Positions 1 to 37,202 of a stretch of 37,202 nt of DNA are shown piece after piece. The position numbers and the translations under genes are program-made. This DNA is from an uncultured beta proteobacterium (GTDB lineage Bacteria; Pseudomonadota; Gammaproteobacteria; Burkholderiales; Burkholderiaceae). The DNA lies in NCBI GenBank assembly GCA_903858445.1, contig CAIOIX010000245.1:1-37202 (forward strand), in the 5' to 3' direction. Under the pieces are notes generated by a model. The model made no database searches. It was not told the DNA's origin and worked only from the letters and a program-made list of their open reading frames with translations. How positions within the stretch are numbered: position 1 is the first letter of the stretch; the number at the start of each line of letters is the position of its first letter.

Positions 1-40
1 CCGCTATACCGCTCGAGAGGATTTGTGCAAACATTTCCAT
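1..40 (-). CDS. Branched-chain amino acid ABC transporter permease, LivH-type (5' end only, truncated by window edge)
   Basis: Reverse complement of 1-40 reads MEMFAQILSSGIA, typical of LivH N-termini; lies directly downstream of a LivK-like gene on the same strand. Confidence 0.55.
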   Translation of the reverse strand, partial: MEMFAQILSSGIA

Positions 41-97
41 TGTTGTTGACCTAAAAGATGCTTAAAACTGTTTTATTGACGAATTGAACATTGTAAG

Positions 98-128
98 CAA
101 AGCGCCGCCTTTGGGGCGGCGCTTTGTT
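98..128. terminator. Rho-independent-type hairpin (aaagcgccgcc...ggcggcgcttt)
   Basis: GC-rich perfect stem with flanking A/T runs in the gap between the two liv genes. Confidence 0.7.
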
Positions 129-182
129 GTCACTTATGTTGCAGTGCAGAATAAATGATCTGACCACTAACTAAAAGGTAAA

Positions 183-1367
183 TTACTTCTTCTTAGCTGT
201 TGCGTCTTCGGCGTTCAAGAATTCAACGCGACCGCCCTCAACCACACCCATAACTACATCCTTTGCCTTAATAGCATCGTGGTCAGTTGCCGAGAAAGGC
301 TTGTTGTAAGTCATTACAACACCATCCACTGGAGTTTTCAGATCTTGTAGTGCAGCCAAAATCTTTGGTCCATCAGTACTGTTCGCTTGCTTGATCGCTG
401 CTGCTAAAAGATAAACAGAATCATAGCCTTGAGCGGCTGATACTGGAGAAGCGATGATGCCATTTTTTGGCTTGAACTCTTTCACGTAAGCGTCTACGAA
501 TGCCTTACGCTTTGGAGTAGTAGCAGGTTGCTGAATGAAGGTCTCAGGCATCGTTGCGCCGTTACCATTTTTACCAGCAGTATCAATGAAGCTAGCCATG
601 GACAATGTCCAGCTACCAATCATTGGCTTTTTCCAACCCAACTTCGCCATTGAGTTAGCAATTTGCGCCAATTCAGGTCCGATTGCATAAGTCAAGATGA
701 CATCTGCACCAGCATTTTTAGCTTTCAGGACTTGTGATGTCATATCAACGTCACCAAGGTTAAACTTTTCAACCGCTACTGGTGTTACGCCATAACCCTT
801 CAAAGCCTTCTCTAAGTCCTCACGGCCGAGCTGACCGTAGTTTGTTGAGTCAGCCAAAATAGCCACTTTCTTCAAGCCACGCTTCTCTACGGCCTCTTTC
901 GCGATCATTGGAGCCTGGATGTTGTCCGAGGCGCCATTGCGGAAGATGTAGTTCTCAGGTGCATTTGGGAATTGATGAGTAATCAATGAACCAGTAGCAA
1001 CGTTGTTCATCACTGGGATCTTGGCATCTTGATAGAAGCGCTGTGAAGCTAACGCTACGCCAGTATTAATGAAGCCTAAAGTAGCAACTACTTTTTCATT
1101 ATTAATTAACTCTTGGGCAATTTGGACGCCGCGCTCATTCTTCGCTTCATCGTCACGCTCAACTAATACAAACTTGTTGCCATTAACGCCGCCGGCAGCA
1201 TTAATTTCTTTGGCAGCTAAACGCACGCCATCACGCATACTCACACCCATTGAGGATGAGCCACCAGTGTATGGGCCAGTAACGCCCAGTTTGATATCGG
1301 CAGCATAGGCGCCGGTTGTAAGCATTGCAGCAGCAGCGACTGCGAAAATGTGATGTCGAATATTCAT
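183..1367 (-). CDS. Branched-chain amino acid-type ABC transporter substrate-binding protein (LivK/periplasmic binding protein type 1)
   Basis: 394 aa ORF with signal peptide; motif IKLGVTGPYTGGSSSMGVSMRDGVRLAAKEINAAGGVNG. Confidence 0.9.
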   Translation of the reverse strand: MNIRHHIFAVAAAAMLTTGAYAADIKLGVTGPYTGGSSSMGVSMRDGVRLAAKEINAAGGVNGNKFVLVERDDEAKNERGVQIAQELINNEKVVATLGFINTGVALASQRFYQDAKIPVMNNVATGSLITHQFPNAPENYIFRNGASDNIQAPMIAKEAVEKRGLKKVAILADSTNYGQLGREDLEKALKGYGVTPVAVEKFNLGDVDMTSQVLKAKNAGADVILTYAIGPELAQIANSMAKLGWKKPMIGSWTLSMASFIDTAGKNGNGATMPETFIQQPATTPKRKAFVDAYVKEFKPKNGIIASPVSAAQGYDSVYLLAAAIKQANSTDGPKILAALQDLKTPVDGVVMTYNKPFSATDHDAIKAKDVVMGVVEGGRVEFLNAEDATAKKK

Positions 1368-1503
1368 AAAGTCTCCATGACTAAAGTTGCTAATTAGATA
1401 ATTAATTTTTTTATTGATAAAGCAAATAACGAACAGTTATCTTACTGTTAATGCAGCGCCAAAAAAAGGGATTTGTATTAGGGTTTTACATTAGCCTTAA
1501 AGG

Positions 1504-2418
1504 CTAGAAAATCCATTTCCTGATTTTGACTTCCAGCGTCGGCCAAAATAAATTCACCAGCAAGCCCGTAATCACAAGACCGGCAGCCAAAATCTTCCAA
1601 ACGGGTAATGACTCACCTAAGAAAAAAGCGGATGCTCCAATCCCAAATATGGGAACTAGCAATGGTGCAGGGGCAACCACAGCCGCTGGATGTTTTGAAA
1701 GCAACCAACCCCAAGCAGCATAGCCAAATAAGGTATTCGCCCAAGACTGCCATAGGACGCCAATCCATGCGCCAACTGGGGCTAAGGCCATACTGTCCTG
1801 AATCTGCGCCCACCCACCTTCAAATACCAGGGCAAGTAAAAGCAAAGGCGGAATTGAAAAGGCGCTCGCCCAAACCACATATGCCAGCATATTGATATCC
1901 CCAGCCTGACGGCTAACCGTATTGGCCGCACCCCAAGAAAACCCAGCAAATACAACCAGAGCAATGCCCAGAAAGGTCGTTGTGGCATCAGTGTGCAACG
2001 CAATAATGACTAGGCCAAGCATGGCTACAGCCAGTGCTACTACTTGATATAACTTCAGGCGCTCTTTGGCAAAGAACATAGCAAAACCAACGGTAAAGAA
2101 GACTTGGGTCTGCACCACCAAAGAGGCTAAACCGGGTGAGATTTGACTGTTTACAGCGAAGTACATCACCCCAAATTGCCCTACCCCCGTCAGCAGGCCG
2201 TAAGCTCCTAGATTCCACCAGGGTACTTTTGGTCTTGGCATGAAAAAAACAACTGGCAATAAGGCAAAAACATACCGCAGCGCAGCAAATAAAAATGGGG
2301 GGAAGGCGGCAAGGGAATACTTGATCACCACAAAATTCGTGCCCCATACCGCCACAATCGCCAAAGCCAGTAACAGGTGGCTTGGAGGTAAGTGGGGATT
2401 TCGGTGGGGGCTATTCAC
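1504..2418 (-). CDS. EamA/DMT family transporter
   Basis: 304 aa, ten hydrophobic segments, EamA-like repeats (AIVAVWGTNFVVIKYSLAAFPPFLFAALRY). Confidence 0.88.
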   Translation of the reverse strand: MNSPHRNPHLPPSHLLLALAIVAVWGTNFVVIKYSLAAFPPFLFAALRYVFALLPVVFFMPRPKVPWWNLGAYGLLTGVGQFGVMYFAVNSQISPGLASLVVQTQVFFTVGFAMFFAKERLKLYQVVALAVAMLGLVIIALHTDATTTFLGIALVVFAGFSWGAANTVSRQAGDINMLAYVVWASAFSIPPLLLLALVFEGGWAQIQDSMALAPVGAWIGVLWQSWANTLFGYAAWGWLLSKHPAAVVAPAPLLVPIFGIGASAFFLGESLPVWKILAAGLVITGLLVNLFWPTLEVKIRKWIF

Positions 2419-4036
2419 CCGTGAGCAATTCGGCTACGCGCTGGGCAATCATCATCGTTGGAGCCGCGGTATTGCCAGAAGTAATCGTTGGCATGGCGGA
2501 AGCATCAACGACGCGAAGATGATGCACCCCCCTCACACACAACTCAGAATCCAAAACTGCCATCGGGTCATCAGTACGACCCATCTTGCAAGTACCAACA
2601 GGGTGAAAGATGGTTGTACCAATTTCACCCGCTGCCTGAATTAATTCCGCATCACTTTGATATTGCTTCCCTGGCTTGTATTCATTTGGCATGTAAGGTT
2701 TCAAAGCAGCGCTCTCGACAATCTTGCGGGTGAGCCGCAAAGAGTCCGCGGCAACTTTCCGATCTTCATCCGTAGATAAGTAATTTGGGCTAATCACTGG
2801 TGGTACTTCAGGGTCGGTGGAATGAATATGAACACTACCGCGTGACGTGGGACGTAAGTTACAAACGCTTGCAGTGAAGGCATTAAATGAATGTAAATCC
2901 TCTCCAAATTTTTCTAGCGACAAGGGTTGCACGTGATATTCCACATTGGCACTCTTTTGCTCTGGCGAGCTATATGCAAATGCGCCTAACTGCGACGGCG
3001 CCATCGACATTGGGCCAGAACGCTTGAATACATACTCAAGGCCAATCATCAACTTACCAAACAATGTGTTGGCTTTGGTATTGAGCGTCTTGATGCCGTT
3101 TACTTTGTAAATCATGCGCAACTGCAAGTGATCTTGCAAGTTTTCACCAACACCAGGTAAGTCTCTGATCACTGGAATACCTAGCTTCGCTAGACGAGCG
3201 GCAGAGCCAACGCCAGAGCGCTCTAAAATTTGTACACTACCAATCGCACCTGCAGTTAATAGGACTTCGCCACCTTGATCTATTGCACATTTGACCTCAA
3301 CTGCAACACCATTTTTTAGATACTCAACGCCATAACAATTTTTACTAAAGGGATCGATCTTGAGCTTTGTCACCATCGCTTCTGTGATCACCGTGAGATT
3401 GGTACGCTTGGCAGCATCCTTTAAAAAAGCTTTAGCAGTATTAAGACGCCAACCAGCGCGTTGACTCACATCAAAGTAACCCACGCCAAAGTTATCACCA
3501 CGATTAAAGTCATCCGAGGCTGGAATGCCAGATTCAACCGCAGCCCGTCTAAAGACATCCATGATGGGCCAGCGTAAACGTTGCTGAGAAACAGTCCACT
3601 CACCGCCCTTACCATGCCACTCGTTGACGCCGCCATGGTAATCCTCGAATTGCTTGTAACGCTTGAGTGCATTTTTCCACGACCAAGATTCATCGCCAGT
3701 AGCGGCCACCCAAGATTCATAGTCTCCAGCTTGGCCGCGCATATAAATCATGCCATTAATGGAAGAGCATCCACCTAGCACTCTGCCGCGAGGGTATAAC
3801 AATGATCGCCCGCTTAATCCCGCTTCGTTGCTAGTACGGAAGCGCCAATCGGCACGCGGGTTATCGATGCAGTACAGATAACCCACTGGAATATGAATCC
3901 AAATATAGTTATCACGCTTACCCGCCTCAATCAATAAAACCCGTTTGCGGGAATTTTCAGTCAGGCGTTTAGCCAACAAACAGCCTGCGCTGCCAGCCCC
4001 AATGATGATGTAATCGTAGGTATTTGTTTGAGTCAT
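2411..4036 (-). CDS. GMC family oxidoreductase (choline/alcohol dehydrogenase-like)
   Basis: DYIIIGAGSAGCLLAKRL FAD motif, GMC signatures (YPRGRVLGGCSSINGMIYMRG), C-terminal HPVGTCKMG; start refined to MTQTNTYDYIII. Confidence 0.92.
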   Translation of the reverse strand: MTQTNTYDYIIIGAGSAGCLLAKRLTENSRKRVLLIEAGKRDNYIWIHIPVGYLYCIDNPRADWRFRTSNEAGLSGRSLLYPRGRVLGGCSSINGMIYMRGQAGDYESWVAATGDESWSWKNALKRYKQFEDYHGGVNEWHGKGGEWTVSQQRLRWPIMDVFRRAAVESGIPASDDFNRGDNFGVGYFDVSQRAGWRLNTAKAFLKDAAKRTNLTVITEAMVTKLKIDPFSKNCYGVEYLKNGVAVEVKCAIDQGGEVLLTAGAIGSVQILERSGVGSAARLAKLGIPVIRDLPGVGENLQDHLQLRMIYKVNGIKTLNTKANTLFGKLMIGLEYVFKRSGPMSMAPSQLGAFAYSSPEQKSANVEYHVQPLSLEKFGEDLHSFNAFTASVCNLRPTSRGSVHIHSTDPEVPPVISPNYLSTDEDRKVAADSLRLTRKIVESAALKPYMPNEYKPGKQYQSDAELIQAAGEIGTTIFHPVGTCKMGRTDDPMAVLDSELCVRGVHHLRVVDASAMPTITSGNTAAPTMMIAQRVAELLTGE

Positions 4037-4151
4037 ATCTCTACTTTTATAAATGCCGATATCTTGCTCTCTATTATTTACCAACCGCCCGCCTCATGGA
4101 GAAATAGAGAAATTGGGCTAGACACTACGAATACCCGTCTAAAATAGCAAC

Positions 4152-4679
4152 ATGCACGTTAATGAAAAGAATCGCACCCCCAAGAAGGAAGATCCCAATG
4201 CGGGGCCAAGCAAATCAGAGCTAAAGCGCCAAATGACTGAGCGCCAGAAGCTAGCGGAGGTGCTGGCCGCACTTAGTAGCGATGGGCTCAAGAGTATCCC
4301 AATGGACGAGGCAATCAAGACTGCTATTGCAGAAACACCCAAAATCAAGAGTTTTGAGGCGATTCGGCGCCACAAGCAATATCTCGGCAAACTCATGCGC
4401 TTTTTAAATGAGGAAGAACTCGATACTATTCAGAAACGCTTAGATGCCATTCAGGGAGTCAGCAAGGCAGAAACTGCCAAACTTCACTTTCTAGAAAACT
4501 ATCGCGACAAGCTTGTTACTAACGATGAAACATTTACCAAACTGATTGAGCAATTTCCAGACATGGATATTCAGAATATGCGCACGCTTATTCGAAATGC
4601 TCGTAGGGAAAAAGAGCAAAACAAACCACCTAAAGCGTATCGAGAAATTTTCCGAGTCTTAAAAGATTTAGGGCTGTAA
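4152..4679 (+). CDS. yjgA: Ribosome biogenesis factor YjgA/DarP (DUF615)
   Basis: 175 aa; SKSELKRQM...RHKQYLGKLMR characteristic of the DUF615 family. Confidence 0.88.
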   Translation: MHVNEKNRTPKKEDPNAGPSKSELKRQMTERQKLAEVLAALSSDGLKSIPMDEAIKTAIAETPKIKSFEAIRRHKQYLGKLMRFLNEEELDTIQKRLDAIQGVSKAETAKLHFLENYRDKLVTNDETFTKLIEQFPDMDIQNMRTLIRNARREKEQNKPPKAYREIFRVLKDLGL

Positions 4680-4682
4680 ATA

Positions 4683-5747
4683 TTACAGCTTGAGGTGCCG
4701 CGTCGGCACTTCAATGAAGCGGTACAAATAATTTGCCGCGATCCAACTGAACACTAAGGTGGCCAGCATCAATCCAAGAGCAATCAAGCCGTTATTTTTC
4801 AGACTTAAACCTGAAGCAATATAGATAGCGTTGGCAATCAAAATAAATGAAAAGTGCAGTAAGAATGCACAATAAGATCTACGGCTACCCCACAAAATAG
4901 AAAGAACAAAATTGTGCATCTTGGCATGCTTCTGATCCTTGTAGGCGCGACCGCCCCAAATAATTAAGGCAATAGCTACAAAATAGGCAAGGATATTTCT
5001 GATCCAAAGATGATGAAAGCTGGAGGCTATGATAATTAACCCAATGATCACTATTAATATGCGCGCTAGGCGGTTAACTGTCGGGTCAGAATAATTCTTT
5101 GCCAGTTGAGCTAATACTCCCAAGCCATAAGCGCCAATGAAGTAAATGAAATAATTTTCATACGCACTGAGGCGATTGAAATACAACAGCGAAGCAACGA
5201 TCAGAATCGTAGAAACCCAAATCAAAGATCGAAAGTTCGGGAACATTCCTAACATGATGGCGAGCACCGCATAGAGCTGCCAATCAATCGCTACATACCA
5301 AGCGCCGGCCGAAATCGAATCTAAACCCAAGATCCCCTGCAAGAAAAATAAGTGCGCTAAAAATTGACCTAAAGTTTCTGACTCGCCAACATATTCATCT
5401 TGTACCCAGAAGCGCGCCACCCAAGCACAGAAAATCGTCACTAGCAAGGCAACTACGTAAGGAGCAAAGAGGCGCAAGTAGCGGTTAAAAATCAGTTTTA
5501 GTGCTGTGCGTGGATTTTTAACATCATTTGTACGCGTGAGAGATTGGGCGGCCAAATAACCCCCCATCACCAAAAATATCTGTACCGCATAGCGCCCATA
5601 TTCAAACAACCAAGTCATCACTCCAGGCAAAAAAAGTCGCGCATCTTCAGCCAACTGTCCATAACTGGAGAGGTGATGAAGAATGATGAGTAAGGCTGCA
5701 AAGACCTTTAAAAAATCAATTAGTAAGAAATGGTTCTTTGACTGCAA
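4683..5747 (-). CDS. Acyltransferase family 3 membrane protein
   Basis: IDFLKVFAALLIILHHL...RYAVQIFLVMGGYLAAQSL; multiple TM segments. Confidence 0.85.
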   Translation of the reverse strand: MQSKNHFLLIDFLKVFAALLIILHHLSSYGQLAEDARLFLPGVMTWLFEYGRYAVQIFLVMGGYLAAQSLTRTNDVKNPRTALKLIFNRYLRLFAPYVVALLVTIFCAWVARFWVQDEYVGESETLGQFLAHLFFLQGILGLDSISAGAWYVAIDWQLYAVLAIMLGMFPNFRSLIWVSTILIVASLLYFNRLSAYENYFIYFIGAYGLGVLAQLAKNYSDPTVNRLARILIVIIGLIIIASSFHHLWIRNILAYFVAIALIIWGGRAYKDQKHAKMHNFVLSILWGSRRSYCAFLLHFSFILIANAIYIASGLSLKNNGLIALGLMLATLVFSWIAANYLYRFIEVPTRHLKL

Positions 5748-5777
5748 TGAATTCTTAAGATTTGGTGAAAGGGATCA

Positions 5778-6377
5778 TTAGTTTAACGAAGCCGCATACG
5801 TAGCTAGAGCTTCAATATCCTCATCACTTAAACCGCGAGCCGCACTACCCATCGTGCCATCCATATCGATACGTGCGCCAGAGCGGATATTTTTTAATTG
5901 GGTCATGACATATTCAGGCGATTGACCAGCCAAACGGGCAATATGCTTTTGCCCTTGCAATTGCGATCCATGGCAAGAATTGCAATACTGAGTGCCGGCA
6001 ATTTGCTGACCCTTAGCAATCTTGTCAGCATTACCAGGCCTTGCAGGGGGTGGCGGTAATGCTGCATAGTAAGCCGCGATATCACGCATATCTTGGTCAC
6101 TCAAAGCCATCGTGATTGCTTCCATTCCTCCACCCTTACGTTGCTGACCCCGAAACTGGATCAACTGATAGGTAATGGATAGTGAAGGCTGGGCTGCCAG
6201 ATTCGGAATCTCTGACGTAAGAGAGATGCCATTTTCACTATGACAAGCAAAACAGATTTGCGCTTTTGCTTTGCCAGCAAGAGCATCCGGAGGGGCTGCA
6301 TTGACAACAGCACTAGCTAAAAGGGCATTAAAAAAGGCCACCACGAGGATGGCCTTAGTTTTAAATATCAACGTCAT
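5778..6377 (-). CDS. Dihaem cytochrome c (c4-like)
   Basis: Signal peptide and two CXXCH motifs (CFACH, CNSCH). Confidence 0.9.
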   Translation of the reverse strand: MTLIFKTKAILVVAFFNALLASAVVNAAPPDALAGKAKAQICFACHSENGISLTSEIPNLAAQPSLSITYQLIQFRGQQRKGGGMEAITMALSDQDMRDIAAYYAALPPPPARPGNADKIAKGQQIAGTQYCNSCHGSQLQGQKHIARLAGQSPEYVMTQLKNIRSGARIDMDGTMGSAARGLSDEDIEALATYAASLN

Positions 6378-7594
6378 TTTGCGTAAGAGACGCGGAAGAT
6401 GGCTCCAGTCTCATCGTCAGATACCAGCATGGATCCATCTTTGAGCATCTGAACATCCACTGGACGACCCCAGAAGTTTTCGCCGTCTAACCAACCGGTA
6501 ACGAATGGCTCAGACTTCACAACATTGTTTTTAGAGTCAAGCACTACGCGCACCACTTGATAGCCAACGCGCTTCGTTTTATTCCAAGAGCCATGCTCAG
6601 CAATAAAGATATTACCTTTGTACTCAGCTGGGAATTGCTTGCCGTTATAAAAACGCATACCCAAGGCAGCAACGTGAGCACCTAAGTTATACACAGGCTT
6701 ATCAAATTCATCACATGAACGACCTTTACCCAACTCTGGATCCAAGAAATCCCCCTGATGACAGAACGGATAGCCAAAATTCATACCCTTAGGACGTACC
6801 AAACGATTCAATGTATCGCCTGGCTTATCTTCAGCCGCCCAGTCACGACCATTATTCGTGAACCAGAGCTCCTTGCTGCCCGGCTGGAAATCCATACCAA
6901 CACTATTGCGCACCCCAGTGGCAACGGTTTCCAAGATATTGGTCTTGAGGTTTAAACGCACAATCGTTGCATGCGTATAAGGCGGAACCACAATGTTTGC
7001 AGGTGTACCGATCTGGAAATACAAGTACTGACCATCTGGGCTCAGCTTCATAAATTTCCAGCCATGCGGCTCATCTTTAGGCAGTGCATCAAACACCACT
7101 ACAGGCGCAGGTGGATTATCTAAATTTTGCTCAATGTTGTCATAACGAATAATGCGTGAAAGCTCAGCCACGTAGAGCGAGCCATTGGCAAAAGCAACGC
7201 CATTTGGACGATGCAAGCCTTTGGCAATTGTTTTGACTTCACGTTTACCATCTTTAGTGACTACGGCATAAACATTGCCGGTAAAACGTGTGCCAACAAA
7301 CACTGTGCCGCTTGGCGCTTCTGTCATCGAGCGACCATTTGGCATACCAGATGCCCAAAGCTCAACCTTGAAGCCTGCGGGAACCTTTAACTTGCTTACT
7401 GGGATCTCATCTGCCGGCAAAGCGGAAATCCCGGGAGGATTTGGAGATAACGAAGGGTTCATGCCATCAGCACTGCGACCTTGCGCCCAAGTTGCCGGAA
7501 TAGCTGGGGTGCCTGCTGGGGCTTGGGCAGTTGCCAATGTAGCCACAGCCATGCCAGCAGCAAACATCAGCGAATGAATAGTCTTCAACTTCAT
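6374..7594 (-). CDS. Soluble PQQ-type sugar/sorbosone dehydrogenase-like beta-propeller
   Basis: 406 aa with signal peptide; HRPNGVAF...NRLVRPKGMNFGYPFCHQG...IFIAEHGSWN motifs; overlaps cytochrome c gene by 4 nt. Confidence 0.85.
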   Translation of the reverse strand: MKLKTIHSLMFAAGMAVATLATAQAPAGTPAIPATWAQGRSADGMNPSLSPNPPGISALPADEIPVSKLKVPAGFKVELWASGMPNGRSMTEAPSGTVFVGTRFTGNVYAVVTKDGKREVKTIAKGLHRPNGVAFANGSLYVAELSRIIRYDNIEQNLDNPPAPVVVFDALPKDEPHGWKFMKLSPDGQYLYFQIGTPANIVVPPYTHATIVRLNLKTNILETVATGVRNSVGMDFQPGSKELWFTNNGRDWAAEDKPGDTLNRLVRPKGMNFGYPFCHQGDFLDPELGKGRSCDEFDKPVYNLGAHVAALGMRFYNGKQFPAEYKGNIFIAEHGSWNKTKRVGYQVVRVVLDSKNNVVKSEPFVTGWLDGENFWGRPVDVQMLKDGSMLVSDDETGAIFRVSYAK

Positions 7595-7739
7595 TGATAA
7601 ATCTCCCTGTCGTTTTTATTTTCTTATGATTAATGAATGCAGCATTAATCTAGCTTTTCGCATCATTGTCGTAATCCTAAAGCATTTTTCTTAAATTGGC
7701 ACAAACCAAATTTTGTGATGCACTGCATCAAAACCTTCA

Positions 7740-9884
7740 TCAGAAATTAATGCGTGCCCCTACCGTAATGGCCTGAGGCATACCCGCCTGGTAAGCGCTA
7801 GCCTGCGAAGCAATATTGAATGTGACATATTGGCGATTGAATAAGTTCACTACCGATGCAAAGACCGCAGCCTGAGGAGTGACCTGATAGTTCGCCTTAA
7901 GGCCAACAACAGCATAGGCTGGCACCGGCAGAGAGCCAGTGGCCATCCAAGAATTACCAACATAGCGCACAGTAGTCGTCAGACTTGCTTGAGGAACGGG
8001 GTAGTACGTTAAACCAGCATTAGCCATGTTCCTAGGAACGCCACCCACCTGCGTGTTAATTGGATCGCTCGTCGCGCTCCAAGTCAAAATAGTGTTGGTA
8101 TAGCTATAGCCACCATCCAGCCCCCAGTGAGGATTGATGTCATGGTGATACTGCAACTCTAGACCGCGGCTTAGTAAATTTTGTTGATTGGTGTAGTAGC
8201 TCACATTGGTATAACCGCCCGTACCAGCACTGCAACCTGAAATTCCGGCGGCATTACACAAGCTTGTAGCAAAAGCAGAATTTGCATTAGTAATTTTGTA
8301 GCTCGTAATTGCATTTTGAATGTAATTATTAAAAGCTGTCAGTTGAGCAAAACCTGCTTTCCAACGATAGTCCGTTCCAATTTCATAGCCTGTCATCGTC
8401 TCAGGCGTCAAATTAGGGTTGGCTAAGGTATAGCCACTGACAGAGTTTCCATAACTTCGCAGCGTGTTGTTCATACTCGGCGCATGAAAGGCTTGATAAG
8501 CAGCACTTCGCAAATCCCAATCTGAGCCAATTTTATAGAGCAGGCCTAAGGATGGGCTGAGCTGAGTCTTACTTTTATTCGGGACAGCTTGATAGGTTGG
8601 CGAACTTCCAGAGCTGGCATTGTAGTAAGTTGGAGTCTGACTATTCCACGAGTCTACTCGTGCCGCTAAAGTTGCCTCCAATGGAATGGCGCTCGCATTA
8701 GATTTGAGTTGGCCAAGAAGCCCATAGAAATTCTGTTGACCCTGAGCGTAATTAACCGAACTAACTGCACCTGTGGAAAGAAGGTTATTGGTTTGGTTCG
8801 ATGCGGAAATATTTCTGGCATCCACTGCCAAGATGTACTGATCAATTCCAGCCGCCTTGAGATCATGGGTATATTGCGCAGAGGCTCCCACTGTTGAATA
8901 CGGATCCGTATAGTTGGCATTGATATAAGGCTTATTTGGCGCAGCCGTTAGATTATTCGCTGTTTGCTTGTAAAAATTAGTATTTTGGTAATACACGTTG
9001 ACTTGCGTTTTTTTATCAACATCCAAGCGCGTGGTCGATCCCGCCGCAACATCTGCCGTTTGAATGAGATTGGGTGCGATCGCATAGTTATTACTCAAGT
9101 CAGCCATGGTGCTGTAACCCATTCGCAAGAAACCTGTCGTATCTTGCGTTGGCTTGAAGTAATTTTGCAGCCTGATGTTGGAATTTTTTACTGCATCGGT
9201 GCCCATACCATTCTTAATATTGCTTGGCGACCCTGGAGAAATCGTGGCGTAGTTTTGAAAACCCTCGCTAGAAAAGTAGTCTGCTGAGAAGCGCATCTGC
9301 ATCGCGTCGGATGCAATAATATCTTTAGAGGCTGCCACATTACCAGTGCCAAATGAGCCATAGCTAGCCGATGCATCTTGTGAGCTATTTTTAGGCGTCT
9401 TAGTGTTGATATTGATCACACCACCCATGCCGTAGTTACCATACAGGCTCGATACCCCTCCCCGCACAAACTCAACAGACTCAATGGATGACATGGGAAC
9501 CAAGTTCCACTGCACTGTTCCATAAAAAGCATCGTTCGCCGGCAACCCATCAATTAAGACTAGCGTGCGACCATAACCCAAACCTCGGACATTAATGCTC
9601 TGACCGGTTGGATCCTTTTGGTAGTAAGGCACATCATTTAAGAAGACGCCAGGCACATTCTTTAAAACCTGATCAATCGTTTGATCGGGTGATGACTCTA
9701 GGACTTCCTTCGTCAGAATGGTCGTATTGAGCGACATTTGATCTAAAGGAGTATCAGAGCGTGTGGCATTCACCACCACATCATTGAGCTTTTGATCGTA
9801 GCTTGGAGGTGGCGCAATTTGCGCCCAAGACAAGATCGGTGGAGCGAAGAGTAAACAAGCAAGCCTACGGCCACAGCTACGCAT
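7740..9884 (-). CDS. TonB-dependent outer-membrane receptor
   Basis: Signal peptide, TonB-box-like DVVVNATR, plug domain (VRGLGYGRTLVLIDGLPAND; VEFVRGGVSSLYGNYGMGGVINI), C-terminal aromatic VGARINF; start refined to MRSCGRR. Confidence 0.92.
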   Translation of the reverse strand: MRSCGRRLACLLFAPPILSWAQIAPPPSYDQKLNDVVVNATRSDTPLDQMSLNTTILTKEVLESSPDQTIDQVLKNVPGVFLNDVPYYQKDPTGQSINVRGLGYGRTLVLIDGLPANDAFYGTVQWNLVPMSSIESVEFVRGGVSSLYGNYGMGGVININTKTPKNSSQDASASYGSFGTGNVAASKDIIASDAMQMRFSADYFSSEGFQNYATISPGSPSNIKNGMGTDAVKNSNIRLQNYFKPTQDTTGFLRMGYSTMADLSNNYAIAPNLIQTADVAAGSTTRLDVDKKTQVNVYYQNTNFYKQTANNLTAAPNKPYINANYTDPYSTVGASAQYTHDLKAAGIDQYILAVDARNISASNQTNNLLSTGAVSSVNYAQGQQNFYGLLGQLKSNASAIPLEATLAARVDSWNSQTPTYYNASSGSSPTYQAVPNKSKTQLSPSLGLLYKIGSDWDLRSAAYQAFHAPSMNNTLRSYGNSVSGYTLANPNLTPETMTGYEIGTDYRWKAGFAQLTAFNNYIQNAITSYKITNANSAFATSLCNAAGISGCSAGTGGYTNVSYYTNQQNLLSRGLELQYHHDINPHWGLDGGYSYTNTILTWSATSDPINTQVGGVPRNMANAGLTYYPVPQASLTTTVRYVGNSWMATGSLPVPAYAVVGLKANYQVTPQAAVFASVVNLFNRQYVTFNIASQASAYQAGMPQAITVGARINF

Positions 9885-9914
9885 TTTTACTCTGCCCACT
9901 ATTACAATCCGAGA

Positions 9915-10085
9915 CTACTTAGACTTCGCTTTACCCATCAAAGAAGCCAGCAAAGGATTTGCATTGGCCAGTTCTTTTTTGGTTTTAGCTTTATCGGTAG
10001 CGCCTGGTTTGGCAGACTTTACGGAATTTTTCATCCGCTGGGCGGTTGCCAAGCCCAGGTTTTTATACAAGTCGGTTTTTTTCAT
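9915..10085 (-). CDS. Small basic hypothetical protein (56 aa), absent from the supplied ORF track
   Basis: My translation: MKKTDLYKNLGLATAQRMKNSVKSAKPGATDKAKTKKELANANPLLASLMGKAKSK*; fills the gap between two same-strand genes. Confidence 0.65.
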   Translation of the reverse strand: MKKTDLYKNLGLATAQRMKNSVKSAKPGATDKAKTKKELANANPLLASLMGKAKSK

Positions 10086-10128
10086 TGCTATCTATTGGTA
10101 ATTAATCTGCAGGAATACGGGTTCACTA

Positions 10129-10725
10129 TTATTTTTTCTGGATAAGGTTACGTGCAGCCAACCCCAGGAACAATAATGACCAGCCCTGCAATAACAACTC
10201 GATCGCAATCAATAGACCTGGCAACCATAAGCTCGATGCTGGGTAACCATTCATGATCAACACGCCCATCAAGATGGAAATAGCCGATGACAACACTAGC
10301 CAGAACCATTCACGGAAATGACGATGTTGGAATGCAGAAACGAGGCGCAAAAAACCTGTAACAAAGAAGATGGCGGCAAGCCATAAGGTAATCCCTTCTA
10401 ATGCAGGAATGGGGAATACCCAAGCAAAGAGACCTGTAGCAATATATAAAACTGCCAACACTATTTGAATACCAACACTCTTCCATCCATGGGATTTGAT
10501 GGCATGCGAAAACTGCAATGCGCCACCAATGATCAAGAATGCGCCCAGCACATTAATGGTCACAAAGGAAAACATGACCTGTCCAGCCACACCAATCATG
10601 CCCAAGATAATGAATAAAATACCTAAGCCAATCAGAGCGCTTGGCGCTTTAGCCGCTGCGCCTAAAACGGCTGCACGGATTTCTTGAAGCTGAGCTACGG
10701 ATAATTGTGAATTATTCTCTGACAT
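10129..10725 (-). CDS. HdeD/DUF308 family membrane protein
   Basis: 198 aa, paired hydrophobic helices, LGAFLIIGGALQFSHAIKSH...LYIATGLFAWVFP. Confidence 0.8.
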   Translation of the reverse strand: MSENNSQLSVAQLQEIRAAVLGAAAKAPSALIGLGILFIILGMIGVAGQVMFSFVTINVLGAFLIIGGALQFSHAIKSHGWKSVGIQIVLAVLYIATGLFAWVFPIPALEGITLWLAAIFFVTGFLRLVSAFQHRHFREWFWLVLSSAISILMGVLIMNGYPASSLWLPGLLIAIELLLQGWSLLFLGLAARNLIQKK

Positions 10726-10734
10726 ATGGACCCC

Positions 10735-11559
10735 TTATAAAGTGTTGTCTACTGTATCAATAAATGCCCGCACAGTACGATTAAATGCTTCTGGCTGCTC
10801 AATATTAGATAAATGAGCTGCATCTTCCAGAATAACCAACTTTGATCCATCAATCATGCGGTTGAGCACAATAGCTTGATCAACCGTACAGGCTGGATCC
10901 TGGCGACCAGTCAGGATAAGGGTTGGGGCTTTGATTTTTAATAACATCGTGGTCTGAGCCATATCGCGCACCGCACTAGCGCAGCCAATATAACCCTCCA
11001 CCCCTGTACCTAAGATCATTTGGCGTACTTTTTCAATATCTTGGGGTGCACGCTCAATAAAAGGGGCTGTAAACCAACGTTGAATCGTACCCCCTACCAA
11101 ACCAGGGATACCCTCTTTGCGAGCAATTTCAAAACGCTCTTCCCATAAATTACGTGGCGGCATTTCACTAGCGGTATCGCATAAAGAGAGTGAGTAAACA
11201 CGCTCTGGGTAACGTGCGCCCAATTGCTGGCCAATCATGCCGCCCATCGATAAGCCAATGAAGTGCACCTTATCAATCTTCAGAGCATCTAACAGTGCCA
11301 CTGCATCATCTGCCAATTGGGGAATGCTGTAAGGAGCAGGAGTGGTTTGTGATTGACCATGTCCACGCTTGTCATAACGCAAAATACGATAACGATCAGC
11401 TAAAGCGGGCACATTCCAATCCCACATACTGGTATCAGACATCAAGCTATTCGCAATCAAAATGACATGGCCGTCTTCAGGGCCGTCAAAGCGATAGGCA
11501 ACATCGATGCCATTTACCTTGATGATTTGCTTGGCTTGTTCGTTACTTGTCTGGTTCAT
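10735..11559 (-). CDS. Alpha/beta hydrolase, 3-oxoadipate enol-lactonase (PcaD)-like
   Basis: YDKRGHGQSQ, GLSMGGMIGQ nucleophile elbow, C-terminal DAAHLSNIEQPEAFN. Confidence 0.8.
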   Translation of the reverse strand: MNQTSNEQAKQIIKVNGIDVAYRFDGPEDGHVILIANSLMSDTSMWDWNVPALADRYRILRYDKRGHGQSQTTPAPYSIPQLADDAVALLDALKIDKVHFIGLSMGGMIGQQLGARYPERVYSLSLCDTASEMPPRNLWEERFEIARKEGIPGLVGGTIQRWFTAPFIERAPQDIEKVRQMILGTGVEGYIGCASAVRDMAQTTMLLKIKAPTLILTGRQDPACTVDQAIVLNRMIDGSKLVILEDAAHLSNIEQPEAFNRTVRAFIDTVDNTL

Positions 11560-11723
11560 TTGTCTCTACTTTCTATTTTTCTATGCTGATCAGTCTCTTT
11601 TGACTTGTTGCGCTTTTTCTTTTTTGCTTTTATTTGCCACATTAGGTGTTTGTCATATTTATGCAATCCCCATGGGCATGTTAGATTATCCAACGAAACT
11701 ATAAAAAATAAGAAGGAGACAGT

Positions 11724-12707
11724 ATGCATAAGCAAAAGAATGCCCCTCGCCTATTCTTGGCCTTGATAGCCATAAGCCTATCGATGCTGACAGGTCTAGC
11801 GAGCGCCCAAAGTTACCCCAACCACACCGTCAGAATGATAGTGCCCCTGACAACAGGCTCTGGGGCTGACATTGCTGGTCGTGTACTGGCAAAGAGTCTT
11901 ACGGATACCTGGAAGCAACCCGTCATTATTGAAAATCGCCCTGGTGCTGGGGGTCTGATTGGCACAGGCGTAGTCGTCAACGCAGAGCCTGATGGCTACA
12001 CCCTACTCGTGCAATCAGCTTCCTATGCAGCCAACCCTGCTATTTACAAAAAGCTTCCCTACGACCCCCTCAAGAGTTTGATTGATGTCGCCATCTTGGG
12101 TCAAACCCCTTATGTGATGATCACTGCCGCTGATGGCCCTTATCAAACCATTCGCGACCTCATCATTGCCGCCAAATCTAAGCCTGAAGAAATCCCCTTT
12201 GCCTCCGCTGGCGTAGGTAGCTCAGCACATTTAGCAGCTGAGTACTTCAACAACATGATGGGCATCAAATTAGTCCATGTTCCATACAAAGGATCTCCAG
12301 AAGCCATTCAAGACACCATGTCTGGGCGCACAGCGTTTTACATGGCGCCCCTTGATACCGCCATTGGCCAGCTCAAAGGTGGGAAAGTACGCGCACTTGG
12401 TGTCACTGGCAAAACGCGTAATGCCGCAGTTCCTGATATCCCGACTATTGCTGAGCAAGGCTATCCTAACTTTGATATCTCCTTATGGTTTGGCATGTGG
12501 GCTCCTGCAGGCACTCCCGCAGCCATCGTCAATAAAATTAATAAAGACCTAACTCAAGCCATGCAAGATCCCGAAGTCAAAAATGCATACGAGACTAAAG
12601 GTATTAAAGCAACTCCAATGAGCCCACAAGAGTTCGGCAAGTTTGTTCGCGCAGAAATGGCTAAGTATCAGAAAATCGCCAAAGAAGCCAACATCGAACC
12701 ACAATAA
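11724..12707 (+). CDS. Tripartite tricarboxylate transporter (Bug/TctC) substrate-binding protein
   Basis: SYPNHTVRMIVPLTTGSGADIAGRVLA...VIIENRPGAGGLIGTGVV; RBS aaggag upstream. Confidence 0.92.
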   Translation: MHKQKNAPRLFLALIAISLSMLTGLASAQSYPNHTVRMIVPLTTGSGADIAGRVLAKSLTDTWKQPVIIENRPGAGGLIGTGVVVNAEPDGYTLLVQSASYAANPAIYKKLPYDPLKSLIDVAILGQTPYVMITAADGPYQTIRDLIIAAKSKPEEIPFASAGVGSSAHLAAEYFNNMMGIKLVHVPYKGSPEAIQDTMSGRTAFYMAPLDTAIGQLKGGKVRALGVTGKTRNAAVPDIPTIAEQGYPNFDISLWFGMWAPAGTPAAIVNKINKDLTQAMQDPEVKNAYETKGIKATPMSPQEFGKFVRAEMAKYQKIAKEANIEPQ

Positions 12708-12722
12708 ATTGACGTTAGCTAA

Positions 12723-13643
12723 ATGCCAGAATTAAGCACTCATTCCTTCGCACCACTCTGCCAAGCTCCAGACCCAGAAATACGCTCACCTAAGATCGTA
12801 TTTCCGGCTGGGGCGGTAGATTGCCATGCACACGTTTGTGGACCCGCTAAATTTTTTCCTTATGCGGATGAACGCATCTATACACCGCCTGATGCCACGC
12901 TGGCGCAATACAACTCAACTCTAGCAATGCTGGGAATCGATCGTGCTGTTCTGGTCCAGCCCAGCGTATATGGAACCGACAATCGAGCCTTGCTTGCCGC
13001 GCTGAAATCGAATCCAGAAAAATTTCGTGGAGTTGCAGTGATTGATGGCGATCCAAGCAAGATCAATAATCTTGAATTAGAGCAACTCCATGAAGCAGGA
13101 GTGCGGGGGCTACGCTGCAATATTGTGGATGTGGCCGATAAATCCGCTGGTCTGCCCATTGAAGAACTGACTGCATTGGCGCAGCGTATTGCACCCTTTG
13201 GCTGGCATCTAGAGCTACTCATGCATGTTAATGAGTATCCTGAATTGGATAAAACTTTTGCGAACTTTCCGGTAGATCTTGTGTTTGGGCACTTTGGTTA
13301 TTCACACGCAAGATATGGTGTGACTGATAAAGGGTTTCAGGGTCTACTCAATCTCATGAAAGATCAAAAAGCATGGGTAAAGATGACGGGGCCTTACCGT
13401 ATTTGCGATGGCGATCTACCTTATGCTGAAATGCGCCCCTTTAATGATGCCGTCATTGAGGCCAACCCCAAGCAGCTCATCTGGGGAAGTGATTGGCCAC
13501 ATGTCATGGTAAAAAAACAAATGCCCCATGATGCAGACCTCTGTGAGCTTCTAGGCTCATGGGTTTTGGATGAATCTCTCAGAAAATCCATTTTGGTAGA
13601 TAACCCCTGTATGCTTTATGACTTTCCTGCCTTGAGTAAGTAA
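12723..13643 (+). CDS. Amidohydrolase-2 family, 2-pyrone-4,6-dicarboxylate hydrolase (LigI)-like
   Basis: AVDCHAHVCGPAKFFPYADERIYTPPDA...LIWGSDWPHVM. Confidence 0.85.
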   Translation: MPELSTHSFAPLCQAPDPEIRSPKIVFPAGAVDCHAHVCGPAKFFPYADERIYTPPDATLAQYNSTLAMLGIDRAVLVQPSVYGTDNRALLAALKSNPEKFRGVAVIDGDPSKINNLELEQLHEAGVRGLRCNIVDVADKSAGLPIEELTALAQRIAPFGWHLELLMHVNEYPELDKTFANFPVDLVFGHFGYSHARYGVTDKGFQGLLNLMKDQKAWVKMTGPYRICDGDLPYAEMRPFNDAVIEANPKQLIWGSDWPHVMVKKQMPHDADLCELLGSWVLDESLRKSILVDNPCMLYDFPALSK

Positions 13644-13702
13644 ATGCGCTAGTCGTGCAAGGCAATTGCAACGAGATTGATGAACAAAGGATTGCAAATC
13701 AG

Positions 13703-13927
13703 ATGAGTACCTCACTTACCATTATCTTTGGCATTATTGCCATCCTTTTGCCCCTGATAGTAGGCCGCCTAGTGTGGAAGCGCTTTGATCGCTACTTCGG
13801 CAAAAACGATGAAGCCTATATGGATACACTTGGCTACTTCCTCAAGAAACTTGGATTCACTGCCTTGATTGCCTTTGTTGTTTTATGGATTGGCATGAGC
13901 CTAGTCTTTAATGGCAATATTTCTTAA
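13703..13927 (+). CDS. Small membrane protein of unknown function (about 74 aa)
   Basis: MSTSLTIIFGIIAILLPLIVGRLVW..., two hydrophobic stretches; start refined from the track. Confidence 0.6.
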   Translation: MSTSLTIIFGIIAILLPLIVGRLVWKRFDRYFGKNDEAYMDTLGYFLKKLGFTALIAFVVLWIGMSLVFNGNIS

Positions 13928-13945
13928 ATCGAGAAACCACAGGGC

Positions 13946-14317
13946 ATGAACGAGCAACTCAAAACTATTCTGAGCAAAGCGAAGCTCAATTTTGCAGTGC
14001 TCACTGCTATTGTGCTGATGGCTATTTTGGGGAAGATCACCAACCCCGAGCTAACAAATCAAATTTTTGAGACTGCCGACAAACTGGTTTCAGATCTCAT
14101 TTTGATTTTTGTAGCCATCACCCTAGGAGCCTTTTTTCCTCAATTTAAGTTAGTTGTCCTAGGATCAATTGGCGCATTCATTGCAGCTGCAATTGCCATT
14201 CAACTGGGCATCTTCACTTATCTCACTACTGACTATCTTTTCTCAGTCTTGATTGTGGTGCTGGGGTTTGCATCCATTGCTAACCTCTACAGACACTATC
14301 GAGAATTTGGTCTCTAA
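13946..14317 (+). CDS. Hypothetical membrane protein (123 aa)
   Basis: Three hydrophobic stretches; close downstream of the previous gene. Confidence 0.6.
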   Translation: MNEQLKTILSKAKLNFAVLTAIVLMAILGKITNPELTNQIFETADKLVSDLILIFVAITLGAFFPQFKLVVLGSIGAFIAAAIAIQLGIFTYLTTDYLFSVLIVVLGFASIANLYRHYREFGL

Positions 14318-14327
14318 GAACGTTATG

Positions 14328-14337
14328 AAAAAGCCCC
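14328..14337. terminator. Left arm of a rho-independent terminator split by the IS (right arm 15795..15804)
   Basis: AAAAAGCCCC here is the exact reverse complement of GGGGCTTTTT at 15795..15804; it lies 10 nt after the stop of the 13946..14317 ORF. Confidence 0.8.
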
Positions 14338-14345
14338 GATTGAAT

Positions 14346-14369
14346 GAACTGACCCACAAAAGTTGGACA
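14346..14369 (+). repeat. IS left terminal inverted repeat
   Basis: Exact reverse complement of 15765..15788. Confidence 0.93.
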
Positions 14370-14397
14370 CCCAATCCAACTAACAGGGGTCAGATTC

Positions 14398-14931
14398 ATG
14401 AGCAAACACAGTCCGCAGTTCAAGCTAGAAGTAGTTAATGATTATTTAAGCTTTGGCAGCTATTTAAGGGTCGCCAAGCTATATGGTGTCCACACCACTG
14501 ATGTTCGTAAATGGGTAATGGCTTATCGGCTACATGGGTCATCAAGCCTTTATCAGCGTAGCTATCAACAGTATGCCCCTGCATTTAAAGTGGAGGTTCT
14601 TGAGTACATGCGTACTCATGGTCTCTCGCCACGCTTAGCAGCTGGTCACTTCAATATTGCCTCTCCCAGCACCATCTTGGTTTGGCGGCGCCTCTACAAT
14701 GAAGGTGGCATTACAGCCTTCCAATCAAAACCTGAGGGACGACCGCCCATGTCAAAGCGAAGTGAGATCCAAGCACTCCTAGCCAAACCTTCAGAGCAGC
14801 TCACGCATGAAGAGCTATTGCGCAAGTCGTACTACTTAGAGGTGGAGAACGCTTATCTAAAAAAGCTCGAAGCCTTAGCGCAGCAGAAGTACTTGGCAAG
14901 CAAGAGCAAGTCCAAGCAATTACTGAGCTAA
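14398..14931 (+). CDS. IS3-family transposase OrfA (helix-turn-helix)
   Basis: FKLEVVNDYLSFGSYLRVAKLYGVHTTDVRKWVMAYRLHG, duplicated HTH. Confidence 0.9.
   Translation: MSKHSPQFKLEVVNDYLSFGSYLRVAKLYGVHTTDVRKWVMAYRLHGSSSLYQRSYQQYAPAFKVEVLEYMRTHGLSPRLAAGHFNIASPSTILVWRRLYNEGGITAFQSKPEGRPPMSKRSEIQALLAKPSEQLTHEELLRKSYYLEVENAYLKKLEALAQQKYLASKSKSKQLLS
14859..14865 (+). other. Probable programmed -1 frameshift site A_AAA_AAG joining OrfA to OrfB
   Basis: Slippery heptamer in the correct orfA phase (CTA AAA AAG); -1 frame open through to the orfB start (KKARSLSAAEVLGKQEQVQAITELRQQYPLQTILGVANMPRSVYYYQ). Confidence 0.8.
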
Positions 14932-14972
14932 GGCAGCAATACCCCTTACAAACCATTCTAGGCGTTGCCAAT

Positions 14973-15758
14973 ATGCCTAGAAGTGTCTATTACTACCAAC
15001 TAAGCGTCAGAGGTAAGGCCGATACCTATCTAGATGTCAAGACTCGGATTGGCGTGATCTACCATCGCCACAAGGGTCGTTATGGCTATCGGCGGGTGCA
15101 AACAGAGCTCGGGCACGAGAAGTGCCATCTAAACCCTAAGACCGTCCAAAAGTTAATGAGTAAGCTCGGTCTTAAGTCAACCGTTCGCCCTAAGCGTTAT
15201 CAATCCTACAGGGGGCCTGAAGGCAAGGCGACGCCCAATTTACTGGAACGTAAGTTCAGTGCAGCTAAGCCCAATCAAAAGTGGGTGACCGATGTCACCG
15301 AGTTCAATATCTTAGGTCAAAAGGTGTATCTCTCACCCGTATTAGATCTGTACAACCAAGAGATCATCTCCTATGAGATCGCCGATCGCCCCCAAATGAG
15401 TATGGTGATGCAAATGCTTCAAAAGGCTTTTAAGAAACTCAAACCACAAGACAATCCCATGCTGCACTCAGATCAAGGTTGGCATTATCGAATCGCCCCA
15501 TACCAGATGGCTCTCAAGCAAAAAGGCATTACTCAAAGCATGTCTAGAAAAGGAAACTGCTTAGATAACGCGGTGATGGAGAACTGGTTTGGGATTATGA
15601 AAACCGAGTTCTTCTACCAAAAGAAGTTTGACGATGTTCAATCATTTAAAACAGAGCTTAAGGAATATATCAACTACTACAATCATGATCGAATCAAACA
15701 AAAACTAAAGGGATTGAGCCCGGTGCAATACCGAACTCAATCCCTTCTGGTAACCTAA
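14973..15758 (+). CDS. IS3-family transposase OrfB (DDE integrase, rve domain)
   Basis: WVTDVTEF, HSDQGWHY, NCLDNAVMENWFG catalytic DDE motifs intact. Confidence 0.93.
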   Translation: MPRSVYYYQLSVRGKADTYLDVKTRIGVIYHRHKGRYGYRRVQTELGHEKCHLNPKTVQKLMSKLGLKSTVRPKRYQSYRGPEGKATPNLLERKFSAAKPNQKWVTDVTEFNILGQKVYLSPVLDLYNQEIISYEIADRPQMSMVMQMLQKAFKKLKPQDNPMLHSDQGWHYRIAPYQMALKQKGITQSMSRKGNCLDNAVMENWFGIMKTEFFYQKKFDDVQSFKTELKEYINYYNHDRIKQKLKGLSPVQYRTQSLLVT

Positions 15759-15764
15759 TCAAAC

Positions 15765-15788
15765 TGTCCAACTTTTGTGGGTCAGTTC
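15765..15788 (-). repeat. IS right terminal inverted repeat
   Basis: Exact reverse complement of 14346..14369. Confidence 0.93.
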
Positions 15789-15858
15789 AATCGTGGGGCT
15801 TTTTACTTCTGGATCTTTGTAGCGCGTCTTTATCCACATACACAAAGGAGCATCGCTG

Positions 15859-17697
15859 TTGCAATCGAGTCACCAAGTCCTTCATGATGTGTTTGGCTTT
15901 GATCAATTCCGAGGTGCTCAAGAGTCGATTGTTCAGCATGTGGTCGATGGTGGAGATGCGCTGGTGTTAATGCCTACAGGGGCTGGCAAGTCTCTGTGCT
16001 ATCAAATTCCTGCGCTTGTGCGTCGCGGTGTCGGGGTGGTAGTTTCCCCCTTAATCGCATTAATGCAGGATCAGGTTGATGCCTTAACCCAGCTTGGCGT
16101 TAAAGCCTCTTTCCTTAATTCCAGTCTTGATGTGGCTAGCTCTCAAAGAGTAACCGCTCAATTGTTGGCTGGAGATCTCGATTTAATTTATGTTGCACCC
16201 GAACGGCTGATGAGCACTAGTTTTCTGTCGATACTCGATAGACTAAATGCGGGCCCTGGGATTGCTCTGTTTGCGATTGATGAGGCGCACTGCGTTTCTC
16301 AATGGGGCCATGATTTCCGCCCAGAATATCGTCAATTAACGGTATTTCATGAGCGCTTTCCCAAAGTGCCTCGTATTGCTTTAACTGCAACCGCTGATGC
16401 TCCCACCCGAGCTGAAATTGTGGACCGTCTCTCGCTAGAGTCGGCAGAGCACTTTGTATCGAGTTTTGATCGTCCCAATATTCGTTATCGAGTGCTACAA
16501 AAGCAAAGTGCGAAACAACAGTTAGAGCATTTTTTAGACGCTGAGCATGCCAATGACTCTGGAATTATTTATTGCCTATCTCGTCGTAGTGTTGAGGAGA
16601 CTGCCCAATGGTTAAAGGATCGTGGCTGGGATGCAATGCCTTATCACGCAGGCTTGAGTGTAGAAACTCGTAGCGCAAATCAAAAGCGCTTCTTGCGTGA
16701 GGAGGGTGTCATCATGGTGGCAACCGTGGCCTTTGGTATGGGTATTGATAAGCCCAATGTTCGCTTTGTGGCTCATCTAGATTTACCAAAAAGCATGGAA
16801 GGCTACTACCAAGAAACTGGTCGAGCAGGGCGCGATGGCTCCCCTGCTAATGCCTGGATGACCTACGGGCTCGGTGATGTGGTGAGCTTGCGTCAAATGG
16901 TTGATTCTGGCGAAGCCTCTGAAGAGCGAAAGCGCGTAGAGCGCCAAAAGCTAAATGCGCTACTAGGCTATTGCGAGTCCACCACATGCCGCCATCAAAC
17001 GATTTTGAGGTACTTTGGAGAGTTGCATCCTGGCAACTGCGGCAACTGCGATAACTGTCTCGAGCCAGTAGCAAGCTGGAACGCGACCAAGGAGGTACAA
17101 AAAGCATTGTCATGTGTCTACCGAACTGGTCAGCGTTTTGGTGTAACCCATTTGATTGATGTGCTTCTGGGCAAGACGACACCGAGAGTGAAACAATATT
17201 TTCATGAGCAAGTAAGTACATTCGCTATAGGTTCGGAGCTGAATCAGGCTCAGTGGAGTAGTGTCTACCGTCAATTAGTGGCAGGCGGCTATTTGGAGGC
17301 CGATATTGCATTGCATGGGGGCTTAAAGTTGGTTGACGGCATTGCACTTCCTGTGCTTCGGGGTGAAAAAGAGGTCTGGCTACGCAAAGAAAATAGCTAC
17401 TCCAAGAGCAAGGTCTCTCAATCGGGAGTTAGTAAGAGATCCACCCATCCCTTTAGCAATATTGCAGATGAAACTCTCTGGGAAGCACTCAAGGGCAAGC
17501 GTACCGAGCTGGCACGAGAACAAGGTGTGCCACCTTATGTAATTTTTCATGACAGTACTTTGCAGGAAATGGTCAAAAGTGCACCAACTAGTCTGGAACA
17601 ATTTAGTCGTATCGTGGGAGTGGGGCAGGCCAAGTTAGAGCGCTACGGAGAGCGCTTCATTGAAGTAATTTTGGCAAATACAGAAGTTCAAGGCTGA
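15859..17697 (+). CDS. recQ: ATP-dependent DNA helicase RecQ
   Basis: Helicase motifs ([33 protein letters not shown]), C-terminal zinc and HRDC regions; TTG start with AAAGGAG upstream. Confidence 0.95.
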
Positions 17698-17907
17698 TGT
17701 AAACGCAGATACCCCCTTCTTTTTTAGGAGCCGCATGATTGCTAGGTTCATTGGCTGGGATGATTCCACTTGCGAAAGAAGGCTTGCGAGTGACATTAAC
17801 TACTGGTTTGTCTTCTTGATTGGTGCTTAATTTTTAGCTCGGCAATTCCCCTGTTAATTTGAGGGCCTTCCTAGGGGGCGAAAATGAATCTAGTGAGTCG
17901 CATAGCT

Positions 17908-18501
17908 TTAGAAAATGGAGCTATACGAACTAGCATCTGGCCTTTGTTTGTTGGCCTTATGGGTAGAAATGCTGCCAATCGTGATGAAGCATAAAGGCTC
18001 CTCTTTTTCCTGAAGTGAAAATAGAGTTCGCATCTTTTTGCTATAGAGTGCTTTGCCGCTCGAGAGTCCTGACCCGAACCCCAAAGCATTGGCCATGAGT
18101 AAAATATTTTGAATGGCACATCCAGCGGATATAAGTTTCTCTTGTTCGGGAATATTATCTTGAGCGCCATTTAGTTTGGCGGTGGCCAGTAATAGTAGAG
18201 GTCCACGAAATGCTTTTTCCTTGGCTTCTTCAATTTGCATGGACGTTGCAGTAGGATCTCTTTCAATCAGGGCATCAGCAAATAAATTACCCAATAAATG
18301 ACGACCATCTAGACTGACTTCATAAAAGTGCCAAGGTGTTATTTTCCCGTGGTCGGGAGCAGCCCCGGCGGCATTCAATATTTCTAATTTCTGAGAGGGG
18401 TTAGGACCAGGTGCGATAAGTCTTTTGGGCGACACATGTTGGCGACTATGAATGAGCGCATTTGCGAAACCACCAAGTGAGCTTGAGCCATTAGAAACCA
18501 A
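17908..18501 (-). CDS. Nitroreductase family protein
   Basis: [46 protein letters not shown]. Confidence 0.85.
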
Positions 18502-18982
18502 AATGACTTAATCCCGGATGATCATCGGGTCTTCTCCCGAGGGGCCAAAAGAATTGGCGATCAGATTCTTTAATGGGTAAGTCATTAATGCTTGCAAAAC
18601 GTCTCATCATGAAGCCATTTTCATTAAACTCCCAATTCTCATTTCCAAAGCTTCGGATCCAGTTCCCTGAATCATCGCGGCACTCATAGGCAAATCGAAC
18701 CGCAATACGGTTATCTGTAAATGCCCAAAGCTCTTTGATCAGGCGGTAATCGAGTTCCTTGGCCCATTTGCGCTTCAGAAAATCTTTTACCTGTTCGCGA
18801 CCCCGGGGAAATTCCGCGCGATTACGCCAAATGGTATCTTCGGTGTACACCAGAGACACCTTTTCTGGATCTCGTGTGTTCCAGGCATCTTCAGCCATCC
18901 GAATCTTTTGAATGGCTGATTCTTTAGTAAATGGGGGTAGTGGCGCTTTTTGTTCCATGGCTGTCTCAGACTTATCTTTCAT
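18491..18982 (-). CDS. Nuclear transport factor 2-like (DUF1348-type) protein
   Basis: [40 protein letters not shown]...; start uncertain (18958 or 18982). Confidence 0.8.
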
Positions 18983-19071
18983 CTTTGTAACAATATACAA
19001 AGTTCTGCCTACAATGGCGAAAGAAATGCCAACTTTGGTGCATTTAAATTAATACGTTATTGGAATGACTT

Positions 19072-20211
19072 TTGCGGCAATTACTCAATAAATTTCTGGC
19101 TGGATTTTTACCGGAAGCGAGCTCAGTCTCATGGTCTGAGAGATTCAGATCGGTTTTGGGAGTTGCTCTCGGTCTGCTGGCGATAATTGGTCTTAGTATG
19201 TTGCTTTCCTATGATGGCAAAGCTTCACCGTGGATTGTTGCCTCGATGGGAGCCAGTGCATTTTTGCTATTTGTATTGCCCTCTAGCCCAATGGCTCAGC
19301 CTTGGGCGGTTATCGGGGGGAGTTGTATTTCTGCCTTAGTGGGGCTTGCATGTACGAATGTTATCCATAGCTTGGCATTCTTAATTCCGCTTTCAGTTGG
19401 CTTAGCAATCTTGGCGATGTTCGCGCTACGTTGTTTGCATGCGCCCGCAGCGGCTTTGGCGCTATTAATCCCCTTAAGTGGGTTGACGGACTTTGAGTTT
19501 GTGCTCTTCCCAGTGCTGGGTAACGCTGTATTGCTGGTGGTGTGCGCCATGGCTTACAACTCACTCACTGGGAAGTCTTATCCGCACCGTCCCAAGGTAC
19601 TTCTGGATGCTTCTCCACTGGCGCAGCGCGACCGAAAAATTGAAGATGAAGAAATCAATGCGGTTTTAGCAAGGTATGACCAAGTTCTAGATATTAGTAA
19701 GGGCGACCTGGCCAATTTAATCTCCCAAGTTGAGCATGGTGCATATCAAAAGAAGTTGCAAAGTATGCAGTGCAAAAACATCATGAGTACAGAGGTCTTA
19801 TATGTGGAGATGGATTCTCCTTTAGATCAGGCGTGGAACCTATTGCGCAATCGTCACGTTAAAGCGTTGCCAGTAATAGATGGTGCGCGCAGGGTACTGG
19901 GCATTATTACTTTAGAGGATTTTATTAAAAGTGCAGCAGTTGATTTTCATCAGAGTTTTGGTCAGCGTATCAGAGGTTTTATGCGCACAGCAGTCCCAGG
20001 CTTAAACAGCTTACCTAATGCGGTTGGGCAGGTGATGAGTAAGCCTGTAAGGGTTATTAGTGAAGATAGAAATATGCTTGATCTCGCTGAGATATTTTGC
20101 GGTGATGGTCACCATCACATTCCCGTGATTAATGCGGACAAACAGTTGGTCGGCATGATTACTCAATCTGACTTTGTGAAAGCGATTGATCAATCGATTG
20201 CCATTCGCTAA
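19072..20211 (+). CDS. HPP family membrane domain fused to tandem CBS domains
   Basis: GASAFLLFVLPSSPMAQPWAVIGGSCISALVG (HPP domain) followed by two CBS motifs; TTG start. Confidence 0.85.
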   Translation: MRQLLNKFLAGFLPEASSVSWSERFRSVLGVALGLLAIIGLSMLLSYDGKASPWIVASMGASAFLLFVLPSSPMAQPWAVIGGSCISALVGLACTNVIHSLAFLIPLSVGLAILAMFALRCLHAPAAALALLIPLSGLTDFEFVLFPVLGNAVLLVVCAMAYNSLTGKSYPHRPKVLLDASPLAQRDRKIEDEEINAVLARYDQVLDISKGDLANLISQVEHGAYQKKLQSMQCKNIMSTEVLYVEMDSPLDQAWNLLRNRHVKALPVIDGARRVLGIITLEDFIKSAAVDFHQSFGQRIRGFMRTAVPGLNSLPNAVGQVMSKPVRVISEDRNMLDLAEIFCGDGHHHIPVINADKQLVGMITQSDFVKAIDQSIAIR

Positions 20212-20264
20212 AGAATATTCTAGGCAAGTGACTTATTCCTAGCTGGGCAAGGCTTAGTGCTGCA

Positions 20265-20774
20265 TCAGGCCCAAATGCTCCAGTCTTTTGATGGCGGAGA
20301 AGGTTCGTTCCATTTCACTGGGTAATGTAAGGTCCTGTCAGGCGTTAAGCGACTCCAGATTGCCGCTACGATAGCAAGAGTGACAATGCCTACCAACACA
20401 ACCACGATAAGATGGCCAAATCCAGCGTGTGCCTGAATCATGATGAGTGGATTGGCGCCTGCTGGTGGGTGGACTGTTTGAGTCAATAATAAAACTACCA
20501 AGGTGATGACTTCCGCCAGTAAGTAAACCCATAAAGCATCATTAAAAAGTTGGTAGCAAATGATGCCAATTAGGGCGCTGAAGAGGTGACCCCCAAATAA
20601 GGCTCGTGGTTGAGCTGCAGGAGCGCTAGTGAGCCCAAATAAAAATATGGTGGAACCTCCCAGCGAGGCGAGCAGTAGTGGTGATGTTGGTGGTTTGGTA
20701 AAAAGGAGGGCCAAGCCAAGCGCAATGGTTGCTCCCAGACAAACCCATAGTAAGCGCAACATGATTTTCAGCAT
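20265..20774 (-). CDS. HPP family integral membrane protein
   Basis: GGSTIFLFGLTSAPAAQPRALFGGHLFSALIG... and canonical TVHPPAGANPL. Confidence 0.85.
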   Translation of the reverse strand: MLKIMLRLLWVCLGATIALGLALLFTKPPTSPLLLASLGGSTIFLFGLTSAPAAQPRALFGGHLFSALIGIICYQLFNDALWVYLLAEVITLVVLLLTQTVHPPAGANPLIMIQAHAGFGHLIVVVLVGIVTLAIVAAIWSRLTPDRTLHYPVKWNEPSPPSKDWSIWA

Positions 20775-20796
20775 AGACTTTGGCTTAGGCTTGAGC

Positions 20797-21705
20797 TTAA
20801 ATTAAGCCAGCCATTTTGGCGATTTGATTAGCCTGTCTCAAGACTGAATGAGGGCAAGCCATTGCACCAGAAAGTATTTTTGCAGTCACGGATCCCGTCA
20901 ACGAGGCATCTATTGTCGTAAAGGGGTTAAGGTCTGAGAAGCGCTCTTCTGGGCTAGTGTCTTCTTGTCCGCTGGAAAACAAAAAATGCATCTCGGGAAG
21001 TCTTTGTAAGGATGCCGTTGGCTCACCTTCACTACCCCTCATCAGGATCGCATTAGCCGAGCGCATCTGAAAGTACTCCCGCAATTTTTCTGGATATTCT
21101 GGGTGGGTGTAATTAGAAACTTGCCAAGCGTTGTGGGCGAGAGGGTTAATAAGTTTTGCCAAGACATGCCCGGTGTTGCGTAAGCCAATTTGTGCCCTGA
21201 TATCCAGAAGTCTTTGTAGTTCTGGTGAAATGACCTTCAGTGGGCAGAATATGGGTGTATTTGACGTCAGCAATGAGCCAAATTCATTAGGATGATTGAG
21301 GATAGGCCAGCCAAGCGCTACAAATATCTCATGGCTGGTTACTCTAGTCTGATCCTGTTCCACTCCTTGGACAACGACAGTAAATCCTTGGTTAGCAAGC
21401 ATGCCAGCTAGCAGTGGTGTGAGGTTTGCTTGTTTCCTAGCGCCGTTATAGCTTGGCAAAACGATGCTGGGGCGAGATTCTGGGTTGAGTAATGTCAGAT
21501 CTGGTTCCAGTGCATCCATAAATCCCATTAATTCGGCCACAGACTCACCCTTGATGCGCATGGCAATGCAAAAGGCACCTAACTCTAGATCGCTTACCTT
21601 GCCAGCCAGAATGAGCGAAAACACTTCTTTGGCCTGATTACGATCAAGATCGCCAGCACCTTTGCTACCACGGCCAATGACCTTTAAGAAAGAAGTAATA
21701 CTCAT
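20797..21705 (-). CDS. ybiB: YbiB-like (TrpD2 family) nucleic-acid-binding/glycosyltransferase-fold protein
   Basis: MSITSFLKVIGRGSKGAGDLDRNQAKEVFSLILAGKVSDLELGAFCIAMRIKGES, TrpD-like fold. Confidence 0.8.
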   Translation of the reverse strand: MSITSFLKVIGRGSKGAGDLDRNQAKEVFSLILAGKVSDLELGAFCIAMRIKGESVAELMGFMDALEPDLTLLNPESRPSIVLPSYNGARKQANLTPLLAGMLANQGFTVVVQGVEQDQTRVTSHEIFVALGWPILNHPNEFGSLLTSNTPIFCPLKVISPELQRLLDIRAQIGLRNTGHVLAKLINPLAHNAWQVSNYTHPEYPEKLREYFQMRSANAILMRGSEGEPTASLQRLPEMHFLFSSGQEDTSPEERFSDLNPFTTIDASLTGSVTAKILSGAMACPHSVLRQANQIAKMAGLI

Positions 21706-21712
21706 TAAGAGA

Positions 21713-24553
21713 TTATGCCGTTACTTCAGTTTTCAAGAAGTTTGCAATGATTTGTTTAACTTCGGGTTTGCAGGAGCCGCAATTGGTGCCGCATTGGGTT
21801 TTGGATTGAAGTAGTGACATAGCGTCATCCGGACTGCTACCCGATGATATTTTTTCTAGGCACTCTTTCATCGTATCTGCAGAAACATTGAAGCAGTTAC
21901 AAATAACCTTGCCCTTAGCTTGAATTTCTACTGGGGGCTTACTGACAGGCATCAGTAATGATCGACCAAGGGCTTTGGCATCAAGCCCGCTTTCAAGATA
22001 CTCTCTTAGCCAAGCGGTGCTCGCCAAACTCTCAATGGATCCAGTAAGCATGGCAGACAAGACTTTATCTTGCGCGCGAACTAGTCGCACAATACCTCTG
22101 CGCTTGTCGCTATAACGCATTACCGGCTCTGTTGAGGCCTCATCTAATTTAAATTGCTGCATGACTTGCTGTAATCCTGCTGCCGCAATCGATTGGGCTT
22201 CTTCTAGTGGGTCTGCATGATGGGCAGCCTTAAATGACACCCCAATCAAGCCACCATCTTGCTCCCTACCAAATAAGACGCATTGAGCTGAGTCAAAGTA
22301 AGGCAAGATGCTGCGCAAGTTATTTTGAATAGAAAAAGCCGTCTCTTGTGAAAATAGTCCAAATGCTACGAGTTGCCAAGGTAAGTTGGCGGGCAAAATT
22401 TTGACGGCGGAATGTTTTAACTCTGGCTGACCAGATACTGGGTCAATCACATTGCAGGTCAGGCCATTAACTCCGCGACCTGGATTTTTACCAGCAGCCC
22501 CTGATATAAATTCAGAGCCCCAGTGCATTGCAATGAAGGCTTGTGAAGAGGCGATATCGTCTGAAACTTTAACGGGGAAGATTTCACTCCCTCTACGGCT
22601 GGTGACATGCACGAGATCGCCATTGGTGAGATTCATCCTGCCAGCATCTTTTGGCGATAGTTCAACGCACGGCTCAGGAGAGTGGGCGTACAGCGTACCA
22701 ACGGTCCCCGTTCTACTCATACCGTGCCATTGATCTCTAAGGCGACCGGTATTTAAGGCAAATGGATAGCGCGCATCTACTGATTCAGCGGTCGCTTTGT
22801 ATGGGGCGGCGATAAAGTGCGCTTTCTTGTCTTTGGTTGGAAAGACTCCGTTTTCATACAATCTTTTTTTGCCAAAATACGTTCCCTTTGGCATGGGCCA
22901 CTGTTGTGGTCCGCGTTCATCCAAAATGGCATAGCTGAGCCCGGTGATATCCAAATCGCGACCAGCCGTACTTTCTCGATGCTCATTCCAAATATCCTCT
23001 GGACCAGCATAGGGAAATAGGGTGCTAACGCCTTCTTTTCTATTTCCGGGGAGAAGTAGTTCTAAGGCGCGCGCAATCTCCAGTGCAATCTGCCAATCAT
23101 GTTTGGCAGATTCGTAGGGGTCAATCGCGGGATTTACTTTGGAAATTCTGCGCTCTGAATTGGTGACGGTGCCAATCTTTTCTGCCCAGGTGCTTGCTGG
23201 TAACAACACATCGGCATAGAGCGTGGTGGCTGTATGTGCATAGGCCTCTTGAACGACCACAAACTCTGCCTTGCTCAGTCCTTCATGAACTGCATTGAGG
23301 TCAGGCATCGACTGTGCGGGGTTTGTACAAACAATCCAAATGGCTTTGAGTTTTTGAGTACGCAATGCTTCAAACATGGGGATTGCACTCAGACCTGGTT
23401 TTTCAGGTACAGAATGCACGCCCCACAAGTTAGCGACTTCTGCGCGATGTTCTGGATTAGCAAGATCACGATGGGCTGATAGTAGGTTGGCCAATCCACC
23501 GACTTCTCTACCACCCATTGCATTGGGTTGACCAGTAAGAGAGAAGGGGCCTGCACCAGCTTTACCAATTTGACCGGTGGCTAAATGCAGATTCACTAAG
23601 GCCGCATTCTTAGCGGTGCCTGAGGCGGATTGGTTTAAGCCTTGGCAGTACATTGATAGGGTTGCAGGGGAGGTAGCAAACCATTCCGCCGCTTGGTATA
23701 AATCTTTTTCCTTAATCCCGCAAATCTCGCTCACTGCTTTGGGTGTGAAATCCCTCACAAGATCTCGTAGGGCATCAAAGCCATCTGTATAAGACTTGAT
23801 ATAGGACTCATCAATCCATTTTTCCCAAAGCATCACGTACAGCATACCGTGGTAAAGCGCTACATCGGTACCTGGCTGGATCTGCAAATACAGATCAGCT
23901 TCTTTAGCGGTATCCGTTTTTCTGGGGTCAACAACGATCACCTTGAGGTCGGGATTCTTTTTGCGGGCGTCCTCAAGGCGTCTGTATAGAATCGGATGTG
24001 CAAATGCGGTATTCGATCCAGCAATAAAAATGGTGGATGCAGAATCAATATCTTCGTAGCAGCAAGGCGGGGCATCCATGCCTAAAGTTTGCTTGTAGCC
24101 AGCTACTGCACTGGACATGCATAGACGTGAATTGGTATCAATGTTATTCGAGCCAATTAAGCCCTTCATCAACTTATTGAAGATGTAATAGTCTTCGGTC
24201 AGCAATTGCCCAGAGACGTAAATCCCTACAGATTCTGGACCATGTTCTTGAATGATGTCTGCAAATTTCTTGGCAACAGTCTCAATGGCTTCTGACCAAG
24301 TAACGTTAATTGGTACTTCGCTCCTTGCCATCCTAATTGCTGGTGATCCTAGGCGCGCTTGTTTTTGCAGGCTAGGATTTGCAGTCAGGTGGAGAGTGGA
24401 GCCTTTGCTGCAGAGTCTGCCAAAGTTTGCAGGGTGATCTGGGTCGCCACGAATCCCGGTTACCTCTAACTTCCCATTGCTTGATTCTGTAGTTTCAATA
24501 ATGACGCCACAGCCAACACCACAGTAGCAACAGGTGCTTTTAACATCAGCCAT
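21713..24553 (-). CDS. nasA: Assimilatory nitrate reductase catalytic subunit with C-terminal BFD-like [2Fe-2S] domain
   Basis: N-terminal CCYCGVGCGV 4Fe-4S motif, molybdopterin domains, C-terminal CNCFNVSADTMKEC...CGTNCGSC. Confidence 0.93.
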   Translation of the reverse strand: MADVKSTCCYCGVGCGVIIETTESSNGKLEVTGIRGDPDHPANFGRLCSKGSTLHLTANPSLQKQARLGSPAIRMARSEVPINVTWSEAIETVAKKFADIIQEHGPESVGIYVSGQLLTEDYYIFNKLMKGLIGSNNIDTNSRLCMSSAVAGYKQTLGMDAPPCCYEDIDSASTIFIAGSNTAFAHPILYRRLEDARKKNPDLKVIVVDPRKTDTAKEADLYLQIQPGTDVALYHGMLYVMLWEKWIDESYIKSYTDGFDALRDLVRDFTPKAVSEICGIKEKDLYQAAEWFATSPATLSMYCQGLNQSASGTAKNAALVNLHLATGQIGKAGAGPFSLTGQPNAMGGREVGGLANLLSAHRDLANPEHRAEVANLWGVHSVPEKPGLSAIPMFEALRTQKLKAIWIVCTNPAQSMPDLNAVHEGLSKAEFVVVQEAYAHTATTLYADVLLPASTWAEKIGTVTNSERRISKVNPAIDPYESAKHDWQIALEIARALELLLPGNRKEGVSTLFPYAGPEDIWNEHRESTAGRDLDITGLSYAILDERGPQQWPMPKGTYFGKKRLYENGVFPTKDKKAHFIAAPYKATAESVDARYPFALNTGRLRDQWHGMSRTGTVGTLYAHSPEPCVELSPKDAGRMNLTNGDLVHVTSRRGSEIFPVKVSDDIASSQAFIAMHWGSEFISGAAGKNPGRGVNGLTCNVIDPVSGQPELKHSAVKILPANLPWQLVAFGLFSQETAFSIQNNLRSILPYFDSAQCVLFGREQDGGLIGVSFKAAHHADPLEEAQSIAAAGLQQVMQQFKLDEASTEPVMRYSDKRRGIVRLVRAQDKVLSAMLTGSIESLASTAWLREYLESGLDAKALGRSLLMPVSKPPVEIQAKGKVICNCFNVSADTMKECLEKISSGSSPDDAMSLLQSKTQCGTNCGSCKPEVKQIIANFLKTEVTA

Positions 24554-24896
24554 GAGTGGTTTGCAATTCCTCGCGATTTAACCAAACTATGCCTGCCTCA
24601 ACTTTTACAGCAAAGGATTTGGCACAACCTTCATCGGGAGCAGTGGCGCAGCCAGTTGAAAGATCAATATTCCAAGAGTGCAGCGGGCAGGTAACTGACT
24701 TCCCGTGAACAATGCCTTGTGAGAGAGGGCCACCCTTATGTGGGCATTCATCCAACACGGCAAATACCTCATCTTCAGAATTTCTGAAGATAGCAATTTG
24801 ACCAGCGGGCGCCTTGATAACGCGAGAACCCAATACAGGAATTTCTTCCGCAGTAGTGATTTTTTGCCATTCTTGGAGCGATGAAGTATTAGACAT
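24546..24896 (-). CDS. nirD: Nitrite reductase small subunit (Rieske-type)
   Basis: CPHKGGPLSQGIVHGKSVTCPLHSWNIDLSTG; start refined to MSNTSSLQEWQKI (8-nt overlap with nirB). Confidence 0.92.
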   Translation of the reverse strand: MSNTSSLQEWQKITTAEEIPVLGSRVIKAPAGQIAIFRNSEDEVFAVLDECPHKGGPLSQGIVHGKSVTCPLHSWNIDLSTGCATAPDEGCAKSFAVKVEAGIVWLNREELQTTHG

Positions 24897-27339
24897 TACC
24901 CACCTCGACGATTGGAATAGTTTTAAATTGACGAATATCCACGCCGGCTCTTTCGAAATCTTTCCAAGGGTCTGGAGCATCTTTCAAATCAAATAGCAGT
25001 CTTTCATAAAGTGCTTTACGACTTTCAGCATCATCAACTACCTTTTGCTTGATGTATTCCATACCTACTCGCGCCAAGTAATGAACGGTGCGGTCCAAAT
25101 ACCAGGCTTCTTCGCGATACAACTGCAAGAACGCGCCTGAATATTCTCGAACTTCTTCATCTGTTTTGACTTTGCAGAGAAATTCAGCAACTTCAGTTTT
25201 GATACCGCCATTACCGCCAATATATAACTCCCAGCCCGATTCAACACCAATGATGCCGACGTCTTTAATTCCAGCTTCAGCACAGTTCCGCGGACAACCA
25301 GACACTGCCAGTTTCACTTTGTGGGGCGCATACATCCCAAAGAGCATTCTCTCAAGATCTACGCCCATCTTCATAGAGGACTGAGTGCCAAAGCGGCAGT
25401 GTTCATCACCAACACAGGTTTTGACTGTACGAATCGATTTTCCATAGGCGTGGCCTGATGGCATATCCAATTCTTTCCAGACTGCAGGCAAGTCATCCTT
25501 TTTAATACCCAGCAAGTCGATGCGCTGACCGCCAGTCACTTTTACCGTTGGTACTTGGTATTTTTCTGCAACATCAGCAATTCTGCGTAGCTCAGCGGGG
25601 GTAGTTAATCCGCCAAACATTCTTGGAATAACAGAGTAGGTACCATCTTTTTGAATATTGGCATGAGCACGCTCGTTAATAAAGCGAGACTGTGGATCAT
25701 CCTTTGCTTCATGTGGCCAAGTAGAAATTAAATAGTAGTTCAGGGCAGGGCGACAAGTCGCGCAACCATTTGGTGTTCTCCAGCTAAGCTCACTGCGAAC
25801 CTGCTCTTGGGAAATTAAATGGCCAGAGCGAATGGCTTGACGAATTTCATCATGAGATAGATCTGAACATCCACAAATCGATTTCTTCCTTGGGGTGGCT
25901 GAGTAATCCGTACCTAAGACATTCATCAGGACTTGTTCGACGAGGCCGGTACAGGAGCCACAGGAACTACTGGCTTTAGTACATTTTTTTACCTCATCTA
26001 AAGTGAACAGACCTTGCTCACGAATGGCTTTAACTATCGTTCCTTTGGTGACGCCATTACAACCGCAGATCTCATCTGCATCAGTCATCCCAGCGGCTTT
26101 GTTATGGCCTTGATGACCCACGTCACCAATATTGGATTCGCCAAACATGAGCGTGTCGCGAATTTCTGCAATACTTTGTTCATCTCGCATGAGCTTGAAA
26201 TACCAGGTGCTGTCTGCGGTATCGCCAAACATGCAAGCGCCAATCAAGCGATCATCTTTAAGTATTAATTTTTTATAAACGCCACCAATAGGGTCAGCAA
26301 GGGTAATTTCTTCTGTACCTTCGCCCCCCATAAAGTTGCCGGCAGAAAAAAGATCAACACCAGTGACCTTCAATTTTGTGGAGGTGACAGAGCCTTCATA
26401 ACGACCAATGCCGTACTCAGCAAGGTGGTTTGCACACACTTTAGCCTGTTCAAATAAAGGCGCTACTAAGCCATAGGCGGTCCCACGATGGCTAGCACAT
26501 TCTCCTACTGCGTAGACCCTTGGATCAAAAGTTTGCAACGTGTCGTTCACAACAATGCCACGTTGACAATGAAGACCCGCAGATTCAGCCAATGCAGTAT
26601 TGGGCTTAATGCCCGCTGCCATCACTACTAAGTCAGCTGGAATTTCTAAGCCACCCTTAAAGCGGATATGACCAACACGGTCACCTGCAGCATTCGGGGT
26701 GATTGCTTCAGTTGAAGTTTTTAGTAAAAACTTTAATCCTTTAGCTTCCAGTGATTTTTGCAGTAAGTCTGCAGCAGTCTTATCCAGTTGGCGCTCCATC
26801 AGCCAATCTGCAAGATGGACTACGGTCACGCTCATGCCTCTGAGGGCCAAGCCATTAGCAGCCTCAAGACCGAGCAGTCCGCCGCCAATCACCACGGCAT
26901 TTTTGTAGCGCGTTGCCACATCAATCATCTCGTTAGTGTCTTTAATATCGCGATAAGCAATCACACCCGGCAAATCATTTCCAGGAACAGGCAGAATAAA
27001 GGGTAGAGAGCCAGTGGCTAGTAATAAGCGATCGTAGCTTTCAACGGTGCCATCATCCGCTGTTACGGTGCGCTCCTTGCGATCAATCTTGGTAATTTTC
27101 TTACCAAGATGCAAATGAATGCCATTGCTCTTGTACCAATCTAGGTCGTTGAGAACAATCTGTTCAAGCGTTTGCTCCCCAGCTAAGACGGGAGAAAGCA
27201 AAATGCGGTTGTAGTTGGGATGCGGCTCGGCGCCGAAGATGGTGATGTCATAAAGCTCTGAATCGAGCTTCAATAACTCTTCGATGGTCCGAACACCGGC
27301 CATCCCATTGCCAATCATGACGAGTTTTTGTTTTTTCAT
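24889..27339 (-). CDS. nirB: Nitrite reductase [NAD(P)H] large subunit
   Basis: 816 aa; N-terminal FAD/NAD oxidoreductase, two BFD-like domains (CGCNG..CGSC; CGCSD..CATC), sirohaem/4Fe-4S half (KTCVGDEHCRFG; SGCPRNCAEAGIKD). Confidence 0.95.
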   Translation of the reverse strand: MKKQKLVMIGNGMAGVRTIEELLKLDSELYDITIFGAEPHPNYNRILLSPVLAGEQTLEQIVLNDLDWYKSNGIHLHLGKKITKIDRKERTVTADDGTVESYDRLLLATGSLPFILPVPGNDLPGVIAYRDIKDTNEMIDVATRYKNAVVIGGGLLGLEAANGLALRGMSVTVVHLADWLMERQLDKTAADLLQKSLEAKGLKFLLKTSTEAITPNAAGDRVGHIRFKGGLEIPADLVVMAAGIKPNTALAESAGLHCQRGIVVNDTLQTFDPRVYAVGECASHRGTAYGLVAPLFEQAKVCANHLAEYGIGRYEGSVTSTKLKVTGVDLFSAGNFMGGEGTEEITLADPIGGVYKKLILKDDRLIGACMFGDTADSTWYFKLMRDEQSIAEIRDTLMFGESNIGDVGHQGHNKAAGMTDADEICGCNGVTKGTIVKAIREQGLFTLDEVKKCTKASSSCGSCTGLVEQVLMNVLGTDYSATPRKKSICGCSDLSHDEIRQAIRSGHLISQEQVRSELSWRTPNGCATCRPALNYYLISTWPHEAKDDPQSRFINERAHANIQKDGTYSVIPRMFGGLTTPAELRRIADVAEKYQVPTVKVTGGQRIDLLGIKKDDLPAVWKELDMPSGHAYGKSIRTVKTCVGDEHCRFGTQSSMKMGVDLERMLFGMYAPHKVKLAVSGCPRNCAEAGIKDVGIIGVESGWELYIGGNGGIKTEVAEFLCKVKTDEEVREYSGAFLQLYREEAWYLDRTVHYLARVGMEYIKQKVVDDAESRKALYERLLFDLKDAPDPWKDFERAGVDIRQFKTIPIVEVGNV

Positions 27340-28631
27340 GCTTTGATCTTGAAGCTATCTGCATAAGCTGCTGGGTTAGAACCATTCCATACAACACCAT
27401 CAAACAATTTGCTGGAGCGCATATCGCTTTTTGGTAGTGGTGTTTTAGAGGCGGTAGCCGCATCCTTGTAGAGGGCAATGTTATTGACTTTCTTTGCTAC
27501 GGCCAAATAATCTGGATGCTCTTTGAGTAAACCCCAGCGCTTATGCTGAGTCATAAACCACATGCCATCAGAGAGGTAGGGGTAATTAGCTAAGCCCTCG
27601 TTATAAAACTTCATGGCATGGGGATCGTCCCAGGTTTTTCCAATGCCGTTGTTATAGCGGCCCATCATGCGATCTTGAATCACACTCACATCTGTATTTA
27701 CAAAAGAAGGAGCTGACACTACTTCGGCAGTAGTGTGCTTATTCGAAGTTGATGCATCAATATATTTACCGGCCTCTAGAATTGCCGCTGTCACTGCACG
27801 GCAGGTATTTGGATATTTCTTGGCAAAGTCAGAGGTTGTGCCCAAAGCTTTTTCTGGGTGATCTTGCCAAATAGCTTGAGTGGTGGTTGCTGTAAAGCCA
27901 ATACCATCAATAATCGCGCGGGCATTCCATGGTTCACCTACACAATAGCCGTCCATATTGCCACTGCGCATATTGGCAACCATTTGTGGCGGTGGCACAG
28001 TAATAATTTTGGCATCTTTGAATGGATTAATACCGTAGTTGGCCAGCCAGTAGTAGAGCCACATAGCATGCGTACCAGTTGGGAAGGTTTGCGCAAAAGT
28101 GTAGTCACGCTTCTCTTTATCCATCAGAGCCTTGAGGCTGGCGCCATCTGTCACGCCTTTTTGGTAAAGAGCCTTAGATAAGGTAATGGCTTGACCATTA
28201 TTATTGAGAGACATAAGAACGGACATGTCTTTTTGCTGACCACCAATACCCATTTGTAAGCCATAGATCAAGCCGTACAGAATGTGCGACATATCATTTT
28301 CGCCATTAACAAGTTTGTCACGAATAGCGGCCCATGAAGCTTCCTTAGTGGGAATAATCTTCACGCCATATTTTTTGTCTAGACCAAGGTGGTTGGCCAT
28401 GACTACTGAAGAGCAGTCAGTCAGGGCAATGAAGCTCACTTTGACATCAGTCTTTTCAGGGGCATCAGACCCTGCAGCCCATGCGCCAGCCTTTACCATG
28501 GGATCTATCAAGGACAGAATACTGGCCGAGCCAATGCTTTGAATTAGTTTACGACGCGTAGGATTCGCATCAGCTGCCGTGGAAATATTGACTTTGGGTG
28601 TTATCCCGCTAAGGTGGTTTTTTTCTTTCAT
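27336..28631 (-). CDS. NrtA/CmpA-like substrate-binding protein (SBP1) with Tat-type signal
   Basis: TRRKLIQSIGSASILS signal; ITVPPPQMVANMRSGNMDGYCVGEPWNARAI; RBS AGGAG upstream of MKEKNHL; ATGA overlap with nirB. Confidence 0.88.
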   Translation of the reverse strand: MKEKNHLSGITPKVNISTAADANPTRRKLIQSIGSASILSLIDPMVKAGAWAAGSDAPEKTDVKVSFIALTDCSSVVMANHLGLDKKYGVKIIPTKEASWAAIRDKLVNGENDMSHILYGLIYGLQMGIGGQQKDMSVLMSLNNNGQAITLSKALYQKGVTDGASLKALMDKEKRDYTFAQTFPTGTHAMWLYYWLANYGINPFKDAKIITVPPPQMVANMRSGNMDGYCVGEPWNARAIIDGIGFTATTTQAIWQDHPEKALGTTSDFAKKYPNTCRAVTAAILEAGKYIDASTSNKHTTAEVVSAPSFVNTDVSVIQDRMMGRYNNGIGKTWDDPHAMKFYNEGLANYPYLSDGMWFMTQHKRWGLLKEHPDYLAVAKKVNNIALYKDAATASKTPLPKSDMRSSKLFDGVVWNGSNPAAYADSFKIKA

Positions 28632-28705
28632 GCTGAGCTCCTGTAGTCGATAAGTAACGATAAGGAAGTTCTGGTTCGTTAAATTAATGGAAGGCTCAAT
28701 ATTGG

Positions 28706-28739
28706 TGCACCAAATCAATGCATGGGCACTTTTGGTTCA
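28706..28739. promoter_or_regulatory. Candidate NtrC-like tandem operator sites in the divergent intergenic region
   Basis: tgcaccaaatcaatgca and tgggcacttttggttca, two abutting 17-mers resembling TGCAC-N7-GTGCA, next to the perfect palindrome TTGGTGCACCAA (28702..28713). Confidence 0.3.
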
Positions 28740-28817
28740 CGCAGGGAATTTAGGGCTATTACCGACTGTTACAAATGATGCATGAAATTCATTACACGAA
28801 ATACCGTTACATCATCA

Positions 28818-29585
28818 ATGCCAAACCCAGTTGCACCGGGGGTATACCTCATTGGTGCTGGGCCTGGGGCGGCTGATCTCATTACTGTTCGCGGTGCCAG
28901 AGTTTTAGCGCAAGCAGACATTGTTTTTTATGATGCACTGATAGATTTATCAATGTTGGAGTGGTGTGCAGGCACTAAACTGGTGCCGGTTGGCAAAAGA
29001 TGCGGCGCTCACTCTAGTTCCCAGTACTTTATTAACAAGCAATTAGTTGATGCCACTAGTAAGCACTTAGTAGTGGTTCGCTTAAAAGGGGGAGATCCTC
29101 TTATTTTTGGTCGCGCACAAGAAGAAATTGACGCGCTAGAGCAGGCTGGTGTCCATTATGAGATCGTCCCGGGAATTACCACTGCCTTGGCGGCCTCGGC
29201 ACAACTAAAGCAACCTCCTACAAGCCGCGAATTAAGTCGGACCCTAACCCTGACCACTTTACCTGGCCGGTGTGCTCACCCAGATCATAAAACTGCTATT
29301 TACTATATGGCCCGCGATCAGTTATCAGAGATTGCTCAGGTGCTACTTGCTGAGGGTTATCCAGCGAGCACTCCAGTCTGTTTGATGGAATCTGTCAGCT
29401 TGCCTACTGAGCGCAGTTTTGCCTGCACTTTAGATGAATTAATTCTTGGTGATGTGCAGCATCATTTTTTAGATCGGCAGCCTGTTGTAGTGATGATTGG
29501 AGAGGTTTACAGAAAAAAACTTCAGACACTCAACCCACTCATTCAGCCGCAAATAAATTTCAACGTATTGCAAGCAGCATCTTAA
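28818..29585 (+). CDS. cobA: Uroporphyrinogen-III C-methyltransferase (sirohaem synthesis)
   Basis: GVYLIGAGPGAADLITVRGARVLAQADIVFYDAL, RLKGGDPLIFGRAQEEI, VPGITTALAASA; start refined (track 28782). Confidence 0.92.
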   Translation: MPNPVAPGVYLIGAGPGAADLITVRGARVLAQADIVFYDALIDLSMLEWCAGTKLVPVGKRCGAHSSSQYFINKQLVDATSKHLVVVRLKGGDPLIFGRAQEEIDALEQAGVHYEIVPGITTALAASAQLKQPPTSRELSRTLTLTTLPGRCAHPDHKTAIYYMARDQLSEIAQVLLAEGYPASTPVCLMESVSLPTERSFACTLDELILGDVQHHFLDRQPVVVMIGEVYRKKLQTLNPLIQPQINFNVLQAAS

Positions 29586-29605
29586 TTACTCATTAGGAGA
29601 TAAAT

Positions 29606-30979
29606 ATGAACTCATATCGCCCGTTTGATCCAGATAGACCTTTGTTTAGCAACCACTGTAGTTGTGGACAGCATGCATCCGAGCTCGATCATGCAAACTC
29701 ATTATCAGCAAGAATCGATGCCGAGCAAGAGAGTGCAGATTTTGTTGAGGCCAGTCTAGTGAAGGCCTTGTTTCCGCAGGAGGCTCGTAGGCGCGCCTTT
29801 TTGAAGGCGGTAGGAACGGGTGGAGCCATGAGTGCTTTATCAGGATTCTTGCCAGTGGACTCCTTACAGGCAATGGCCCAGGAAAAAGCACCTTTAGAAA
29901 AAACAGACTTAAAAATTGGCTTTATTGCAATCACTTGCGCAACGCCATTAATCATGTCGGATCCATTGGGCTTTTATAAAAAGCAAGGCCTGAATGTCAC
30001 TTTGAATAAAACGGCAGGCTGGGCTTTGATTCGCGACAAGATGTTAAATAAAGAGCATGACGCATCACACTTTTTGTCACCGATGCCGCTCTCAATGTCA
30101 ATGGGCATAGGCTCAGACCCTACCCAGATGCGCGTGGCGACGATTCAGAATGTGAATGGCCAGGCGATTACTTTAGCAAACAAGCACAAGGATAATCGTG
30201 ATCCCAAAAATTGGAAGGGCATGAAATTTGCCGTTCCTTTTGAGTACTCGATGCATAACTTCTTACTGCGTTATTACGTAGCGCAAGCAGGTTTAGATCC
30301 TGATAGAGACATCCAGATTCGCGTTACTCCTCCACCAGAGATGGTGGCCAACTTACGCGCAGGGAATATTGACGGCTTTTTGGGACCTGATCCATTTAAT
30401 CAGCGTGCGGTGTATGACGAGGTTGGGTTTATTCATATTCTGACTAAGCAGATTTGGGATGGTCACCCTTGCTGCGCCTTCGGAACTTCAGAAGAGTTTA
30501 TTAAGAAAAATCCAAATACCTTCGCAGCTTTATATCGTGCTGTATTAAATGCCTCCACTATGGCCCGCGATCCAGCAAATAGACCTTTAATTGCCAAGGT
30601 GATTTCTGCGCCAAACTATCTCAATCAGCCAGAAACAGTAGTGATGCAGGTTCTCACTGGTAAGTTCGCAGATGGTTTAGGCAACGTTCAAAATGTGCCC
30701 GATCGTATCGACTTCAACCCAATTCCTTGGTACTCGATGGCGACGTGGATGCTGACCCAAATGCAGCGCTGGGGATATGTGAAGGGCGATGTGAATTACA
30801 AGGACATCTCCGAAAAAGTATTCCTACTAACAGATGCAAAAAAATATATGGGCGAAACAGGCATCGCTATTCCAGAGCAGGCTAAGTCAGGCTATAAAAA
30901 GGTCAAGATTATGGGCAAGGAATTTGACCCAAGTCAGCCAGCTGCGTATTTGAAATCTTTTCCAACCACTAAAGCGTGA
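29606..30979 (+). CDS. NrtA/CmpA-like substrate-binding protein (SBP2) with long N-terminal extension and Tat signal
   Basis: RRRAFLKAVGTGGAMS Tat motif about 60 aa in; RVTPPPEMVANLRAGNIDGFLGPDPFNQRAV. Confidence 0.88.
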   Translation: MNSYRPFDPDRPLFSNHCSCGQHASELDHANSLSARIDAEQESADFVEASLVKALFPQEARRRAFLKAVGTGGAMSALSGFLPVDSLQAMAQEKAPLEKTDLKIGFIAITCATPLIMSDPLGFYKKQGLNVTLNKTAGWALIRDKMLNKEHDASHFLSPMPLSMSMGIGSDPTQMRVATIQNVNGQAITLANKHKDNRDPKNWKGMKFAVPFEYSMHNFLLRYYVAQAGLDPDRDIQIRVTPPPEMVANLRAGNIDGFLGPDPFNQRAVYDEVGFIHILTKQIWDGHPCCAFGTSEEFIKKNPNTFAALYRAVLNASTMARDPANRPLIAKVISAPNYLNQPETVVMQVLTGKFADGLGNVQNVPDRIDFNPIPWYSMATWMLTQMQRWGYVKGDVNYKDISEKVFLLTDAKKYMGETGIAIPEQAKSGYKKVKIMGKEFDPSQPAAYLKSFPTTKA

Positions 30980-30994
30980 ACCCAGGGCTATTGA

Positions 30995-31855
30995 ATGAAA
31001 ATGTTATCAATTAAGATCAAAGGCGCAATCCTCTCGGTTGTGATCTTGCTCATGTGTTTATTTATCTGGCATATGGCAACGACGCAAAAAGTTGTGCCAC
31101 CGCCTGGAGTATCGACTAACTCCAGCGAGTACAACAGTCTCATGGGTCAAGGTAGTGGTGAGATGGTTCAAAAAACAGGATTTCCAACGCTCACGCAAAT
31201 GGGGCAGACAATTTACAAACAGTTGTCACATCCGTTTTATGACAATGGCCCAAACGATAAAGGTATCGGAATTCAGCTTGCATACTCATTGGCGCGCGTG
31301 GCCTTAGGATTTTTATTGGCAATGCTGGTAGCTATTCCGTTCGGATTTTGGATTGGGATGTCGCCGCTGGCATATGAGGCGTTCAACCCGTTTATTCAAA
31401 TCCTCAAGCCCATCTCCCCGTTGGCATGGATGCCGATTGCGCTCTACACCATTAAAGATTCTTCAATTTCAGGCATTTTCGTTATTTTTATTTGCTCGGT
31501 GTGGCCGATGCTGCTGAATACGGCCTTTGGTGTCGCCAATGTCCGCAAAGAGTTATTGAATGTGGCCAAGACTTTGGAAGTCTCCCCGCTACGTAAAGCT
31601 TTTCTAGTAATCCTTCCTGCCGCCGCTCCAACGATCCTCACTGGCATGCGCATTTCTATGGGTATTGCCTGGCTAGTCATTGTTGCCGCAGAAATGCTGG
31701 TTGGCGGAACTGGTGTTGGTTACTTCTTGTGGAATGAGTGGAATAACCTGTCACTCTCCAGTGTGATTTTTGCAATTCTTTTAATTGGTATTGTTGGAAT
31801 GCTGCTCGACACTGCATTCGGCAAGTTACAAAAGGCGGTTTCGTATGCAGATTGA
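30995..31855 (+). CDS. NrtB-like ABC transporter permease
   Basis: BPD_transp fold; [44 protein letters not shown]. Confidence 0.9.
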
Positions 31856-32711
31856 AAATACTTTCCTCAAAGTCTCGAACCTCAGCAAGTCATATAAGGT
31901 TGATGCGCCCCCAGTATTTGAGGGGATCGATTTTGAAATTGAAAAAGGAGAGTTTGTTTGTATTATTGGTCACTCTGGATGTGGCAAGACCACTATTTTG
32001 AATGTATTGGCAGGTCTTGAAGAGGCAACTGGTGGTGATGCCATCATGCTTGGTAAGCGTATTCAAGGACCGGGTTTAGAGCGAGGGGTTGTATTCCAGG
32101 GGCACGCATTAATGCCGTGGATGTCGGTTTTGCAAAACGTCGCCTTTGCTGTCAAATCAAAATATCCTGATTGGTCGAAAGATAAAATTACTAAGCATTC
32201 TAAAAAATATTTAGCTATGGTTGGTCTGATAAATGCTGAAAGTAAAAAACCATCAGAGTTATCTGGTGGCATGAAGCAAAGGGTTGGGATTGCAAGAGCA
32301 TTTGCGATTGAACCCAAAATGCTCTTGCTAGATGAGCCATTTGGTGCGCTAGATGCGCTTACTCGTGGGGTGATTCAAGATGAGTTATTGAAAATTTGCA
32401 GCGAGACCAATCAGACCGTCTTCATGATCACCCATGATGTTGATGAAGCGATCCTACTCTCAGACAAAATTATGCTCATGAGTAATGGGCCTAATGCGCG
32501 GATTGCTGAAATTGTTGTGAATACATTACCTAAGGGTAGGAAGCGCGCCAATTTACATCATGACGCTATGTACTATCCAATGCGCAACCATTTGGTTGAT
32601 TTTTTGGTAAATCGCTCAAAAGACTTGCAGGTAAAAGGGGCGAATGGTGAGTTAACTGGGTATAAGCCATTAATAGTGCTTCCTGGCATTGACACATTAG
32701 TTACTCAATAA
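31845..32711 (+). CDS. NrtC/D-like ABC transporter ATP-binding protein
   Basis: Walker [35 protein letters not shown]; start refined to [13 protein letters not shown], 11-nt overlap with permease. Confidence 0.93.
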
Positions 32712-32738
32712 ACAAAAATTTAAATTCAGGAGAAAGAC

Positions 32739-33182
32739 ATGGATCGTTCAGTTGTTACCCAAAAAATTATCGAAGCCAAAGTTCGTAAGGGCATGAAGTG
32801 GAGTGAGATTGCCACAGCCATCGGCGAGTCTAAGGAGTGGGTCACCGCGGGTTGCTTGGGTCAAATGACCTTTACCAAAGCGCAAGCGGAAGTTGCCGGC
32901 AAGTTATTTGATTTGACTGATGAAGAAATGGCCTGGTTGCAAATTGTTCCCTACAAAGGTTCTTTGCCTACAGCTGTCCCCACAGATCCCCTCATTTATC
33001 GTTGGTATGAAATTGTTAGTGTGTATGGCACCACTATTAAAGAGCTTATCCATGAGGAATTTGGTGATGGCATTATGAGTGCGATTGATTTCTCAATGGA
33101 CATTCAACGTGAACCCGACCCCAAAGGGGATCGCGTCCAAGTTGTGCTGTCAGGTAAGTACCTCTCTTACAAGACCTATTGA
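32739..33182 (+). CDS. cynS: Cyanate hydratase (cyanase)
   Basis: 147 aa; PTDPLIYRWYEIVSVYGTTIKELIHEEFGDGIMSAIDF; RBS aggag upstream. Confidence 0.94.
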   Translation: MDRSVVTQKIIEAKVRKGMKWSEIATAIGESKEWVTAGCLGQMTFTKAQAEVAGKLFDLTDEEMAWLQIVPYKGSLPTAVPTDPLIYRWYEIVSVYGTTIKELIHEEFGDGIMSAIDFSMDIQREPDPKGDRVQVVLSGKYLSYKTY

Positions 33183-33200
33183 TCAGGCAGGGACTTGAAA

Positions 33201-33220
33201 AAGCCACCTTCGGGTGGCTT
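33201..33220 (+). terminator. Hairpin with TTCG tetraloop downstream of cynS
   Basis: AAGCCACC-TTCG-GGTGGCTT. Confidence 0.65.
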
Positions 33221-33319
33221 ACCTTTATTGAACTCCGTATGAATTCATTCCTGAGCCTTGCTTTTTCATTAATTCCATAATGTGGAATATCTTGGCCTAG
33301 GGTTATTGGTTTTAAGTGC

Positions 33320-33395
33320 AATTATGTTGCTTTGCAGCAAATTATCCTTGCAATTCATTGGAATGGTAATTATTATGGTGCGATGCAACATAATT
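33320..33395. promoter_or_regulatory. Phasin upstream region with 11-bp inverted repeat and two TGC-N3-GCA sites
   Basis: aattatgttgc (33320..33330) / gcaacataatt (33385..33395); TGCTTTGCA (33328..33336) and TGCGATGCA (33379..33387). Confidence 0.5.
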
Positions 33396-33413
33396 AACCA
33401 ATAAGGAAATATC

Positions 33414-33977
33414 ATGTTTAACAACCAATTTGCAGCAAACCAAACTAAATCTGCCGAAGCTGTCCGCGCTTTGGGTGAAACTGCATTAGAGAATGTAAAA
33501 GAATTAGCTCAGATTAACTACCAAGCTGCTCAAGAGGCAGTTGCTAATGCACAAGCAAAAGCAGCTGAGTTAATGAAGGGCAAAGATGCCAAGGCAGCTT
33601 TTGATGTATTGCAAAGCCCAGAAGTGCAAGATGCTGTTGCTCAGATTACTGCCTATCAACAAAAAGTTGCCGCTGTTTTGCGTTCCGGCAAAGAAGAATT
33701 GGCTGAAGCTGTTGATACTGTAATTGATCAATCACAAGATGATTTGAAAGCATTTGTAGCGGCTGCAACTTCAAAAGCACCTGCTGGTTCTGAGGCATAT
33801 GTAACAGCATTTACATCAGCATTCGACACAGCAATGCAAAACTTTGCTCAAGTTCGCTCTTCTGCACAAGATGCATTTGCTAATTTTGAAAAGACGGTTG
33901 AGTCTGCATTGAATCAGGCTCAAGGTCAGTTTGGTCAAGTAGCTAAAGCAGCTCCTAAGAAGGCTCGTGCTAAGTAA
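33414..33977 (+). CDS. Phasin family protein (PHB granule-associated)
   Basis: Alanine/glutamine-rich helical protein; EAVRALGETALENVKELAQINYQAAQEAVANAQAKAAEL; basic C-terminus APKKARAK. Confidence 0.88.
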   Translation: MFNNQFAANQTKSAEAVRALGETALENVKELAQINYQAAQEAVANAQAKAAELMKGKDAKAAFDVLQSPEVQDAVAQITAYQQKVAAVLRSGKEELAEAVDTVIDQSQDDLKAFVAAATSKAPAGSEAYVTAFTSAFDTAMQNFAQVRSSAQDAFANFEKTVESALNQAQGQFGQVAKAAPKKARAK

Positions 33978-34018
33978 TTTAAGTTTGTGGGTCACCCCAC
34001 CGCTTGCTAGTAAATGAA

Positions 34019-34040
34019 TAACCACCTGCGGGTGGTTTTT
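34019..34040 (+). terminator. Rho-independent terminator after phasin
   Basis: ACCACC-TGCG-GGTGGT followed by TTTT. Confidence 0.75.
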
Positions 34041-34125
34041 CATTGGCTACGCTAACTGTTTTGGGTCGTCGGCAAGGCTGCAGCCAATTACAATCGACAG
34101 TGATGAATAAGGATGTGGTTACTCA

Positions 34126-34449
34126 ATGAATAAAGAAGTATTTTTAGAGATGCTGGCAAAGGAGGAATTTCCCTTGCCAATCTATGTTGTACGCGAGGGA
34201 GGTAGTTTTTTGGATCTCCATGCCCACCCCTATGAAGTGAGAGCCTTGGTTACAGAAGGCCAAATAGATATTGTGATCAATGCTATTAGAAGCACTTACT
34301 TAGCAGGTGATTGCTTCCATTTAGCGTCCAACCAACCCCATACAGAAAGTTATGGTGGCAAAGGGGTTAAATACCTCGCCAGTCGAAAAGGGTTGGTGTT
34401 GCAGTCAGAGCTCGGATTTGAGCAGCGGGAAGATTTAGAGGTAATGTGA
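34126..34449 (+). CDS. Small cupin-domain protein
   Basis: LDLHAHPYEVRALVTEGQIDIVINAIRSTYLAGDCFHLASNQPHTE, cupin-like motifs. Confidence 0.75.
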   Translation: MNKEVFLEMLAKEEFPLPIYVVREGGSFLDLHAHPYEVRALVTEGQIDIVINAIRSTYLAGDCFHLASNQPHTESYGGKGVKYLASRKGLVLQSELGFEQREDLEVM

Positions 34450-34488
34450 TCTATTACCAGGTTTTGATGATGACTTAGTTTCTGAAAG

Positions 34489-34511
34489 AGCTGCCTACGG
34501 GCAGTTTTTTT
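34489..34511 (+). terminator. Rho-independent terminator
   Basis: CTGCC-TAC-GGGCAG followed by a T run. Confidence 0.75.
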
Positions 34512-34572
34512 ACAGCCCGAAAATCCTGATAAATCAAGAGCCCCGCTTATAATTTTGTTTTAAGAAAACGCA

Positions 34573-34986
34573 ATGCTAAATCCAGTTAGAGTCTTATTAT
34601 TTTCATCCCTCATATTCGTCGCTGCTGCAAAGGCAGAGTGGGTAGAGTATTTCAATGCCAACAATCAAGTAAGCACCGTCACATACTCGACTTCAAGTAT
34701 TAAGAGGGCAGATGAGTCACATTACTCTGTGACGATCTTCACTAACTACAAGATGATGCAATCCTCAGAATTGAACAAGCGAAAAGTTCAATTTCAATCT
34801 AAGTCAGAGACACAAATTTTCGGATGCGAAGGGCAAGACTTCGCACTTGGTGATTACGAGCTTTATCAAGCCAGAGATGCCCTAGGGTTAAAAACGACAG
34901 TGACACAAAAGGAGCTTATTTGGAATCCAATTGCACCTGGAACCCTACAGATGGATCTTCTTCATAAATTCTGCGCAACCCGGTAA
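34573..34986 (+). CDS. Secreted hypothetical protein, surface-adhesin E-like
   Basis: Signal peptide then EWVEYFNANNQVSTVTYSTSSIKR... with late Cys. Confidence 0.5.
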   Translation: MLNPVRVLLFSSLIFVAAAKAEWVEYFNANNQVSTVTYSTSSIKRADESHYSVTIFTNYKMMQSSELNKRKVQFQSKSETQIFGCEGQDFALGDYELYQARDALGLKTTVTQKELIWNPIAPGTLQMDLLHKFCATR

Positions 34987-35016
34987 AGAGTAAACGGGGC
35001 AATGAAAGACTGTTTA

Positions 35017-35694
35017 TTAGACATCTTTTTTGGAGAGTACCAACGTCAGGAATCTGGAAATATCTGTTAACTCATCTGGATGCAGGGAGTGCTCCATGGG
35101 GTAGGTATTCCAATCTACTTGGTAGCCAAGCTTCTCCAGTACATCAGCTGATGCTTCAGCACGCTCTGGAATAATTACTTCATCCCAAGTTCCGTGGGCC
35201 ATAAAAATAGGCGTGTCATTATTCGCTACACTCCTCTCCAGTGGCAAAGAGTTCGCCAAGGGGAGGTAGCCCGAAAGAGCCATGATTCCTGCGAGCTTGT
35301 GTGGAAAACGCAGGCCTACCTGTAAGGACATGGCGCAACCTTGTGAGAATCCAGCCAAGACAATGTTGTCATAAGAGATCCCTCGGCTTGCTTCATGCTC
35401 AATGAGGTGGGAGATCGCGATGGCAGATTGGTGTATGCCATTAACATCTTCTCGATCATTAAGATTTCTTCCGGTGATGTCATACCAAGCTGGCATCACA
35501 TAACCGCCGTTAACAGTGACAGCCATGCTGGGTGCACTCGGGAAAACAAAGCGAATAGCAGGGCAGTCAGTCAGATTGAGCTGTGGGATGATAGGTACAA
35601 AGTCATTCCCATCGGCACCTAAGCCGTGAAGCCAAATCACAGAGGCGCTGGGATTGGGCGTGGTTTCAATTTCGATGCAAGGAAGGGTAGTCAT
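35017..35694 (-). CDS. Carboxylesterase/phospholipase (alpha/beta hydrolase)
   Basis: VIWLHGLGADGNDF, GFSQGCAMSLQ, catalytic H near C-terminus (MEHSLHPDEL). Confidence 0.9.
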   Translation of the reverse strand: MTTLPCIEIETTPNPSASVIWLHGLGADGNDFVPIIPQLNLTDCPAIRFVFPSAPSMAVTVNGGYVMPAWYDITGRNLNDREDVNGIHQSAIAISHLIEHEASRGISYDNIVLAGFSQGCAMSLQVGLRFPHKLAGIMALSGYLPLANSLPLERSVANNDTPIFMAHGTWDEVIIPERAEASADVLEKLGYQVDWNTYPMEHSLHPDELTDISRFLTLVLSKKDV

Positions 35695-35783
35695 TTGTGT
35701 TTAATGGTTGATTGCCAAAGGTTAATATTAATGCGTAGTTAAGATAGACTCGTTAGTTAGACTCACAGCGCTTACGGAGTAAT

Positions 35784-36056
35784 TTGCTCATGAACAGAAT
35801 ATATATTACGGCGCTAGCCTTGCTTAGCTTAGGTTTGTCAGCTTGCGGAACCCCGCCTAGTCAGTTTGGTGTATACCGACAGTCCGATGGAGCAGTTGGC
35901 GTGCACTCTCCAAAATCAGCTACGCAAGAAGAGGCTCAAGTTGCAGCTCTGGAGGAGTGTCAAAAACTAGGAAAGCGAACCGCGACTATTTTGGGTAGTC
36001 GCGAAACAGGCAATGATCGCTTTCCTATTACTTACTTATATCGATGTGTCAATTAA
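35784..36056 (+). CDS. Small putative lipoprotein
   Basis: Lipobox-like ALLSLGLSACGT; 90 aa. Confidence 0.6.
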   Translation: MLMNRIYITALALLSLGLSACGTPPSQFGVYRQSDGAVGVHSPKSATQEEAQVAALEECQKLGKRTATILGSRETGNDRFPITYLYRCVN

Positions 36057-36065
36057 GAAAATTGC

Positions 36066-36971
36066 TTAGCTGAGTAGCCACTTCTTGATAGATTTATCAA
36101 CGCACATTGCATCTAAGGCAATTCCAAAGAATTCAGATCCATTGGTAATCATGCTTTCAATGGCTTCTACTTTGCCAGATTTCACACCGCGCAGGTAAGT
36201 CGCAATGCGATATCTGAGGAAGTGCTCATCTTCACCTTCTTCATTTGTAGTGGGGCAAATTTCTAAGCTGCCATAACGTGTTTCTGGGTTGATGTTTAGA
36301 ATCGCCAAGCCTAAGGCGGCAATGAGCTTATCTGGAACTGGAATAGGTACGTAAGAGTAGAGGGATACGAGCTTCTCTTCTTCGTCTACTTCAATGATGT
36401 GATCAATTTCTAGGGTGTCTTGCTCTGTCAGCTCTGTTTCACCAGAGTCGCCGCCACCGAAGGTGGACTCAAACTGCAGCATCGCTGTGTTGCTATCTCT
36501 AGAGATCTCGATCATGTCAGGATAGCCGAGTAGTCCTTTCCACCAATACATCAGTGAGAAGGTGCAAGGTTTGACTTCCACTAAACCTTCATCGGTTGAT
36601 TTGGCAAAGTAAAGACCGTAAAACTCATCATCTGATTCTAGGCCGTACTGATCAACCTTAAGTGCTTTAGTGGCAGGTTTTTTAACTGGCTTTTTAGCAA
36701 CTTTTTTAGGAGATGCTTTCTTGGCAGCAGGTTTTTTGACTGCTACTTTTTTAATGGGTTTTTTAGTAGCTGGCTTTTTAACGGCCACTTTCTTGACTGA
36801 TGCTTTCTTAACAACAGCCTTTTTAGCTACTGGTTTTTTCACTACCTTTTTAACTACTTTCTTGGCTGGCGCTTTTTTAGCAACAACCTTTTTAATAGCT
36901 TTTTTCGCAGGGGCTTTTTTTACCACCTTGGTAGCTACTTTCTTTTTTGCTGGTGACTTCTTTGTAGCCAT
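36066..36971 (-). CDS. Protein with histone H1-like Lys/Ala/Pro-rich N-terminal tail and acidic C-terminal domain
   Basis: About 105 aa of KKxxAKK/KKPAxKK repeats followed by an acidic conserved-looking domain. Confidence 0.75.
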   Translation of the reverse strand: MATKKSPAKKKVATKVVKKAPAKKAIKKVVAKKAPAKKVVKKVVKKPVAKKAVVKKASVKKVAVKKPATKKPIKKVAVKKPAAKKASPKKVAKKPVKKPATKALKVDQYGLESDDEFYGLYFAKSTDEGLVEVKPCTFSLMYWWKGLLGYPDMIEISRDSNTAMLQFESTFGGGDSGETELTEQDTLEIDHIIEVDEEEKLVSLYSYVPIPVPDKLIAALGLAILNINPETRYGSLEICPTTNEEGEDEHFLRYRIATYLRGVKSGKVEAIESMITNGSEFFGIALDAMCVDKSIKKWLLS

Positions 36972-37121
36972 GGTCTATTACCCTTCTTTTGGTAGTTAAT
37001 GTGCATAGTGCACTGTCTGATATTACTGCAATTTCTATCCCGAATTGATGCTTCTATATGAGGGTATTCCGTGTTATTACAAGCAGAAAGATGCTTTTAT
37101 CGTAAAAATGTTTTGAGTGTC

Positions 37122-37149
37122 TTGAAATTAGGGGTTAACTTGCTACACT
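37122..37149 (+). promoter_or_regulatory. Possible sigma-70-like promoter for the gene starting at the window end
   Basis: TTGAAA-N16-TACACT upstream of ATG at about 37192. Confidence 0.3.
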
Positions 37150-37202
37150 GGAATCGTGTAGTTGTGAATAACCCAAACCTAAAGAGAATCTATGTTCCCT
37201 GA

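Follow-up and report, generated by a model that had tools for sequence, protein, structure and literature searches.

The insertion sequence (IS) found in this 37,202-nucleotide stretch of DNA (hereafter the window, always taken at its full length) is very probably one copy of a large IS150-group lineage that, judging from the sites where its copies survive, inserts at the dyad centre of intrinsic-terminator hairpins. A preliminary description of the window had suggested, on the strength of this single copy, that the element is related to the IS150-group inserters into REP loops and targets terminator hairpins. The suggestion holds over many copies, of which 32 of 37 in the Polynucleobacter group and 29 of 39 in other taxa interrupt a stable hairpin at its centre, although the window copy itself turned out to be a composite.

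The element is an intact IS3-family insertion sequence of 1445 bp (positions 14345 to 15789, plus strand) with TG...CA ends and recognisable transposase domains. Alignment of full-length Polynucleobacter copies, in which a T precedes GAACTG and an A follows CAGTTC, sets its true termini as TGAACTG...CAGTTCA. The left inverted repeat, TGAACTGACCCACAAAAGTTGGACA (14345 to 14369, plus strand), spans 25 bp and recurs with the same sequence on the minus strand at the right end (15765 to 15789), so that the repeats are perfect, as had been stated before. OrfA (14398 to 14931, plus strand) is a helix-turn-helix transposase subunit of 177 amino acids with the Pfam domains HTH_28 and HTH_Tnp_1. The OrfB frame (14811 to 15758, plus strand; 315 open codons, first ATG at 14973) carries a DDE integrase core (Pfam rve, rve_2 and HTH_21) that scores 308.6 bits against the IS3 transposase model NF033516, and the residues D127, D187 and E223 of its DD(35)E catalytic triad are invariant in our alignment A1. 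This frame lies at −1 relative to OrfA, and an A6G slippery run, AAAAAAG (14859 to 14865, plus strand), is the presumed site of the frameshift. Such an organisation, together with the matching inverted repeats, TG...CA ends and target site duplications (TSDs) of 3-4 bp in 21 of the 37 Polynucleobacter-group copies, within the 3-5 bp usual for the IS150 group, places the element in that group, alongside the similarly organised IS150 and ISKpn8.

The element occurs in 54 of 186 genomes of the genus Polynucleobacter, and the source genome itself contains the window copy, a second full copy 74% identical to it and nine partial ends, nearly all of these adjoining an A-tract and a half-stem. The analysis covered full-length elements for which both flanks were available, 37 in the Polynucleobacter group (one of which comes from a Gallionella MAG) and a further 39 in other taxa, once the loci with too short a flank or with unrecognisable ends had been left out; a Variovorax locus (L286) was put aside for want of credible ends. 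Each empty site was rebuilt by removing the IS and one copy of the duplication, and was then folded. An initial test that folded a 46-nt window proved too permissive, with 43-48% of the random and flank controls passing it, so that a centred hairpin with a dG of −8 kcal/mol or lower and a loop of at most 9 nt was demanded instead.

Under this stricter criterion, centred hairpins were found at 4.2% of random genome positions, at 3.7% of random intergenic positions, and in the flanks of the same loci at rates of 3.6% (genus) and 12.2% (other taxa), far below the 32 of 37 and 29 of 39 given above, counts whose independence is incomplete where a genome contributes identical copies with the same transposase. 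None of nine other IS3-family elements of the genus occupied such a hairpin. The sites also bear the tails of terminators: a strong A or T tract adjoins all 37 Polynucleobacter-group copies, and strong A and T tracts stand on both sides of 24 of the 37. Among 2576 random centred hairpins, 13 are flanked in this way, and the excess indicates that the genus copies select terminators and not just any hairpin. An additional set of 45 half-ends shows the same signature, with an A tract in 44 and a strong one in 40 (31% and 8.5% at random positions). The preliminary description had stated that copies within genes or in non-palindromic DNA would speak against hairpin targeting. One copy (L081, on contig C18 of genome G099) does lie inside a coding gene, which reads like a pyruvate oxidase, and shows a single terminator-like half-site and no hairpin.

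It could be argued that the element inserts widely and that only harmless intergenic copies close to terminators persist, as nearly all copies are intergenic and random hits in genes would be purged. This form of survivorship seems highly improbable to us, given how rarely random intergenic positions and the other IS3 elements of the genus meet centred hairpins. Moreover, harmlessness would not favour disruption of the exact dyad over landing beside a terminator, and the stem sequence follows the lineage of the transposase, as described below.

The insertions are tightly centred, with the middle of the hairpin at most 1 nt from the middle of the insertion in 62 of 76 copies. The duplication often coincides with the hairpin loop, as in the typical sites CCACC-CGAA-GGTGG and CCACCC-TTCG-GGGTGG, and the commonest combination of duplication and loop lengths is 4/4, followed by 3/4, 3/5 and 3/3. 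In 9 of the 37 Polynucleobacter-group copies the duplication measures 0 bp. Six CCACC-type copies (L104, L105, L106, L108 and L109 in genome G005 and L096 in G047), all from complete or good genomes, have no exact duplication while their arms form one terminator.

Intact orthologous terminators, which the preliminary description had proposed to seek in an IS-free strain, were found for three sites: those next to recQ, to a gapA-like gene and to tRNA-Asn. The terminator upstream of recQ is uninterrupted in at least 13 relatives and occupied in the source genome (G000) and in G109, and the tRNA-Asn terminator is occupied in G000 and G005. These occupied sites are read as separate insertions.

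In the case of the window copy, AAAAAGCCCC (14328 to 14337) and GGGGCTTTTT (15795 to 15804) are indeed exact reverse complements, and the flanks, once joined, give a fold of −20 kcal/mol, where shuffled versions average −12 (z −3.15) and 3 of 200 fold equally well. From this complementarity, the preliminary description had taken the arms as two halves of one ancestral terminator, flanked by an AAT duplication. This duplication has to be dropped, since the ends defined by the full-length copies lie at TG...CA and leave flanks that match by 1 bp only (A), as against the 3-4 bp duplicated around most sister copies. The arms themselves derive from two distinct terminators, both with GCCCC stems. 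The left one (AAAAAGCCCCGATTGAA, 14328 to 14344, plus strand) belongs to a terminator 3′ of the ORF at 13946-14317, and its true partner lies on contig C413 of the source genome, at a half-end whose outward sequence, starting right after the IS, begins with TTGAATCGGGGCTTTTT. This outward sequence is syntenic in genome G146 with the DNA directly downstream of the homologue of the ORF, and overlaps the left flank of the window copy by 5 bp (TTGAA). The right arm (ATCGTGGGGCTTTTT, 15790 to 15804, plus strand) comes from the terminator upstream of recQ, whose orthologous intact sites in relatives read GCCCCGCATGACGTGGGGCTTTTT and lie between tRNA-Ser(CGA) and recQ, the tRNA gene preceding the terminator in all three cases checked. 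No homologue of the ORF adjoins recQ in any of the relatives searched. A search of the source genome for the left partner on the recQ side led to tRNA-Ser on contig C311, followed by unrelated DNA.

A single insertion into a single terminator would account for two arms that are complementary and fold together; nevertheless, it is unlikely in view of the syntenic left-arm partner on C413 with its 5-bp overlap, the location of recQ elsewhere in the relatives and the lack of a TSD, which a composite origin explains. The flanking sequences thus suggest that the window contig (C245) connects two IS-interrupted terminators with no relation to each other. Both recombination between IS copies and an assembly error fit this junction, the latter being somewhat more likely because the source assembly consists of 477 contigs, carries about 6% contamination, and identical IS copies are easily mis-joined. 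Being a composite of two insertions, the window copy is by itself weak evidence of targeting. Close to the join, near 16 kb, the GC skew of the contig flips from negative to positive.

On a maximum-likelihood tree of OrfB, the choice of stem, as read from the occupied sites, tracks the transposase lineage: copies in CCACC/GGTGG stems cluster, with 3 changes compared with a mean of 15.2 after shuffling. Genome G005 harbours a CCACC subfamily (L104-L109) together with a subfamily that uses a different stem (L082-L084), and the Gallionella copy has retained the CCACC preference in another host. In the non-CCACC lineage the stems are varied (GCCCC, GGACTCC, GACCTC, GGGGGC and GGCCCGC), and all of them are palindromic. 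These lineage-specific stems offer natural variants for locating the transposase residues that choose the target. Palindromes of the CCACCYGAAGGTGG type are unusually frequent in the two Polynucleobacter genomes inspected, with 24 unoccupied CCACC palindromes in G005 and 51 in G006 (13 and 11, respectively, for reversed-pattern controls).

Regarding the recognition step alone, and not the targeting as such, the transposase could read the base sequence of a half-site (an A-tract and a GC-rich motif, for example CCACC) in normal duplex DNA, in which case the capacity to form a hairpin would be incidental, as terminators are palindromic anyway. The lineage specificity of the CCACC stems would favour such base contacts, and the copy within the pyruvate oxidase-like gene, with one good half-site and no hairpin, also agrees with them. 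Yet the non-CCACC stems range from GCCCC to GGCCCGC and always remain palindromic, which would favour recognition of symmetry or structure. Altogether, half-site reading is a real possibility, even if we lean against it.

Both IS2 and the IS3 family are described as transposing through a minicircle intermediate, in a copy-out, paste-in fashion, and the IS3 minicircle junction attacks target DNA symmetrically (PMC3299598). By analogy with other IS3 elements, the OrfAB frameshift product would form a minicircle that attacks a site laid out as A-tract, GC-stem, loop, GC-stem and T-tract, with the element entering between the arms. A symmetric transpososome would then place two strand transfers, staggered by 3-4 bp, on either side of the dyad of the palindromic target, and the loop would be the segment that becomes duplicated, as observed. 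The same preference for palindromes could produce the insertion of ISKpn1 into REP sequences.

Similar insertions extend well beyond Polynucleobacter. OrfB relatives with 54-75% identity occupy similar loops in Cupriavidus, Bordetella, Halomonas, Cellvibrio, Kosakonia, Rahnella, Lachnospiraceae and others, and so does a copy on a Brevibacillus plasmid. The 29 of 39 centred hairpins outside the genus belong to other Pseudomonadota and to Bacillota, ISKpn1 included, and several of the ten copies that fail the strict test stand in palindromes devoid of A/T tails. Three Pseudomonas copies (L217, L221 and L228, with ends TGATCTGACCCCG) share one long palindrome of this tailless kind, which is possibly another repeat family. 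In Klebsiella pneumoniae, loci 99.9% identical to elements annotated as ISKpn1 lie in REP-like palindromes, and the Kosakonia and Rahnella relatives of ISKpn1 lie in terminators. This arrangement suggests that REP targeting may be a special case of terminator targeting, on a tree too poorly resolved to give the direction of change.

A broader scenario, to which we give slightly less than an even chance, is that insertion at palindrome centres is ancestral in this IS150-group branch of Pseudomonadota and Bacillota, with terminators as the usual target and the REP targeting of ISKpn1 and IS1397 as a derived state. Under this scenario, the transpososome would read symmetry or an extruded hairpin, the stem preference would evolve between subfamilies and the element would carry an antisense terminator of its own.

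Insertion of IS3-family elements into REP palindromes, by ISKpn1 and IS1397 among others, was already known. The OrfB tree places ISKpn1 among these IS150-group relatives, its TG...CA ends and 3-4-bp duplications are the same, and the genus copies share the insertion at palindrome centres with the REP-targeting elements. The difference lies in the target, which for ISKpn1 and IS1397 is a repeated REP unit, whereas the Polynucleobacter copies occupy many diverse and unrelated intrinsic terminators with A/T tails. ISPsy8, an IS3-family element of Pseudomonas syringae, is described as inserting, with a 3-bp duplication, on the axis of symmetry of a hairpin predicted within a REP (PMC1525189); as described there, its targets are P. 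syringae REP sequences only and terminators are not implicated. Bacterial group IIC introns also land at intrinsic terminators (PMC3522654, PMC7923331), but they are retroelements that retrohome downstream (3′) of the stem, whereas the window lineage has a DDE transposase and enters the loop. Among the copies inspected of two elements of the same group, neither one copy of Escherichia coli IS150 nor two of ISKpn8 showed a strong terminator site. No report of an IS lineage with the loop of intrinsic terminators as its main target was found in the open-access literature.

Almost all bacteria have terminators, and these are located between genes. A transposase directed at their loops would find ample landing space outside genes, which may allow the element to spread without gene disruption and could account for the wide distribution of the lineage. 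Conversely, copies in terminator loops systematically split terminators, and could change the read-through between adjacent genes.

A last feature is a hairpin within the final codons of the transposase gene (15707 to 15747, minus strand). This hairpin is more stable than expected from synonymous-codon shuffles, with a median z of −2.5 in a set of 55 sequences that includes two control elements without the hairpin, and it is conserved in relatives across phyla and also in the IS150 of E. coli. The minus-strand tail that follows it is T-rich, a bias partly forced by lysine codons. Stability and tail together give it the look of an inward-facing antisense terminator, which is the probable nature of this motif as predicted from its fold, and which would shield the element from transcription entering at its right end.
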